From an uncultured Alphaproteobacteria bacterium (GTDB lineage: Bacteria; Pseudomonadota; Alphaproteobacteria; CAAGCB01; CAG-977), in NCBI GenBank assembly GCA_944390195.1, contig CALXOZ010000004.1, positions 1 to 64,000 on the forward strand: DNA of 64,000 bases, in the 5' to 3' direction. The translations under genes and the position numbers were made by a program. Shown in pieces: positions 1 through 64,000 of this stretch. The notes below the pieces were generated by a model. It had not been told where the DNA came from and searched no databases. It saw only the letters and a program-made list of their open reading frames with translations. Each line of letters opens with the position of its first letter. Position 1 is the first letter of the stretch.

Positions 1-38
1 GAACCAGCAAAAGGCGTGCGAGGTCTTCGGCTGCTCCG

Positions 39-54
39 CCCCCCCCCCCCCCCC
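39..54. repeat. Homopolymer run of 16 C
   Basis: An uninterrupted run of 16 C lies about 40 bases downstream of the MATE stop codon. The 38 bases to its left are clearly more GC-rich than what follows. The run could be a phase-variable tract, a transfer junction, or an assembly or contig-end artefact. The last is quite possible so close to the window edge. Confidence 0.6.
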
Positions 55-92
55 ATTACTTGCAAATTCTCGACCAACTGTAATAATTCTTT

Positions 93-1418
93 TCATATCA
101 CTACTTTCTTTTTGTTGTTTTTACTGATCAGATAGAAAACAACACCTGTCATCATGACAACGATCTCTGTTGTGGGAAAGGCACACCATACCCCCCTCAT
201 TCCCGCAATAGAAGCCAAAGCAAACGCTATTGGGATGATCACAACAAATCCTCGCATTAGTGAAATAATATGAGCAGGACGGGCATATTCTGTGGAAGTA
301 AAATAAATAGAAATAATCACATTGAATCCGACAAACGGGCAGGCAATAAAGTACAATCTTAATCCCTGTATCGCGATGGCTTGTAGAACTTCGTTTTGCT
401 CGCTATTGAATATTGATGCGATAGGATAGGCACCCCAAAAAACTCCCACATAGATTAAGCCGGATATAATGAGCATTGTCGTTAAGGCATATTTTAATAT
501 ATGACGCACATTTTTTAAGTTACCTGAACCGAAGTTGCTACTGACAATGGGCTGGATACCTTGTGCGATTCCCGTATATACCGCAATCACAACAAGCGAA
601 AGGTTCGCGATGACCCCGTAAGCTGCAACACCGATATTACCTTGCAAGGAAAGAATAATACCATTAAACACAATCATCACGATACCAGAGGACATTTCAG
701 TGATAAGCGACGGAACACCACTTGAGAAAATGCCGCCCAATAACCTTCCGTCAATGCTGCACATCGAAAAGTGAAAATTGTTTTTCTTCCTGAAGAAGTG
801 TGGCGTTAAAATTAACATACTGATGATCGGTGCCATACCTGTTGCAAAAGCAGCTCCAAATATCCCCATTTTACAGGGGAAAATAAATATATAGTCCAAT
901 AAAATGTTAGATAGACTTCCAAAAATCATGGCAATCATAGAAAGTTGTGGAGCACCATCGTTTCGGACAAGGCACAACAGTACATTGTTCAGCAAAAATA
1001 CAGGTGCAAATAATAAAATCACCTGTAAATAAGTTTTTGTCATGGAATAGACATTCTTGTCTGCGCCTAAATATCTGACGAGGGCATCAGAAAAAAAGAT
1101 GGCAATAACAATAAAAAGGCAGGCAAAAAATGATGTAAAATAAATGGCGTTCGTAAATATTCCATTTGTAGAATTAGTATCTCCCTTGTTTTTTTGAATG
1201 GAATATTTTGTTCCGGCGCCCATGCCGATCATAAGCCCGCTTCCATGTATAAAGCTGTAAATGGGAATAGCAAGATTTAGCGCGGCTAATCCATTTGTAC
1301 CTAATCCTTTTGACACAAAATAAGTATCTGCTAGGATGTAGCATGATAATCCAAGCATTCCCAATATATTGAGGGAAGAATATTTTGCGAACTCTCTGAA
1401 ACAATTAGATTGCTTCAT
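93..1418 (-). CDS. MATE-family multidrug/Na+ antiporter, probably horizontally acquired
   Basis: A 441-residue inner-membrane exporter of the MATE family, expected to pump cationic drugs or metabolites out in exchange for H+ or Na+. The protein is almost entirely hydrophobic, with about twelve membrane segments in two similar halves (for example the polar-flanked GLSCYILADTYFVSKGLG near the N-terminus, typical of MATE helix 1-2). The start at 1418 is chosen because a strong AGGAGGT lies 6 bases upstream. An in-frame TTG at 1436 would put the start upstream of that ribosome site. It has its own promoter and a terminator-like leader hairpin. The sequence style and ribosome site resemble Firmicutes MATE genes more than the neighbouring alphaproteobacterial genes. 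The substrate cannot be told from sequence. Confidence 0.9.
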   Translation of the reverse strand: MKQSNCFREFAKYSSLNILGMLGLSCYILADTYFVSKGLGTNGLAALNLAIPIYSFIHGSGLMIGMGAGTKYSIQKNKGDTNSTNGIFTNAIYFTSFFACLFIVIAIFFSDALVRYLGADKNVYSMTKTYLQVILLFAPVFLLNNVLLCLVRNDGAPQLSMIAMIFGSLSNILLDYIFIFPCKMGIFGAAFATGMAPIISMLILTPHFFRKKNNFHFSMCSIDGRLLGGIFSSGVPSLITEMSSGIVMIVFNGIILSLQGNIGVAAYGVIANLSLVVIAVYTGIAQGIQPIVSSNFGSGNLKNVRHILKYALTTMLIISGLIYVGVFWGAYPIASIFNSEQNEVLQAIAIQGLRLYFIACPFVGFNVIISIYFTSTEYARPAHIISLMRGFVVIIPIAFALASIAGMRGVWCAFPTTEIVVMMTGVVFYLISKNNKKKVVI

Positions 1419-1463
1419 GTTTGACCTCCTACACAATATCCCCGAGTGTTGTTTGCGTTTGCA

Positions 1464-1522
1464 AACAAAAAAACGCTTATTTTCACTCCTTCAAAGGCCT
1501 AATGGAGTGAAAATAAGCGTTT
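1464..1522 (-). promoter_or_regulatory. Terminator-like hairpin in the MATE leader (possible attenuator)
   Basis: Arms 1471-1489 and 1504-1522 form a perfect 19-bp inverted repeat with a 14-base loop. Read on the minus strand, the 3' arm runs straight into a T-rich tract (TTTTTTGTTTGC), as in a factor-independent terminator. It lies between a good promoter (1542-1571) and the MATE ribosome site (1424-1430). It therefore sits in the 5' leader rather than after a gene. Transcription attenuation of the exporter is the natural reading (inference). It could instead terminate read-through from the decayed upstream frame. A GTTTGCAAAC palindrome (1457-1466) lies just downstream. Confidence 0.75.
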
Positions 1523-1541
1523 ACCCGGCGGCAATTTTTTA

Positions 1542-1571
1542 ACTATAGTCCTTATTACTAAAAAAAGTCAA
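1542..1571 (-). promoter_or_regulatory. Sigma-70-type promoter of the MATE gene
   Basis: On the minus strand TTGACT (1566-1571) and TATAGT (1542-1547) are separated by 18 bases, close to the sigma-70 consensus. Transcription would begin near 1535, giving a leader of about 115 bases that contains the terminator-like hairpin before the MATE start. Confidence 0.6.
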
Positions 1572-1700
1572 TCCATGAGTCAGATGCTTGGAAACACTGT
1601 TTTTTGTATAGATAGAATACTCATAGAGATCAGAAGTGCATTTGAAAAATATTTTTTTTAGGCGGATAAGCCAGTTCACAGTAGCGATGAAAACAATCAT

Positions 1701-1886
1701 TCACAACTTGTCCGCTACATCAATGCTGTCAATGGAACCCATGCTCTCATCAAAGTATTTCAGCTTCACATAGGCAGTTAAAAAACTCCCGTCTGATTCC
1801 TGTTTAGAATCTGACAGGAGTTTCGTATGCGCCCAAATCCCGTCAGCTAACAGTTGATAAGTATTTAGTTCCTTATCACTGTTCAG
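1701..1886 (-). pseudogene. C-terminal remnant of an unidentified gene
   Basis: An open frame of 61 codons runs from just after an in-frame TAG (1887-1889) to a TGA at 1701 and has no usable start codon. Its translation looks like real protein, with balanced composition (it includes SDKELNTYQLLADGIWAHTK and ends DSIDVADKL). The family is not recognised. The start-less frame and the neighbouring MATE cassette suggest the tail of a gene cut off by a transfer or deletion event. It may belong to the same incoming DNA as the MATE gene. Confidence 0.4.
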
Positions 1887-1957
1887 CTAAATGTAGAGTT
1901 TTTTTATGATAGGTCATTCAGTTTTCGCAAAAAGAAAGGCAAAAGACGGTATGTCAA

Positions 1958-3052
1958 TTAAAAGACCGTTTTTATGAAACCTCCTCCCAATACTTCGGAA
2001 CCATCATACAACACAACTGATTGTCCGGTTGCAATCTTGCGTTGGGCGACGTTGAAATCGACTTTGATTTCATCATCTGTCAGCGGAGTAATACGGACGG
2101 GTTGAATATTTTGTGTCGACCTTATTTTCGCATATGCGCATAAGGGCTTTTTTAAAGAAGGCAGACAAACCCAATTTAAACGGTTTGCGGTTATCCCGTG
2201 GCAAACATTGTCATCTTCAAACCCGACGATAACATTGTTTTTTTCAATGTCGAAACCTAAAACGAATAATGGCTTTGAAGCACTTAATCCCAATCCTTTT
2301 CTTTGTCCGACGGTGTAATTCCAAAATCCTTGATGTGTTCCCAGTATTTTGCCGTCTTTTGTAACGAAACGACCGGTTTCAGAGGGGGCTTGAAGAATAT
2401 CGTTCATATTTCCTGAATAAAAATCCTGACTGTCCGGTTTGTTACAGACAGGCAAACCTGTTTCTTTTGCGATTGCACGAATTTCCTCTTTTGTTTTTTC
2501 TCCTAAAGGAAAAACGATTCGAGCCAATTGATCTTGATTTAAGCGGTAGAGAAAATAGGATTGGTCTTTTTTGGAATCGATCCCCGTTTTTAAAAGATAA
2601 CGCTGTCTTTCATCATCAAAAGACACTCTTGCATAGTGCCCTGTTGCAAATTTGTCGAAAGTCAGTCCGGCTTGTCGCGCTGCGTCCGGAAAAGCTTGGA
2701 ATTTTATGGAGGCATTGCATAAAACGCACGGATTGGGTGTCCGACCGGATAAATATTCTTGTCGAAAATTGTCTAAAACGGTTTTTTTATATGAATCTGA
2801 ACAATCTATAACGTGAAAAGGGATCTCCAATATTTTGCAGATTTCCCGAGCGGATAAAACATCTTGTTCCTGATGTGGGGAAAAACACCCTTTGGCATCG
2901 GGATTCAAGGTGGAATATCCGTTTTTAAAAACAGTCATCATTGCGGCTGTAACGTCATAGCCGGCTTTTTTCAGTAAATAAGCCGTTACAGCGGAATCAA
3001 CACCTCCGCTCAAACCGACAAGTACTTTCATTTTATTCATTTTTTTATTCAT
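1958..3052 (-). CDS. mnmA: tRNA 2-thiouridylase MnmA, non-canonical cysteine pattern
   Basis: A 364-residue PP-loop ATPase that adenylates U34 of tRNA Lys/Glu/Gln and delivers sulfur to make 2-thiouridine. Visible features are the PP-loop SGGVDS (15-20), the tRNA and ATP motifs around TGHYARV (137-143) and GTHQGFWNYTVGQRKGLG, and the C-terminal beta-barrel. Canonical MnmA uses an Asp-x-x-Cys pair and a second Cys in an SQ(D/E)ICF-like motif. Here the first site is CVLC (C109, C112), and the second motif reads DSQDFYSG with Tyr212 at the expected Cys position; C203 lies nine residues earlier. A CxxC-plus-Cys arrangement recalls iron-sulfur-dependent tRNA thiolases (inference). The start overlaps the upstream CsoR-like gene by 8 bases, so the two are co-translated. 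Confidence 0.9.
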   Translation of the reverse strand: MNKKMNKMKVLVGLSGGVDSAVTAYLLKKAGYDVTAAMMTVFKNGYSTLNPDAKGCFSPHQEQDVLSAREICKILEIPFHVIDCSDSYKKTVLDNFRQEYLSGRTPNPCVLCNASIKFQAFPDAARQAGLTFDKFATGHYARVSFDDERQRYLLKTGIDSKKDQSYFLYRLNQDQLARIVFPLGEKTKEEIRAIAKETGLPVCNKPDSQDFYSGNMNDILQAPSETGRFVTKDGKILGTHQGFWNYTVGQRKGLGLSASKPLFVLGFDIEKNNVIVGFEDDNVCHGITANRLNWVCLPSLKKPLCAYAKIRSTQNIQPVRITPLTDDEIKVDFNVAQRKIATGQSVVLYDGSEVLGGGFIKTVF

Positions 3053-3344
3053 GAAACCTGCAAAAAAAATTTTTAAACTCTTCCGCCGACTGCTGTCTTT
3101 CCGGATCGGAAGAAAAAGATTGATCTATGCAAGATAATAAATGCGTTTTTAAAATATTAGCTTCCACAGAACGGATTGCCGAACGCACGGAACGCAATTG
3201 GACGAGGATGTCTGAACAATCCCTTTGCCCGTTGATCATCTTTTTTATTCCATCAATTTGACCGGAAATCCTGTTTAAGCGACCGATTTCTTTGATGTGA
3301 TTCGATTTTTGCGAAACAAGCTTGTTTTTTTTTGTTTCAGTCAT
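3045..3344 (-). CDS. CsoR/FrmR-family metal- or persulfide-sensing repressor
   Basis: A 99-residue, all-helical DNA-binding repressor of the CsoR/RcnR/CstR family. The ligand residues are C43, H68 and C72. The Cys-25-His-4-Cys spacing matches copper-sensing CsoR proteins rather than the persulfide sensor CstR, which lacks the His. The Shine-Dalgarno AGGAGGG is well placed before the ATG at 3344. It is the first gene of a two-gene operon with mnmA, overlapping it by 8 bases, so it probably controls its own synthesis and that of the thiolase. No copper exporter gene is nearby, which is unusual for a CsoR. The sensed ligand (Cu(I), another thiophilic metal or sulfane sulfur) is not decidable from sequence alone. 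Confidence 0.85.
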   Translation of the reverse strand: MTETKKNKLVSQKSNHIKEIGRLNRISGQIDGIKKMINGQRDCSDILVQLRSVRSAIRSVEANILKTHLLSCIDQSFSSDPERQQSAEEFKNFFCRFHE

Positions 3345-3747
3345 GTGTTTCCCTCCTAAAAAAACACGATTAGGTAATGTAACATTTTTTTGACAAGGAA
3401 AAAAAGGTCTTTATGAACAGAACTCTGATAAAAGCAGTTTTTACAAAAAATACAATTTAAGATAGATTTGTTAAGCGGGTGCGTCCTATTGATATATTGG
3501 TTTAGTTATCTTTATTTTTATGGGGGAATTAAAATGAAATCGAAATTTTTACGGACAGACGGATTGAAAAAATATTTTGTCAAATAGCGGTATGATTTTG
3601 AGTGTTGATGTAAAATTAAAGTTGTGTTAGCTTTTATTGCAAGAATTGTTGAATAAAACAGTCGAAGAACCGTTTTTAACAAAAGGTGGTATTAGCGTTA
3701 CCCGTTCCATTTTAAGCTGTCTTTTATCCAAGAAGAGGAGAGATCTC
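3345..3747. other. 403-base divergent intergenic region between csoR-like gene and flagellin
   Basis: It carries both divergent promoters. A near-CtrA box TTAA-N7-TTAG lies at 3616-3630, about 120 bases before the flagellin start. No GG-N10-GC sigma-54 element was found on the plus strand. A 17-codon ORF (3534-3587) preceded by GGGGGA starts MKSKFLRTD; it resembles nothing recognised and may be chance. Confidence 0.4.
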
Positions 3748-5628
3748 ATGGCTACAGATAAAATTGCTCTTACATCATCAATGCGTTCCAATTTACTGAG
3801 TTTGAAAAACACGCAGATGTTACTGGACAGGACGCAGGAGCGTTTGTCAACGGGTTATAAAGTAAACAGTGCAATGGATAATCCGTCTTCGTATTTTACG
3901 GCTCAATCTTTGAATGCGCGTGCCAATGATTTATCGACATTGCTGGACAGTATAGGACAGGCTATTTCCACACTTGAAGTCGCGGATGAAGGTATTACAA
4001 CTTTGCAAGAGTTTGTGGAACAAGCCAAATCGATCGCTGCCAATGCGCGGGATTCGGAAAATATTGCTTCGTCCGTCGTATCTGAAAACGTTGTTTTCAA
4101 TCCGGCGACGGCAAAAGACGACATCTTGACAGACATTGTCGCTAATTCCAAATCAGGCGATCAGTTTACGATCCGTTTGGGAGACGCAACAACCATGCAA
4201 GGGACATCTAATGTTTCAATCGATCAGACATTGGAGGAAATCGGAATAGCTCAAGGGGGCGTTATCGAAATGATCATCGGTGATAAAACGTATGAATTTA
4301 CGTTTGAATCATCGGGATCGGGCATATCTTCGCCGGATTCAAGTTCCGCAGCGGTCAAGCAATCTTTTGGGGTGGATACGTCTTTGGAAGATTTTATGAG
4401 CAATGTCGTTTATACAATCGGGCGTAATGTTTTAAATGCTGAAATCAAAGATGGTAAAATGACTTTTAACACTTTGGACAATTCGTCTTTGCTTATTCGC
4501 TCGACGGCAGGCTTTGTTTCAAACCAACCCGAAGTGCATCCGGAAGCCCGCAAAATCACAGCGGTTCAGATTAGCGCTGCGCAAGGGTCGTCAAACACGG
4601 GATCGGCAAAGTTGACGATTGACGGTGTTGAACTTGATTTGGGATACGATACCTCGGCTGTAACCGATGTTGATGATGTTATCAATCTGGTCAACGCGAA
4701 TGCCGAATTGGCGGCTAAAGGGATCAAAGCTGTGAAAGACGGTTCCGATATTCAGATTTATAACGAAAAGGCCGGAGTATCTGTCGGTGAAATAGAAATT
4801 ACAGGGGCTACAGGCGGTACGGAGGGAACAAGCGTTGACAACGCGACGATAGCCGCTGCTACAGACTATGAATTGCAAGTTCAAACGGACTTTAATCAAA
4901 TATTGGGCTTTGACGCAGGCTATTCCATAACCGTTACAGACGGTATGACCGTTGAACAATTCCGTCAGGCGGTTGACGGTTTAAACGGGGTTTCAGCCGA
5001 TTTTGATTCCAACGGGCATCTTGTTATTTCCGGCGAACAAGGGGACGATATGGTGATTGCCGATGTCGGTTCGGGTAACTTTATAAGCAGTTTACTGGGC
5101 GATCATATTATTGCTGTCAGAAACGGTTCGAATGAACGTGAAAAATACGCCCGTCAGTTTGACGATATATTAAATCAAATTGATCAGTTGGTGAAGGATA
5201 CGTCTTATAAAGGGATCAATTTGCTCAACGGTGATGATTTAACGGTTGTCTTTAATGAATCGCGAACCAGTACATTAGAATTGAAAGGTGTGGTTTTCAA
5301 TTCCGTCGGGTTGGGCTTTACGGTGTCTGAAAACGAATGGAAGGATAATGCCGATATTGATAAGTCGTTAGATCAAATCACCAAGGCGACATCTCTTTTA
5401 CGCGCACAGGCTTCATACTTCAGTCAAAAATTATCGACGGTTCAGATTCGTGAAGACTTTACCGAAAGCATGATTAATAATTTGACAACAGGGGCGGATC
5501 AGTTGGTCTTGGCCGATATGAATGAAGAGGCGGCAAATATGTTGGCACTTCAAACACGTCAACAATTGGGAATTAATTCGTTGTCTTTGGCGTCTCAAGC
5601 TTCTCAAAGCGTTTTACAGTTGTTTTAA
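3748..5628 (+). CDS. Flagellin with an enlarged central domain
   Basis: A 626-residue flagellar filament subunit, well above the 270-500 residues usual in alphaproteobacteria. The conserved N-terminal D0/D1 helices (1 to about 130, beginning MATDKIALTSSMRSNLLSLK) and C-terminal D1/D0 (about 545-626, ending SQASQSVLQLF) are intact. Between them are about 400 residues rich in Thr, Ser, Gly and Asp with flagellin-insert-like modules (for example SAKLTIDGVELDLGYDTS and YSITVTDGMTVEQFRQAVDG). No cysteine was seen. The start is fixed by AGAGGAG about 8 bases before 3748; in-frame codons further upstream do not look like flagellin. A strong terminator follows, so it is transcribed alone. No flaF or flbT neighbour is present. 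Confidence 0.95.
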   Translation: MATDKIALTSSMRSNLLSLKNTQMLLDRTQERLSTGYKVNSAMDNPSSYFTAQSLNARANDLSTLLDSIGQAISTLEVADEGITTLQEFVEQAKSIAANARDSENIASSVVSENVVFNPATAKDDILTDIVANSKSGDQFTIRLGDATTMQGTSNVSIDQTLEEIGIAQGGVIEMIIGDKTYEFTFESSGSGISSPDSSSAAVKQSFGVDTSLEDFMSNVVYTIGRNVLNAEIKDGKMTFNTLDNSSLLIRSTAGFVSNQPEVHPEARKITAVQISAAQGSSNTGSAKLTIDGVELDLGYDTSAVTDVDDVINLVNANAELAAKGIKAVKDGSDIQIYNEKAGVSVGEIEITGATGGTEGTSVDNATIAAATDYELQVQTDFNQILGFDAGYSITVTDGMTVEQFRQAVDGLNGVSADFDSNGHLVISGEQGDDMVIADVGSGNFISSLLGDHIIAVRNGSNEREKYARQFDDILNQIDQLVKDTSYKGINLLNGDDLTVVFNESRTSTLELKGVVFNSVGLGFTVSENEWKDNADIDKSLDQITKATSLLRAQASYFSQKLSTVQIREDFTESMINNLTTGADQLVLADMNEEAANMLALQTRQQLGINSLSLASQASQSVLQLF

Positions 5629-5646
5629 CCGAAGAATTTTTATTAA

Positions 5647-5683
5647 AAAAGGCGAAGAAGAAAGTCTTCGCCTTTTGTTTTTT
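5647..5683 (+). terminator. Rho-independent terminator after flagellin
   Basis: A perfect 12-bp stem (5647-5658 with 5665-5676) with a 6-base loop is followed by TGTTTTTT. It lies 18 bases after the flagellin stop. Confidence 0.85.
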
Positions 5684-5745
5684 GCCGGTTCTTTATTTTT
5701 GACCGGAAAAACGGTAAGGTGGGGAAAAAAGGAAGGGATTGAGAG

Positions 5746-8520
5746 ATGACCGACAACCTGAAAAATAAAAAAGTCGTTTTAATTGACGGATCGGGGTATA
5801 TTTACCGGGCTTATTATGCTTTGCCTTCAATGACCGGACTTGATGGAAAGCCAGTGAATGCCGTTTACGGTTTTTGTTCGATGATGATGAAATTGATCAA
5901 AGAAATGCCGGCGGATTACAGGGCTGTCGTTTTTGATGCTTCTCGAAAAACATTTCGTATGGATATCTTTCCCGATTACAAAGGAACGCGTAAAGAAACA
6001 CCTGAAGATTTGATCCCCCAGTTTCCTTTGTTGCGACAAGCTGTTGACGCTTTTGATGTGGCTCAGGTGGAAATGGAAGGTTTTGAAGCTGATGATTTAT
6101 TGGCGACATATTCGCGAATGGCTCATGAAAAGGGAGCGGATGTTACTATAGTTTCCGCCGATAAAGACTTGATGCAGTTGGTTGGTACGGGGGTTACGAT
6201 TTATGATCCGATGAAACAACGTACGGTTGAAGCAGATCAAGTCATTGAAAAATTCGGTGTTACGCCGGATAAAGTCGTGGATGTCCAGTCTTTGGCGGGG
6301 GACACGTCCGATAATGTTCCCGGTGTTCATGGCATAGGAATAAAAACCGCCGCTTTGTTAATTAAAGAATATGGCAGTTTGGAAAATTTGCTGGATAATC
6401 TGGTCTCTGTCAAACAGAAAAAACGTCGGGAAGTTTTGATGCAAGATGCTGATTTGGCGCGTATGTCAAAACGTTTGGTTACATTGGACGCTTTCGCACC
6501 GGTGGAAAAAACGCTTGATGATTTCAGTGTAAAACCGCCGCGGTTGGAGCGGATAAAGTCTTTTTTTCAAGAAATGGGATTTAAAAGTCTGATTGCAAAG
6601 TTGCCATCTTGGTTGGATGTTACGGAAGAAAAACAAGAATCCGTTTCTTTACCGCTTATCCGTAAAGTGGAAAAGAAGTACCGGTTGATTCAAGATCTTG
6701 AAGAATTGAAAAAACAGCTTGAAATTGTTTCGGAAAAAGGTTTTGTCGCCATAGACACGGAGACTGATTCTTTGTCGGCGATGCAAGCGGAAATGGTCGG
6801 ATTTTCATTTTGTTATCAAGAAGGGATGGCTTTTTACGTTCCGTTGCGTCATACGTTAAAAAATTCTCAAACTGACTTGTTCGGTGGGCAGGAACAGGAA
6901 CAACGGATAAAACAAATTCCGGTTCAAGACGCTTTGGCGGTGTTAAAGCCTGTTTTGGAAAACAAAGGTATTTTAAAAATCGGGCACAATATAAAGTTCG
7001 ACTGGCATGTTTTATCGAACGAGTATGGTACGTTGAATTTAAATCCGATCGAAGACACGATGGTGCTGTCTTATGATCTGGACGGATCTTCCCATTTGCA
7101 TAACATGGATGATCTGGCTTCGTTGTATTTGGATTATCAGACGATCAAGTATCGGGATGTATGCGGAACGGGACGCGGAAAAATAACGTTTGACAGGGTC
7201 GAATTGGATCAGGCGTTGGATTATGCTGCCGAAGACGCCGATATAACTTTGCGGCTGTATCATTTTTTAAAAAAGCGCCTTGAGAATGAAAAACTTGTTT
7301 GCTTGTATGAAACGATGGATCGTCCGAGCGTACGGGTTTTATACGATATGGAAACGTGTGGCATTAAAGTTTGCGAAAATGAATTAAAAAAGCTTAGTGC
7401 GACGTTTTCGGAAAAGCTGTCCAATCTGGAAAAGAGAATATACGCGGCGGCGGGGGAGGAATTTAACTTGAATTCTCCGTTACAGATGGGAAAAGTGTTG
7501 TTTGAAAAGCTTAACCTTCCGAAGGGGGTGAAGACGAAAACCGGATCTTGGGGGACGGATGCGTCTATTTTGGAAGAATTGGCGCTGGACGGTTATTCCA
7601 TAGCGCAGGATATTTTGGAATACCGGTTGTTTTCAAAATTGAAAAGCACATATACAGATGCTTTGCAAAGCCAGATTAATCCAAAAACGAAACGTGTTCA
7701 CACAACGTTTATGCAAACGGTAACATCGACGGGACGTTTGTCATCAAACGATCCGAACCTGCAAAACATTCCCATTCGCCAAGAGGAAGGGCGTGCGATC
7801 CGGCGCGCTTTTATAGCAGAATCGGGTAAGAAATTGCTGTCTGCCGACTATTCGCAAATTGAGTTGCGTTTGATGGCTCATGTCGCTGATGTTAAAGGAT
7901 TGAAGGAGGCTTTTGCTCAAGGCATAGACGTTCATGCCGCGACAGCGTCTCAGGTTTTCGGTATTCCGGTAGAAGGGATGGATCCGATGGTGCGCCGTCG
8001 TGCGAAAGCCATCAACTTTGGAATTATTTACGGTATATCCGCCTTTGGTTTGGCACGCCAACTTGGAATAGATCGAAAAGAGGCGCAAGATTATATTAAT
8101 GCGTATTTTTCGCGCTATCCGGAAATTCGATCTTATATGGAAGAGACCGTCTATTTTGCCAAAGCGAACGGTTATGTTTTAACGCCGTTTGGCAGAAAGT
8201 GTGCTGTTGGAAGTATTAATGATAAAAATGCCGCGCGGCGTCAGTTTGCGGAACGTTCCGCGATCAACGCCCCGATTCAAGGCGGTGCGGCCGATATCAT
8301 TAAAAAGGCAATGTTACGTTTACAGCCGGCATTAAACCAAGCCGGATTGTCGGCAAAACTGTTATTGCAAGTTCATGACGAACTGATTCTGGAAATGCCT
8401 GATGAAGAAGCGCGGGCAACAGCAGAGGTTGTTAAAAAAGTCATGGAAGGGGTTGTCAATCTGTCTGTCCCTCTGATTGCCGAAGTCGGTATTGCAGATA
8501 ATTGGGCTGATGCGCATTGA
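5746..8520 (+). CDS. polA: DNA polymerase I
   Basis: A 924-residue repair and Okazaki-fragment-processing polymerase with all three domains. The 5' nuclease spans about 1-290 (DGSGYIYRAYYALP, EADDLLATY, GDTSDNVPGVHGIG). The 3'-5' proofreading exonuclease spans about 320-520 with its acidic residues retained (AIDTETDS, HNIKFDWHVL, YAAEDADIT). The polymerase domain spans about 540-924: SADYSQIELR (motif A), RRRAKAINFGIIYG (motif B) and QVHDELILE (motif C). The length is normal. The ATG at 5746 follows GGAAGGG at suitable distance. The gene is separated from flagellin by a terminator and appears to stand alone. Confidence 0.98.
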   Translation: MTDNLKNKKVVLIDGSGYIYRAYYALPSMTGLDGKPVNAVYGFCSMMMKLIKEMPADYRAVVFDASRKTFRMDIFPDYKGTRKETPEDLIPQFPLLRQAVDAFDVAQVEMEGFEADDLLATYSRMAHEKGADVTIVSADKDLMQLVGTGVTIYDPMKQRTVEADQVIEKFGVTPDKVVDVQSLAGDTSDNVPGVHGIGIKTAALLIKEYGSLENLLDNLVSVKQKKRREVLMQDADLARMSKRLVTLDAFAPVEKTLDDFSVKPPRLERIKSFFQEMGFKSLIAKLPSWLDVTEEKQESVSLPLIRKVEKKYRLIQDLEELKKQLEIVSEKGFVAIDTETDSLSAMQAEMVGFSFCYQEGMAFYVPLRHTLKNSQTDLFGGQEQEQRIKQIPVQDALAVLKPVLENKGILKIGHNIKFDWHVLSNEYGTLNLNPIEDTMVLSYDLDGSSHLHNMDDLASLYLDYQTIKYRDVCGTGRGKITFDRVELDQALDYAAEDADITLRLYHFLKKRLENEKLVCLYETMDRPSVRVLYDMETCGIKVCENELKKLSATFSEKLSNLEKRIYAAAGEEFNLNSPLQMGKVLFEKLNLPKGVKTKTGSWGTDASILEELALDGYSIAQDILEYRLFSKLKSTYTDALQSQINPKTKRVHTTFMQTVTSTGRLSSNDPNLQNIPIRQEEGRAIRRAFIAESGKKLLSADYSQIELRLMAHVADVKGLKEAFAQGIDVHAATASQVFGIPVEGMDPMVRRRAKAINFGIIYGISAFGLARQLGIDRKEAQDYINAYFSRYPEIRSYMEETVYFAKANGYVLTPFGRKCAVGSINDKNAARRQFAERSAINAPIQGGAADIIKKAMLRLQPALNQAGLSAKLLLQVHDELILEMPDEEARATAEVVKKVMEGVVNLSVPLIAEVGIADNWADAH

Positions 8521-8998
8521 TTTCTCTTGATTAATTGTTATGAATATCTTTTTTTTAAACCGATGGAAGAGCGGGATTGTTTTCGCGGCAAGTAATACCG
8601 GAAAACATTTTATGGTAACGGTTTGATTTAGAGGGAATATTACGAAACCTGTTCAAGAGAACGCAGATGAATGTCATGGGAGAATAGGTTTGTCGGGATT
8701 ACGTTCGTATGCCGTTGGGAATCCCGTCAGACAGGTTTTACGGGTGTTTAGAAAGGTGAAAAAAGTCTGACGGTTTGCAAACATCAGAGTAATCATACCT
8801 CAATAAAGAAAAGAAAAAATACGGTGCGTGGAGAATACATACATCAAAGACCGGTAGGAAAAGGATACCGTTTCTATTAATCTATTCCAGATTTGTTTGC
8901 TCTTTTTACAGGGGAAAGTAACAAAAGGCATATGTAAAACACTTTAATGCCATTCAGACGTAGCTTGTAGGGTGAAATTTACATTCCCTATGAAAAAA
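8521..8998. other. Non-coding stretch after polA
   Basis: About 480 bases without a credible gene on either strand. No tRNA-like fold or strong hairpin was noticed apart from the terminator at its right end. Confidence 0.4.
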
Positions 8999-9023
8999 CC
9001 CCGCGTTTTACGCGGGGGCTCTT
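8999..9023. terminator. Bidirectional terminator
   Basis: Stem CCCCGCG (8999-9005) / CGCGGGG (9011-9017), with a T-run on the right for the plus strand and an A-run on the left for the minus strand. It ends the fadL-like transcript three bases after its stop and would also stop read-through from polA. Confidence 0.85.
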
Positions 9024-9025
9024 TT

Positions 9026-10309
9026 TTAAAAATCGTATTGGAACTGAATTCCCAGTATTTCAGCATTTACATCATATTTCGCATCAATAACGGCGGTGCT
9101 TTCCCCGCCTCCGAATTGAGGAGGTAGCCCCGTATTGCCGTATCCGTTTCTGGCTTTATAGGTCGGAAGGTACAAATGAGCGTACCCGACATCAATTTTG
9201 ACATTTTCATTGACTTTATAAGTAAATCCCAAAGACATCCAATAACGGTCGTTATCAGGGATTCTCACAGTACGAGAAGCCGCGTTACGCACGGGGGATT
9301 CATCGAAAGCCAAACCGGCGCGGAACGTCCATACATCATTATAGTACCAATCCACACCCAAAGAGATTGCCCATGTATTTTGCCAATTATATTTAGATGT
9401 GTGATATCCCAGAGGGCTTGAAGAAGTTAAAGTGAAATTATTGAAATGTTCCCAACGGATATAACGGACGCTTGCGGAATAACCGAAATTTCCCTGTTTG
9501 TGATAACCGGACAACAACCATTGTTCAGGCAGACCGGTAATGGTTCCGCCGACCCAGTTTCCGTTTAAAACGGGTATGGGCATGCCTTCAAAAGTATGAT
9601 CGCCTTTTAAGGTATGTTCAACTTCGGTCGACTGAGTTTGATAAGAAATGCCGAAACGTGTGTTTTTTGACACTTCATACATGACGCCGAAACGACCGTA
9701 CCAGCCCCATCCGTCTATATCAAAATCGCTGAAGCCCGTTCCGCTGGTGGTGTTTGTCATGTTGACCCGTCCGTAACGCGCGATTAAAGAAGCTCCGACA
9801 CTCCAATGATCGTTGATGCGATAGGATAAGGAAGGGGCGATATCAATGACTTCCAGAGCAGAATGAACGCCCAGATCCGAACCGAACCAATCCCTGTCAT
9901 ATTTGGTTTCCAATCCGAACGGAGCATAGATTCCCACCCCGAAATTAAAAGAATCGGAAAGTTTATATTGCGCGAACAGATTAGGGACACCGACGGGAAT
10001 GCTGACGTTTTCCTTTCCGGAAACGACGGTTCCGGCTTTTTCCGCAATCCCCTTGACATCACCGTGTTGCCATATTAAAGCGGCTCCGGCTTGAGCCCCC
10101 GAACCTTTCAAAGCCATACCGGCAGGGTTGAAAGCCAAAGCAGAATAATCGTCCCCGACAATACCTGCGCCGGCATAAGAACGACCCAATCCGGTCATGC
10201 TGAAATCAGTTAACTGGAAACCGGCGGCATAGCTTTGTTGTGAAAAAAACGCGCTGAACATTAAAGCGTAAAGCGGAAGATATTTGCGATGTAAAAATGA
10301 ACGGTTCAT
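9026..10309 (-). CDS. FadL/OmpP1-family outer-membrane transport porin
   Basis: A 427-residue outer-membrane beta-barrel of the FadL/TodX family, which lets long-chain fatty acids or other hydrophobic compounds enter. A signal peptide occupies about 1-29 with cleavage after SQQSYA. The mature N-terminus (AGFQLTDFSMTGLGRSYAGA) and the NPAGM motif near residue 60 are family hallmarks. Alternating strand pattern and Trp/Tyr girdles run to the C-terminus, which ends in Phe (QFQYDF) as expected for barrel insertion by BamA. It starts two bases after the stop of the TetR-type regulator gene, so the two form one operon. The substrate is unknown. Confidence 0.92.
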   Translation of the reverse strand: MNRSFLHRKYLPLYALMFSAFFSQQSYAAGFQLTDFSMTGLGRSYAGAGIVGDDYSALAFNPAGMALKGSGAQAGAALIWQHGDVKGIAEKAGTVVSGKENVSIPVGVPNLFAQYKLSDSFNFGVGIYAPFGLETKYDRDWFGSDLGVHSALEVIDIAPSLSYRINDHWSVGASLIARYGRVNMTNTTSGTGFSDFDIDGWGWYGRFGVMYEVSKNTRFGISYQTQSTEVEHTLKGDHTFEGMPIPVLNGNWVGGTITGLPEQWLLSGYHKQGNFGYSASVRYIRWEHFNNFTLTSSSPLGYHTSKYNWQNTWAISLGVDWYYNDVWTFRAGLAFDESPVRNAASRTVRIPDNDRYWMSLGFTYKVNENVKIDVGYAHLYLPTYKARNGYGNTGLPPQFGGGESTAVIDAKYDVNAEILGIQFQYDF

Positions 10310-10311
10310 TG

Positions 10312-10968
10312 TTATTCCATGTTAGTTTTTTTATACAAAGTGAGAATGGCATGTGTATGGCTCAAGAGCATATTTGAAATTTTTTTGATTTCATTTTCTC
10401 CGTATTCTTCCCACCCCAGATGTTGCAAGATGGTTTGTTTTCGGGATTTAAAGACGAACATTTGAGCAAAGAGTTGAAAAGTGAACAAAGTTGCGTCTTC
10501 ATAATTTAAAACACCGCCGGTCGCTTTTGCTATAAGTGCGGCAAAAATGTTATAAACGGGCGAGATCAGTTCTTGATACAGCGTTTCAAAAGCTTCTCCG
10601 GGGGCGGAATATTCATGCAGGAAAATGATGGCATCTTCGTTTGGCAACCGTTTTGAACACAATAAAAAACATAGGTCGGATATCAATTCAAAGAGTAATT
10701 CCTCCGCTTGATCTGCAGAAGTTTCTTGATCCGTCAACAAATTAAGGGCGTTGTTTGTTTTTTCGTTCAATTCTTTTTTCACACGGTTGGCAATATCGGA
10801 TAATACAGCTTTGTACAACCCTAATTTACTGCCGAAATAATATGTGATTGATGAGATGTTGACTTTTGCTTTTTCGGCGATATCCCGCGTGGATGTCGCC
10901 TGATAACCTTTTTGGGCAAACAGGTGGCGTGCTGTTTTAAATAAGCGCTTTTTAGAATCCATTGCCAT
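10312..10968 (-). CDS. TetR-family transcriptional repressor
   Basis: A 218-residue regulator. Residues about 8-54 are a TetR helix-turn-helix (STRDIAEKAKVNISSITYYFGSKLGLYKAV). The C-terminal ligand domain is CerR/DUF1956-like in general look, but its ligand is not identifiable. It is the first gene of an operon with the FadL-type porin. An inverted repeat overlapping the -35 box of its promoter (11003-11043) is a strong candidate operator, implying negative autoregulation, with the porin induced when a hydrophobic ligand appears (inference). An alternative start ATG exists two codons in. Confidence 0.9.
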   Translation of the reverse strand: MAMDSKKRLFKTARHLFAQKGYQATSTRDIAEKAKVNISSITYYFGSKLGLYKAVLSDIANRVKKELNEKTNNALNLLTDQETSADQAEELLFELISDLCFLLCSKRLPNEDAIIFLHEYSAPGEAFETLYQELISPVYNIFAALIAKATGGVLNYEDATLFTFQLFAQMFVFKSRKQTILQHLGWEEYGENEIKKISNMLLSHTHAILTLYKKTNME

Positions 10969-11002
10969 GATTTGCCGCTCTTAAGTTGAACATGTCAAAT
11001 GC

Positions 11003-11043
11003 ACTATATCGTCTTTTGTTCTAACAGTCAATCGAACGATTGA
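11003..11043 (-). promoter_or_regulatory. tetR-fadL promoter with overlapping operator
   Basis: On the minus strand TTGACT (11026-11031) and TATAGT (11003-11008) are spaced 17 bases apart. The inverted repeat TCAATCG-AA-CGATTGA (11028-11043) overlaps the -35 box. This is the classic position for an autoregulating TetR repressor to block polymerase. Confidence 0.7.
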
Positions 11044-11068
11044 TTTAACCGTTTTGCAAGCGGTTGCG

Positions 11069-11473
11069 TTAAATTTCTCCATTTTCAAATAACTTGGCTG
11101 CCGTTTCGATACATTTTTGACAGGGATAAACAGGATGCCCGTTTTCCCCTTTCAGTTCCCGGCAAAGAACGGATCCGGCGTGTTCTTTAAAACGTTCCGT
11201 AAAAATTCTTATTTTTTTATAAGTATCTGCCCGAGTGGATTTGTCTCCAAGCTTTCCTGAACTGTTTTTTAAACCGATCAACATACATACAGCCGTAACG
11301 GCACCGCAAGTGCTTCCCAGTCCGCCCATGCCGCTTCCGAAACCTTCCGCAATTTTATAAGCGGTTAGCTCATCAATCCCGACAGTGTCGCTATAGGCGC
11401 ATAAAACGGCTTGTGCGCAGTTGTAAGCTTTCATATCCCTTAATTCGACGGCTTTTTGTACACGGTTTGACAT
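11069..11473 (-). CDS. C_GCAxxG_C_C family redox protein
   Basis: A 134-residue protein of the cysteine-rich C_GCAxxG_C_C family. Visible motifs are YNCAQAVLC (18-26), the glycine-rich GGLGSTCGAVTA (50-61), SVLCRELKG and CQKCIE. Family members are common in anaerobes and are thought to be redox or metal-binding proteins, sometimes fused to or beside transporters; the exact reaction is unknown. It is transcribed divergently from an iron-type ABC permease, 90 bases away, and a rubrerythrin lies in that operon, so a role in redox or iron homeostasis is plausible. AAGGAAG precedes the ATG. Confidence 0.85.
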   Translation of the reverse strand: MSNRVQKAVELRDMKAYNCAQAVLCAYSDTVGIDELTAYKIAEGFGSGMGGLGSTCGAVTAVCMLIGLKNSSGKLGDKSTRADTYKKIRIFTERFKEHAGSVLCRELKGENGHPVYPCQKCIETAAKLFENGEI

Positions 11474-11578
11474 ATCTGCTTCCTTTTTTTATTTTGATAA
11501 ATTAAACAATAACGGGTCTGAAAGGATATAGCCGTTGATTTTATAAAGATCAAGTCTTGGAACATGAAAGGCAATAAA

Positions 11579-12589
11579 ATGTTTGATTTTAAAAAAAGCT
11601 TTTCTCCGTCGTTTAAAGTTATGTTATTGCTTTTCATGACAGTTGTTATTTTGTTTTGTTCTTTGGGTGTTGGTCGGTATCCGCTTTCATTAAAAGAGAT
11701 ATTCGATATTTTGTTTTATGCGCGAGAAACAGAGTCTGTTGACATACTTCAGGCAAAAACCGTACTGGAAAAGATCCGTATCCCTCGTGTTTTGACAGCG
11801 GGGCTGGTTGGTTGCGCTTTATCTTCGGCGGGGGCGGCTTACCAAGGCGTTTTTCAAAATCCGATGGCATCTCCGGATATTTTGGGCGCCTCTTCCGGAG
11901 CCGCTTTCGGAGCGGCTTTGGCTTTGCTTGCGGGAGCGGATTCTTCGATTGTTGTTTTCAGCGCTTTTTTATTCAGTTTATTGTGTACCGCAACGGTTTG
12001 GAATGTCAGCCGGAAAACGCAGGGACGACAAATATTGGCTTTGATCCTGTCGGGAATTGTTGTCGGGTCTTTATTTTCAGCGGCGACTTCATTGATTAAA
12101 TTGGTGGCGGATCCGACGGATCAATTACCTGCCATCACTTATTGGTTGATGGGCAGTCTTGCTTCTTGCGGAACGCAAACGCCTGTTTTTTGTGCGCTGA
12201 TGATGTCCGCCGGCTTGATACCTCTTTTTTTGTTGCGCTGGAAAATAAACATTCTGACATTGGGAGATGATGAAGCTTTTTCTTTGGGGGTCAATGCCGG
12301 AAAGTTGCGTTTGATCATTATTTTTTGCGCTTCTTTGATAACGGCGACCGCCGTTTCCGTCAGCGGCATTATCGGTTGGGTGGGATTGGTAGTGCCTCAT
12401 ATGGCGCGAAAGATGGTCGGGGCGGATTACAGGTATGTAATGCCGGCATCAATGTTATTGGGGGCGGCGTTTTTAGTCGTTGTTGACGATGTTGCCAGAA
12501 ATTTGTTGTCTTCGGAAATACCGATCGGTATTTTGACTTCTTTTATCGGTGCCCCGTTTTTTTTATATCTTATTACGCGCAGGAGATGA
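11579..12589 (+). CDS. FecCD-family ABC transporter permease (iron/siderophore/cobalamin type)
   Basis: A 336-residue inner-membrane permease of the BtuC/FhuB/FecCD family with about ten membrane helices. Family signatures include RIPRVLTAGLVGCALSSAG, QNPMASPDILGASSGAA and, near the C-terminus, GWVGLVVPHMARKMVG. The start is ambiguous: ATG 11579 has AAAGG at good spacing; ATG 11564 would add five residues but lacks a clear ribosome site. It overlaps the ATPase gene by four bases (ATGA). No periplasmic binding protein is encoded alongside, so it must use one encoded elsewhere. The substrate is inferred only as an iron chelate, heme or cobalamin. Confidence 0.9.
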   Translation: MFDFKKSFSPSFKVMLLLFMTVVILFCSLGVGRYPLSLKEIFDILFYARETESVDILQAKTVLEKIRIPRVLTAGLVGCALSSAGAAYQGVFQNPMASPDILGASSGAAFGAALALLAGADSSIVVFSAFLFSLLCTATVWNVSRKTQGRQILALILSGIVVGSLFSAATSLIKLVADPTDQLPAITYWLMGSLASCGTQTPVFCALMMSAGLIPLFLLRWKINILTLGDDEAFSLGVNAGKLRLIIIFCASLITATAVSVSGIIGWVGLVVPHMARKMVGADYRYVMPASMLLGAAFLVVVDDVARNLLSSEIPIGILTSFIGAPFFLYLITRRR

Positions 12590-13371
12590 AAGCGTTGACA
12601 ATTTGTGTGCAACATTTATCTTTTTCCTATAAAGACCGCATGATTTTAAAAGATATCTCTTTTTGCGTCGCGGACGGTAGTATTACAGCTGTTCTGGGAC
12701 CGAACGGGGCGGGAAAAAGTACGTTATTTAAATGCTTGTTGGGTTTGTCCGCTTCGTATGAAGGTAAAATCACCATAAACGGCGAATCAACTGCAGGAAT
12801 TCCACCGGAAAGATTGGCAAAATTGGTTGCTTATATTCCTCAATCGCATGATACGGCATTCAATTTGAGTGTCTTTGATATGGTATTGATGGGCACAACC
12901 GCCGGTTTGCGAGGATTTAGAATGCCATCGCAAAAAGAAAGTGAAATAACATGTCAAGCTTTGAAACGTTTGGGGATACTTTCTCTGAAAGACAGGGATT
13001 ATCAAAAAATCAGCGGAGGGGAACGTCAATTGGTATTGATTGCACGCGCTTTGGCGCAGCAAACAAAAGTTCTGATCATGGATGAACCGACTGCGAATTT
13101 GGATTACGGCAACAGTTTGCGCGTACTGGATCAAATGAAGTCTTTGGCGCGGCAAGGATACACCATTTTATTTTCGACCCATTCTCCGGATCATGTTTTT
13201 TTATATGCGGATAAAGTATTGGCTTTGTCGGAACAAAAAATTTTGGCTTACGGTTCTCCGGATGAAACGATTGTCAGTGATTTGATCAGGCGTTTGTATG
13301 GCATAGACGTGATTATAGAGAGTCTTTATGGCGATAAGGTCAAGTGTTGTATTCCAAAAAATGCGATTTAA
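12586..13371 (+). CDS. ABC transporter ATP-binding protein, FecE type
   Basis: A 261-residue ATPase partner of the adjacent FecCD permease. It has Walker A GPNGAGKST (about 39-47), Q-loop YIPQSHD, signature SGGERQLV, Walker B VLIMDEPT and the switch His in STHSPDH. The ATG overlaps the permease stop, implying translational coupling. A rubrerythrin gene follows after 76 bases and probably shares the transcript. Confidence 0.93.
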   Translation: MKALTICVQHLSFSYKDRMILKDISFCVADGSITAVLGPNGAGKSTLFKCLLGLSASYEGKITINGESTAGIPPERLAKLVAYIPQSHDTAFNLSVFDMVLMGTTAGLRGFRMPSQKESEITCQALKRLGILSLKDRDYQKISGGERQLVLIARALAQQTKVLIMDEPTANLDYGNSLRVLDQMKSLARQGYTILFSTHSPDHVFLYADKVLALSEQKILAYGSPDETIVSDLIRRLYGIDVIIESLYGDKVKCCIPKNAI

Positions 13372-13447
13372 TAAAAAAAAGTTTGCTTTTACGGATTAAA
13401 AGTTTAAAATCTTTCTAAATTTTGTAGATTCTTTCAGGAGAAAAATA

Positions 13448-13981
13448 ATGGAATTAAAAGGGACGAAAACCGAAAAAAATCTTATGACCGCTTTTGCCGG
13501 TGAATCTCAGGCACGCAATAAATACACATATTTTGCCAGCGTCGCCAAAAAAGAAGGTTATGAACAAATCGCGGCAATTTTCACTAAAACAGCCGAAAAC
13601 GAAAAAGAGCACGCAAAGCTTTGGTTCAAAGCGTTAGGCGAATTGGGGGATACGGCTCAAAATTTATTGCACGCGGCGCAAGGCGAAAATTACGAATGGA
13701 CGGATATGTACGCCACTTTCGCCAAAGAAGCCGAAGAGGAAGGATTTGTTCAGCTGGCGGCTCAATTCCGTGCTGTGGCGGCAATTGAAAAGTCCCACGA
13801 AGAAAGATATCGCGCTTTGTTGAATAATGTGGAAATGAAAGCGGTGTTTGAAAAGGCTGGCGAAACGATGTGGGAATGCCGTAATTGCGGACATTTGGTC
13901 ATGGGCAAAAAAGCTCCTGAAATTTGTCCTGTTTGCGCTCATCCTAAGAGCTTTTTCGAAGTGCGAGCCGAAAATTATTAA
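13448..13981 (+). CDS. rbr: Rubrerythrin
   Basis: A 177-residue cytoplasmic diiron peroxidase that reduces hydrogen peroxide in anaerobes and microaerophiles. The N-terminal four-helix ferritin-like domain holds the diiron Glu/His ligands ([37 protein letters not shown]). The C-terminal rubredoxin-like domain has two CxxC knuckles (WECRNCG and CPVCAHP). Length and layout are typical. Following an iron-type ABC transporter and facing a redox-type protein, it points to a peroxide and iron stress cluster. A good ribosome site (AGGAG) precedes the ATG, and a terminator follows. Confidence 0.95.
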
Positions 13982-13992
13982 TCAAAATTATG

Positions 13993-14020
13993 AAAAGCGC
14001 CGTAAAGGCGCTTTTTTTTT
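13993..14020 (+). terminator. Rho-independent terminator after rubrerythrin
   Basis: Stem AAAAGCGCC (13993-14001) / GGCGCTTTT (14007-14015) with a 5-base loop and a run of T. Confidence 0.85.
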
Positions 14021-14453
14021 ATCGGGTTTAAAATAATGTCGGGTAAAAGCGGTGGGGGAAGCTGTTCTTTTTAAACTGTAAACTCTGTTTTAAAATGATG
14101 AAATTTTCGGATATGGAAACGTTATGGTTTTTTAAAGCGATATTGTAGACAGTTTTTTAGTTTTTTTTTGTATTTGATTTGAAAAAAACTCCTGTAGGAA
14201 CTGCTTATACCGTGTAGACAAAAGTGGCATACCCGTATCTTTTCATTCGCAAGAAAATCTTAAAGATCCAATGTATACGGTGTGCTGGAATGATATTATC
14301 GTTTGCAGTCGGTGTTTTTTCCGGATACGCATCATTAGGGAAATTCGGATATTGAAAAAACGGATATTTGGCTTTTGAAAACATTTTAACGCTTGCGGGT
14401 GAGATTTTAACAGCTTATCTTAAAAAAAGGGCTTTCAAATATAGAGGAAAACA
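14021..14453. other. Long leader/intergenic region before the STAS gene
   Basis: About 430 bases with no credible gene. A plus-strand scan found no sigma-54 element (GG-N10-GC) and no CtrA box; the closest is a TTAA pair with 9 instead of 7 spacer bases near 14405-14421. The promoter of the partner-switching pair must be here but was not pinned down. Confidence 0.35.
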
Positions 14454-14753
14454 ATGCAAATTACGAAAACAAAAGAAAATGATGTAACGGTCTTAAATAT
14501 ATCAGGTCGTTTGATCACCTCGACTTCGTTGGCTTTGGAAACGGCAATCAATGAAGTGTTGAAAACGGAAAATCAATTGATCTTGGATTTTTCCGATGTT
14601 GATTTTTTGGCGTCCTCAGGGATCCGCGTTTTGCTGATCACTCAAAAAAGAATAACGGAAAAACAAGGAAATTTGATTATTCGCAACGTCAATGATGTCG
14701 TTATGTCAGTATTGGAAATGACCGGATTGAAAAATCTTTTAAATATCCAGTAA
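14454..14753 (+). CDS. STAS-domain anti-sigma-factor antagonist
   Basis: A 99-residue single STAS domain of the SpoIIAA/RsbV type. The phosphorylatable Ser sits in FLASSGIRVLL (about 61-71). In such systems the unphosphorylated STAS protein binds a kinase/anti-sigma and frees its target; a kinase inactivates it by phosphorylation and a PP2C phosphatase reactivates it. The next gene, 12 bases downstream, encodes both a PP2C phosphatase domain and an RsbW-like kinase domain, so the pair forms a compact partner-switching module. GAGG precedes the ATG at good distance. The final target is unknown; no sigma-factor gene lies alongside. Confidence 0.92.
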   Translation: MQITKTKENDVTVLNISGRLITSTSLALETAINEVLKTENQLILDFSDVDFLASSGIRVLLITQKRITEKQGNLIIRNVNDVVMSVLEMTGLKNLLNIQ

Positions 14754-14765
14754 AAGGTTGCTTTG

Positions 14766-17081
14766 ATGCAAAGAACATTCCAAAAATGGTTGTTCGTTTT
14801 TGTCTTGCTTACGTTTGTTTTGACCTTCCGCTTGTTATTTACGTTTCAAACGATGCAGGCGGACAGGTATGTTGAATCTCTCATCCGTTTGAAACAGGAA
14901 TATGTCAGGCAGCAAATTATATTGCATCATCAAAATCTGGATAATTTGAAAAAGGCATCCGAACTGGCGTTGTTGGAAAAAATAAGAGTTCTGGCTTATA
15001 CAATAGCCGTTGATCCAGATGCTTTTTTAAAAAACAAGGAGATACTCAAAAAATGGAGTAAGGACGCGGGTTTGGCGGATGTCAGCATTTGCGATGAAAA
15101 CGGAAAGGTCGTCAATGCCTATCCGCAAACGTTGATCGGATCCGATTTCCAAAAGTCGCGGTATTTCCCACAGTATTTGAAATTGATTGACAGGACGGAA
15201 AGCGATTTCATCGAGGCTTTTCAGCAGGAGGAATTGCCGCAAGTCGCCGGCTTTTCGACAGTCCAATATGCCGACGTGTCCAGACAGGACGCACCGGGGT
15301 TTATTCGGGCAAGACTGGCGGACAATCATTATGTCAATGTTTTGAAAAATGAAACTTTAGGTCATCTGGCGGAGGATTTCGTCATTAAAGGGGATCAAGG
15401 TTATATCTTGATTCGTAAAGATGCACGTCATAGTTTCAGGATAGGTGATACGGGCAATATTGTTATTTTTAAAAACGGTCGTGTCATAGCTTCCTCATTG
15501 GAAAGACTGGCGGGGAAAACAGTTCAAGAAATGGGCTTACCCATACAAGCCGGAGTTTCTGAAAAAGGAACTTTCAGAATACCTTCAGACAGAGGGATTC
15601 TTTTTTGCGTTTATACGCGCTTTGAAAATTATTTGCTTGTCGGTACATATCCTGAAAAAGAAATGTATGTGTATCGTAACAAAGTGTTATTTTTAAGCTT
15701 TTTGTTTTTGTTGATCATATTTTGTCTTATTTATTTTTTAATAACGGTTTTGTTAAAGAAAATCGTTATCAATGGAATAAAAAATACAAACATTTCTTTA
15801 GATCGTATCACCAACGGAGATCTGAATGAAAAAGTGGATGTCAGAACCAGCATAGAATTCATTTCCCTGTCAAACGGTATTAATACTATGGTAGACGCTT
15901 TAAAGGGGGCAATCGCCAGAGAAGCTTCCCGATTTGATGAAGAGTTGAAACTGGCGCATCAAATTCAAGAAGCCTCTTTACCGGCATTGTTTCCGCCATA
16001 TCCGGATAAAAGCGAATTTGATATATATGCCGGAATGTATCCGGCAAAAGAAGTCGGCGGAGATTTTTACGATTTCTTTTTGCTAGGTGAAAAGCTGTCC
16101 CGTATTATGGTCGTCATTGCCGATGTGTCCGGAAAAGGCATTCCGGCGGCATTGTTTATGATGTCGGCGAAAACATTGATAAAAAGCTTGGCGGAATCCG
16201 GTTTGCCTCCAGCGGACATATTGACACAGGCAAATAAAGTGCTGTGTGAAAACAATGAAACAGATATGTTTGTAACGGCTTTCATTGGCATTTTAGATGT
16301 TGAAACGGGAAATTTTATTTATGCGAACGCTGGGCACAACCCGCCGTTATTAAGAAAAGGAGACGGGGATTTCGCTGTTTTCAAACAACACTCCGGTTTC
16401 GTATTGGGAGCTGTCGATCATGTTGAATACAAACAGTCATCAATAATTTTCGATGGCGGAGATACATTGTTTTTGTATACGGACGGTATCACAGAGGCCC
16501 AAAACAAACAACTTGACTTGTACGGGAATGACCGTCTGTTATCGGTTTTAAACGGTAAGGCAACGGATTGTGTAAAAGAAATGATTGAAAATGTAAAAAA
16601 AGACATAAGCGATTTCGTTTCAGGGGTGGAGCAGTTCGATGACATAACGATGTTGGGATTGCGTTATAATGTTTATCGGAAAGTCGTTCCCGGTGTTTTG
16701 GAAGAGTATGAACAATTGGCGGATTTTGTTTCTTCTTTGTTAAGCAAGCGGAATTGTTCGCAAAAAGTCCTGTCTGAAATCATGGTTGTCATTGATGAGA
16801 TTTTTTCAAATATCGTGCGCTATGCTTATCAAGATCAGCAAGGGGAGGTGTCTTTATCTTGTTCCATAGGAGGAGATCCTCGCTTTATAACGCTTTGTTT
16901 CGAAGATTCCGGTATTCCTTTCAATCCGTTGAACAAAGCCGATCCGGATATCAGTTTGTCGATACAGGAACGTGAAATCGGAAATTTGGGCATATTCATG
17001 GTTAAAAATATCATGAATGAAGTTTTGTATGAATACAGGGACGGTAAAAATATTTTGACACTTTATAAGGTGTTGGAATGA
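14766..17081 (+). CDS. Membrane sensor with HAMP, PP2C phosphatase (SpoIIE/RsbU) and RsbW-like kinase domains
   Basis: A 771-residue inner-membrane protein. TM1 is at about 9-27. A periplasmic Cache-like sensing region follows (about 30-300), then TM2 (about 307-330), HAMP (about 330-383) and an SpoIIE-type PP2C domain (about 395-625) with the metal-binding acidic motifs EVGGDFYDF, VIADVSGKG and FDDITML. The C-terminal GHKL ATPase (about 640-771) has N-box VIDEIFSNIVRY and glycine motif GNLGIFMVKN. RsbU phosphatase and RsbW-like kinase are thus fused in one sensor, downstream of their STAS substrate. ATG 14766 is preferred over the adjoining TTG because AAAGG lies upstream. The likely role is stimulus-controlled dephosphorylation of the STAS protein. 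Confidence 0.92.
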   Translation: MQRTFQKWLFVFVLLTFVLTFRLLFTFQTMQADRYVESLIRLKQEYVRQQIILHHQNLDNLKKASELALLEKIRVLAYTIAVDPDAFLKNKEILKKWSKDAGLADVSICDENGKVVNAYPQTLIGSDFQKSRYFPQYLKLIDRTESDFIEAFQQEELPQVAGFSTVQYADVSRQDAPGFIRARLADNHYVNVLKNETLGHLAEDFVIKGDQGYILIRKDARHSFRIGDTGNIVIFKNGRVIASSLERLAGKTVQEMGLPIQAGVSEKGTFRIPSDRGILFCVYTRFENYLLVGTYPEKEMYVYRNKVLFLSFLFLLIIFCLIYFLITVLLKKIVINGIKNTNISLDRITNGDLNEKVDVRTSIEFISLSNGINTMVDALKGAIAREASRFDEELKLAHQIQEASLPALFPPYPDKSEFDIYAGMYPAKEVGGDFYDFFLLGEKLSRIMVVIADVSGKGIPAALFMMSAKTLIKSLAESGLPPADILTQANKVLCENNETDMFVTAFIGILDVETGNFIYANAGHNPPLLRKGDGDFAVFKQHSGFVLGAVDHVEYKQSSIIFDGGDTLFLYTDGITEAQNKQLDLYGNDRLLSVLNGKATDCVKEMIENVKKDISDFVSGVEQFDDITMLGLRYNVYRKVVPGVLEEYEQLADFVSSLLSKRNCSQKVLSEIMVVIDEIFSNIVRYAYQDQQGEVSLSCSIGGDPRFITLCFEDSGIPFNPLNKADPDISLSIQEREIGNLGIFMVKNIMNEVLYEYRDGKNILTLYKVLE

Positions 17082-17099
17082 AATTAATTCGCCAAGAGA

Positions 17100-17546
17100 T
17101 TAAGAATCTTTTTTTTCAGTTTTTGTATACTGTTTTCTGCGGTGTGAATTTAAACCGATTTCATCCAGAATATTGTTGATTTTTCGTTTTAATTCGTCTA
17201 ATTGCCGTTTTTCACGGTTTTCTTGTGTTATTTCAACTGTTTTCAATTCCAAATAAGCTTCTCTGATTTCTTCACGCATCGAGACGATTTCTTCGCCGTT
17301 TTCTGCCAAAGCGCGATCCAGACGTTTGTTTTCTTTGACATGCCAATCGACGTACGCTCCAAACGTCAATGCAGTGAGTGGGTTTTCGTTTGCGGTTGCT
17401 TCTTCTTGTTTGAAACGCTCTTCAAGTAAAGCCTTGCGGTTAAGCAAAGCTTGTTCAAAGCGTAACAGATTTACAAGCTTGCGTTGTTTTTCGTCAAGCT
17501 CGAATTTATAGATGCGGATCAATACTTTTAATTCATCTTTTGACAT
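17100..17546 (-). CDS. fliJ: Flagellar export protein FliJ
   Basis: A 148-residue, highly charged, fully helical coiled-coil protein directly after fliI (9-base gap). This is the size, fold type and place of FliJ, the central stalk of the flagellar export ATPase, which links FliI to FlhA. Sequence similarity within the family is always weak, so the call leans on position and coiled-coil character. The 3' end lies only 18 bases from the convergent phosphatase gene. Confidence 0.8.
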   Translation of the reverse strand: MSKDELKVLIRIYKFELDEKQRKLVNLLRFEQALLNRKALLEERFKQEEATANENPLTALTFGAYVDWHVKENKRLDRALAENGEEIVSMREEIREAYLELKTVEITQENREKRQLDELKRKINNILDEIGLNSHRRKQYTKTEKKDS

Positions 17547-17555
17547 AAACTAAAT

Positions 17556-18908
17556 TCATCGTGCGCCATGCGCTCTTTGAGGGGACTGTGACAGAATGTT
17601 ATTCAATTCTTTATATCCTGTTGCAAAATCGACTTTATCTTGTTTTTTTTGTGAAAGGAATTTTTCAAGTTTGTCATAAAAAAAGATCGCCTCGTCAACT
17701 TGAGGATCTGACCCCGGTTTATAAGCTCCCAAACGGATAAGTTCCGCCATGTTTTCATAAGTGGCGATTAATGTTCTGGCACGAGCGACCAAAGCGTTTT
17801 CAGCGTCGTTATTACAGGCGGGCATTGTTCTGGAGATACTTCGTAACAGGTTGATGGCGGGATATCTGTTACGTTCCGCGATTGAGCGTTCAAGAACGAT
17901 ATGACCGTCCAAAATGCCGCGAACAGCATCTGCAATCGGTTCATTATGATCATCGCCATCGACAAGTACTGTGAATAATCCCGTAATGGATCCGCTATCG
18001 ACCAATCCGGGCCCCGCCCGTTCCAACAAACGGGGTAATTCGGCGAAAACGGTTGGAGTGTATCCTTTTGTTGCTGGTGGTTCTCCGGCTGAAAGGCTGA
18101 TTTCACGCTGCGCCATGGCGAAACGGGTAACACTGTCCATCAGGCATAAAACATTTTTGTTGAGATCTCTGAAATATTCGGCAACCGTCATGGCGACATA
18201 AGCCGCCTGTCTTCGCATCAAAGGGCTTTCGTCAGAAGTTGCCACCACAACAACACTACGTTTCATGCCGTCTTGCCCCAAATCGTCTTCGATAAATTCG
18301 CGAGCCTCGCGTCCTCTTTCCCCGATCAAGCCCAATACGGTAACATCCAATTGCGTATGCCGCGCCATCATTGCCAGTAAAGTTGATTTTCCTACTCCGG
18401 AACCGGCAAAGATCCCCATTCTCTGACCTTTGCAAACGGTTAAAAAAGTGTTGACAGCGCGTACTCCCAAATCGGCTTTGGCGCCGATGCGTTGGCGTGA
18501 ATGTGCCGGCAAAGCGCAATTATGAATTAAACAGGGTTTATCTCCTTTGAATAAGGGACCTTTGCCGTCAATCGGTTCCCCCATAGCATTGATGACGCGC
18601 CCCAACCACGAAATATCGGGATATAAAACAGGGCGAATATTACTGATATCCACCGCATTGCCCGGACCGACACCGTCTAAATTCATAAAAGGCATGGCAA
18701 GAACTTTGTTATTGTCAAAACCGATCACTTCACAAGCGATTTTTTTTTGTCCTCTTGCGCAAATGAAACAGCGATCTCCAACGGAAAGTTCTGCTCTAAT
18801 TCCTGTAATTTCCACAAGCATTCCTTTGACGGCGTAAACCGACCCGTAACACCTGTATTCGGGGATATGCGCTATGTCGTTGATCAAGTTTTTTAAATAA
18901 CCGTCCAT
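17556..18908 (-). CDS. fliI: Flagellar export ATPase FliI
   Basis: A 450-residue F1-like ATPase that energises and feeds the flagellar type III export gate. It has Walker A GIFAGSGVGKST, Walker B around VLCLMDSVTRFAMAQRE, and the FliI/type III signature GEPPATKGYTPTVFAELPRL. The start is placed at the ATG giving MDGYLKNL; frame-open codons upstream lack family similarity and run into the promoter region. It is the first gene of a fliI-fliJ operon, divergent from ctrA with about 185 bases between. Confidence 0.95.
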   Translation of the reverse strand: MDGYLKNLINDIAHIPEYRCYGSVYAVKGMLVEITGIRAELSVGDRCFICARGQKKIACEVIGFDNNKVLAMPFMNLDGVGPGNAVDISNIRPVLYPDISWLGRVINAMGEPIDGKGPLFKGDKPCLIHNCALPAHSRQRIGAKADLGVRAVNTFLTVCKGQRMGIFAGSGVGKSTLLAMMARHTQLDVTVLGLIGERGREAREFIEDDLGQDGMKRSVVVVATSDESPLMRRQAAYVAMTVAEYFRDLNKNVLCLMDSVTRFAMAQREISLSAGEPPATKGYTPTVFAELPRLLERAGPGLVDSGSITGLFTVLVDGDDHNEPIADAVRGILDGHIVLERSIAERNRYPAINLLRSISRTMPACNNDAENALVARARTLIATYENMAELIRLGAYKPGSDPQVDEAIFFYDKLEKFLSQKKQDKVDFATGYKELNNILSQSPQRAHGAR

Positions 18909-19047
18909 GTTTTTTCTCGTTTTTTTATTTAAGTATAATCTGTTATCAATCTTTTGTCGCTGTCTGATCAAAAAAAACAAAGCGAAAAAAATTTTTTTCT
19001 TTTTCTATAAATTAGGTACTTGTATTTGAGATTCATACAACATAAAG

Positions 19048-19062
19048 TTAAGAAGTCATTAA
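19048..19062. promoter_or_regulatory. CtrA box TTAA-N7-TTAA
   Basis: TTAAGAAGTCATTAA, a perfect match to the CtrA full site, lies 32 bases before the ctrA start in the ctrA/fliI intergenic region. It implies CtrA autoregulation and possible control of fliIJ. Confidence 0.75.
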
Positions 19063-19093
19063 TTTATTTTGCCTTAAAGAAGGAACCTTTTTA

Positions 19094-19780
19094 ATGCGCG
19101 TTTTATTGGTCGAAGATGATAAAGCAACGGCTCAGACGATCGAGGCTGTTTTGCACAAAGAAGGTATGGTTGTCGATACTACGGTTTTAGGTGAAGACGG
19201 TTTGGAAATCGGCAAGTTGTATGATTATGATGTTATTATTCTCGATTTGATTTTGCCTGATATGGACGGATATGAGGTTTTAAAACGTTTGCGTGCGTCA
19301 AAGATCGGAACGCCCGTTTTGATTTTATCCGGATTGTCGGGGACGGATAAAAAGGTGAAAGGTTTATCAACAGGAGCGGATGATTATTTGACCAAGCCTT
19401 TTGATAAAGCGGAACTGGTCGCCCGTATCCGGGCGTTGGTTCGTCGTTCGAAAGGACATTCCGAATCGGTGATCCGTACCGGAGCTATAGAGGTCAATTT
19501 GGATACAAGGACGGCGTTTGTTAATGACAAACCTTTACATTTGACAGGGCGTGAATACGGTATTTTGGAACGTTTGTCCTTATCCAAAGGGACGACTTTG
19601 TCAAAAGAACAGTTTTTAAACCATTTATATAATGGTATGGACGAACCGGAATTGAAGATTATTGATGTGTTTATTTGCAAGTTGCGCAAAAAGATTGCGG
19701 AAGCGACAGGGGGGGACGATTATATTGAAACAGTATGGGGACGCGGTTATGTTTTGCGCGAACCTAAAAAAGAAGAATGA
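19094..19780 (+). CDS. ctrA: Cell-cycle response regulator CtrA
   Basis: A 228-residue OmpR/PhoB-type response regulator. The receiver (1 to about 120) has the acidic pair EDD, phospho-acceptor Asp51 ([15 protein letters not shown]) and conserved Lys in DYLTKPF. The winged helix is at about 130-225. Stretches such as [20 protein letters not shown] and [13 protein letters not shown] are nearly diagnostic of CtrA. In alphaproteobacteria it controls flagellar, division and chromosome-related genes; in many lineages motility is the core regulon. Its neighbour fliI and its own CtrA box fit that role. AAGGAACC precedes the start. Confidence 0.96.
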
Positions 19781-20040
19781 TACCTTTTTTCAACGATATT
19801 CATTTTCTTTGTATGCTTTTTATTCGAGCTCAAAGTGGCTTTCATTTCTCATTAAAGGCGATGCTTTTCTGAAAAAAGTCTTGTTTTGACTGTTGAAGTG
19901 ATCGCTTTTCTCTTCATAAAGAAATTTTCCAGACGGTGTTTTTATCTGTATCGTAGTTTTTTCCTCGAAATAAAATATTTCAGATGCTTTTTTATGAAAA
20001 AGCGGTTTGATAAGGACTTGTAAATACGCATGACCTACCT

Positions 20041-21663
20041 TTAAAAGACGTCTTGATTATATGGTTTCGGCAAAGCGTTTTTTAGTTGTAAATGAAAAAT
20101 ATTTTTTATTCCAAGGTGTTCGATAAAAACGGGATCATGAGAAACGATCAGAAGGGTTCCTTGATAGGAGCGAAGGACGTTTTCTAAAATTTCTGTGGAA
20201 TGAATATCCAAATTGTTTGTCGGTTCGTCTAGGATTAAAATGTCGGGTTGATGTTTTGTCCCCAGAATTGTTGCCAAAGCCGCTTTGAGTTTTTCTCCAC
20301 CGCTTAAGTGTTTGACCGTTTTAAAAGCGTTTTTATTGCGGAAATGAAAATTTGCCGCAATGCTGTGAGCTTCGTTGATTGATATTTCCGGATTGCATTC
20401 GATGATATTGTCCAAAACCGTTTTATCTTCATCTAAGAAGGATAAATCTTGAGACAAACAGACGGCTTTACCATATAAGGAAACCTGCCCGTCGTCCGGT
20501 TTCAATTCGCCTGAAATCAATCGTATCAATGTTGTTTTTCCGCTTCCGTTATCACCTTTCAGGTGAATTTTCTCTCCTCCTTTGATTGTCAAGTTCAACC
20601 GGTTGAACAGCCGGCGACCGGAAAAAGAGAAGGATAAATTTGAAATTTCAATCACTTTATCCTTTATGAAGGGTTTTTCAGGAAGAGGGATCTTGATCAG
20701 ATTGTCTTTTAAAGACAACTTTATTTGATGCAGTTCATCTTGTCGAACGGTTAATTTTTCTTCGATTTTTTTTATTTTTTTTGCAACGCTTTCTTGAGCA
20801 AATCCGTTCATGGCATTTGCTTGAATTTTTGTATATTTACGGGATTGAATGTTTTTTTTGCCTTTTTTTTCTTGTTTTCCCGATTGGTTGTCTATTTTTT
20901 GACGAGCCTCGGTTAAATGTCGCATTTCATTTTCCATATGGCTTTTTTGTTCCGTTAATTTTTGTTTTTCACTGTTTTTACAGTCAAGATAAAAGTTGTA
21001 ATTTCCCGTGTACTTTTTCAATCCGTTTTCAGACAGTTCAAAGATGCAATTCATGTTTTCCAACAGATCCCTGTCATGAGAAATGATAAAGACGATTTTG
21101 TCCGTAGACTTGATATAATCGTAAAAGACTTTGCGGGTGGCAGTGTCAAGATTGTTAGTCGGTTCATCGAACAATAGTATGTGAGATTTGGAAAGGAAAA
21201 CTCTTAAGAGCAGTATTTTTTCGCGTTCTCCAGCACTTAGTCTGTTAAAGGGGGTTGATAAATCAATATGATCAAGATTGAAATCATGAAAGGCTAGGCG
21301 GATATCTGACTGAATGTTCCAATCTTCCCCGATGATTTCCGCCAGTTCCGTTGAATATATTCCTTTATCAATCTGGTCAAGGGCTTTAAGGATGTCAGAT
21401 ATTCCAAGAGCTTCGGCAACCGTTTGATTTTCATTTATCTTTTGAGGCAGAAAACAGGGGGGCTCACTGCAAATGATATTCCCGCGATAGGGTAAAAGCA
21501 TCTTTTCAGCTAATAAAAATAAAGTTGTTTTTCCGATGCCGTTCCTGCCTGTCAAAGCCGCCTTGTCTGTGCGGGAAATATCAAAAGAAACACCGGAAAA
21601 CAAAAGCCTGCCATCAGGCAACATATAAGAAACATTTTTAAATGAAAGGAAATTTTCAGGCAT
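20041..21663 (-). CDS. ABC-F family ATPase
   Basis: A 540-residue soluble protein with two ABC domains in tandem and no membrane segment. Domain 1 has Walker A GRNGIGKTT, signature LSAGEREK and Walker B ILLFDEPTNNLD; a charged coiled linker (P-site tRNA interaction motif region, about 230-330) follows. Domain 2 has GDNGSGKTT, LSGGEKLK and ILILDEPTNNLD. ABC-F proteins act on the ribosome, either as housekeeping translation factors (Uup/YheS/EttA types) or antibiotic-resistance factors. The subtype cannot be decided from sequence inspection. GAGAGG precedes the start. It stands alone, divergent from the lipid-acyl fusion gene. Confidence 0.9.
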   Translation of the reverse strand: MPENFLSFKNVSYMLPDGRLLFSGVSFDISRTDKAALTGRNGIGKTTLFLLAEKMLLPYRGNIICSEPPCFLPQKINENQTVAEALGISDILKALDQIDKGIYSTELAEIIGEDWNIQSDIRLAFHDFNLDHIDLSTPFNRLSAGEREKILLLRVFLSKSHILLFDEPTNNLDTATRKVFYDYIKSTDKIVFIISHDRDLLENMNCIFELSENGLKKYTGNYNFYLDCKNSEKQKLTEQKSHMENEMRHLTEARQKIDNQSGKQEKKGKKNIQSRKYTKIQANAMNGFAQESVAKKIKKIEEKLTVRQDELHQIKLSLKDNLIKIPLPEKPFIKDKVIEISNLSFSFSGRRLFNRLNLTIKGGEKIHLKGDNGSGKTTLIRLISGELKPDDGQVSLYGKAVCLSQDLSFLDEDKTVLDNIIECNPEISINEAHSIAANFHFRNKNAFKTVKHLSGGEKLKAALATILGTKHQPDILILDEPTNNLDIHSTEILENVLRSYQGTLLIVSHDPVFIEHLGIKNIFHLQLKNALPKPYNQDVF

Positions 21664-21877
21664 ACGTCCTCTCTATGAAAATAAACAAACGTAATAAAAA
21701 AAACAGTTTGTCTTATTTTTGCATGGACGTATATGACCCCTTTATTTGAAACTGATCGTATTTTAGCAAAAAAAGCATAAAAATCAAGCAATTGTTACAT
21801 TTTTTTCAAGAAAATAAGTATAGACGAAAGAACATGAAAAAGTTAAATTAAAAAAAGACTTTTTTAAAGGGACTTTT

Positions 21878-24800
21878 ATGATTTTTACAAAATTAAAGGA
21901 ATTTTTAGGCACATTCAATGACAACTTGTTTAAAACAACGTTATTGACGCTGATAGCGGTGCGTATCACACAGCAAACGGATGATCCGTCAAATATTGTG
22001 GCCGGATTATTGATCCTGCCCTTTTTTTTATTTTCAGCTCGAGCCGGACAATTAGCAAAAAAATATAATCGCGTCAATTTAACGCGATCTCTGAAATTGA
22101 TGGATTTGGCGTTGATGTTGTTAGCAGGCGGTGTTCTGTTTACCAAAAATATCGGATTGTTGATCCTTTTACCTTTTATATTCGGAACCTTGTCCGCCTT
22201 TTTCGGACCGATGCGTTACGCCTTTCAACCCGATCAGCTCGAGGAAAGCGATTTGAGTGCGGGAAATGTTTATATTGAAAAAACAACATACTTCAGCATC
22301 ATTCTGGCTTTGCTTTTCGGTGTTTTGTTACCCATCCGTCTGGCTGCATCTTTTTTGATCGCTTTTGCTTTCTTGGGGTTTTTAATAACACGTCCTTCAA
22401 ATCCGGATTCTAAAGAAAAAAACGTTCTAAGCAACAGACCGAAAGATATGTTGGCGGGTATTTGGAAAACATTGAAAACCGTTTTAAAATACCCGTTGAT
22501 TTTTCGCAGCATTCTGGGAATGACATGGTTTTGGTCAATCGGATTGCTGATTATCATGCAGATTTATCCGTTAACACAACAAGTCTTTAATACAGATGAT
22601 TTCGGGGCGGCTTTTTTATTGGTTGTGTATGCTCTTGGCGTAGGATCAGGTGCCATGTATTGTCACCGTTTACTTAAAGGGATTGCTCATACGACATTTG
22701 TACCGATCAGTACGATCAGCATGGGTGTTTGCTTTTTTATATTGTTCTTCTTGACGAATAATTACGCGGCTCCTGCGGAAACAGTCTCTTTTTTGGGCTT
22801 TATTACGCGCTTCCGAGTTATTTTGTTCTCATTGTTCCTTTTTATTCTGGCGTTTTTTTGCGGAATGTATGTTGTCCCTTTGACGGTTTTGGTTCGTTTT
22901 AAAGCTTCCGCCGCTAACCGGTCGACGGTTTTTGCGGCAACAAATTTGATTAATGCAATTGGAATTGCTTTGATGGCCATGATCTTCATCGGGTTGCGTC
23001 ACTACGGGTTGAGCATTGCCGACTTGTTTTTGTTCGCCGCTGTCGCCAGTTTCTTTGTGTCAATTTATAACTGTTCCGTTTTACCCGCCGCTTTGTTGCG
23101 TTCCATCGCACAGACAATTCTGGAATTTTTCTATCGCGTTACCGTACACGGATTGCCGAATTTCCAAGCAGCCGGAAAACGTGTCCTGATCATTGCAAAC
23201 CATACATCATTACTTGACGGACTGCTGATTGCCGCGTTTATGCCTGAAAAAATCACGTTCGTCATAAAACCGGAGTGGGAAAACAAATGGTTCGCCCGTT
23301 TTTTCGGATTGATGGTCGACCTGTATGCTTTGGATCTTAATAACCCGATGTCGATACGGTCTTTGGTCGATTTGATTAAAAAAAATAAGAAAGTCATGAT
23401 CTTTCCTGAACGCCGTGTCAGTGTGACAGGGGCTTTAATGAAGATATACGAAGGAGCCGGATTGGTCGCAGAAAAGGCGAACGCCCATATCCTGCCCATC
23501 CGGATTAACGGAGCGCAATATTCAAAGCTGTCTTTATTGAAAAATAAAGTCCGTACACAATATTTCCCGAAAATCACTATGAATATTCTGCCGCCTAAAA
23601 AATTCGACATTGATCCCTCATGGACGGGACGGCAACGTTCTCATGAAGTTTCCAACCAGTTGTATGACATGATGGTTGAAATGCTTTATGAGTCTTCAAA
23701 AATTAATGAAAACCTGTTTGTTTCTTTAATCAATGCGGCAAAGATCAACGGTAAAAATCACGTTATTGCGGAGGATGTCAACCGTAAGCCGATTAAGTAT
23801 AAGACTTTAATTCTGAAAAGTTATGTTTTGGGAAAAGCAATTGAACGCACTTTCACCCAAGATGAGACTTTGGGGATTTTAATGCCGAATGTTCTGGCAA
23901 ATGTCGTTGCTTTTTTTGCTTTGCAGTGTGTTGACAAAGTGCCTGCAATGCTTAATTTCTCCACCGGAATTGCACAAGTTTTATCGTGTGTGAAAACAGT
24001 CCGGTTGAAAACGGTTCTGACTTCAAAAAAGTTCATTGAAAGCGCTCATTTGGAAAAACTGGAAGAAGCCTTGAAGGAAAACGGTATCAATATTGTCTAT
24101 TTGGAAGATTTTGCACAAAACATTTCCATGATGGATAAATTGAAAGGGATTCTGTCTTACTTGACTTCCAAATGTCCGAAAAATGATGCCGGTCATACGG
24201 CGGCTGTGATGTTTACCTCTGGATCGGAGGGAATGCCCAAAGCCGTTTTCCTGTCTCATAAAAATTTTCAGGCAAACAGGTATCAGGCTTTAAGCGTGAT
24301 TGCCTTGACATCTGCCGATGTATCATTTAACGCTTTGCCCATGTTTCACGCTTTCGGTTTGGGCGTAGGGACTTTATTAATGATATTGACCGGTGTCAGG
24401 ACGTTTTTCTATCCTTCTCCTCTGCATTACCGGATTGTTCCGGAATTGGTTTATGAAACAAATGCTACTGTTTTGTGTGGGACGGACACATTTTTCGCAG
24501 GATACGGAGCCATGGCTCATCCCTATGATTTTTTCGCTTTAAGATATGCGATTGTAGGGGCCGAAAAGTTGAAAACAAGTACGGCAGAGCTGTGGATGCG
24601 TAAATTCGGTATCCGTATTTTGGAAGGATACGGGGCGACGGAAACCAGTCCGGTGATTTCATTGAATACACCGATGTATATTCGTGAAGGATCGGTCGGA
24701 CGTTTGTTCCCTAAAATGCAGGCGAAGTTGGAAGATGTTCCCGGAATTAAAGAAGGTAAAAAATTATTAGTTCGGGGTGATAATGTTATGCAAGGCTATA

Positions 24801-25222
24801 TGTTTGCGGATAATCCCGGTGTTCTGGTCCCACCTAAAGATGGTTGGCATGATACAGGGGATATTGTGAGCATTGATAAAGACGGTTTTATCTTTATTCA
24901 GGGGCGTGCAAAACGTTTTGCAAAAATCGGCGGGGAAATGATTTCTTTGACGGCTGTGGAGCAAGTTCTTTCCAAACTGTATCCGGATGCCGTTCAAGGG
25001 ATTGTCGCTGTTCCAGATCCTAAAAAAGGGGAACGGCTTGTCTTAATTACGACAAAACAAGATGCCGATTTATCTGAAGTGCGTTCTTATATCAAAGAAC
25101 AGGGGTTTAATGAATTGGGATCTCCGTCCGATTTGATCTATGTTACTGAACCGCCTGTTTTGGGATCAGGTAAATTTGATTATTTAACAGCACAGAATTT
25201 AGCTGAATCAAAACTGGGATAG
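21878..25222 (+). CDS. aas: Three-part LplT-like MFS transporter / PlsC acyltransferase / acyl-ACP synthetase fusion
   Basis: A 1114-residue inner-membrane protein that joins the whole lysophospholipid salvage path. Residues 1 to about 405 are a twelve-helix MFS domain of the LplT type (lysophospholipid flippase). About 415-600 is a PlsC/LPLAT domain with HxxxxD in ANHTSLLDG and the FPERRVSVTG motif. About 615-1114 is an AMP-forming acyl-ACP synthetase with the P-loop TSGSEGMPK, EGYGATETSP and HDTGDI. In E. coli LplT and Aas are two neighbouring proteins. The expected job is to import lysophospholipid and re-acylate it at position 2. AAAGGGA lies before the ATG. It is a single-gene unit. Confidence 0.93.
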   Translation: MIFTKLKEFLGTFNDNLFKTTLLTLIAVRITQQTDDPSNIVAGLLILPFFLFSARAGQLAKKYNRVNLTRSLKLMDLALMLLAGGVLFTKNIGLLILLPFIFGTLSAFFGPMRYAFQPDQLEESDLSAGNVYIEKTTYFSIILALLFGVLLPIRLAASFLIAFAFLGFLITRPSNPDSKEKNVLSNRPKDMLAGIWKTLKTVLKYPLIFRSILGMTWFWSIGLLIIMQIYPLTQQVFNTDDFGAAFLLVVYALGVGSGAMYCHRLLKGIAHTTFVPISTISMGVCFFILFFLTNNYAAPAETVSFLGFITRFRVILFSLFLFILAFFCGMYVVPLTVLVRFKASAANRSTVFAATNLINAIGIALMAMIFIGLRHYGLSIADLFLFAAVASFFVSIYNCSVLPAALLRSIAQTILEFFYRVTVHGLPNFQAAGKRVLIIANHTSLLDGLLIAAFMPEKITFVIKPEWENKWFARFFGLMVDLYALDLNNPMSIRSLVDLIKKNKKVMIFPERRVSVTGALMKIYEGAGLVAEKANAHILPIRINGAQYSKLSLLKNKVRTQYFPKITMNILPPKKFDIDPSWTGRQRSHEVSNQLYDMMVEMLYESSKINENLFVSLINAAKINGKNHVIAEDVNRKPIKYKTLILKSYVLGKAIERTFTQDETLGILMPNVLANVVAFFALQCVDKVPAMLNFSTGIAQVLSCVKTVRLKTVLTSKKFIESAHLEKLEEALKENGINIVYLEDFAQNISMMDKLKGILSYLTSKCPKNDAGHTAAVMFTSGSEGMPKAVFLSHKNFQANRYQALSVIALTSADVSFNALPMFHAFGLGVGTLLMILTGVRTFFYPSPLHYRIVPELVYETNATVLCGTDTFFAGYGAMAHPYDFFALRYAIVGAEKLKTSTAELWMRKFGIRILEGYGATETSPVISLNTPMYIREGSVGRLFPKMQAKLEDVPGIKEGKKLLVRGDNVMQGYMFADNPGVLVPPKDGWHDTGDIVSIDKDGFIFIQGRAKRFAKIGGEMISLTAVEQVLSKLYPDAVQGIVAVPDPKKGERLVLITTKQDADLSEVRSYIKEQGFNELGSPSDLIYVTEPPVLGSGKFDYLTAQNLAESKLG

Positions 25223-25800
25223 GAAGGAAAATACCCGTTTGGTGAATAATCTTTTTTTATGAAACTGTTTGAATATACGTCATAGATGTTTTATCAAATT
25301 GGACATATATTTTCTGTCCTTTTAAGAGTATGATCAAAACAAGTCGATATTAAAGCCCTTCTCGGAAAGTAGAAGGGCTTGATATTTGATAACCCATTTT
25401 AAAAAACTTTCTTATAAGGAACAAAGATCTTTATTTGTGCTTAAATTTTTTTTGATATGGGGTTATTTAAGGCGGATATTTACATACCATTTGATACATG
25501 ATTTGGATGTGATCGCAGTTTTTCAAAGCACTCCAAGCCGACGTATTGCATTGTTGAAATGAAGTGATATTTCATCATATGGTCGCCATTATGGTATGTA
25601 TCAATTCCGGTAAAATTCTTACAGGAGTATTTTTATCTTCGTTTTATTCTTCTCATGTTAGAGACTTTAGCCGTCCTGATATGTAGATAAAGGATTAATA
25701 TTAATGGGAAGGGGACTGATGGATATAACCATTCAAAAGAACAAGCAGAAATGCTGTAAAAAAACTTCCAAGTGGCATGAAACTTTGTGATACAGAGTTG
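25223..25800. other. Non-coding stretch between aas fusion and rpoH
   Basis: About 580 bases with no convincing gene. It contains the stem 25353-25362 / 25371-25380 (AAGCCCTTCT and its complement, 8-base loop) without a good T-run, perhaps a weak terminator for the upstream gene. Nothing else was recognised. Confidence 0.35.
25353..25380. terminator. Hairpin downstream of the aas fusion
   Basis: A perfect 10-bp stem with 8-base loop, about 130 bases after the aas stop. No clear T-run follows on either strand, so termination is likely but not certain. Confidence 0.4.
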
Positions 25801-25842
25801 TAAAATACAAAAAGCACAGTAAGATTTTTTTACTGTTGCTTT
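25801..25842 (-). terminator. Terminator of rpoH
   Basis: On the minus strand AAAGCAACAGTA and TACTGTGCTTT form a stem with one bulge, followed by TTTGTATTTTA. It lies about 35 bases after the rpoH stop. Confidence 0.65.
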
Positions 25843-25876
25843 ATGTATCAGTTTATCCGCCCCTGAAATGGGCGCA

Positions 25877-26725
25877 TTATTGTTTGTTTTGAATGTATTG
25901 TGTGATTTTTTCCATTGCACGGTTTTCAATTTGACGAACGCGTTCGCGGGATATGCCTAAACGTTCCCCCAAATCATCCAAGGTATCCGGATTTTCAGAT
26001 AAACGTCTTGCCTTAATAATCAATTTTTCCCGTTCATTAAGCTTGTTCATCGCTTGAGCAAGCAGTTGCAAGCGGACATCGTTTTCTTGTCGATCTGCCA
26101 AATCTTCTTCGATATTTGTGTTGTCTGTCAATAAATCCTGACGTTCTGCATATCCGTCATCAAATACAGGCGTATTTAAAGAAACATCACCGTTTAAACG
26201 CATATCCATAGCGCTGACATCTTGTTCGGAAACATTGAGATCTTTAGAAATTTCTTTAATACTTTCTTCATCTAAAGAGGAGTCCCCGTATAATCCCAGC
26301 CGCGCCTTGATTTTATGCAAGTTATAAAACAATTTTTTTTGGGCGGCAATCGTTCCCATTTTTACCAAAGACCATGATTTTAAAATGAACTCGTTTATAG
26401 AAGCTTTGATCCACCAGATGGCATATGTCGACAAACGATTGCCTTTATCGGGCTCAAAACGCTTGACGGCTTGCATTAAACCGATATTAGCTTCAGAAAC
26501 CAAGTCTTCCAGCGGTAAACCGTAAAAGCGATAAGAAAAGGCGATTTTTGCAGCTAAACGTAAGTGTGATGAGATTAATTTTTTTGCTGCGCTTAAATCA
26601 CCATGATTTTTAAACCTGTTTGCCAGCATATATTCTTCTTCGGCGGATAAAACAGGAAGATGTCTGATTGACATCAAGTAAGATTGTAATCCGTTTTGTA
26701 CGGCGGGAAGTAAAGTTGTTGTCAT
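25877..26725 (-). CDS. rpoH: Heat-shock sigma factor RpoH (sigma-32)
   Basis: A 282-residue group-3 sigma-70 family factor. Region 2 includes HLRLAAKIAFSYRFYGLPLEDL and the -10 reading RLSTYAIWWIKASINEFIL. The RpoH box QKKLFYNLHK is present and distinguishes it from housekeeping sigma. Region 4 has the -35 helix-turn-helix (LGERLGISRERVRQIENRA). It directs chaperone and protease genes after heat or envelope stress. The second ATG (26725) is chosen: the ribosome site AAAGGA is 7 bases before it but only one base before the first ATG at 26731. Confidence 0.95.
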   Translation of the reverse strand: MTTTLLPAVQNGLQSYLMSIRHLPVLSAEEEYMLANRFKNHGDLSAAKKLISSHLRLAAKIAFSYRFYGLPLEDLVSEANIGLMQAVKRFEPDKGNRLSTYAIWWIKASINEFILKSWSLVKMGTIAAQKKLFYNLHKIKARLGLYGDSSLDEESIKEISKDLNVSEQDVSAMDMRLNGDVSLNTPVFDDGYAERQDLLTDNTNIEEDLADRQENDVRLQLLAQAMNKLNEREKLIIKARRLSENPDTLDDLGERLGISRERVRQIENRAMEKITQYIQNKQ

Positions 26726-26800
26726 CGTCATATCCTTTCATAAGCAACATGACATTGCTATAAATAAAGAACCCCTTGAGAGCATTCTTGATATTTGAAT

Positions 26801-26827
26801 ATTATAAAAAAAAATATTAAAAAGCAA
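26801..26827 (-). promoter_or_regulatory. Possible rpoH promoter
   Basis: On the minus strand a perfect TATAAT (26801-26806) is preceded by TTGCTT (26822-26827) with a short 15-base spacer, in a very AT-rich stretch about 75 bases before the start. Confidence 0.35.
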
Positions 26828-26907
26828 GTGATAAAAATATTTTTTTTAATCGTTCTAAAGTATATAAGCTCAAGGTCGAAAAAGACGCATGAATGCCAAA
26901 CAACACA

Positions 26908-27591
26908 CTATTTTATCATATCAATAAGCTTTGCCATGTATGTTTTTGCTTTTTCACGCATATCTTCACTTAAAGGATAATGAACGGCGATTTCATCCGT
27001 GTACAGCAAAGCGATCAGATTAATTTGTAAAGCATCATGCAAGACGGCGAAATAATCGTCAACAGTTAAATGACTGGCACCCAACAAGCAAAAGAAAGTA
27101 TCCGTTTTTGAAAGACTGATTAATGTGTCTTGTAATCTGTCATGTCCTTCTTGTCCCATAGAAACGCCATTATCGTCAGTTAAATCAATATGATGAATGA
27201 TATTGAAAAGTTGTTGAAACGCGGGACGTGTTGTAATGGGCATTTGTGATAACACGCCGATTTTATCAATATTTTTTTCCATCACCTGATCAGGAATGTT
27301 TTCCAATCCCAATAAGCCGTAACGTTGATCGAAAGCGTTCAATTGTTGGCATAATTTCTTTCTGGCTTGAATGACTTTTTTTTGCAGAACATCAAAAACA
27401 ACAGCCTTTTGAAACAGAATCAATAATTCAGGAGCGGCATCCGTTTCAAAAACGATTTTATCAGCTAGATAGTCATCTAAGAAAGACGCCGTATCATTTA
27501 ACAAATTTTGCTTTTGTTCTTCATTGAAGGTTTCAGGATTTTCATTGTAACCATTCAATCTGGCGTATAAAACGGCTGTTGTTTTTTGCAT
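26908..27591 (-). CDS. Uncharacterised protein, third gene of the TipN-like cluster
   Basis: A 227-residue, mostly helical, acidic protein with no signal peptide or membrane segment and no family recognised. It begins MQKTTAVLYARLNGYNE. It starts 13 bases after the stop of the 580-residue gene, with AGAGG before its ATG, so the two are co-transcribed and perhaps functional partners. rpoH lies downstream but has its own AT-rich promoter region. Confidence 0.75.
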   Translation of the reverse strand: MQKTTAVLYARLNGYNENPETFNEEQKQNLLNDTASFLDDYLADKIVFETDAAPELLILFQKAVVFDVLQKKVIQARKKLCQQLNAFDQRYGLLGLENIPDQVMEKNIDKIGVLSQMPITTRPAFQQLFNIIHHIDLTDDNGVSMGQEGHDRLQDTLISLSKTDTFFCLLGASHLTVDDYFAVLHDALQINLIALLYTDEIAVHYPLSEDMREKAKTYMAKLIDMIK

Positions 27592-27603
27592 GAATGCCTC
27601 TGT

Positions 27604-29346
27604 TTATCTTATTTTACTGGCAGCGGAACGCAACAGAATGTCGGCGACCTGAATTTGTTTTTCGGTTGCTTTGACCTGACAGGCGTTTCCGTCTTGGTCG
27701 ATACGGTTGCACATCAATTCTTTTGCGGAATTGGCTATATTATCGGCATGTTTCGTTCCGATGTCACGGACTTTGTCCGAAGCGTTCAAGCCGTTTTTAT
27801 TCAAACCGCTTGCCGGACCGTCATATCTGGTAGATCCGGAATTTTGTTCTGATTCCACGGAGAAGATATTATCACCGTTGTATCGTTTCATATCTTCCTT
27901 TATTTCCATCATTGTAACGTTATGAGCCTCTTGTTCCGACAAAACGGTTTCCAAAGAGGCTTGACGTTTAGCCGTCCAATTTCTGATTTCCCGTTTTGAC
28001 AGATGACAGTCTCCGTTTGCATCAGGGAATTGATGCCAATCGGGCAATTCGGTTACGTTTCCGTTTTCGTCAATGTGTAAAGTCGGAGTACCGGAATACT
28101 CTCCACCTTCACTGACATGCATGAACATCAATTTTGCTTCGGAACCTTCGATGTCTTGCACTTCGACAAATAAAGACGAAGATTCATAGGTATCTGAAAC
28201 GTGATTGCTGTCGGAAATATCCAGATTGATGGTATGAGTGGTCGGGGATACTTGTTGAGAATAAGAAACAAACGTATCCTTTTCGACGTTAATCGGCGTA
28301 TCATCAACAACTGGGGCCTGTTCTGCCATGATTGGTTTTGTTTCAGGGACAACAGGGGGTGTTTCTTTTACTATGGGCTTTGGATCGACTTTTGGAACCG
28401 GTTGATCTTTGACGACAGGTTGCGGTTCAGGTGTGGCAGGAGCAAGAGGTTCAGGTGCCGGTTCCGGTTGGGTGACATTGACCGGCTGTTTTTCTATAAC
28501 AGGTTCGGTTTCGTGTACGGGTGAAACTGGAACGGCTTCCGGTTCATTTTGAATTTCTGGAACAGGAGGCTGCGTCATGTTTTGAGGCGCTTCATTTACG
28601 GAGGAAGCAACTTCATGGGTTTGTGCAACATCTGCCGGTTCGCCGGATTGTTGTTGCGCACTTTGATAAGAGGAAACGGCGGAAACAGCCAATAGCCCTG
28701 TTAAATTTCCGGCTAATTCCGCATAAGTTTCTTTTTTAGCTTTTTGAGCTTGTTCTTTTGTTAATTTCCCATGTTTTGCATCTGTGGAGATTTTGTGTAT
28801 CTTTGTTGCCGTTGAAGCGGTCATCATACCACCTGCTGCAGCTTGTCTTGCCGAAGAAATAATAGCGGCGGCGGCTTGATTTTCAATAACGCCCGCAGTG
28901 ATACCTGCGGCGGAAATACCGATGGAAACGGCAGCTAAACCGATTGCCGTTTTATTTTTTGCGGCAAAGTCGGAAAAACCGTTGGCTTGTCCGTTTTGGC
29001 GGGCTTTTTCAGCTTGAACTAATAGGCCGCTTGTTGCACGGACGGCATTAACAGCGGCATAAGCCGTTATGACTTGAGGACCGGCGGCGGCTAGTCCGAT
29101 TCCGATTGACGCACCGATGACGGCGCCTTTGGCAAACTTATAGGCGGCTCCATGCTTTTTAAGCATTTTTTGATCCCAGTCTCTTACAGTTTTTACAACT
29201 TTGTTTAAAACAGGGACGCTTTTAACTTTTTGCTTTATCCGTTGGGTTAATTTAATGTACTTTTGCCCGGCGGCAGCCGCATACTGATCTAAGGTGGATG
29301 CGGATAATTTTATTGTCGGTGACTGGTTTAAAGCACTTTGCGCCAT
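27604..29346 (-). CDS. Uncharacterised protein with hydrophobic glycine-rich N-half, Pro-rich linker and an EF-hand-like loop
   Basis: A 580-residue protein of unknown family. The N-terminal third is Lys-rich, followed by Ala/Gly-rich hydrophobic stretches (about 75-105 and 135-185) that could insert in or lie on a membrane. About 235-370 is a Pro/Glu/Val linker with PEPxP-like repeats. Near 442-453 the loop DANGDCHLSKRE fits the canonical EF-hand calcium pattern (D-x-N-x-D-x-x-x-S-x-x-E). No classical signal peptide is seen. The ATG at 29346 is chosen because GAGGAG lies 7 bases upstream; earlier in-frame ATGs overlap that site. It follows the TipN-like gene by 93 bases and precedes the 227-residue gene by 12. 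Confidence 0.8.
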   Translation of the reverse strand: MAQSALNQSPTIKLSASTLDQYAAAAGQKYIKLTQRIKQKVKSVPVLNKVVKTVRDWDQKMLKKHGAAYKFAKGAVIGASIGIGLAAAGPQVITAYAAVNAVRATSGLLVQAEKARQNGQANGFSDFAAKNKTAIGLAAVSIGISAAGITAGVIENQAAAAIISSARQAAAGGMMTASTATKIHKISTDAKHGKLTKEQAQKAKKETYAELAGNLTGLLAVSAVSSYQSAQQQSGEPADVAQTHEVASSVNEAPQNMTQPPVPEIQNEPEAVPVSPVHETEPVIEKQPVNVTQPEPAPEPLAPATPEPQPVVKDQPVPKVDPKPIVKETPPVVPETKPIMAEQAPVVDDTPINVEKDTFVSYSQQVSPTTHTINLDISDSNHVSDTYESSSLFVEVQDIEGSEAKLMFMHVSEGGEYSGTPTLHIDENGNVTELPDWHQFPDANGDCHLSKREIRNWTAKRQASLETVLSEQEAHNVTMMEIKEDMKRYNGDNIFSVESEQNSGSTRYDGPASGLNKNGLNASDKVRDIGTKHADNIANSAKELMCNRIDQDGNACQVKATEKQIQVADILLRSAASKIR

Positions 29347-29427
29347 TATCATGCTCCTCATAACAAAAAACTGTTTATAAAATAAACAAAAAAAAGGTTT
29401 TTGTCCATATCTATATGAGTGCTTTTC

Positions 29428-29451
29428 AAAGAAGCCTTATTAGGCTTCTTT
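29428..29451 (-). terminator. Hairpin over the TipN-like stop codon
   Basis: A perfect 10-bp stem (29428-29437 / 29442-29451) with a 4-base loop encloses the stop codon. The following T-tract is short, so it may only reduce read-through into the next gene. Confidence 0.45.
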
Positions 29452-32400
29452 ATTGAAGACACGGTTTAAAATCATGTACAGGTGTCCTGCTTCGGATCCA
29501 AGTAATACGTTAATAAGGACATCCGCGCGTTCATTTTGTCGTGCTTTTGTTAAAACGGATTGGAATTCAAATACAAATCGTGAAACATATTCACGGAATT
29601 CGGAATTTTCTGTGAACAGGTCGATCATTTTCCGTATTTGATTCTTATCTAGAGTGCGTGAAAGGTAACGGACAAAGGCGTTTTTGTCTCCGGAGTAATA
29701 TCTTTTCCAAAGGTCTTCTTCGACATTAGGCGTATAAATGCGTGCAATGTCGACTCCCAAAGATTGGAGTTTTTCGATAATAAAGGAGGTTTCCCGCATA
29801 AAACGCTGAGTATCCGCCTCTTCTTTTTTTCTGTTCAAGGCAAAAATGTGTTCTTCTGCGGATCTGGAAGCGGAAATCAATGCTTGAACCTGACGGTTGA
29901 AAGCGCCACCGATTTTTATGGATTGAGCTGAAACCTTTTCTCCGGATTCCTGCATTTCTTTAATGTTGTTGCGTACGGCGACCAATAATTCATGCAGATG
30001 TTGCAATGTGCTGTCCGCTGTTGAAGAAAGGGTGCCGGATTGGTTCGTAAACTGTTCCGCCGATTTCCGCACTTCTGCGATCATGCGTTCGGAATTGTTG
30101 GTTACATCGGTGATTGAAGTACGCAAACGTTGGATTGCTTGATCAACTTGAGCGGCGCCTTTGGCTGAGATTTCTTCAAACTCCCGTCCAGTTTGCCGTA
30201 CCGTATCATTAAACGAATTGATCTTTATTCCGGCACTTTCTGCTATTTTATTAAAATCACCAGCTCTTTCACGCATGAGGATACTGAAATTTTTAAAAGT
30301 TTTTTGCGTTTCTTGGGAAATACGGTTCAATTGGTGCGATTGAACCAAGAAGGTTTCTCCGGTTTTCCGGATCTGATCGCGTGCAATTTCTCCGGCAGCT
30401 TCAATCCGGTTCGTTTGTTGTGCAAACTCATTGTTGGCGATATTGATTTTTTCAATAATCTTGCCGGTTATTTCATCTAAGACGCCCGCATTTTTTTCTA
30501 AAAGACGGATTGTTGCATGAGATTTCGTCAAACTGTCTTGAGCGGCTCTTGAAGATTCTTCACTTCTGCGGCGTAAGTTTTCTCCCATGGCTTCAAGCTC
30601 GAACTCGATTCGGGAAGAAACAGTCAATAAATCATTTGTATTTTTATTCATGATTTCGTTGACACCTTGCACATTAGTCATTACATCGCCGGCGGCTTGT
30701 TTTAATGTATTGATCCGGTTGTTTAAGGAAGCTTCATTCAATCGGGATTTCGTCGTAACAGCATTAACAACATCATCTAATTCCGTGATATGTTGCCGCA
30801 TATAGTCACGCATTTCGACAACATGTCTTGTCGAAGCTTCGGATTGTTTTTGTAATTCTTCCGTTTGTTTTGCGATTTCGTCTTGCAGCGATGTCATTTG
30901 CCGGATCAACTCATCAGCCGTTTGTTTGAAAGCGGTTTGCCTGTCTTCAAAAGAAGCTGCCGAAGCATTGTTTTTATCATGGATTTCTTGGATATTATCG
31001 GACAATTTCTGAACGCTTCGGAAAGCGGTTTCTCCCGTTTCTATGATTTGTGTTTGAGCTGTCTGGCTTAATGTTGTCAGGCTTGCGGTTTGATTCGTCA
31101 ATATGTTGCAAACACTTTCAAGCTTTTCTATTGTTTTTTCAGACGCTTCGGTCAGCTCTTGTGTTTGCCCGCTTAACCGTCCTTCTATCGACCGGATGCG
31201 TTCGGTCAGTTTTTCAAGATCTTGATCCGCCTGATTTGATTGTTCTTTTAATATTGCCGATATTTGTGTGCTTTGTTGAGACAACTTATCCGAGAGTATA
31301 GATAAGTTTGAATTTTGACGTTCCAATAAAAGTTCGACTTTTCCGGATTCTTCTGTCAAACCCGAAGAAGCTTTTTGGGTTTGATCCAACATAAGCTGTG
31401 CATCTTGTATTAGTTTTTGGAATTGTTCGTTAATTTGCAAGACGGCTTGTTGCGAACGGGATTGTATTTGTTCCGAAGAAATTTTCATTTGCGTCGTTTG
31501 GCGTGAAACTTCGCTGTTTAGTTCTTTGGCGTAACTTGATATGCGTTCGACCGTTTCGTCCAGAAAAGTTTTATGTTGTTCCAGTTCTTCGCTTAGATTG
31601 CTGTTGACTGTAAGTGTATGCTGGGCTGATGAATTCAGGGCATCGATCTTGTTTGTCAACGAAGCTCCCATCTTATCGACTTGATCTGTAATTGTTTGTG
31701 TTTGATCCAATGTTTCTTTTAAGGATTTCGACAGGTTTGATATACTGTTTGATGCGTGTGCATCCAATGTTTCCACAAAACCCGTAAATCCGTTTACATG
31801 TTCACTTAAAGACAGTTGCGTTGCTTCCAATTTTTCCAAAGCGCTGGATACAAAAGCGTGTTGTTGTGTCAGGAACATTTCCGTTTGAGCCGTTTTTGAA
31901 GCCAGAGTCTCCGTTACATCGGACAAATCCGTTGTTTTGGTTGTCAGATTATCGCAAATACGGATAGATTTTTCTTCAGTCGTGGCAATATACTCGTTTA
32001 TTTCCGAAAGTTTCGAGCGGATGTTTTCCTGTAAACCTGATAATTTTTCACCAGCATCTTGTAAGGAAAGGGTTAATTTTTGTGTTTCATCTGTAAGGGC
32101 ATCGTAAACGTTATGGGCGTTTTTATTAAAATCGGTTAGGGCGTTTGATAAAAAGGTTGATTTGTTTCCAATTTCCTGGTCGACAGCTGAAATTTCTGTG
32201 CGCACTCTTGAACCGATGTTTTCAATTTGTCCGGCTTTGTCATTTAAGTTTAAAGACGCGCAAGCCATTTGATCCGTCAGAGCGTTGATTTTATCAACAT
32301 AGTCGTCGATTGCTGTTTGTATCGTTTTGAAATGAGAAGTAATGTGTTTCGATTCTTGATCAAGCGAATTGTTTTGATCTTTAAAAACCGCTTGAATATC

Positions 32401-33579
32401 TTCTGCGGTTTTCATTAAAGCCTCATCTTTTTGCGAAAGGATTTCGTTTTGATAATCAAAAACCTTTTTCGCCGATTCAATGCGTTCTTCCAGCTTTATA
32501 AGCGTTTTTTCAATGTTGTTTCTTTCCGTTTCGGACGTTTTGCATAACAAAGTGTTCTGTTGTTGCAGACTGGATGTTAACGTGAATACATTATCGTATG
32601 TTTTCTGACTTGTATCGGAAAGCAGAGAAATTTGAGATTGCAAATCTTGTTTTATATGTTCAAAACACAAGTTTAAAGAATCATGTACCTCATTTCCGGC
32701 TTTTATGACAACTCTGCTCTGTTCAGTTAAAGTTTTCGCAGCGGTGTCTGTCTGATACGCTAAAAGGTTGCAAGCGTTTTCAGCGGCACCATCTAATAAA
32801 GATTTTTGTTCGCGGATTTCTTCTGAAAGTTGCCGTGTCCTATCTGTTAAAATGTCTCCTGTTTTTTGTAAATCTGTTATGTCATCGCGCAACGATGTTA
32901 CGATCGCCGATAATGTTTCCGAAGCTTTTTCCGAAGTGTGATGAATGGCATTTAAATTTGTTTCCATTTGTTCGATATTATGAACGGTCTGTTCGTTTGT
33001 CAAAGAAGCGCAATTTTTGAGCTCATGTGTTTTTGAGGTGATGTTGTCAATGCAAAGGTTGATATTGTTCGTCAGGTTTTCAGAAAATTCATGAAGATCT
33101 TTTAATTGTTTTATCAAACGGGTTTCCGCTTGATCGGTGCAGGATTTGAATTGAGTATAAATTGAATTCATATCGGCAGCTTGTTTGCGGATGTTATCCA
33201 GCAAAGATTTGGTATAATTTTTATTCTGAGCGTTCGGGCATGTGAGTTCACAGAGATAATTACGTAGCTTTTCAGCTTCTGATACGAAATGTCTTTGAGA
33301 TGAAAAATAAGCCGCGGCAACCCAAATGAAGGCGAAAGGAGCTAAAACACCGGCAATAAAGCTCATAAATTCAAGCAGGGTCATTTCAAAATAAGCAAAT
33401 TGCCAACCTGTCTTTAAAATGTAAACGGTAACGGCGGCGACCCAGACAATGCTTAAAAACAGTGCGGCGGGAAAAGAAAAATCCGTTGTTTTCGCTGGTG
33501 TACCGTTTTGAGAAAACATCATTTTGTCTTTGTCGGAAAAAGAAGAAGGTTCGCTTTTTGATTTGGTATTTTGCGCCAT
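29440..33579 (-). CDS. Giant two-TM coiled-coil protein, candidate TipN-like polarity factor
   Basis: A 1379-residue protein. A short polar N-terminus precedes two membrane helices (about 33-58 and 68-93). More than 1100 residues of almost continuous Gln/Thr/Glu/Ser-rich coiled coil follow (about 100-1265). A compact C-terminal domain (about 1270-1379) includes EDLWKRYYSGDKNAFVRYLS. Two N-terminal TMs plus a huge cytoplasmic coiled coil is the layout of Caulobacter TipN, the new-pole landmark that places the flagellum; the CtrA/FlbD background fits. TipN is shorter, and orthology rests on layout, not on sequence comparison. Other large coiled-coil membrane proteins are possible. AGGAAATC precedes the ATG. 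Confidence 0.65.
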   Translation of the reverse strand: MAQNTKSKSEPSSFSDKDKMMFSQNGTPAKTTDFSFPAALFLSIVWVAAVTVYILKTGWQFAYFEMTLLEFMSFIAGVLAPFAFIWVAAAYFSSQRHFVSEAEKLRNYLCELTCPNAQNKNYTKSLLDNIRKQAADMNSIYTQFKSCTDQAETRLIKQLKDLHEFSENLTNNINLCIDNITSKTHELKNCASLTNEQTVHNIEQMETNLNAIHHTSEKASETLSAIVTSLRDDITDLQKTGDILTDRTRQLSEEIREQKSLLDGAAENACNLLAYQTDTAAKTLTEQSRVVIKAGNEVHDSLNLCFEHIKQDLQSQISLLSDTSQKTYDNVFTLTSSLQQQNTLLCKTSETERNNIEKTLIKLEERIESAKKVFDYQNEILSQKDEALMKTAEDIQAVFKDQNNSLDQESKHITSHFKTIQTAIDDYVDKINALTDQMACASLNLNDKAGQIENIGSRVRTEISAVDQEIGNKSTFLSNALTDFNKNAHNVYDALTDETQKLTLSLQDAGEKLSGLQENIRSKLSEINEYIATTEEKSIRICDNLTTKTTDLSDVTETLASKTAQTEMFLTQQHAFVSSALEKLEATQLSLSEHVNGFTGFVETLDAHASNSISNLSKSLKETLDQTQTITDQVDKMGASLTNKIDALNSSAQHTLTVNSNLSEELEQHKTFLDETVERISSYAKELNSEVSRQTTQMKISSEQIQSRSQQAVLQINEQFQKLIQDAQLMLDQTQKASSGLTEESGKVELLLERQNSNLSILSDKLSQQSTQISAILKEQSNQADQDLEKLTERIRSIEGRLSGQTQELTEASEKTIEKLESVCNILTNQTASLTTLSQTAQTQIIETGETAFRSVQKLSDNIQEIHDKNNASAASFEDRQTAFKQTADELIRQMTSLQDEIAKQTEELQKQSEASTRHVVEMRDYMRQHITELDDVVNAVTTKSRLNEASLNNRINTLKQAAGDVMTNVQGVNEIMNKNTNDLLTVSSRIEFELEAMGENLRRRSEESSRAAQDSLTKSHATIRLLEKNAGVLDEITGKIIEKINIANNEFAQQTNRIEAAGEIARDQIRKTGETFLVQSHQLNRISQETQKTFKNFSILMRERAGDFNKIAESAGIKINSFNDTVRQTGREFEEISAKGAAQVDQAIQRLRTSITDVTNNSERMIAEVRKSAEQFTNQSGTLSSTADSTLQHLHELLVAVRNNIKEMQESGEKVSAQSIKIGGAFNRQVQALISASRSAEEHIFALNRKKEEADTQRFMRETSFIIEKLQSLGVDIARIYTPNVEEDLWKRYYSGDKNAFVRYLSRTLDKNQIRKMIDLFTENSEFREYVSRFVFEFQSVLTKARQNERADVLINVLLGSEAGHLYMILNRVFNKEA

Positions 33580-33722
33580 AATGATTTCCTGTCTTTTAAT
33601 TTCAGAATCCTATAAGATTTATGCAAAATGATTTTGTCGTCAAGGATTCTATTGACAATATTTGCTATCTGTTTAAAACAGCTTTATATGATAAAAGTTA
33701 ACAAACAACAAAAGTGGAAAAA

Positions 33723-36700
33723 ATGATGCCGAAAACAAAGTACTATCCAGAAATTCAGCCGAAAGCTGATTTTCCCGCTTTGGAACAGGAAATCCTGAAT
33801 TATTGGAGCAAAGACGATACGTTTAAAAAGTCTGTTGCGAAACGCGATGCCGGTGAAAAAGGATCAAATGAATACGTTTTTTATGACGGTCCTCCGTTTG
33901 CCAATGGTTTGCCGCATTACGGACATTTGGTAACCGGATACGTCAAAGACATTATTCCGCGTTACCAAACAATGCGCGGGCATCGTGTCGAACGTCGTTT
34001 CGGATGGGATTGTCACGGTTTGCCGGCGGAAATGGAAACCGAAAAATTTTTGGGAATTTCGGGACGGGCGGCGATTTCCGAATTCGGAATCGGAAAGTTT
34101 AATGAAACATGCCGTGAACGAGTGTTGATGTACACGAACGAATGGGAACAAACCGTTACGCGTCAAGCCCGTTGGGTCGCTTTTGACAACGACTATAAAA
34201 CAATGGATCTGCCATATATGGAATCCATTATTTGGGCGTTTAAAGAATTGTATAAAAAAGGGTTGTTGTACGAAGGGGTTCGTATCTTACCGTACAGTTG
34301 GGCTGCGGAAACGCCTGTGTCGAATTTTGAAACGCGTGTCGATAATTCTTATCGTGAACGCGAAGACCCTTCCGTAACGGTGATGTTCAAGTTAAATCCG
34401 GTCGAAGGGGAAACAAAAACAGTCAAGGCTTTGGCGTGGACGACGACACCGTGGACATTGCCGTCCAATCTGGCTTTATGCGTCAATAAAGATCTTGACT
34501 ATGATTTCTATGAAGAAGACGGCGTCCAATATATTATAGCTTCAGCCTTGGTCGGACGTTATAAACGCGAATTGTCCAAGGCTCAAAAAGTTAAAACGGT
34601 GAAAGGGGCTGAACTGGTCGGGCGGACATACGAACCTTTGTTCGATTATTTCAAAGGGATGAAAAATTGTTTCCAGATCATTCAAGCCGATTACGTTTCA
34701 ACAGAAGACGGAACAGGGATTGTCCATATTGCCCCGGGGTTCGGAGAAGACGATATGAACGCCTGTCAACCTTATGATATTCCCGTCGTTTGTCCCGTTG
34801 ACAGCAAGGGGTGTTTCACCAAGGAAGTCCCCGATTATGAAGGAATGCAGGTTTTCCAAACCAATGAACCGATTATCAAGCGGTTGAAGGCGGAAGGCAA
34901 GCTTGTGCGCAAAGAAATGTACAAGCATAATTATCCGCATTGTTGGCGTACGGACACACCTTTGATTTACAAAGCTATTAATAGTTGGTTTGTTAAAGTA
35001 ACCGAATTTCGCGATCGCATGGTGGCTCATAACCAAACAATCAATTGGATCCCTGAACACGTTAAAAACGGCGCTATGGGAATGTGGTTGGAAGGCGCGC
35101 GCGATTGGTCTATTTCCAGAAATCGTTTCTTCGGGACACCGATTCCCGTTTGGAAATCTGACGATCCCAAATATCCGCGTATTGATGTTTACGGTTCAAT
35201 TGCGGAACTGGAAAAGGATTTCGGCGTAAAAGTAACTGATTTGCATCGTCCGTTCATTGATACGCTGGTTCGTCCCAATCCGGATGATCCAACGGGGAAA
35301 TCCATGATGCGGCGCGTTGAAGACGTTCTGGATTGCTGGTTCGAATCAGGATCCATGCCGTTCGCGCAAGTCCATTATCCGTTTGAAAACAAAGAATGGT
35401 TTGAAAATCATTCTCCGGCGGACTTTATTGTCGAATATTTGGCGCAAACAAGAGGTTGGTTCTATACTTTGATGGTCATGAGTACGGCTTTGTTTGACCG
35501 TGCGCCGTTTAAGACGTGTTTGTGCCACGGGGTCGTTTTGGATGAAAATCAGCAAAAATTGTCAAAACGTTTGCGCAATTATCCGGATCCCGCTGATGTC
35601 TTTAATACATTGGGTTCGGATGCTTTGCGTTGGTTTTTGGTTTCCTCACCGATCTTGCGCGGCGGAAACCTGTCAATCGACCGTGAAGGGAAGGAAATTG
35701 CAAAATCTTCGCGTAAAGCGCTGATCCCGTTATGGAATGCTTTTTATTTCTTTACATTGTATGCAAATGCAGAAGGGTTGAAAGCAAACTTTACAACGAC
35801 GGCAAATGATGTACTTGACCGTTATATCCTTGCGAAAACAAGGGATTTGGTGAAAAACCTGACCGGAGAACTTGACGCTTGCGATATCGTTGCCGCTTGT
35901 GCCGATGTTTCGGATTTCTTGGAACTGATGAACAACTGGTACATCCGCCGTTCCCGTGCGCGGTTCTGGGACGTTTCAAACGGGCAAGAGGCTTTTGATG
36001 TCTTGTATACGGTTTTGGTGACTTTGGTTAAAGCCGCGGCACCGTTGATGCCGTTGACGTGTGAGTATATTTATCGGGCTTTGACTGGAGAGGAAAGCGT
36101 TCATTTGACCGATTATCCCGATTATGAAATCTTTACTGCGGATGAAAAGTTGGTGGCGGATATGGATTTCGTGCGAGCAGTCTGTTCAACGGCGAAATCC
36201 GTTCGCGAAGAACATAAGTTGCGCAACCGTTTACCGTTGGCCGGCATGACTGTTGCCGGTAACCACTCTGGGCGTTTGGCGGATTATGTTGATTTGATCA
36301 AAGACGAAGTCAATGTTAAGGATGTCGTGTTCGGTCAGGATGTGACCGATTTGGCGGATAAGACATTGTATGTGATCACACCTTTGGTCGGTAAACGTTT
36401 GGGACGCTTTATGAAGGATATTCTCAAGGCTTCAAAAACCGGCGAATGGCAAGCCAATCCTGACGGGACGCTTGCGATTGCAGGGCAAACGTTGTTGCCG
36501 GAAGAATTCGAGTTGCGGTTGGTTTTAAAAGAAGGAAACGCCGGTCAGGCTTTGCCGGATAACACGGCGGTGGTCGTTTTAGATGTCGAATTGCGTCCTG
36601 AGTTGGAACGTGAAGGTATCGCCCGCGATTTCGTTCGTATCGTTCAACAAAAGCGTAAAGAAAACGGGTTTGATGTTTCCGACAGGATTACGGTTGTTTA

Positions 36701-36860
36701 TTCTTCCGATAATGCGACGGTTCTGGAAGCCTTAAAAGAAAACAAGGATTATATTTCCGAACAGGTTCTCGCAGTCGGCTTTGAAAAACAAAGTCTTGTC
36801 GACGGAGATACGGAAGAAGTCGGAGACGCTTCTGTAACATTTAAAATACAAAAAGTGTAA
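33723..36860 (+). CDS. ileS: Isoleucyl-tRNA synthetase, eukaryote-like type
   Basis: A 1045-residue class I synthetase that charges tRNA-Ile, with an editing domain that removes valine. The HIGH motif reads HYGH (in FANGLPHYGH) and the KMSKS motif reads KLSKRL, followed by RNYPDPADV. That spelling, FIVEYLAQTRGWFYTLMV and the 1000+ length mark the second (eukaryote-like, often mupirocin-tolerant) IleRS lineage found in several intracellular or host-associated bacteria. The start is uncertain: GTG 33714, ATG 33723 or ATG 33726; the ATG pair is preferred. A strong terminator follows. Confidence 0.95.
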   Translation: MMPKTKYYPEIQPKADFPALEQEILNYWSKDDTFKKSVAKRDAGEKGSNEYVFYDGPPFANGLPHYGHLVTGYVKDIIPRYQTMRGHRVERRFGWDCHGLPAEMETEKFLGISGRAAISEFGIGKFNETCRERVLMYTNEWEQTVTRQARWVAFDNDYKTMDLPYMESIIWAFKELYKKGLLYEGVRILPYSWAAETPVSNFETRVDNSYREREDPSVTVMFKLNPVEGETKTVKALAWTTTPWTLPSNLALCVNKDLDYDFYEEDGVQYIIASALVGRYKRELSKAQKVKTVKGAELVGRTYEPLFDYFKGMKNCFQIIQADYVSTEDGTGIVHIAPGFGEDDMNACQPYDIPVVCPVDSKGCFTKEVPDYEGMQVFQTNEPIIKRLKAEGKLVRKEMYKHNYPHCWRTDTPLIYKAINSWFVKVTEFRDRMVAHNQTINWIPEHVKNGAMGMWLEGARDWSISRNRFFGTPIPVWKSDDPKYPRIDVYGSIAELEKDFGVKVTDLHRPFIDTLVRPNPDDPTGKSMMRRVEDVLDCWFESGSMPFAQVHYPFENKEWFENHSPADFIVEYLAQTRGWFYTLMVMSTALFDRAPFKTCLCHGVVLDENQQKLSKRLRNYPDPADVFNTLGSDALRWFLVSSPILRGGNLSIDREGKEIAKSSRKALIPLWNAFYFFTLYANAEGLKANFTTTANDVLDRYILAKTRDLVKNLTGELDACDIVAACADVSDFLELMNNWYIRRSRARFWDVSNGQEAFDVLYTVLVTLVKAAAPLMPLTCEYIYRALTGEESVHLTDYPDYEIFTADEKLVADMDFVRAVCSTAKSVREEHKLRNRLPLAGMTVAGNHSGRLADYVDLIKDEVNVKDVVFGQDVTDLADKTLYVITPLVGKRLGRFMKDILKASKTGEWQANPDGTLAIAGQTLLPEEFELRLVLKEGNAGQALPDNTAVVVLDVELRPELEREGIARDFVRIVQQKRKENGFDVSDRITVVYSSDNATVLEALKENKDYISEQVLAVGFEKQSLVDGDTEEVGDASVTFKIQKV

Positions 36861-36870
36861 CACCTTGTTA

Positions 36871-36895
36871 AAGCCCCGCAAACGCGGGGCTTTTG
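36871..36895 (+). terminator. Rho-independent terminator after ileS
   Basis: Stem AAGCCCCGC (36871-36879) / GCGGGGCTT (36884-36892) with loop AAAC and following T residues. Confidence 0.85.
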
Positions 36896-38300
36896 TTTGT
36901 TTGAAAAAAATTTCATTTTCAGTAAGTTTATAAGATACGAAAAATTCTTTGCTGTGAATTTAAAATGCAGGCATAAGAAGTTTTGACTCTAATGAGTTTG
37001 AATAACTCGTGTGACGGGGTGTGCATCTCTTGACGTATTTTTATAAGAAACATTACCTTTCCAAGTAATTGTATTAATTTATAAAATCCGGATTTTGATG
37101 TAATGCAAAACCAATTCTATGGGATTGGAGCTGTCTGTCGGTTTATAAACGTGACGCATTATCAAAAGATGGCTTTTATATAAGTAAAAATGCGATACTG
37201 GAAGATGATGATTGAAAAACATTGTGAATTGCTGAGATGAAGGAGGAGGGAGATTAAAACGGCCTGTTTTAAAAGGCGGTGTTTACAGAAAAATGAAAAC
37301 GGGATATTTATTGAAATAGGGAACGGTCTTTTAAAGATTTTTCAAGCTGTGTGTCAAATTGTGAAAACCGGTGAACTTGTGAAAGCGCTTTATTCGCAAA
37401 AAATTTGAAACGCTCGAGCCTGACTGGAAGTCTTATTCCTCAAACTGCCATAATTTACGATCTTATATTCAAAGTGAACTTCCTTATTTCAGACGGAGAT
37501 TTTTTTGAGTTTTTTATTCGTATGATAAATCCATGTCTCCGGATTTATTTTTTTATTTCTATGATCTTTATTTCTCTTTCTTTTTCTTCAATACGCCGAT
37601 CATATTCCCCATGCTTGTAAAAGTTACTAAAAAACTGGAATTTGTCATGTGATTTTCGATTGAAATTTATTTGTGTCTTTATTTTTTTAGGAATAAAAAT
37701 AAGTATATTTTCCATTTTCACTTTATTACATACCGATAAATAAACGAGTAAATCTGAACCAAACGTAAAAGGTATGGTATTTTCGCGAATTTAAATCGTG
37801 CAACACTGCCACGGTAAAGGATTGATTTGTTTCGTTCCCAATTCAATACATTTTTTATGAGATGGGTAATATGAAAAAAATCTTTTTTTATTTTCAAATA
37901 ATGTTTAGTTGAAATCCCCACTCCGGTCGCACAGTTGCGGAATCGGTATTCCGAAACTTTATGATAAAGCGGACTGATTTTTAAGTGCTGGCGGATAAAG
38001 TTGTTACGGATTGAACATATATAATTCTTTAAAGCTTTTGTTATTGATAAAAGCTTTCCGATGCCATATCGGCATATTTTCATGACAAAAGCTTTAAAGG
38101 GCGTGAAAATGAAAAAAGATATTAATTGCGGGTATGGCAAGGCGTTAGCATTAATAAAAAAGTGATTTTGGTAACTTGCTGTTTGATATGGATTTCAGTA
38201 AACTGAAATATATGGATAAGGAAAGAAATACAAAGACATACATGAAACGAGGCTGTTAAAATTCAGCCTCGGATGCGTGAAATGAAGAGAGGCGGTAATA
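36896..38300. other. 1.4-kb stretch without a convincing gene
   Basis: A minus-strand frame at 37718-38140 (up to 140 codons from a TTG) lacks a ribosome site, is very basic and aromatic, and matches nothing recognised; it may be chance or a decayed gene. The stretch includes a 15-bp inverted repeat (38027-38099) and an 8-bp hairpin (38248-38271) in the leader of the DUF2726 gene. No tRNA was seen. Confidence 0.4.
38027..38099. repeat. 15-bp perfect inverted repeat with inner hairpin
   Basis: CTTTAAAGCTTTTGT (38027-38041) and its exact complement (38085-38099) flank 43 bases. These contain a second small stem (CCGAT/ATCGG around 38058-38071). The stretch could fold as a branched RNA or be the ends of a small mobile remnant. 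Confidence 0.5.
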
Positions 38301-38819
38301 ATGGATACAACATTAACGGCATTGGTTAAAAAACTCCTTTGGGGAGATGGATTGTATTTAATCGGTTCAATTATAACATTGTTATTGATCGGTTATGTTG
38401 TTTTGTGCTTTGTTGCATGGGTTTCCGATAAACAGCGCGATATTATCAGCAGATACTACCGACCTAAAAAGATTCTGAATAAAACTGAAGAACACTTTTT
38501 TAATTTGTTATGTCAGGCTGTACCTGTCGGTTGCAGTGTTTTTCCCCATGTTTCCATGCGGGCTTTGATAGAAACCAATCATTGGGATATGTGGGCTCCG
38601 TTTAATCTTAAGCGTGTGGATTTCGTTATTTGCAATCCGTCATTGGATATCGTGTGTGTTGTCGAGTTGGAAGGTGAAAACGAGCAAAAACGACATTTGC
38701 GGCGTGAAAAAATGTTGCAAAATGCTGGTGTCAATATTTTGCGTTACCATTTAAACCAAGAACCTACAGTTGATCAGATCAGACAGGATATTAAATCTTT
38801 AGACAGCCCTAGTCTTTAG
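38301..38819 (+). CDS. Membrane-anchored DUF2726 protein
   Basis: A 172-residue protein. One membrane helix (about 18-41) precedes a DUF2726 domain (about 55-165) whose pattern resembles restriction-nuclease-like folds: LNKTEEHFFNLL, KRVDFVIC and VVELEGEN correspond to the E...D...ExE/K arrangement, followed by REKMLQNAGVNILRY. Nuclease activity is not shown for the family. GAGAGGCGG lies before the ATG, and a GAGGCTG/CAGCCTC hairpin lies in the leader. Its last 11 bases overlap the 3' end of the convergent J-domain gene. Confidence 0.8.
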   Translation: MDTTLTALVKKLLWGDGLYLIGSIITLLLIGYVVLCFVAWVSDKQRDIISRYYRPKKILNKTEEHFFNLLCQAVPVGCSVFPHVSMRALIETNHWDMWAPFNLKRVDFVICNPSLDIVCVVELEGENEQKRHLRREKMLQNAGVNILRYHLNQEPTVDQIRQDIKSLDSPSL

Positions 38820-39861
38820 GCGGCAAAATTTTTGAATTGTAAGGCATGGGGGCTTTCCCAAGCCCCTTTTGCAGATCTTCCATTTTCACGAAAATAATTG
38901 TTCCGTGAGGCGTCATTGCTTGTATCCAGTCTGTTTTCGGGACATAACCTGTAATCCGCAAAGTCGTTTGTTGAGGCAGCAAAGCGATAATACCACTATT
39001 TATGTCAGGAGCCTGATAGGCTGAAGTTTGTTCTTTTATCGTATGATACAATTGATTTTCGTTGAGAAGGTCGAATTTTACAGGAATGACATTTTGATGT
39101 TCATAATCATGTATTTCTTGAGGTTTAAAAAGAAGAATTTCGTGTAAATACGGCGTGGTCAGCATGACAAAACCGATAATCATACATAGAAATAAAGGCA
39201 GGTAGACCCGAAAAAAGTCAGTCCAACGGATTTTCCAAAAATCCGGTTCTTGTTTACGCGGAGCTTCGGGAAGAGCATTTAAAAAAACGTTTATTTTGAC
39301 GCGTTGAGGCTGTTCTTTTGCAAATTGTCTCGCCTGTTCCGCCAAAGAACGGGCAAGGTCTATTCGTTTTTCACGTCGGAAAGCGGCTGCATTTTGCATT
39401 AAAATGTCATAGTTGCGATCCGGTGGCATATTTTTGAAAGAATAATTGTTCTTTAAAGCGAACCAGCTTTTGACCGGCGCTTTGAAAAAACTCTTCCAAA
39501 TTTTTACAGCTGATTTGAATTGCTGTTTTGAAGCGCAATTTCGGCAAAAAACGCCTCCATGAACAACACCGCCTTCTTCAAAAAGAATGTAACGCGGTTG
39601 ACGGGCGTGCTTGCCACAACTACAACATGGAATGAAATCCGCCGACGCTTGTGGAATATTGTCATAGGCTTTTCGTGCATCGGGATCTGTCAATACCTGA
39701 TACGCCTCGTTTATTTTCAAGTAGATTTCCCGCGCTTTAGGATCCGGATTCTTGTCGGGATGATACAACTTGACTTCACGGCGAAAAGCGTTTTTGATTT
39801 CTTTTTCGTCCGCCGTTTCACAAACATGTAATATGGCATAATACCCTTTTTTATCGCTCAA
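38809..39861 (-). CDS. Membrane J-domain protein with TTG start
   Basis: A 350-residue Hsp70 co-chaperone-like protein. The J-domain (about 5-66) has the HPD motif in LYHPDKNPDP. A cysteine cluster (CCSCGKH...FCRNC, about 78-110) looks like a zinc knuckle. Then come a helical repeat-like region, one membrane helix (about 225-245) and a C-terminal SH3-like stretch (about 290-335). The start is TTG at 39861: AAGGAG sits 7 bases before it, no ATG fits, and the J-domain begins at once. It starts 16 bases after the preceding unknown gene, so it lies at the end of the flagellar operon. It may chaperone membrane or flagellar assembly (inference). Confidence 0.85.
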   Translation of the reverse strand: MSDKKGYYAILHVCETADEKEIKNAFRREVKLYHPDKNPDPKAREIYLKINEAYQVLTDPDARKAYDNIPQASADFIPCCSCGKHARQPRYILFEEGGVVHGGVFCRNCASKQQFKSAVKIWKSFFKAPVKSWFALKNNYSFKNMPPDRNYDILMQNAAAFRREKRIDLARSLAEQARQFAKEQPQRVKINVFLNALPEAPRKQEPDFWKIRWTDFFRVYLPLFLCMIIGFVMLTTPYLHEILLFKPQEIHDYEHQNVIPVKFDLLNENQLYHTIKEQTSAYQAPDINSGIIALLPQQTTLRITGYVPKTDWIQAMTPHGTIIFVKMEDLQKGLGKAPMPYNSKILPPKD

Positions 39862-39877
39862 ACAATTACTCCTTGTT

Positions 39878-41254
39878 TTAAATGACCTCTTTTAGCGGTG
39901 CCGAAAAAAGAAAGGCGCTTATTCGTTTGATTTTTCCGGTAAGATTTAACACACAAAGAGTCCACAGGGACAGTGTTTGACAGATGTGTCGGAAAAAAAA
40001 GGAAAATACGTTTTTATGATGCAACTTCAGATCAAAGCGATGTTTGTTGCGATATGAAACGCCTTTCAACTGAATTTTTCTCGATTTTGTTAGAACAGAG
40101 TCGAAAGAAAAACGGATACAAGCAAGGAAATCGTTTTGCCAGTTGTGTTTATTGCTTTGGTTGTTTATGCGGCGCACATATAATGAAACGGATTGTATGA
40201 ACTTATCGTAACAAAGGGGGATTTTTCGTTTTTTCCATAGACCTTTTTCTTGTCCTTTCGTTTCCGGAAAAAAGAGGGATTTTTTTTCAAACACTTTTGA
40301 AATAATCTTTTCTTTTTCTGTTTTCCATAGTCTTTTGACAAATGAGGTAGGCATAAAAGAAGAAAATGAAAGATTGTTTTTTCGTGTTGTCATATAAAAT
40401 GAAATTAAAACGGAAATATTATTTTTGATATGAGAGCATGTATCCTTTAAAGCGTTTTTATCATAAAAGGACAATCTGTTTGACAAAGAGGAGATTGATC
40501 GGACAGGAAGGTGTTTTTTTAAAGAAAATTCTGGAACGGCTGAGATTTGCTTATTAATAATGGTCTTAACTGTAACCGGAGGTGTATGAAGGAAAGCGAA
40601 AACCGGAGTGATTTTAAAAAGTTTTTTTTCCATTAAAACGACAAATAAACCTTTTCCGTTTGTAAAAAAGTTCTCCGGAAAAGGGGCTGTTATCATATGT
40701 TGTTTTAATGTGTTTGATAAAATGCGGGCGATATTGCCAGAAGAGGGAAAAGAAACTGGAACGGATTGCAAGTGCTTGTTAAATATGCGTCTGATCGGGA
40801 GGCTTTTCGCATTGATCGGCAAGTGTTCAGGATCAATATATTGCTTTTTTACGTTTTTGATTTCATAGATCGGTTCGGAACTTTTTGTTGTCGATTTTAG
40901 TGTTGATGTGATATTGCCTCGATTTGAGGTTTGACCGTCAAAAACGGGTGAAACGGAAAAAAAGTGTTCAAAAACCGGATCGTTTTTAAATCCAGAGGAA
41001 ATGATCTTAATTTTTATATGTTGTCTTTTTTTTTCAATGGGGAGAGTTTTTAAAATTAAAGAAATTTTTTTTCTGCGATGCGATATGCACGCCAATTCTG
41101 ATTTTTTAAAAGATGAAGCATACAATGAAATAATGGTGGGCAATACAGTTTCAGGTAAGCATTTTAATTCCAGCAGAATTTTTGTTATTGGAAATAAAAT
41201 GCTTCCCGTTAAATTAATATGGTATGCCTTCCAGATTAAAAGGATACTGCCCAT
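39878..41254 (-). CDS. Unknown basic protein inside the flagellar operon
   Basis: A 458-residue protein with no recognised family. It is strongly basic, rich in Lys, Ser, Phe and Ile, and low in acidic residues. A hydrophobic N-terminal stretch (MGSILLIWKAYHINLTGSIL) may be a membrane or export segment. LP[IV]R motifs recur (KSLPIRRIF, KHLPVRSIS). The frame is open for 1.4 kb, starts 7 bases after the flhG stop with AAAGGTG ideally placed, and is followed 16 bases later by the J-domain gene, so it is translated as part of the operon. An in-frame TTG precedes the ATG. Rapid divergence or recent origin is possible. Confidence 0.7.
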   Translation of the reverse strand: MGSILLIWKAYHINLTGSILFPITKILLELKCLPETVLPTIISLYASSFKKSELACISHRRKKISLILKTLPIEKKRQHIKIKIISSGFKNDPVFEHFFSVSPVFDGQTSNRGNITSTLKSTTKSSEPIYEIKNVKKQYIDPEHLPINAKSLPIRRIFNKHLQSVPVSFPSSGNIARILSNTLKQHMITAPFPENFFTNGKGLFVVLMEKKLFKITPVFAFLHTPPVTVKTIINKQISAVPEFSLKKHLPVRSISSLSNRLSFYDKNALKDTCSHIKNNISVLISFYMTTRKNNLSFSSFMPTSFVKRLWKTEKEKIISKVFEKKSLFFPETKGQEKGLWKKRKIPLCYDKFIQSVSLYVRRINNQSNKHNWQNDFLACIRFSFDSVLTKSRKIQLKGVSYRNKHRFDLKLHHKNVFSFFFRHICQTLSLWTLCVLNLTGKIKRISAFLFSAPLKEVI

Positions 41255-41263
41255 CAAACACCT

Positions 41264-42082
41264 TTATTGTTTGTTCAGTCTTGCGGCTATGGACAAGACG
41301 TCTTCGGCGGCTTCCGTATTGGGATGACGCTGCAAGATCGGGGTTTGATTCCTTATGGCGTCCCGAACTCTTGTATCGCGCCGTACGATGCCGGCGAGAA
41401 CCGGAGAAATATGTAAAAAGCCTTGGCATGCTTTTAATAAAGTGGAATAGGTTCTTTCTCCTTCACGATAAGAATTCGCCGAATTGACAACAATGCTGAT
41501 ATTTGGTTTTTGTTGTTCCAGACAAACCATTTTTATAAAGGCGTAAGCGTCTGTTAATGAAGTCGGTTCGTCTGTGCAGACAATGATCAAAGCGGCCGCG
41601 TTGGAGGCGAATAAGCGAACCGGTTTTTCCACGCCGGCACCAAGGTCGACGATAACACGGTCATAGCCGCCGGCTAACAAGCGTAAATCATCATTGATCA
41701 GTTGTAAGCGGCTGATCGGAACATTTGTCAGACTGCCTGACCCAGACCGTCCGGCAATAATATCGAAATTGCCTTCGGTATAATGACAGATGGCTTGGTT
41801 TAAGGTGATTTTTCCTGCGATAACGCTGCCTAAATCATAATTAGGCATCAATCCCAATTGAATATCTATATTCGCCAATCCCAGATCACCGTCGAATAAA
41901 AGCGTTTTTTGTCCGCTGCGTGCCAAAGCATGCGCAAGTGTAATAGAAAACCATGTCTTTCCGACTCCCCCTTTACCCGAGGCGACGGCAATCATGTTGC
42001 GCACTTGTGCACGGGGGATGATTTTTCTGGGAGCCAGAGCCAACATCTGTTCGGAATTGTTTTGTGTCGTTGAGGTGTTCAT
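41264..42082 (-). CDS. flhG: MinD-like ATPase FlhG (flagellar number control)
   Basis: A 272-residue deviant-Walker ParA/MinD ATPase. SGKGGVGKTWF is the P-loop (the usual Thr/Ser/Asn after GKT is Trp), DGDLGLANIDIQLGL is switch I, and VDLGAG corresponds to the DxGAG switch II of FlhG. It limits the number and site of flagella by regulating FlhF. The start at 42082 overlaps the flhF stop by four bases (ATGA), so codons open upstream are not used. It is followed closely by the unknown 458-residue gene. Confidence 0.92.
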   Translation of the reverse strand: MNTSTTQNNSEQMLALAPRKIIPRAQVRNMIAVASGKGGVGKTWFSITLAHALARSGQKTLLFDGDLGLANIDIQLGLMPNYDLGSVIAGKITLNQAICHYTEGNFDIIAGRSGSGSLTNVPISRLQLINDDLRLLAGGYDRVIVDLGAGVEKPVRLFASNAAALIIVCTDEPTSLTDAYAFIKMVCLEQQKPNISIVVNSANSYREGERTYSTLLKACQGFLHISPVLAGIVRRDTRVRDAIRNQTPILQRHPNTEAAEDVLSIAARLNKQ

Positions 42083-43062
42083 GATTTTTCCTTTGTTACA
42101 GAATCGGATTCTTCCGATGACATTAAAAGCAGACGAGCCAAAGAAACCGCATTGATGGCAGATAATCCGCGCGTAATATTTTGACTCATGCTGGCTTCGC
42201 ATAAAGTAAGATGACCGGCATGGGCTGCGGCTAAGACACCGCCGAAACGCCGAGCCGCATCCAAACGGGTGGCCAAAAGGTAAATGACTCCCGCTTCAGC
42301 AAATGCTTCCGCCGTTTCCATAGATTCTTGAGGATCAACGCCGGCGGGCATGACTAAAACGGGCAAAGCGTCCGCCGCTTCGATATAAGCCGTCAAATAA
42401 TCCATATCGCTTTGTTGGAACGGATTGAAGGCGGGCATATCGATGAAGATCAAATCGCATGTTTTTTTCAGCGCTTGAATGTGAGAATGCAAATTTTGCG
42501 GCGAGCGCGCTTTAAGTAAGGTAATGTCTAAAATGTTTGTAAAAGCGACGAGCTGTTCTGTTGCGCCGGCACGCACGGTGTCTGCCGAAATCAAGCCGAC
42601 TTTGCGTCCGGACAAACAAGCGCGTGTCGCCAGCTTTCCGGTGATTACGGTTTTGCCTGCACCGGCGGCGCCGGTTAACATGAATGCCTGTCCTTTTATT
42701 TGTTCCGGCAAGGGATGAAAGTCGAATACCGTATCCAAAGCCGAAGCGAAAGCCACCAGATTGTTTTTCTTTTTGGCTTCTTTTACATATAAAAGGATTT
42801 TTTCAATTAAAGCGGAAGGCAAGGCGTGATAGGTTAACGTTTCGCGCACGGCTTTTTGGAATTCCGTTTCATAAGGCGTTTCATTATAGAACAGGTTGAA
42901 TTCCTCTTCTAATGCCGTTTCTTCGATCGCGGCGGTCAGACGTACGCCGTTGCCGGATCCCAAACGCTGTGTCGATACGATCAAAGCGTTTTCTCCCAGC
43001 TCATGGCGCAATAAATCCATGGCTTCAGACATTGTCGGGGCGGTGTAGGTTTTTATCTTCAT
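42079..43062 (-). CDS. flhF: SRP-like GTPase FlhF
   Basis: A 327-residue SRP-type GTPase that marks the site of flagellar assembly at the pole. The N-terminal basic region is short, the helical N domain spans about 65-120, and the G domain starts at about 123 with G1 GAAGAGKT (131-138), G2 SADTVRAGATEQL (159-171) and G4-like TRLD. The G3 element, normally DTAG, reads DMPAFNP (208-214), so the catalytic Gly is missing. GTP hydrolysis may be weak or altered (inference). AGGAAC precedes the ATG; it overlaps flhG. Confidence 0.9.
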   Translation of the reverse strand: MKIKTYTAPTMSEAMDLLRHELGENALIVSTQRLGSGNGVRLTAAIEETALEEEFNLFYNETPYETEFQKAVRETLTYHALPSALIEKILLYVKEAKKKNNLVAFASALDTVFDFHPLPEQIKGQAFMLTGAAGAGKTVITGKLATRACLSGRKVGLISADTVRAGATEQLVAFTNILDITLLKARSPQNLHSHIQALKKTCDLIFIDMPAFNPFQQSDMDYLTAYIEAADALPVLVMPAGVDPQESMETAEAFAEAGVIYLLATRLDAARRFGGVLAAAHAGHLTLCEASMSQNITRGLSAINAVSLARLLLMSSEESDSVTKEKS

Positions 43063-43072
43063 TTATATGTTC

Positions 43073-45193
43073 CTAAACTTGTCCCAGTGTCCTTATTCGT
43101 GCACGTGGGTGAATCTCATTTTGAGATATTACCACAGTTGTCGGGCGAAATCGTTCAATAATTGAGCGTACATAAGGGCGGATCCCCGGGCTTGTCAGCA
43201 ATACAGGCGATTCTCCGCGGGCGGCTTGGTCTTCAAAGACTTGACGTACGCGCAAAATGAATTTTTGAATCCGGCTCGGAGGCATGGAAAGCTGTTTTTC
43301 TTCCCCTTGTCCCGATAAAGACTCGATAAAGTTTTGTTCCCATTCTCCGGACAAGGTAACCAACGCGATAATTCCGTCCGGTCCGGCGACGGCATTCGAT
43401 ATTTGACGGGATAACCGCGAACGGACGTGTTCCGTAATCAATAACAGACTCTGAGTTGCGGAACAGGCTTCTGAAATACCTTCCAGAATTGTCGGCAGGT
43501 CTCTGATGGACACGCGTTCCGCCAACAAACTTTGTAAAACACGTTGAACACCACCAATTGTAATGCGTTTGGGAATCAACTCTTCCACTAACTTTTGCTG
43601 GTCTTTGTCCAGTTCTTTTAAAAGTTTCTGAGTCTCTGTATAACTCAGCAATTCAGGCATATTGGCTTTAACCAATTCTGTAATGTGCGTCGTGATGACG
43701 GTCGGGCAATCGACAACGGTGTATCCGCGGAACATGGCGTCTTCACGCAAAGTCATGTCGATCCACATGGCGGCCAAACCGAACGTGGGTTCTGTTGTTT
43801 TTTCACCTTGCAAAGTAATTTCTTCTCCGCGAGGATCCATAACGAGCAATTTGTTTGCTCTTAATTCTCCGCGTCCCGCTTCTGTTTCCTTGATATAAAT
43901 GACATAAGTGTCGGGAGGCAGACGCATATTGTCTTGAATGCGCACGGACGGCATGACAAAGCCCATTTCCATGGCCAAAGCGCGCCGAAGAGCTTTGATT
44001 TGATCGGTTAAGCGCCGGTTGGAAGTGTTATTGATCAAAGAAAGCAGGCTGTAACCGAGTTCCAATCGAACCAAGTCCATTTTCAAAACATTTGCGATCG
44101 GTTCTTCGGCAATCGGAGGCGGAGCTTGCAATTGCTGTTCTTTTTGACGTTCGTTTTCTTCTTGTATTTGCCGGTGTTGGCGAATGAGAAAGTAAGCGGT
44201 TATGCCGGAAATAAAACTTAAAAACATGAAAGGGGCGGCGGGTGTCCCCGGTAAAGTCGCCAACATGAAGGATAAAAAAGACGTCATACCGAGGGCTTTC
44301 GGATAATGGGAAAGTTGACCGAACAGGACTTTTTCCGTTCCCCCTGAAATGCCGGCTTTTGATACCATGATACCGGCGGCGACAGAGATAATCAAAGCCG
44401 GTATTTGAGAAACCAAACCGTCTCCGACCGTTAAGCGCATATAAGTGTTAGCGGCTTTCATCACAGGCATATCTTGTTGTAAAACACCGATTAAAATGCC
44501 GGCAACAATATTGATTGCCGTAATGACCAAGCCGGCGATGGCGTCTCCACGCACGAATTTCGAGGCACCGTCCATCGCGCCGTAAAAGCTTGATTCTTGA
44601 GACAATTCATCACGGCGTCTTCGTGCTTCGGGTTCGTCGATTAAACCGGAGGACAAATCCGCATCGATTGCCATCTGTTTTCCGGGCATGGCGTCCAAAG
44701 CGAAACGGGCGGCGACTTCGGCAATACGACCGGATCCTTTTGTGATGACCATGAAATTAACCAAAACCAAAATGGCAAATACAATGACTCCGATAATGAA
44801 ATTGCCGCTCATGATAAAGCCGCCAAAAGCCGCAATGACATGTCCGGCGGCTTGAGGCCCTCGATAACCGTCGGATAATATAAGCCGTGTCGACGACAGG
44901 TTCAATGCCAGACGGAATAAGGTCGTAATCAGTAAAACCAATGGAAAAGAAGTGAATTGAATCGGTTTTTCTATGAAAATGGAGGTCATTAAGACCAGTA
45001 CGGAAAACGTCAGCGATATTGCCAAAGCGATATCCAGCAACCACGGAGCCAATGGCAGGATTAAAATGACCAGCATCAAAATGATCCCTAGAGCCAAAGC
45101 GATATCAGAACGTTTCCCTAAAGAAAACAGTCCTTGTTTTAGTTCGTCCGGAAAAAGGGACGGAGCTTTTGCTTTGACGGGATCTTTTACCAT
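43073..45193 (-). CDS. flhA: Flagellar export gate protein FlhA
   Basis: A 706-residue inner-membrane component of the flagellar type III export gate. About eight membrane helices lie in the first 340 residues. Conserved cytoplasmic loop motifs include DAMPGKQMAIDADLSSGLIDEPEARRRR (split here: DAMPGKQMAIDADL, then SSGLIDEPEA). The C-terminal domain (about 360-706) docks FliH-FliI and chaperones and ends near VISQNEIHP. Length is standard. AAGGCG precedes the ATG. It lies between flbD and flhF with 10-base gaps on each side. Confidence 0.97.
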   Translation of the reverse strand: MVKDPVKAKAPSLFPDELKQGLFSLGKRSDIALALGIILMLVILILPLAPWLLDIALAISLTFSVLVLMTSIFIEKPIQFTSFPLVLLITTLFRLALNLSSTRLILSDGYRGPQAAGHVIAAFGGFIMSGNFIIGVIVFAILVLVNFMVITKGSGRIAEVAARFALDAMPGKQMAIDADLSSGLIDEPEARRRRDELSQESSFYGAMDGASKFVRGDAIAGLVITAINIVAGILIGVLQQDMPVMKAANTYMRLTVGDGLVSQIPALIISVAAGIMVSKAGISGGTEKVLFGQLSHYPKALGMTSFLSFMLATLPGTPAAPFMFLSFISGITAYFLIRQHRQIQEENERQKEQQLQAPPPIAEEPIANVLKMDLVRLELGYSLLSLINNTSNRRLTDQIKALRRALAMEMGFVMPSVRIQDNMRLPPDTYVIYIKETEAGRGELRANKLLVMDPRGEEITLQGEKTTEPTFGLAAMWIDMTLREDAMFRGYTVVDCPTVITTHITELVKANMPELLSYTETQKLLKELDKDQQKLVEELIPKRITIGGVQRVLQSLLAERVSIRDLPTILEGISEACSATQSLLLITEHVRSRLSRQISNAVAGPDGIIALVTLSGEWEQNFIESLSGQGEEKQLSMPPSRIQKFILRVRQVFEDQAARGESPVLLTSPGIRPYVRSIIERFRPTTVVISQNEIHPRARIRTLGQV

Positions 45194-45202
45194 TGTAACG
45201 CC

Positions 45203-46522
45203 TTATCCCCCATCATTCGGAGCAGGAGGAACATTAATGCCTTCTTCCATATAGAGTTTGAGCTTATTGCGTAGTGTTCTGATGGAAATCCCTAATATAT
45301 GAGCGGCATGGGTTCTGTTACCTAAAGTGTGTTTTAAGGTATTGATAATCAGATCTTTTTCAACATCGGCAACGGTTCTGCCGACAAAATCGTCTTTTGA
45401 CGAAGTAACCGCCGGTTGTTCCAAAAAGTGCGGTAACATAACGGCATCTTCTTCAATTGCAGATCCGACGGATAATAAAACGGCTCTGTGCAATGTGTTT
45501 TCCAACTCACGGACATTCCCCGGCCAATTGTAATTCATCAGCCGTTCAATCGCTTTTGCGGATAGGGGTTTGACGGCAATATCATTCATTTCCGAATACT
45601 TTTTAATAAAATACTCGGCCAAAGGAAGAATGTCGTCTTTACGTTTACGCAAAGGAGGCAACTCGATATTAACGACGTTCAAACGGAAATACAGATCCTC
45701 CCGAAAGGTTTTATTCGTTACTTCTTGAACGATGTCGCGATTAGATGTCGCAATGATGCGTACGTCGACGTTGACGGGTTTTTTACCGCCGAGCCGGTCA
45801 ATTTGACGTTCTTGCAGAACCCGCAACAATTTCGCTTGTAAACGGATATCCATCTCGCTGATTTCATCAAGAAGCAAAGTGCCGCCGTTTGCTTCTTCGA
45901 ATTTACCGATTCTACGGGCGACAGCTCCTGTAAAAGCGCCTTTTTCATACCCGAACAGTTCTGATTCCAACAGATTTTCCGGAATTGCAGCACAGTTGAG
46001 AGCAACAAAATTTCCTGTGGAACGTTTCGAGTTGGCGTGAATATATTTCGCAATGACTTCTTTACCGGTTCCGGATTCTCCTGTGATTAAAATGCTGGCG
46101 GTTGAAGGAGCCACTTGTCCGGCAAGTTGCAAAATCTTGCTTGTCGCTTTGTCCTTATATATGACAGGGGTCGTTTGAATCGAAAAAGCCGATAAAATGG
46201 CGCCGATCAATTCCGCGTCCGGGGGCAAGGGAATATATTCTTTTGCGCCGGCTTTGATGGCTTTTACCGCAGACCGCGTATCGGCGGCAACTCCGCAAGC
46301 GACGACCGGAACGCAAATGCGTTCTTGCTTGAGACTTTCGATTAATGAATAAATGTCAAGTTTTACGTCTGCCATGATCAAATCAGCGCTTTGACCGTTA
46401 CGCAACAACTGTAACGCCTGCTCGATTGTTTCCGCATAAAATACTGTTCCGCCCTTTTTTATGGCAATTTGACTTGCGGCACCGATCTGCCCGTTCATTG
46501 ATCCGATTAATAACAGACGCAT
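45203..46522 (-). CDS. flbD: FlbD-type sigma-54-dependent flagellar activator
   Basis: A 439-residue NtrC-family enhancer-binding protein. The N-terminal receiver-like domain (1 to about 118) is atypical, without the usual acidic pocket, as in FlbD. The AAA+ domain (about 125-365) has Walker A GESGTGKE, the sigma-54 contact loop GAFTGA and GGTLLLDEI. The C-terminal Fis-type helix-turn-helix (about 395-430) contains TLGNRTHAAHILGISIRTL. It should switch on late flagellar operons; the near-consensus sigma-54 promoter before fliK is a clear candidate target in this window. AAGGAAA precedes the ATG. Confidence 0.92.
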   Translation of the reverse strand: MRLLLIGSMNGQIGAASQIAIKKGGTVFYAETIEQALQLLRNGQSADLIMADVKLDIYSLIESLKQERICVPVVACGVAADTRSAVKAIKAGAKEYIPLPPDAELIGAILSAFSIQTTPVIYKDKATSKILQLAGQVAPSTASILITGESGTGKEVIAKYIHANSKRSTGNFVALNCAAIPENLLESELFGYEKGAFTGAVARRIGKFEEANGGTLLLDEISEMDIRLQAKLLRVLQERQIDRLGGKKPVNVDVRIIATSNRDIVQEVTNKTFREDLYFRLNVVNIELPPLRKRKDDILPLAEYFIKKYSEMNDIAVKPLSAKAIERLMNYNWPGNVRELENTLHRAVLLSVGSAIEEDAVMLPHFLEQPAVTSSKDDFVGRTVADVEKDLIINTLKHTLGNRTHAAHILGISIRTLRNKLKLYMEEGINVPPAPNDGG

Positions 46523-46534
46523 CTTTTTTCCTTA

Positions 46535-46927
46535 TCAACTTCTGTCTGATTTTATGATTTCCGTCATTGTTATCCCCAGCCGGTCGTCGATGACAACGAC
46601 TTCGCCGCGGGCAACCAGACGGTTATTGACATAAATGTCGATCGGTTCCCCGATTTTGCGGTCAAGTTCGACAACCGCTCCGCGACCCAACTTAAGCAAT
46701 TGATGAACCTGCATACTTGACTTTCCTAAAACGGCGGATACCTGTACGGGGACATCATATACGGCTTCCAATTCGGCGGATGATTTGGGCTTGTCTGCAA
46801 CATCTTCGTTTGATCGGGAAGAAAGAGCGTCTTTTTTTAAAGTCGTTTGCTCGTTGCCGTAAAGCTCGTTTAAATTTAATTTCGCCGTGTTTTTGGCTTT
46901 AAAGATATGATCCGGTATGTCAGCCAT
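46535..46927 (-). CDS. fliN: Flagellar motor switch protein FliN
   Basis: A 130-residue C-ring component. The C-terminal SpoA domain (about 48-125) carries VPVQVSAVLGKSSM, LGRGAVVELDRKIGEPIDIY and VNNRLVARGEVVVIDDRLGI, which are characteristic. A charged N-terminal extension of about 45 residues is ordinary for alphaproteobacteria. Its start overlaps the end of fliH by 8 bases. Confidence 0.95.
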   Translation of the reverse strand: MADIPDHIFKAKNTAKLNLNELYGNEQTTLKKDALSSRSNEDVADKPKSSAELEAVYDVPVQVSAVLGKSSMQVHQLLKLGRGAVVELDRKIGEPIDIYVNNRLVARGEVVVIDDRLGITMTEIIKSDRS

Positions 46928-47828
46928 GTTTTTGTTCTCCGATTTTTTGTTGATCCGGTTCCAAATTCAAAACATTTAGTGCATACGAATGTATCAATTC
47001 TTCGCTTTGACTTAGAATGTCTTGTATATTTCTTTGCAGCCCGCCGTTTTTCCATTCGATACGGCAGTCTCCGGGACGAATTGATTCATCGCGGATGATA
47101 GCGATTTTCCCGCCGTAGGATTCTTTTTTGATCAGTCCGGATAATGCCGGTTTTATTTTATCCGCCAAAGCGGGGGTGATCCGGATGGATATTTTGGGCT
47201 CGTCTTTTAAAAAATGAAAGTTTTTACGAATGAGAAATTCAATTTCCGTTAAAGCGTTTTTTTCCGATAAGGCGGGGGCGATTTTTTTACAAACGGCTAT
47301 TGCTGTGTTAAGGGCGGTTGAATACGCTGTTCGGGCGGTTTCTTCCGTCCGGTCAAGAATTTCTTTTAAAGAAACATTGATTAAAGACAATGTATCCGAG
47401 TTTTGTTTTTCAATTGATGATACGGCTTCTTTCCAAGCATTATCGCGTCCTTCTTGAAAACCTTGTTGATATCCTTCCGTTTTCGCTTTTTGTATTGCGT
47501 CGTCCAGATCTTTTTTTGTAAAAACAGGTTCTTTTATTTTATTCAAGTTTTCTTTTACATTTTGAATACTGACCTTTAGTTCTTCGCCGGAGGAAGTAAA
47601 AGAGGGCTGGTTCGCTGAGGGCTTTTGTTGATCTGGAGTTTTTTTGATCTTTTTTAAAGGAAAAAAGCGTTCATTCGATGTCTGTCCGTCAATGGTATCC
47701 AGCAGTTGTGAAATCGAAGGGATGCCGTCAGACAACAGAGCTGATGAATCGTTTTGATCGCAACCGGTGTTTTCATTTTCCGGTTCGTCAAAGCGTCTAT
47801 CAAACATGAATTTATATTCTTTTGCCAT
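46920..47828 (-). CDS. fliH: Flagellar export ATPase regulator FliH
   Basis: A 302-residue protein in the fliH position between fliG and fliN. The middle is a coiled coil with a GxxxG-like run (KAKTEGYQQGFQEGRDNAW, about 120-138). The C-terminal part resembles the FliH/YscL domain that binds FliI and tethers it to the C-ring. The N-terminal 100 residues are low-complexity and unique, which is usual for FliH. Confidence 0.88.
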   Translation of the reverse strand: MAKEYKFMFDRRFDEPENENTGCDQNDSSALLSDGIPSISQLLDTIDGQTSNERFFPLKKIKKTPDQQKPSANQPSFTSSGEELKVSIQNVKENLNKIKEPVFTKKDLDDAIQKAKTEGYQQGFQEGRDNAWKEAVSSIEKQNSDTLSLINVSLKEILDRTEETARTAYSTALNTAIAVCKKIAPALSEKNALTEIEFLIRKNFHFLKDEPKISIRITPALADKIKPALSGLIKKESYGGKIAIIRDESIRPGDCRIEWKNGGLQRNIQDILSQSEELIHSYALNVLNLEPDQQKIGEQKHG

Positions 47829-47856
47829 AATAAGCCGCTTTCATCAATTACACCGG

Positions 47857-48876
47857 TTAATAGATCAGTTCGTCTTGGGAACCGCCTTCGGCAATCATGA
47901 TTTCTCCGTTATTTGCCAGTTCTTTTGCCGTTTGGACGATCAGTGCTTGCGCTTCATCAACGTCGCGCAACCGGACAGGCCCCAAGGCGGCGATATCTTC
48001 TTTCATGATTTTGCCGGCACGTTCAGACATGTTTTTGAAGAATAATTCTTTAATGGTTTCCGAAGCGCCTTTCAACGCAATCGTCAATTTATCTTTATCA
48101 ATATTGCGCAACAAAACCTGAATACCCGGAGGATCCAAACGGGTCAGGTCTTCAAAGGTGAACATCAAGGATTTTATTCTTTCTGCGGAATCTTTGTTGC
48201 GTTCTTCCAATGCCGCCATGAAACGGCTTTCGGCGTTACGATCCATGTTGTTAAACATTTCGGCAATCAGTTCATGAGAATCCTGACGTGTGGTGCGTGA
48301 CAAATTATTCATGAACTCTGTGCGCAAAGTTTGTTCCAAATCATCCAGAACGTCTTTTTGAATGGCTTCCATATGGAGCAAACGCATAATGACGTCCATT
48401 GCAAAAGGTTCGGGCAACAAAGCCAAAACGCGTGCGGAATGATCCGGTCTTATTTTCGATAAAATGACCGCGACAGTTTGCGGGTATTCATTTTTCAAGT
48501 AATTTGCCAATACTTGTTCATTGATATTTCCCAACTTGTCCCACATTGTCCGTCCGATTGGGCCGCGAATTTCTTCCATGATGCTGGCGACGCGGTCTTT
48601 CGGCAATGTTTTTAGTAAAAGGCGTTCCGTGTTTTCATAATTTCCTATCATTGCGCTCGGAGCGGATATGGCACCGGCGAATTCCAAAAAAAGTTTTTCG
48701 ACTGTAGAGGACGACACCGTTCCCAAGCCGGTCATGACAATTGACAACTCTCTGATTTCTTCGTCTTCTAACAAAGACATTATTTTTGAAACTTGCTCGT
48801 CTTGCAAAGCCATCATCAAAATAGCAGCTTTTTGCGGACCGGTAAGATTGTCGTAATTTTCAACGGCTTTAGTCAT
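47857..48876 (-). CDS. fliG: Flagellar motor switch protein FliG
   Basis: A 339-residue rotor protein that binds FliF and the stator. It has the N-terminal FliF-binding domain ([20 protein letters not shown]), a middle domain with the EHPQ-like motif (here [13 protein letters not shown]) and a C-terminal torque domain with conserved charged residues ([34 protein letters not shown]). AAGGA precedes the ATG. Length is normal. Confidence 0.97.
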
Positions 48877-48887
48877 ACATATGTTCC

Positions 48888-50504
48888 TTATTCATCTGAA
48901 TACAGCCATGACCGGATGATATTGACCGCTTCTTCGGGATGTTGGTCTATGATTTCGCTGATCTTGCGAATAGAGGAAGCTTTGACACGTCCTTCGACTT
49001 TTGCAATATCGATTAATTCTTCCAGCTGGTTTGCTTCCGCCAAAGCATTATTCAACGCGGGAGCTGAAAGTTGTTGCATATCATTGCCCGCTGAGATTAA
49101 AAAATTTTCTTTTTCTTCGTTTTCAGGAGATTCAAACGCTTTGACGATCAAAGGGCGCACGATTAATACGATCACCAGCACGGCGACCAGAGCGACACCA
49201 AGTCCTTCCATCATTTTCATAATTTCCTGTTTGGTAAAACCCATGAATAAAACGGGATCGTTCAGGCGTAATAAATCGTCCGGATTGAAAAACGGCAAGT
49301 TGATGACTTCGACCGTATCGCCGCGTTGTGCATCATAACCCACCGCAGAACGCACAAGCGCCGTTAACAATTCCATCTCTTTTTCCGATCTGGGAATATA
49401 TTCTTTCTCGCCTTGAGCGTTTAACGCGTATGTCCCGTCGATGATAACGGCAACGGAAAGCCGTTTTATCACACCGCTTTTACGGACTTGACTGATCACT
49501 TCCTTTGAAATTTCATAGTTGACGGTTTCTTCCGTCCGGTTCGCCTGTTGCGTTACTTGGTTTGGATTTTGATCGCCGGCTTCGGGAAGGTTTTGTTCTA
49601 CACTGACAACGCCCGCCTGTTCGTCAGTTTGAGATTTCTCTTCAATCGTTGTTGAAGACCGTAAAACCTGAGTATCCGGATCGTAAACTTCTTTATTGAC
49701 GACGATTTGGTCGAAGTCCATTTCCAAAGAAACTTTCACTCGGACTTTATCCATGCCGACGGATTGTTCAATCAGATCTTGAACGGAATGAGCCAGCCGT
49801 TTTTCATAATCGCGGCGCATTTCTTCATTTGTCGCCATCAACATTTGATCTTGATCGTCGAAATTTTTAGTCAAAAGAATGCCGCGTGTGTCCATAATGG
49901 AAACGTCTTTTGCCTGCATTTTTGGAACGGCGGCGGCGACAAGGCGTTGTATTGCGGCGACTTGGCGGCTGTTCAATTGTTTGCTTCCCTGCATTCTGAC
50001 GATAACCGACGCCGAAGGGGATTGCTCTTCTCTGGAAAACATTTCGCGGCGCGGTAAAACCAAATGGACGCGGGCGGCTTTGACATGGTCGATGGCTTTA
50101 ATTGTTCTGGACAGTTCGCCTTCCAAAGCTCTTAACATTTGAAGGTTTATTATATCGTGTCCTATTCCGGGGGATTGGGCTTTGTCAAAAATTTCGTATC
50201 CGACGACGCTGCCGGCATTGACTGTTTCCGCTAATTGGACACGGAGTTTTAAAACGTCATTTGCGGGAACATGGATTTCCGTGCCATTTTTGGATAAACG
50301 GTATGCAATATTTTGTTCTTCAAGCTGTGTAATTATTTTTTTTGTATCGGCGGGGTCGAGTTCATTAAACAAAACGGCCATATCGGTTGACCCGAGATGA
50401 GTGGCTGTGTAGGTTAAAAAACCCATCATAAAAGCAAGAACAACACCCATTATGATCAAACGTGTTGTTCCTAAATTTTTAAGTGTTTGTATAAATGAAT
50501 GCAC
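48888..50504 (-). CDS. fliF: Flagellar MS-ring protein FliF, GTG start
   Basis: A 538-residue inner-membrane protein that forms the MS ring. TM1 is near the N-terminus ([20 protein letters not shown]); two periplasmic ring-building domains follow (for example [12 protein letters not shown] and [11 protein letters not shown]). A second TM near residue 440 ([19 protein letters not shown]) precedes the FliG-binding tail. The start is placed at GTG 50504 with AGGGA six bases upstream. A TTG ten codons earlier has no ribosome site. It is the first gene of the ten-gene operon. Neither a CtrA box nor a sigma-54 element was found upstream. Confidence 0.94.
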
Positions 50505-51249
50505 TGTTATCCCTGCAACCGTACTTAAATTCAAGGAAAAAATACTTTAAATAAAATAGCAAATGAACATAAAAAAACTATTAATAAAGTGATTTTATCA
50601 CCGGATAGGTGTATCTTATAACGTTTGTTTATTGCTTTTTCTTTGACTTGCCAAAGCGGTTTTTGAAATCTGCCAGAATTGAAAGACGATTGTTTTCAAT
50701 AAAAACCTTATTTGTAAAACAGCTATTTTCAACCTTAGTGAAATGAAAGTTTGTAAGAAAAAACGGATCCAGCCGGAATTAATGTTTGTCAGGATTTTAT
50801 GCAAAGTTGTTTTATTTTTTTGCCGATGACTTTTTGCTTAAGGATAATGAAAAATTTTTTAATAAATCAGGGGGGCGAGTATGTGTTCGATTAAAAAGCG
50901 TCGTGTTTTTATGATGAAAGTAATGCCCCGCAAAAGGGAGGCTTAAAATGATAATTTGGGATGTTTGATCGAGGGACTTTGAGGGACTTTGTAAAAACGA
51001 GGTAAAAAAAAGGATATGTCGCCTTCCGGTGAAGAAACGGCGTGTGCATAAATCCGGATTTCAACGGGTTGTGAAGAATCCTATGGCGTTGGAAGGTCAT
51101 TTCTTTATTTTCGAATTTCCCGTATCGTAAGGTAAAAAGTCCTTATGGCAGGAACTTTTCTGAGATGTTTTTGAAATAAGGAAGCGCTACAATGCAAATG
51201 GAATTTTTTATGAAAACCTTTTTCCGGCAAAAAAATGCGGAAGGACAAA
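50505..51249. other. Intergenic stretch upstream of fliF
   Basis: About 740 bases without a convincing gene. It must hold the fliF promoter. A tandem direct repeat (GAGGGACTTT twice, 50971-50990) is visible. No CtrA full site, no sigma-54 element and no tRNA were recognised. Confidence 0.4.
50971..50990. repeat. Short tandem repeat, 2 x 10 bases
   Basis: GAGGGACTTT is repeated directly without a gap in the fliF upstream region; its function is unknown. Confidence 0.5.
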
Positions 51250-52020
51250 TTAAGGTTTTTGTGCCAGATAAAGGTCAATTGTGTCATGAATGGAAATTTT
51301 CCCGCCAGCTTTATCTATGGCTGTACGCATTTTCCGCTCAAAAGCTTCTTTTGTCTTTTTTTTCAGTGCAAGATGGTCGGAATATGTGTTTAATAATCCG
51401 ATATAGTCGTCTGTTGTAAGTACCCTTGTTCGCTTATACAGCTTTGCCACAATATTCTCAAATCCGAAATTCTGTAATTCCCGTATACGCGGTTGACAGT
51501 CTTTTTCTGTGAATTCGACGGGATTTTTACGAAAAAAAGAAAACTGATCATAAACGCTTTGACTGGCTATGTTGCTTTTGTCGTCTTTTCTGTTTGAAAA
51601 AGGGTGGTTCCAAAACAAAGCTACCGTCGCCTTTTTTTTCAGATATCGAAAAATTTTTACATAGGCTTTTGATGTGTCCAGCCAATGGAAAGCGGTTGCG
51701 CTGTAAATCAAATCGAAAGAATTTCCCAAAAAGGCGCAATCCATAAAGTCTGCATTTATCACATTGAAACCGGAGTACATTTCGTATTTGCGCATAACGA
51801 AATCACTCAGATGTCTTCCTGATTCTACAGCGGTTACCGAACAGCCTTGTTGAATGAAGGGAAAAGTTGCCTGACCGGTTCCGATACCTATTTCCAATAG
51901 CTTTGATATTGAGGATATTCGCGAATAATCAATGATGTCTTTAAATAATTCGGCGGGATAACAAGGGCGGTATCGATCGTATCCGGACACGTTTTTGTTA
52001 AAAAGATTTTGTCGTTTCAT
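51250..52020 (-). CDS. Class I SAM-dependent methyltransferase
   Basis: A 256-residue cytoplasmic methyltransferase. Motif I is LLEIGIGTGQATFPF (about 41-55), then the acidic residue AVESG, motif II region NADFMDC and the post-motif FDLIYSATAFHWLD. AFHW and the overall layout resemble the trans-aconitate/ubiquinone-type methyltransferase group. The substrate is unknown. The ATG at 52020 is taken; AAGGA lies 12 bases upstream. It lies 76 bases after a second, unrelated methyltransferase gene on the same strand. Confidence 0.85.
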   Translation of the reverse strand: MKRQNLFNKNVSGYDRYRPCYPAELFKDIIDYSRISSISKLLEIGIGTGQATFPFIQQGCSVTAVESGRHLSDFVMRKYEMYSGFNVINADFMDCAFLGNSFDLIYSATAFHWLDTSKAYVKIFRYLKKKATVALFWNHPFSNRKDDKSNIASQSVYDQFSFFRKNPVEFTEKDCQPRIRELQNFGFENIVAKLYKRTRVLTTDDYIGLLNTYSDHLALKKKTKEAFERKMRTAIDKAGGKISIHDTIDLYLAQKP

Positions 52021-52096
52021 ATCCTGTTTTATTCCTTGAATTATCAAAGGCGAGCATATAAGTAGACATTATTTCCGGAAGGGATTTCACCTTGTT

Positions 52097-52795
52097 TCAT
52101 TTGACGGCTTTAATCATTGCCGTGTGGTTGTCATGTTCAAGAAAACCGACAAGTTCCACGGTTTTAAATCCTGCTTTTTGCATGGCGCCTATTTCATGAT
52201 CAATTGTCAAAGGCGTGTCGAAATGAACAAAGGTGTTTTCATCAATGCCGTCCCTGATCCGTTTACGTTGACATTCGGCGAAGACAAGATCTTCCATTGC
52301 TTGACTCGTCGCAATATAATCGCATTCCAAGTATATCCCGTCGGGTTTCAAGCACTGATGTATTTTTTCGAACAAAGCGATTTTGTGTTCAAATTTATAA
52401 TGATGCAGTGTTTCAAAAGAAACGGCGACATCAAAGCAATCCACGCCGAAATTGTAAAGAAAATAATCGTGACATATTAACCGGAGAGCTTTATCGGGAT
52501 GTTTTTGACGTAATTTTTCGAGCATTTTTTCCGATAAATCTATTCCGGTTACATTTAAATCAGGAAATCTGGCAAAAATATGATCCAATTCCAAACCGGT
52601 TCCGCATCCGATATCCAACATTGTTTCACAACAGGCGGGTAATAATTCCGCCATCCATTCATAATGCTGTTTCCATTGTTGCATATGATCTTCGTAATCA
52701 TTGATACGGACATCAAAAAATCCCGACATTGTTTCAAGGGGATCATCCTTTGTTTGATCGATCCATTCTTTGAGCTTTCGATAAGATTCATCCAT
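52097..52795 (-). CDS. Class I SAM-dependent methyltransferase
   Basis: A 232-residue methyltransferase. Motif I is MLDIGCGTGLELDHIF (about 59-74), then VTGIDLSEKML and the acceptor-side FDVAVSFETLHHYKF. The central part CLKPDGIYLECDYIATS is typical of small-molecule methyltransferases. The substrate is unknown. AAGGAAA precedes the ATG. It is on the same strand as flgE but separated from it by a terminator. Confidence 0.85.
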   Translation of the reverse strand: MDESYRKLKEWIDQTKDDPLETMSGFFDVRINDYEDHMQQWKQHYEWMAELLPACCETMLDIGCGTGLELDHIFARFPDLNVTGIDLSEKMLEKLRQKHPDKALRLICHDYFLYNFGVDCFDVAVSFETLHHYKFEHKIALFEKIHQCLKPDGIYLECDYIATSQAMEDLVFAECQRKRIRDGIDENTFVHFDTPLTIDHEIGAMQKAGFKTVELVGFLEHDNHTAMIKAVK

Positions 52796-52835
52796 TTTTT
52801 CATTTCCTTCGTTAAAGTTTACAATTTAACTCGAA

Positions 52836-52866
52836 AAAAAGCCCCTGTCATTCAAAATGGCAGGGG
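52836..52866 (-). terminator. Terminator of the fliK-flgD-flgE operon
   Basis: On the minus strand CCCCTGCCATT pairs with AATGACAGGGG (one G-T pair), loop of three, followed by CTTTTTTTCG. It lies about 27 bases after the flgE stop. Confidence 0.85.
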
Positions 52867-52892
52867 AGGGAAAAAGGGAAGGGAGCTTTGTG

Positions 52893-55800
52893 TTATCGTT
52901 TGATTGTCAATAACTCTTCAAGCATGGCATCGGCTGTCGTTATGATTTTCGATGCCGCAGAATAGGCGCGTTGCGTCGTGATCATATCGGTGAATTCTTC
53001 AGCGATATCGGCGGTTGATTGTTCCAATGTGCTACTGGATACCGTACCGGCTCCTCCTTCTCCGGCTGTGTGCAAAGAGGCGCTGCCGGAAGAGGTTGTC
53101 GCAATATAGGCGTTTCCGCTCAAAGCTTCCAATGAATTCGGGTCGACAAAAGTCGCAATGGGAATTTGGGCGATTGCCCGTGTTTCCCCGTTGTCGAACA
53201 GAGCTGTGACAATGCCGTCTTCACTGATCGAAACGCCGGTATAGTTGCCGTATTTTGCTCCGTCCTGATTGACATAATTCGTTGCGAATTTGCCGGACAA
53301 TTGCGTTAAACCGTTGGCTGTGTTGGCATCTCCGAGAGACAGGCTGATCTGGGAACTTTCATAATAATTGCCGGTCATATCGCTTGCGCCGTTCGCCCAT
53401 TCGATAGCGATCTTGTTCGTATTTATTTCTTTCGGCGTTCCGTCGGCATTGAAACTGACGCAAGGGATAAGGGATCCGTTTTGTGCCTTGTCTATGTTGT
53501 TAAACGAAAAAGTATTGGTTAAAACGATCAAACCGTCCGTATCGGGCTGACCCGTCTGTTGACCGTTGTCTTTTCCGGTAACATTCAAAGCGTTTCCGAT
53601 GCCGTCTGTCTCTGTGAAAGCCATTCTGTCTTCTTGTGTCGTGTCCGTTGTCAAAGTGGAATTCCCGACATTGTTGGCTGTTATGGCGTTTGTTTCATAA
53701 GCCGTTAAAACAAGACTGGCACCCGTTTGATATTCTTCGACGCCGGCAAGGACGGACAAAGCGTTCATCAGTGTTGCCGGATCTACCGTTTCCGTTATTT
53801 GCGCGTTGGTACTGTTTTCAGACATCACGTTGCCGCTTAGCGTAATGCTTGCGCCGGTTCTGCTGTCTTCGACACCGGCAAGGACGGCAAGGGCTTGCAT
53901 GGCGTCTTGCGGTGTGGTCAACGCCGGTGTGTCTATGCTGATTTCATTTGTTCCGGCTGTGCCGGTTACAAAGGTATAAGTCGTAGCGTTGATTGTTACG
54001 GTGTCTCCATTGTCAGGGACGTCCGTAAACGTTAGTGTCTGAGTGTTGATCAACCCGTTTAAATCAATTGTTGTCGAATTTGATACGCCGCGTTCAAAGG
54101 TGTAAGTAACGCCATCAATAGTGACACTTTTAGAAATATAGTCGTTAATGTCGGTGCTGTTGAATGTAAGTGTGTCCTGATTGAGTTCCGCTTGAGATGT
54201 TGTCGCTTGCAGGTAAGCGTCGCTTGAAATCAAAGTGGCTCCGCTGACTTGGAAGTAATTGCTAAGATCTTCAATGCCGGCGGTGTTTTTATAATAAGCG
54301 CACATCGTATTATAAAGGGCGTTCATAATTCCTACAGCGGCGGCAGAGGTTCTATCCTTTTCATAAAGATCGGCTATGTTGACGGCAATGGATCCGTCGT
54401 CCAACACCGTACCGGAGGCAATACCGGGGTTGTCAGTGAATTTATAAGTTTTTGATGTCCCCGAGGCAATATTCCCCAATGTTACGGTTTGTCCGACATA
54501 AGCGGCGACATTTGTGCTTTGGAAGGTTACGGAAGCCGAATTTCCAGAAGATACCAAAATGTTCGATCCTGTCGAAGTCGGATTGATTTCCAGTGTTGAT
54601 CCGGAAGCAATGTAACGTTCGCAATCGGGTTCATTGTCATTGATGGCTTGTTTTAATAAAGAAACGAGTTTAACCGTATCTATTTTTCCGGTTCCGCGGT
54701 CGATTAAATCACTGATATTTACGCTGACCACCCCGTTGAAAGGCGAAGCTTCCATATCGGTGAACAAATAAGAGTTTGTCCCGATTGTAATGGTTTTCCC
54801 CAGATAATCGTTTAAATTGTTGCTTGTAAAATCGATTCGGGCGGTATTTTTTATATCCCAGTCGATTTCCGGCAGTTCAAATTCTCCAGAGGAAAGACCC
54901 GTAACAGGATCCGGATTGGCGGATGATTGCAAACAAGCCGTTGTCGCGACTTTGAATTTGACGGACGCTCCGCTATTCGATTGCCGGATATCCAAAGTTG
55001 TACCGTTTGAAGATATGCTGAAACGGGAAGCTCCCGGAAGAGAACTTTGAATGGCGTTGTTGAATTTTTCAACGGCATCTGCAACAGTAACTACGCCGGA
55101 TCTCAGATCCACGGGAATGACGACTTCGTTATTTGACGGAGAATATGTCGTTGTGCCATCAGTCGTAAATTCAAAGACATAGTTCTTTGCGTTTATTTCC
55201 ATGGAAACAGTGGAATGGTTTGAAGGGATTGAGGTGAACTCCAGCTGGGCTCGTGCCGAATAAACGTCTTGAGACGCGTCGTTGGTTGTTTCCGCGGAGC
55301 TGTAAGTGATTAATGTTGCAGATCCGGAAGGCATTCCGATATCCAAAGACCATTTGGCATTATCCGTCTTTGTAAAGGTCAATTGAGCGTTATGAGCATT
55401 GCCTAAAGAATCGTAAATAAGAACGGATGAGCTTTCTCTTCCTCCGGCTTCGGGGTTTGCCGGATCAAAAACAGGAGCGTCCGCCGGCAGATTGGCTCCG
55501 AAAGAAACGTTTTTTGTTTCTTGCGCCGTTCCTCCGATGGCGTTTAGGTTGATAGCCTGCATATTTGTTGAATCAATGATGTTATCATTGATATAAACGG
55601 TGTTGCCGGTGCTGTCCGTATAAGCTTTCATGAACATGTTATCGCCGATTTGAACCAATGAAGCGTTTTCTTCACCGTCGAAAGCCATTAAAGGCCAAGC
55701 TTGCAAATAATAACCGTTATCGTTTTTTAAATATCCGTTTTGATCGACACTGAACGTTCCCACGCGCGTATAACTCCATAAATCGCCTTGAGACGGTTGA

Positions 55801-56093
55801 GCGGTTTGTGTCGTTACAAAAAAACCGGATCCGGATATTCCCAAATCTGTTGAATAGCTTGTTGAACTTAACAAGCCTTGGACATCCATTCCCGATCGGG
55901 TTCGACATTGAACCGCTCCGCTTGAATATCCGCTTGCAGCGCTCTGTTTGGTAACCAAAGTTGAAAAACTTGCCGAATTGGCTTTGTATCCGATGGTGTT
56001 GATGTTTGCAATGTTATCTGAAATGATACTCATTGCCGATGATTGTGCGTTTAATCCCGAAACGCCTGTTTTCAATGCTCCCAATAAGCTCAT
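52893..56093 (-). CDS. flgE: Flagellar hook protein FlgE, greatly enlarged and repetitive
   Basis: A 1066-residue hook subunit, against about 400 in enterobacteria and about 590 in Caulobacter. The N-terminus (MSLLGALKTGVSGLNAQSSA, SDNIANINTIGYK) and C-terminus (DMITTQRAYSAASKIITTAD) are classical rod/hook D0 helices. The middle has repeated beta modules of the form (L/V/I)xFxSTxxxxYxGxxxTIxxxxYxF at about 419-446, 521-554 and 641-668, with weaker copies near 284-310 and 686-711. A second duplicated unit (ALAVLAGVEDSRTGAS / ALSVLAGVEEYQTGAS) is at about 734 and 778. GGAGAAC precedes the ATG. It is the last gene of the operon. Confidence 0.94.
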   Translation of the reverse strand: MSLLGALKTGVSGLNAQSSAMSIISDNIANINTIGYKANSASFSTLVTKQSAASGYSSGAVQCRTRSGMDVQGLLSSTSYSTDLGISGSGFFVTTQTAQPSQGDLWSYTRVGTFSVDQNGYLKNDNGYYLQAWPLMAFDGEENASLVQIGDNMFMKAYTDSTGNTVYINDNIIDSTNMQAINLNAIGGTAQETKNVSFGANLPADAPVFDPANPEAGGRESSSVLIYDSLGNAHNAQLTFTKTDNAKWSLDIGMPSGSATLITYSSAETTNDASQDVYSARAQLEFTSIPSNHSTVSMEINAKNYVFEFTTDGTTTYSPSNNEVVIPVDLRSGVVTVADAVEKFNNAIQSSLPGASRFSISSNGTTLDIRQSNSGASVKFKVATTACLQSSANPDPVTGLSSGEFELPEIDWDIKNTARIDFTSNNLNDYLGKTITIGTNSYLFTDMEASPFNGVVSVNISDLIDRGTGKIDTVKLVSLLKQAINDNEPDCERYIASGSTLEINPTSTGSNILVSSGNSASVTFQSTNVAAYVGQTVTLGNIASGTSKTYKFTDNPGIASGTVLDDGSIAVNIADLYEKDRTSAAAVGIMNALYNTMCAYYKNTAGIEDLSNYFQVSGATLISSDAYLQATTSQAELNQDTLTFNSTDINDYISKSVTIDGVTYTFERGVSNSTTIDLNGLINTQTLTFTDVPDNGDTVTINATTYTFVTGTAGTNEISIDTPALTTPQDAMQALAVLAGVEDSRTGASITLSGNVMSENSTNAQITETVDPATLMNALSVLAGVEEYQTGASLVLTAYETNAITANNVGNSTLTTDTTQEDRMAFTETDGIGNALNVTGKDNGQQTGQPDTDGLIVLTNTFSFNNIDKAQNGSLIPCVSFNADGTPKEINTNKIAIEWANGASDMTGNYYESSQISLSLGDANTANGLTQLSGKFATNYVNQDGAKYGNYTGVSISEDGIVTALFDNGETRAIAQIPIATFVDPNSLEALSGNAYIATTSSGSASLHTAGEGGAGTVSSSTLEQSTADIAEEFTDMITTQRAYSAASKIITTADAMLEELLTIKR

Positions 56094-56166
56094 AATGTTC
56101 TCCTTTTTCCTTTTTACGCTTCTGTAAAAAGCGTTTTTTTTATATCGTTATTGTCCCCAGCTTTTG

Positions 56167-56916
56167 TTAAACGGTTTCTGTGTCATCCGTTTGCCCGTCC
56201 GTGTTTGTTTGTCCGTTGCCGGAAGGGTGTAATTCATCTCCGCTATGGACGGCGAGAATGCTGTTCATATCAACGGCAACGTCTCCCATGCCGACGGCGA
56301 CAATATCCCCGTCGTAAGCAACACCGGTTACTTTGCCGAAAACGGTTTTTTGCACTTCGACGCTTGATCCTGTGCTATCAACGGCCGTTACCAACAAAAC
56401 ATAAGCACCGTCTTCCAGTTTGTTGCCGTTGTTGTCCGTTCCGTCCCATTCCAGTTCGTGGCGTCCCGCCGATTGTTCAACGCCTGTGAAAGTTTTTACA
56501 ATGTTTCCGTTCATGTCTTTTATGGCAACCATGCAGGAGGAAGCGTCCGACCCTAAAATATAAGAAAATTTGGCATAACCGTCTTGCAATGGCAAATGGT
56601 CGCTTAAAGCCTGTATCGTTTGATCCATGTAGCTGATGGCTTGAGTCGCCATCGCGTTGATGTTCTGAGAAACGATCGTTTCCAAATATGTATTGGATTG
56701 AATGCTTTGTTCCACTTGGGCATACTGAACCAGCTGATTGGTGTATTCGCTGGTATCCATTGGATCCAAAGGATCTTGATATTTCAATTGTTGTGTCAAC
56801 AGATAAAGAAAAGCTTCCATATCGTCAAAAAGTTGGGTTTTCGAACTGACGGAATCTTTGCCCGATGCCTGTGCGTTCGTTAAAACGTCTAAACCGCTTA
56901 CTGAGGTTGTCGTCAT
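56167..56916 (-). CDS. flgD: Flagellar hook-cap protein FlgD
   Basis: A 249-residue scaffold that caps the growing hook. The conserved N-terminal part contains FLYLLTQQLKYQDPLDPMDT and YTNQLVQYAQVEQ. The C-terminal half holds the FlgD Ig-like/tudor-like fold (HELEWDGTDNNGNKLEDGAY). GGAGTTT precedes the ATG. It sits between fliK and flgE, as in many alphaproteobacteria. Confidence 0.95.
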   Translation of the reverse strand: MTTTSVSGLDVLTNAQASGKDSVSSKTQLFDDMEAFLYLLTQQLKYQDPLDPMDTSEYTNQLVQYAQVEQSIQSNTYLETIVSQNINAMATQAISYMDQTIQALSDHLPLQDGYAKFSYILGSDASSCMVAIKDMNGNIVKTFTGVEQSAGRHELEWDGTDNNGNKLEDGAYVLLVTAVDSTGSSVEVQKTVFGKVTGVAYDGDIVAVGMGDVAVDMNSILAVHSGDELHPSGNGQTNTDGQTDDTETV

Positions 56917-56928
56917 GGGATAAACTCC

Positions 56929-58668
56929 TTATACTTTTATATTAAGCCTGTGAGGGGAACGGAATTTTGAAAGAATGTCGGCGGAGTTTAAATCCGTCTC
57001 TTCGAAGTTCGATTCCAAAGAGGATGCCGATATCCGCTGATCCTGATTTTCGTCTTGTCTGTCCTTGTAATTGAGACTGAAAGACGATTCATTCATGTTA
57101 AAACCGCTATCGGCCAAAGATTGTTTCAATGTTTCAATATCCGTGCGTAGTAAATCGAAAGTTTGGTCGCGATTGACGCTTAAAGCGACTTTTATGTCGC
57201 CGTCTTTAGTGATTTCCAAATGAATTTTTATGCTTCCCAGTTCTTTTGTTTTTAAAACGATATCGATTTTATCCGTTCCCAATCGGGCCGCTTTTTTTAT
57301 ATTAATCTTTATTTGTTCGCTTATTTCGTTGAATATTTTGGTTTTTAGAGAAGCAGAATTATCGCAAACGGCTTTTTCTTTTAAAATACTGGAAGAATAA
57401 AGGAGCCCTTCCCCTTGAAAAACGGAGGAGGTGTTTTGCTGTTTGAAAACGGAAGAAAATTCCGTCTTGTCTTGTAATAAAGAAGAAAAGCTTTGTTGTT
57501 CTTTCAGCGCCGTATTGTTCAAAGATGGTTGAATGAACGCTTGCGGTGAATTTTCTTTGTTCGCTGGGTTGACGAATGAAAGAGGTCGTGTTTCCTTTGA
57601 AAACGACGGGTCTTGTTGTAAATGACGACCGTCTGATGGATCGGTGCGGTTTGTGCCGTCATTATTGGCTATGATTTCACTTGCCTTTTGTTCTTTTGTT
57701 TTTTTAGCCTGAAGAGGGCGCGATTGGATCGTAACATCAAGATGGATGTTTGTACCTGCCGGCAATTGGGAAGCTAAGTGCTCGGCTTGTTGTAAAGCGA
57801 AATTTTCCTGATTGCCTGAAAGAGGCTGGTTTTTTCCTTCAATGTTTTTTTGTTCCGTTACCTCAACGGCTTCCGGAAGGAAAAAACTTCCAGCCAAAGG
57901 CTCTGATTGTGATGATAGGGGGAGTGATGGATTGTTATTTCTTTTTATGGACAGGGAAAGGGGATCCATGGAAAAGCCGGAATGATCAAAGGACGAATTT
58001 GCAAGGAAAGTAGGGGATACTTGAACATTTTCTTGAGAAACAGAGGGCGTTTCTTGAGTATGAACGCTGTTATGCGCGCCTGTTTCGTCAGCGTATTGCA
58101 AGGGGATGGAAAATTCAGATGTTATGACCGGTTTAGAATTGTTTATGCCGTATGCAGAATTATCGGGTTTACAAGATGTAACGGCTTTTTCTTCAACGGT
58201 TGTTGCAGATACTGTATCGGACTGTTCAAATGAGGAATTGATCTCTTTTTGCCTGACTGCGTTTTCCTGTGCCGGTTCGTAAGCCAAAGAGTTGCTTTTC
58301 GGTTCGGGAATATTTTTCCTATTTTGAAAAGCATCTTCTTTTTCACTCATTTTTTGCAGTTTTTCACTTGCCCGTGTACGTTTGATATGTAATTTGACGA
58401 CATCAGTCTTTCGAAGAGGCTCTTTTTTGATTTCCGAATTTCTTAGAAGGTTGCTGTTATCAAAATCAGCTTGTATAAAATTGAAAAATACGGCTTTATT
58501 CCTTTCTGTTTTTCCAGCTTCATCTGGTGTGTAATTTTCGTTTTTGTATGATGGTTTTTGTGTCCGTAGAGTGTGAAGATCGTTTTTTTCAACGTTAAAG
58601 GCTTGCTTTTCCGTATCCGAAGCTGTCGGTGTCGTACTGATTAATAAATTGAAAACGGAAAGATCCAT
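56929..58668 (-). CDS. fliK: Flagellar hook-length control protein FliK
   Basis: A 579-residue secreted ruler. The first 450 residues are low-complexity, Ser/Gln/Asn-rich and poorly conserved, as expected. The C-terminal Flg_hook domain (about 465-545) contains KIDIVLKTKELGSIKIHLEI and a typical LRTDIETLKQSLADSGF. The great length fits an enlarged hook subunit. It is the first gene of the operon; a near-consensus sigma-54 promoter lies 38-53 bases upstream, and AAAGGAAA precedes the ATG. Confidence 0.9.
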   Translation of the reverse strand: MDLSVFNLLISTTPTASDTEKQAFNVEKNDLHTLRTQKPSYKNENYTPDEAGKTERNKAVFFNFIQADFDNSNLLRNSEIKKEPLRKTDVVKLHIKRTRASEKLQKMSEKEDAFQNRKNIPEPKSNSLAYEPAQENAVRQKEINSSFEQSDTVSATTVEEKAVTSCKPDNSAYGINNSKPVITSEFSIPLQYADETGAHNSVHTQETPSVSQENVQVSPTFLANSSFDHSGFSMDPLSLSIKRNNNPSLPLSSQSEPLAGSFFLPEAVEVTEQKNIEGKNQPLSGNQENFALQQAEHLASQLPAGTNIHLDVTIQSRPLQAKKTKEQKASEIIANNDGTNRTDPSDGRHLQQDPSFSKETRPLSFVNPANKENSPQAFIQPSLNNTALKEQQSFSSLLQDKTEFSSVFKQQNTSSVFQGEGLLYSSSILKEKAVCDNSASLKTKIFNEISEQIKINIKKAARLGTDKIDIVLKTKELGSIKIHLEITKDGDIKVALSVNRDQTFDLLRTDIETLKQSLADSGFNMNESSFSLNYKDRQDENQDQRISASSLESNFEETDLNSADILSKFRSPHRLNIKV

Positions 58669-58705
58669 AACGTTTTTCCTTTACTTAAAGAACTGTATTT
58701 TATTA

Positions 58706-58721
58706 TGCAATTATCATGCCA
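58706..58721 (-). promoter_or_regulatory. Sigma-54 (-24/-12) promoter of fliK-flgD-flgE
   Basis: The minus strand reads TGGCATGATAATTGCA, matching TGGCACG-N4-TTGCA with one change and the exact GG-N10-GC spacing. It lies 38 bases before the fliK ATG. It is a likely target of the FlbD-type activator. Confidence 0.8.
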
Positions 58722-60425
58722 TTTTTTTGTTTTTCAGATATAAAAAAACAGGGGTTTCATTTTTACAGAAAACTTCTTTGCTGTAATAAATCATGACTGC
58801 GCGGAATAAGAGGCTGAAAAATTAAAAGGAAGTTTCAAAACGAACCGTACCCGAATTATAAGAGTAACAAAAATCTGTTATTTCCTTAAAAAATCCCCGC
58901 CCGTATGGGAAAATGTTGGTAACATTACTCTAAAAACTGATCTGGTTTGATAAACAAAATCTTCCTTTGTCGTTGGACAAATCAAAACAAACACATCAAT
59001 ATCCATGATTAATGATCTTGAACCTGTTACCATAAACGGATATTTGTCCGAGGTGTGTTCTGTAAAAACTTATTTTTCATCCTGAAAGTATGACTTGCAG
59101 ACCGTTTAAAATGCCGGAACAGTTTTTTTCACGGTTGCCCCCTATACTTAATTCTTACAGAAAAAACTGATAGGGGAGGGAAAAATGTTTCCAAAAAAAC
59201 TTCAATAAACGTATCTGGGTTGTTCAGGCGACAAAAAATTGCAAAGGGAAAAAGAAACGTCATTAAAAACGGTTTTGATATAAAAACGGGAATTTAAAGA
59301 TTGTTGTTCTCCTGTTTTCAGAGTTTCTTTTAACGTTGACTGCAAACAAGCTGGAAACAGCTCTCTATTTTCTGAATTTCTTTTAAGCGTGTTTGCGAGA
59401 GTGTTTGATAAAAAGCCGGCTAGTATGAAAAGACTTGACGGCTTATGTTTTGATAATGTTTTTTTAAGCTGTGATGCGCAAGGGGCGATGCTGGTTTTAG
59501 TGTGTTTAATCTTTAGATCCGGTAAATGGTCTGTCTGATTAGCAGTGCCCTTTTTAATAACAGGTAAAAGTGTGTGTTATGACTTTTTAAACGGGCAACG
59601 GTATAACACATGAGGAGCAATCTTTTAAAAACAATTTTATAAAATACCTTTTTCCGGTTGTTTTGTTCTTGAAATCTGCAACATAAAAAGACTCTTTTGC
59701 AGTGAATTAAAGATATTTTGAAAAAACAATGTGTTATTTAAATATAAATGTTAAAAGCAATACACTAGTCCTGTAAAATTATTATTGAAGTCGGAATGAT
59801 TGAAAAATTTCCGTATAGATACTTACTGGCGATTTTTTTTAAGTTACGAGGGCAAACAGTCGATTTTCGTTTTTTTTCGGCGCTGTTTCTCAAATTCCCT
59901 TGTTTTTTATGATATTCGATTTATTTTTCTGGAATAAAAGGCATATGAAATAGAATAGTTTTCATACGGGAATAGGCTTGTAAAATCGAATGATTGAACG
60001 GCAGAAAAGTTGTAAGGGAAAGATGACTTTGTTGATTTGCATGATGGCGGTTCAATTATTCAAATTTGTGAAAAACGGTTTTCTTTATTCATTGGCGTTC
60101 CGGTTTGTGATTTATTTGTCCCCTGTTTTTCCGATGTCTTATTTTAGACGAGAATGTTTTTATGGTTTTTGACGATTTTGCTTTCCCGAATACAAAACAA
60201 GATGGTTATACTGATTTTATGGCTGAAGTGCCTATATTAATAAATCTTTTTTGCAAAAACATTCTGCGCCGGTAATGAGGAAGGAAGCATTATGATAGGG
60301 CTCTTGAGGTAAAAAAAAGCTTTGTGTATTTTTTTTGAGTATCGGAACGCTTTTATCTTAAATTGACTTTTTTGTGATTGAAAAGGCAAAGCTTATCTCT
60401 TTCAGTCGAATAAGCCGCTCTAATG
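58722..60425. other. 1.7-kb stretch without a convincing gene
   Basis: The longest empty region of the window. Seen here: an inverted repeat AGAGTAA/TTACTCT (58861-58931), a stem CCCCTAT/ATAGGGG near 59150-59176, and a 50-odd-codon minus frame near 58900-59065 (VTGSRSLIMDIDVFVL) that faintly recalls a nucleotidyltransferase. A 60-codon plus frame at 59990-60172 has no recognised family. No tRNA, RNase P RNA, tmRNA or 6S RNA was recognised. It must contain the upstream control region of the fliK promoter. It may hold decayed genes or unrecognised RNA. Confidence 0.4.
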
Positions 60426-60454
60426 AAAAAGCCCTTCCGGAAGGGAAGGGCTTT
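60426..60454 (-). terminator. Terminator of rpsD
   Basis: Stem AAAGCCCTT (60428-60436) / AAGGGCTTT (60446-60454), followed on the minus strand by a run of T. It lies about 10 bases after the rpsD stop. Confidence 0.75.
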
Positions 60455-60463
60455 GAAAACATA

Positions 60464-61078
60464 TTAACGCGAATAGAATTCGACGACCAGATTCGGTTCC
60501 ATCTGAACAGGATAAGGAACGTCTGCCAACTTGGGAATACGCAAGAAAGTTCCTTTACCGGCTTTATGGTCGACTTCCATATATTCCGGAATATCGCGTT
60601 CGGTAGAAGCTTCCGCTTCCAAAACGATAGCCAGTTGACGCGATTTTTCACGGACGGAGATTTCATCTCCTTCTTTGACTTGATAAGAAGGAATGTTGAC
60701 ACGTTTTCCGTTTACAAGAATATGACCGTGATTGACAAATTGACGCGCTGCAAAAACAGTCGGGACAAATTTCATGCGGTAAACGATTGCATCCAAGCGG
60801 CTTTCCAACAAACCGATCAAATGTTCGGACGTATCACCGCTACGACGAATAGCCTCTGCATAATATTTACGCAATTGCTTTTCGGAAACATTACCGTAAT
60901 AACCTTTTAATTTTTGTTTTGCCAACAACTGTGTTCCATAGTCGGTTGGTTTTCCTTTATGTTGACCATGTTGACCGGGACCGTATTCACGACGGTTCAC
61001 AGGACTTTTGGCTCTTCCCCATAAATTAACCCCCAAACGACGGTTGATTTTAAATTTAGCGGCTAAACGCTTAGACAT
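60464..61078 (-). CDS. rpsD: 30S ribosomal protein S4
   Basis: A 204-residue primary 16S rRNA-binding protein and assembly initiator. The S4 domain contains [40 protein letters not shown] and the C-terminal LVVEFYSR. The N-terminal zinc-type Cys motif is absent, giving the zinc-free form. TGGAG precedes the ATG. It is monocistronic here, outside the large ribosomal operons, with a structured leader that could serve autoregulation. Confidence 0.98.
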
Positions 61079-61117
61079 AGTTTATAACTCCATTTTTATT
61101 GTTTTTGTCCCGATAGT

Positions 61118-61159
61118 CTGCATCTATACTATAATGCAGCGGGGCGGCATGCCGTCCGC
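61118..61159 (-). promoter_or_regulatory. Structured leader upstream of rpsD
   Basis: Two adjacent hairpins: CTGCAT/ATGCAG (61118-61139) and a GC-rich near-palindrome centred on CGGCATGCCG (61139-61159). They lie 40-80 bases before the ATG. S4 regulates its own synthesis in other bacteria; whether this is its target is inference. Confidence 0.35.
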
Positions 61160-61224
61160 ATTCTCGGAAATAGGGTTGAAAGTTTAACAAAAAAAACTGA
61201 AAAGTCAATTACCGGCGCAGTTAT

Positions 61225-61836
61225 TTAAGCGCTTTTTTTCAAAGTTTCGTTCTTTTTTTGCATTTGAGCGACCAAAGCGGACACATCGCCTCCGTTTTGT
61301 TGTAAAATAGATGTGTATTCATTACGGTAGCTCATTAACATACTGACACCTTCAACAACCAGATCCGCCAGTTTCAAGGTTCCTTTTTTGTCGACGATCC
61401 GCCAAATGACTTCGACATTGTTCTGGGTTTCCGGCAATTCTATGGACGACGTGATATAAAAATCTCCGCTTTCGCTTTTCCGGCTGCCTTTGAAGACGAT
61501 TTCATCACCGGCATAATCACTGAACCGTTTTGTCCATGTGTAGATGATATTATCGGTTAAAGCGTCCGTATATGTTTGGATTTGTTCAGGGGTTGCCGTG
61601 CGTGCATAGCGTCCCAAAGTGAAACGGGCAGCCGTTTTAAGATCGACTGCGGACAGGAATGTTTTCCGGAAGGACTGTTGTTTTTCTTCTAAAGGCGCTT
61701 TAGATTTTACGACATTGACCATGATGTCGTCCGCCAAGCCTTTGGCGAATTTGTCCACTTCCGCAATATCGGCGGAAAATGCGGGGGTGATGTAAGCAAG
61801 TGTGCATAAAATAAGGAAGAAGATATTTTTTTTCAT
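61225..61836 (-). CDS. mlaC: MlaC-type phospholipid-binding periplasmic protein
   Basis: A 203-residue Ttg2D/MlaC family protein, the periplasmic shuttle that returns phospholipid from MlaA at the outer membrane to the inner-membrane MlaFEDB transporter. A signal peptide occupies about 1-21 (cleavage near PAFSA). The mature part has the NTF2-like lipid pocket, with KTAARFTLGRYARTATPEQ, VIWRIVDKKGTLKLADLVVEGVSM and a MSYRNEY-like segment. It begins 11 bases after mlaA, so the two are one operon. Confidence 0.93.
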   Translation of the reverse strand: MKKNIFFLILCTLAYITPAFSADIAEVDKFAKGLADDIMVNVVKSKAPLEEKQQSFRKTFLSAVDLKTAARFTLGRYARTATPEQIQTYTDALTDNIIYTWTKRFSDYAGDEIVFKGSRKSESGDFYITSSIELPETQNNVEVIWRIVDKKGTLKLADLVVEGVSMLMSYRNEYTSILQQNGGDVSALVAQMQKKNETLKKSA

Positions 61837-61847
61837 CTGTAGCCTCT

Positions 61848-62642
61848 TTATTCGTCAAATTCGTCATCTAAAGAAAATTCATAAGCGGCTTTTTCATCGC
61901 CGTCCGTTTTTTCACCTTTAGCATTTTCAATGGCTTTTTTACGGTATTGCTGATACATGGAGCGCATATAAACATAGAAATCCAAAGCGGATTTTCGTCC
62001 TTCATCGAGCAGATCCAAGCTGTTTTCATAACCGGCGAGGGCTTCAAGGACGTCTGCCGTGAAAAAAGCGCGGGTGACATCAATTTTATCGTTTTGATAA
62101 GAAACGTAAGTGAAGGGATCGAACGCGATGTTCGCGACGGTTCCGGTAAAATCGCGCACATTGGACGGACCGAGGAAAGGAGCGACTAGATAAGGTCCGG
62201 AGGGAACGCCCCATAAAGCCAAAGTTGTCCCGAAACCCTGATAGTTGGGAGGAATGCCCATTTTTTCAGCAACGTCGAATATGCCTAGAAACCCCAGAGT
62301 CGAATTGATGATAAAGCGTGACAAATCCAGTCCGGCGTTTTTCAGGTTGAATTGCAACAGGTCGTTGACAACGGTCAAAGGAATTTTCAGATTGCTTAAA
62401 AAGGTTCTGACTTTTGTCCTGAAGCCGACTGTTGTGATTGCCCGATACCCCTTTGTGACGGGACGTAACACATATTTGTCCGCCGTCATGTTAAAAGCGA
62501 ATATTTTGCGATTGACAGGTTCCCACGGGTCGTTCGCTTCATAATAGGCATCCAATGCAGCCGGATCGGTGGGTTTTGTCGCACAACCCGTTGCAAACAG
62601 CAAAAAAAATAAAATAAAAATAAACTTACATTTCTTCATCAT
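61848..62642 (-). CDS. mlaA: MlaA (VacJ) outer-membrane lipoprotein
   Basis: A 264-residue lipoprotein of the lipid-asymmetry system. The signal peptide ends in the lipobox ATGC (Cys about 19). The family core is complete: NDPWEPVNRKIFAFN, FIINSTLGFLGIFDVAEKMG, FGTTLALWGVPSGPYLVAPFLGPS (split: FGTTLALWG, GPYLVAPFLGPS) and DPFTYVSY. The acidic tail (DEKAAYEFSLDDEFDE) is an ornament. Two ATGs stand in tandem at the start. It is co-transcribed with mlaC. Confidence 0.95.
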   Translation of the reverse strand: MMKKCKFIFILFFLLFATGCATKPTDPAALDAYYEANDPWEPVNRKIFAFNMTADKYVLRPVTKGYRAITTVGFRTKVRTFLSNLKIPLTVVNDLLQFNLKNAGLDLSRFIINSTLGFLGIFDVAEKMGIPPNYQGFGTTLALWGVPSGPYLVAPFLGPSNVRDFTGTVANIAFDPFTYVSYQNDKIDVTRAFFTADVLEALAGYENSLDLLDEGRKSALDFYVYMRSMYQQYRKKAIENAKGEKTDGDEKAAYEFSLDDEFDE

Positions 62643-62762
62643 ACAGGCAGATTAGCGCTATGAAAAATTTCAGACAAGCTTTTTTCTGAAATTTGATTAA
62701 AATTTACTTTTTTCAGAGAGGTTAAAAGTATACTCTGGTTGTAAAAATCGGGGAAATGAAGA

Positions 62763-63641
62763 ATGATTGATACGAAAAGCGATAAAATACATATGCATCA
62801 GGTGAATACTCTTTTCGGGATTGTTGAAGAACCTGACGAGGTTGATGAAGATGTCGATTTTGCCAAAGAGGATCTGTATCGCGCTTTATCGCCGCAGGAT
62901 CATACAGATGCGCAACAGGTGTTTCGCTTTTCAAATATATCCTATTATCACCCTGAAATTATCGTTAAAAAAAATATAAAGGAGTTGTTGCCTTACATTA
63001 ATGAGTTGTCTTTGTTTGAACAACGTTGGGGGTTCATTGGAAAAACGGTTGATCGTGAGGAATGGTGCCAGTGGACTGAAAAAGAGGCTGTTCCCCTTTT
63101 GAATAATTTGATCAAATCCTGCGAAAAATATCAGATACTGGAACCTAAAGCTTTATACTCCTATTTTTTCTGTTCGGCGCAAGACGATATGTTGTTTTTA
63201 TATGAAGCTAACAGAAAGAATATTTTTTTGACATTGAAAATGCCGCGTTTGAAAAACGGTGTTTGTTTTACCGATCAAATTGTGAAAAAGGATTCCGGAA
63301 AGACGGATGTAATTGCGGTTGTGGCTGTTAATATGGGAAAAAACATTTCCGAAACAGCTAAACGTTATTTGTCTTTGGGGCGTTCAAAAGATTACTATTA
63401 TTTAAACGGTTTCGTTTTGGAATTATTAGACGCTATGACGCGATATGTCGCAGATGTCGTTTACAAACAGGAATATTGTTCGGGAGACATCTACGACTTG
63501 GGATACGCTCGGGAAAATTATCCTCAAATTCAATCTTCTTTGATACGCATGTTGGACGCTTCTTTGATTGATATCCGCTTTAACAAAGATTCCCGCATGA
63601 CACCGGATTATTCTTCTTTAGCCTTAATAGCCCCCCGTTAG
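62763..63641 (+). CDS. Stand-alone methionine synthase (MetH) activation-domain protein
   Basis: A 292-residue protein matching only the C-terminal AdoMet-binding reactivation module of cobalamin-dependent methionine synthase. Similar elements in order are INELSLFEQRWGFIGK, a CFTDQIVKKDSGKTDVIAVV stretch (CLADF-like), NMGKNISETAKRYLSLG, DYYYLNGFVLELLDAMTRYV, the AdoMet loop region YDLGYAREN and MTPDYSSLALI near the end. Free-standing versions reactivate oxidised cob(II)alamin on a separately encoded MetH. No other MetH part lies in the window. The loop Arg typical of MetH is not in its usual place. It is divergent from mlaA. Confidence 0.8.
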   Translation: MIDTKSDKIHMHQVNTLFGIVEEPDEVDEDVDFAKEDLYRALSPQDHTDAQQVFRFSNISYYHPEIIVKKNIKELLPYINELSLFEQRWGFIGKTVDREEWCQWTEKEAVPLLNNLIKSCEKYQILEPKALYSYFFCSAQDDMLFLYEANRKNIFLTLKMPRLKNGVCFTDQIVKKDSGKTDVIAVVAVNMGKNISETAKRYLSLGRSKDYYYLNGFVLELLDAMTRYVADVVYKQEYCSGDIYDLGYARENYPQIQSSLIRMLDASLIDIRFNKDSRMTPDYSSLALIAPR

Positions 63642-63665
63642 AACATAAAAATGAGGCTATTTTTT
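63626..63665 (+). terminator. Possible terminator between convergent genes
   Basis: AATAGCC (63626-63632) pairs with GGCTATT (63655-63661), followed by TTTT. The loop is long (22 bases), so confidence is limited. Confidence 0.35.
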
Positions 63666-64000
63666 CCCACGAGACCGGATTTGCTCTTCGATTGTCGGCA
63701 ATACGTCTTCGATTTTTTCGACATAAGTCAATAAGCGGGCGTGTTCAGGGCGGATATAACCCGCATCAATCAAATCGTCAATCATTTTTTTCAACGGTTC
63801 CCAAAAACAGTCGGCGTTGTACATGATGATAGGTTTGTCATGTTCTCCAAGTTGTTTAAGGGTCATGACTTCAAAAATTTCATCCAATGTCCCGATGCCG
63901 CCGGGAAGAACACAAAATGCGTCGGAAGATTCCAGCATTGCGTCTTTGCGGATATGTAAAGAAGGTAAGATCTTTAGTTCGCTCAATGTTAAAACCTGTT
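63657..64000 (-). CDS. LOG-family (TIGR00730) nucleoside 5'-monophosphate phosphoribohydrolase, partial
   Basis: The 3' part of a Rossmann-fold LOG family gene; the frame stays open through the right edge of the window, so the N-terminus is missing. The hallmark PGGIGTLDEIFEVMTLKQLG holds the catalytic PGGxGTxxE motif, and the MHERK-like residues appear as SLHIRKDAM. Family members cleave AMP or cytokinin riboside monophosphate to free base and ribose phosphate. It converges with the MetH-activation gene with only 15 bases between stop codons. Confidence 0.9.
   Translation of the reverse strand, partial: QVLTLSELKILPSLHIRKDAMLESSDAFCVLPGGIGTLDEIFEVMTLKQLGEHDKPIIMYNADCFWEPLKKMIDDLIDAGYIRPEHARLLTYVEKIEDVLPTIEEQIRSRGKK

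Follow-up and report, generated by a model that had tools for sequence, protein, structure and literature searches.

A divergent open frame behind flhG in an uncultured alphaproteobacterium is an eroded ortholog of an unnamed flagellar gene family with possibly FliK/SctP-like intact members

The window considered here is a stretch of 64,000 nucleotides from an uncultured alphaproteobacterium, and its minus strand carries a run of flagellar genes in which flhA, flhF and flhG are followed by an open reading frame, here called X, and a J-domain gene (Table 1). X starts with an ATG at 41254, immediately preceded by an in-frame TTG at 41257 that would extend the product to 459 aa, and ends in a TAA at 39880-39878. 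The first-pass annotation, made without database searches, placed X 7 bases from flhG and 16 bases from the J-domain gene; the latter spacing is correct, counted from the X stop to the TTG start at 39861, and the former was measured as 9 bases from the flhG stop to the X ATG. The ribosome site that it described is present as a Shine-Dalgarno-like AAAGG, which is kept in relatives. Further along the window, 52893-56093 encodes an unusually long (1066 aa) FlgE-like protein of the hook type.

Table 1. Coordinates of X, its parts and the associated flagellar genes in the window
Feature	Coordinates	Strand	Remarks
ORF X, divergent ortholog of the flhG-linked flagellar family	39878..41254	minus	458 aa, ATG start
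AAAGG, Shine-Dalgarno-like ribosome site of X	41261..41265	minus	overlaps flhG stop; layout common to relatives
flhG (MinD/ParA-type ATPase)	41264..42085	minus	directly upstream of X
flhF	42079..43062	minus	
flhA (FHIPEP)	43073..45193	minus	
J-domain gene (DnaJ PF00226)	38809..39861	minus	downstream of X; dN/dS about 0.05-0.06 on the window lineage
Separate bona fide fliK	56929..58668	minus	Flg_hook PF02120 at 57058-57300
C-terminal homologous region of X, about residues 281-444	39926..40414	minus	sole part strongly similar to relatives, 24-32% identity
Part of X aligning with the FliK/SctP-like core (RF..D..L...IQL.G......FDL.LH) of intact orthologs	39926..40120	minus	
Ancestral 3' tail of X, now out of frame	39858..39896	minus	...AKRGHLKQGVIV, TGA overlapping J-gene start

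The frame of X is free of stop codons over 459 codons, where 17-22 would be expected and the minimum was 5 among 2000 first- to third-order Markov shuffles, and the other two sense frames across the same interval hold 25 and 24 stops. Under neutral decay at 0.4-0.9 substitutions per site, 15-23 stops would be expected (Poisson P of finding none 2e-7 to 1e-10). The homology of X to its relatives keeps to a single frame from the start as far as about residue 440, the start itself is conserved, and orthologous frames occupy the same place in relatives, all in agreement with the first-pass view of X as a real gene. The composition of X does resemble that of non-coding DNA, as a chance open frame would, but the stop statistics and the in-frame homology to a class-wide family at the same locus rule this reading out with near certainty. 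A hidden mosaic of frames was likewise dismissed, since a frameshift-aware profile alignment detects a single shift, confined to the last ~14 codons. The tail that ends the gene in relatives (...KRGVLV, with a TGA overlapping the J-gene start) survives in the window as LKQGVIV-TGA in another frame, and by this alignment the last residues of the window product have been replaced through frameshift. The old tail sequence has been preserved probably because the ribosome site of the J-domain gene lies within it. In the genus, the conserved C-terminal motif KRGV[LW][VA] (39858-39881 in the window) is itself probably a by-product of that overlapping site.

Judged by sequence and position, X is the ortholog of an unnamed alphaproteobacterial family of about 550-660 aa. 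A search among 60 relatives recovered a homolog from each of the other 11 genomes of its genus and family; the close relatives of the window are metagenome-assembled genomes from rumen, horse faeces and similar sources. The congeneric proteins measure ~555-660 aa and stand in the order flhA-flhF-flhG-X-J-domain gene, barring contig ends or rearrangement, as the first-pass annotation had proposed to check. The window copy matches the family C-domain profile (A5, window excluded) at an E-value of 2e-21. With a C-domain profile built without the window sequence, a survey of 289 evenly drawn alphaproteobacterial genomes found the family as a single copy in 100 genomes and 79 of 224 sampled genera, a spread incompatible with the lineage-specific role first proposed. 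Co-occurrence counts from this survey are lower bounds, several assemblies being incomplete. At this reading, flhA is present in 92 of the 100 carriers, and X lies 1.1-6.3 kb downstream of flhA on the same strand in 75 of 76 same-contig cases and directly downstream of flhG on the same strand in all 78 genomes with both on one contig; the flagellar role suggested for the gene is thus well supported. The linkage to flhG is not absolute, because two members outside the class sample carry X elsewhere, one (G009; L023, 6361-8379) after a T2SSE-type ATPase and a TrbI-like gene, and the other (G010; L021, 6817-8802) after a short ORF adjoining a sulfate permease. Among the named carriers are Telmatospirillum, Magnetospirillum moscoviense (C-domain at L081, 4265-4651) and many Rhodospirillales, as well as Azospirillum lipoferum 4B, whose WP_014188891.1, annotated as a 'hypothetical protein', is preceded by flhA and by genes for a GTPase (FlhF) and a MinD/ParA protein, the same flhA-flhF-flhG-X order as in the window. 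In Azospirillum brasilense Sp7 the ortholog occupies 4238-6316 of L138, about 1283884-1285962 of record NZ_CP012915.1. In many other Rhodospirillales, X is followed not by the J-domain gene but by a protein of ~117-134 aa (L092 4744-5139, L096 4715-5116, L137 6307-6660), an uncharacterised member of the flhG cluster with sub-threshold, QueF-like Pfam similarity. In one congener (G006:C13; L025), X is split by a one-base frameshift at about 4550-4580, just before the conserved KQNAVRFVLDL core; the genus may thus have lost the gene a second time, or the break may come from faulty assembly. Neither the window copy nor the intact members have a match in Pfam, NCBIfam or PHROGs, in accordance with the first-pass failure to recognise a family, and a description of the family was not found in the literature searched.

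Against this background the peculiarity lies in the window copy and not in the gene. The copies of relatives in the genus are acidic and 40-56% identical to each other over their full length, whereas the window copy reaches only 24%, or 28-32% in the C-terminal ~190 residues, and the genes flanking it are 79-92% identical to those of the nearest congeners. About 200 linker residues have been lost, and at 458 aa and 5% Pro the window protein falls outside the length and proline-rich linker of intact members (550-660 aa, 10-17% Pro). The strongly basic character reported at first is correct (pI 10.3, net charge +50, as compared with -7 to -17 in intact congeners), but the recurring LP[IV]R is found only twice, at residues 152 and 249 counted from the ATG, and is unsupported as a motif. 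Most of what is unusual in the amino-acid content can be traced to base composition (A.34, T.31, C.21, G.13), and the intergenic stretch nearby at 36870-38290, read on the same strand, has an equal composition. GC1/GC2/GC3 of the window copy are 0.35/0.34/0.34, whereas all other copies, even two AT-rich ones, have GC1 well above GC2, and its codon-usage score is the lowest of the ORFs longer than 200 aa examined on the contig. As two membrane-protein ORFs also have low GC1-GC2, equality of the two was set aside as sole proof of decay and used only together with codon models. The odd composition, first taken as the mark of a special protein, is instead the erosion of this single copy through relaxed constraint and strand mutation bias. 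The intergenic stretch used for comparison is 1.4 kb of AT-rich non-coding DNA between ileS and a DUF2726 gene; congeners G003, G005 and G006 have a ~400-aa aminotransferase-like gene at the equivalent place, and a remnant of that gene, sought in the window as a pseudogene control, was not found.

Branches are long throughout the window lineage: that of flhA is 0.10 as compared with 0.006-0.04 in congeners, every operon gene compared behaves alike, and that of X is 3.4 versus 0.3-0.5. The notion that X is disproportionately accelerated was thus partly wrong, and the long branches reflect an acceleration across the genome or the lineage that is not confined to X. For this reason, selection on the window copy was assessed with codon models scaled to dS. 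In a branch codon model with the neutral length of the window branch set at 0.90 from conserved operon genes, omega on this branch is 0.73 for the C-terminal region of X (0.40 with length free) versus 0.15 (0.154) elsewhere in the tree, and about 1.0 for the rest of X (0.41 with length free) versus 0.24. For the C-terminal region the data reject an omega of 1 (2*delta lnL 9.6-10.6); for the rest, with length fixed, they do not. Coding constraint is therefore weakened but not absent, and the lack of constraint that was named at the outset as grounds for discarding the gene was not observed. As controls, the window-branch omega is 0.25-0.31 versus 0.22 for fliH, 0.05-0.06 versus 0.14 for the J-domain gene and 0.30-0.51 against a background of 0.19 for the FliK C-terminus, while the conserved operon genes give 0.057 versus 0.041. 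The bona fide FliK of this genome is thus relaxed as well, and in the window lineage selection on hook-length control may have weakened altogether. Among 118 columns of X with a clear ancestral state, 45 ancestral residues are retained, with no dependence on column conservation among distant members (P 0.18), and at conserved columns the retained residues fit neutral evolution with stops forbidden (P 0.06-0.5). Zero stops combined with such neutral-like retention indicates that nonsense and frameshift changes are selected against in X and that missense changes are nearly free.

What the window copy still does can be read in several ways. Its product is probably an old protein that keeps weak function, not a new one: X would be translated across its length with most of its sequence constraint gone, and would have drifted to the local mutational equilibrium, A/T-rich and G-poor on its strand, a drift through which an acidic protein would have become basic and rich in Phe, Ile and Ser, with a shorter linker. 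Weak retained function is slightly favoured over a dead gene because omega = 1 is rejected, yet the same rejection is also expected had function been lost part-way along the branch. A functionally dead X, its frame kept open since a stop or frameshift would uncouple translation and by polarity lower expression of the J-domain gene, is accordingly a lesser but serious contender. Selection for openness and not for content would account for a composition indistinguishable from non-coding DNA, for the poor codon usage and for residues that fit neutral decay without stops; moreover, the J-domain gene downstream is strongly constrained, the X stop overlaps its start in relatives, and the single frame break is confined to the very end. 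On the other side, the J-domain gene has a good ribosome site of its own, and the GC1-GC2 pattern is not diagnostic by itself. The strong divergence and high positive charge might also be taken for a new, lineage-specific basic protein under positive selection, such as a nucleic-acid or membrane binder, but this is very improbable, as the strand base composition predicts the charge shift without constraint, omega stays under 1 in the C-terminal region, is about 0.4-1.0 in the rest and nowhere clearly exceeds 1, and orthologs occur class-wide.

For the intact members, a FliK/SctP-like role in export switching is the best single guess. AlphaFold2 was run separately on the C-terminal parts of two members, the intact ortholog closest to the window copy (G002, L068) and the Magnetospirillum protein (mean pLDDT 84 for both), and both models end in a b-b-b-a-b arrangement. 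Among the PDB matches listed by Foldseek for these two independently modelled members, the switch domain of Pseudomonas aeruginosa PscP (5cuk) has the highest probability (0.94 and 0.90), with E-values of 0.18 and 0.19 that are not significant and TM-scores of only 0.35-0.47. The FliK core consists of four strands and two helices, shares the fold of the PscP C-terminal domain and binds FlhB (PMC6972891). In hhalign against a profile of 26 FliK sequences, RFVLDLNLSRLGRLQLDG falls in register with the FliK core IxIxLxPxELGRVxVxLE at a non-significant P of 0.029 and a probability of 1.7%, such that the conserved RF.LDL.LSRLGRLQLDG of the X family lies on I.I.L.P.ELGRV.V.L, with RLGRL at the place of ELGRV; hhalign against six FliKs of the genus gave no signal. 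The X family resembles FliK, the flagellar protein that controls hook length and switches export, in its flagellar operon, its long proline-rich, low-complexity N-terminal part and its small, modelled C-terminal b-b-b-a-b domain, but differs in that this domain comes after an extra helical segment and has a leading b-hairpin with a conserved W..IP motif in place of the first helix. Unlike SctP, PscP and YscP, the needle-length and switch proteins of injectisomes, X is encoded at a flagellar locus and has no injectisome context, and a search of the family for sequence homology to solved structures returned nothing credible. Membership in FliK is not claimed, because the PF02120 Flg_hook HMM matches neither the window copy nor any intact member tested and a true FliK is encoded in the same genome, which also rules out X as the fliK of this genome; nearly all X-carrying genomes have a separate FliK. 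On balance, then, X appears to be the relaxed copy of a flagellar protein whose intact members may act in a FliK/SctP-like manner at the export gate. Such members would combine a proline-rich, poorly conserved N-terminal and linker part with a C-terminal domain that may dock on the cytoplasmic export gate (FlhB/FlhA) and there help to time an assembly step alongside ordinary FliK.

The position of the gene lends itself to a different interpretation, in which the X family is a partner of FlhF and FlhG that sets flagellar number or position and has no link to hook or export switching. In gammaproteobacteria such a part is played by FipA, a DUF2802 protein and FlhF partner, whose gene lies just downstream of the flhA-flhF-flhG operon (PMC11620751), a position like that of X. 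The invariable adjacency to flhG in the same-contig genomes of the survey points the same way, as does the co-occurrence of the two genes, flhG being found in 79 of 92 X-positive versus 43 of 74 X-negative flagellated genomes (P 8e-5). Against it, 13 flagellated X-positive genomes have no flhG match (some of these assemblies are incomplete), DUF2802 matches neither the window copy nor the intact members tested, X has no transmembrane segment, N-terminal or other (maximum 19-residue hydropathy 1.1-1.6), and is 3-4 times longer than FipA, and both the proline-rich layout and the modelled fold of the C-terminal domain point towards FliK/SctP. A role purely as an FlhF/FlhG partner is for these reasons rather doubtful. 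Returning to the FliK/SctP-like interpretation, its boldest extension would give about half of the flagellated Alphaproteobacteria a second, so far unrecognised switch protein of this type, encoded after flhG and linking switching at the export gate with the FlhF/FlhG system for flagellar number and placement, with one rumen/gut lineage losing it while its frame is forced open; this is a speculative proposal, more apt to be wrong than right.

The gene, which follows flhG in roughly one of every two flagellated Alphaproteobacteria, Azospirillum and Magnetospirillum included, appears without a family name in the three family collections searched. If its product is a second export-switch protein, the timing of hook and filament assembly in the carriers would depart from the Salmonella scheme, and if it is a partner of FlhF and FlhG, it would correspond in Alphaproteobacteria to FipA. 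A clean case of a gene whose content has eroded to near-neutral composition with its frame intact is offered by the window copy, which makes the retention of a frame through polarity testable.
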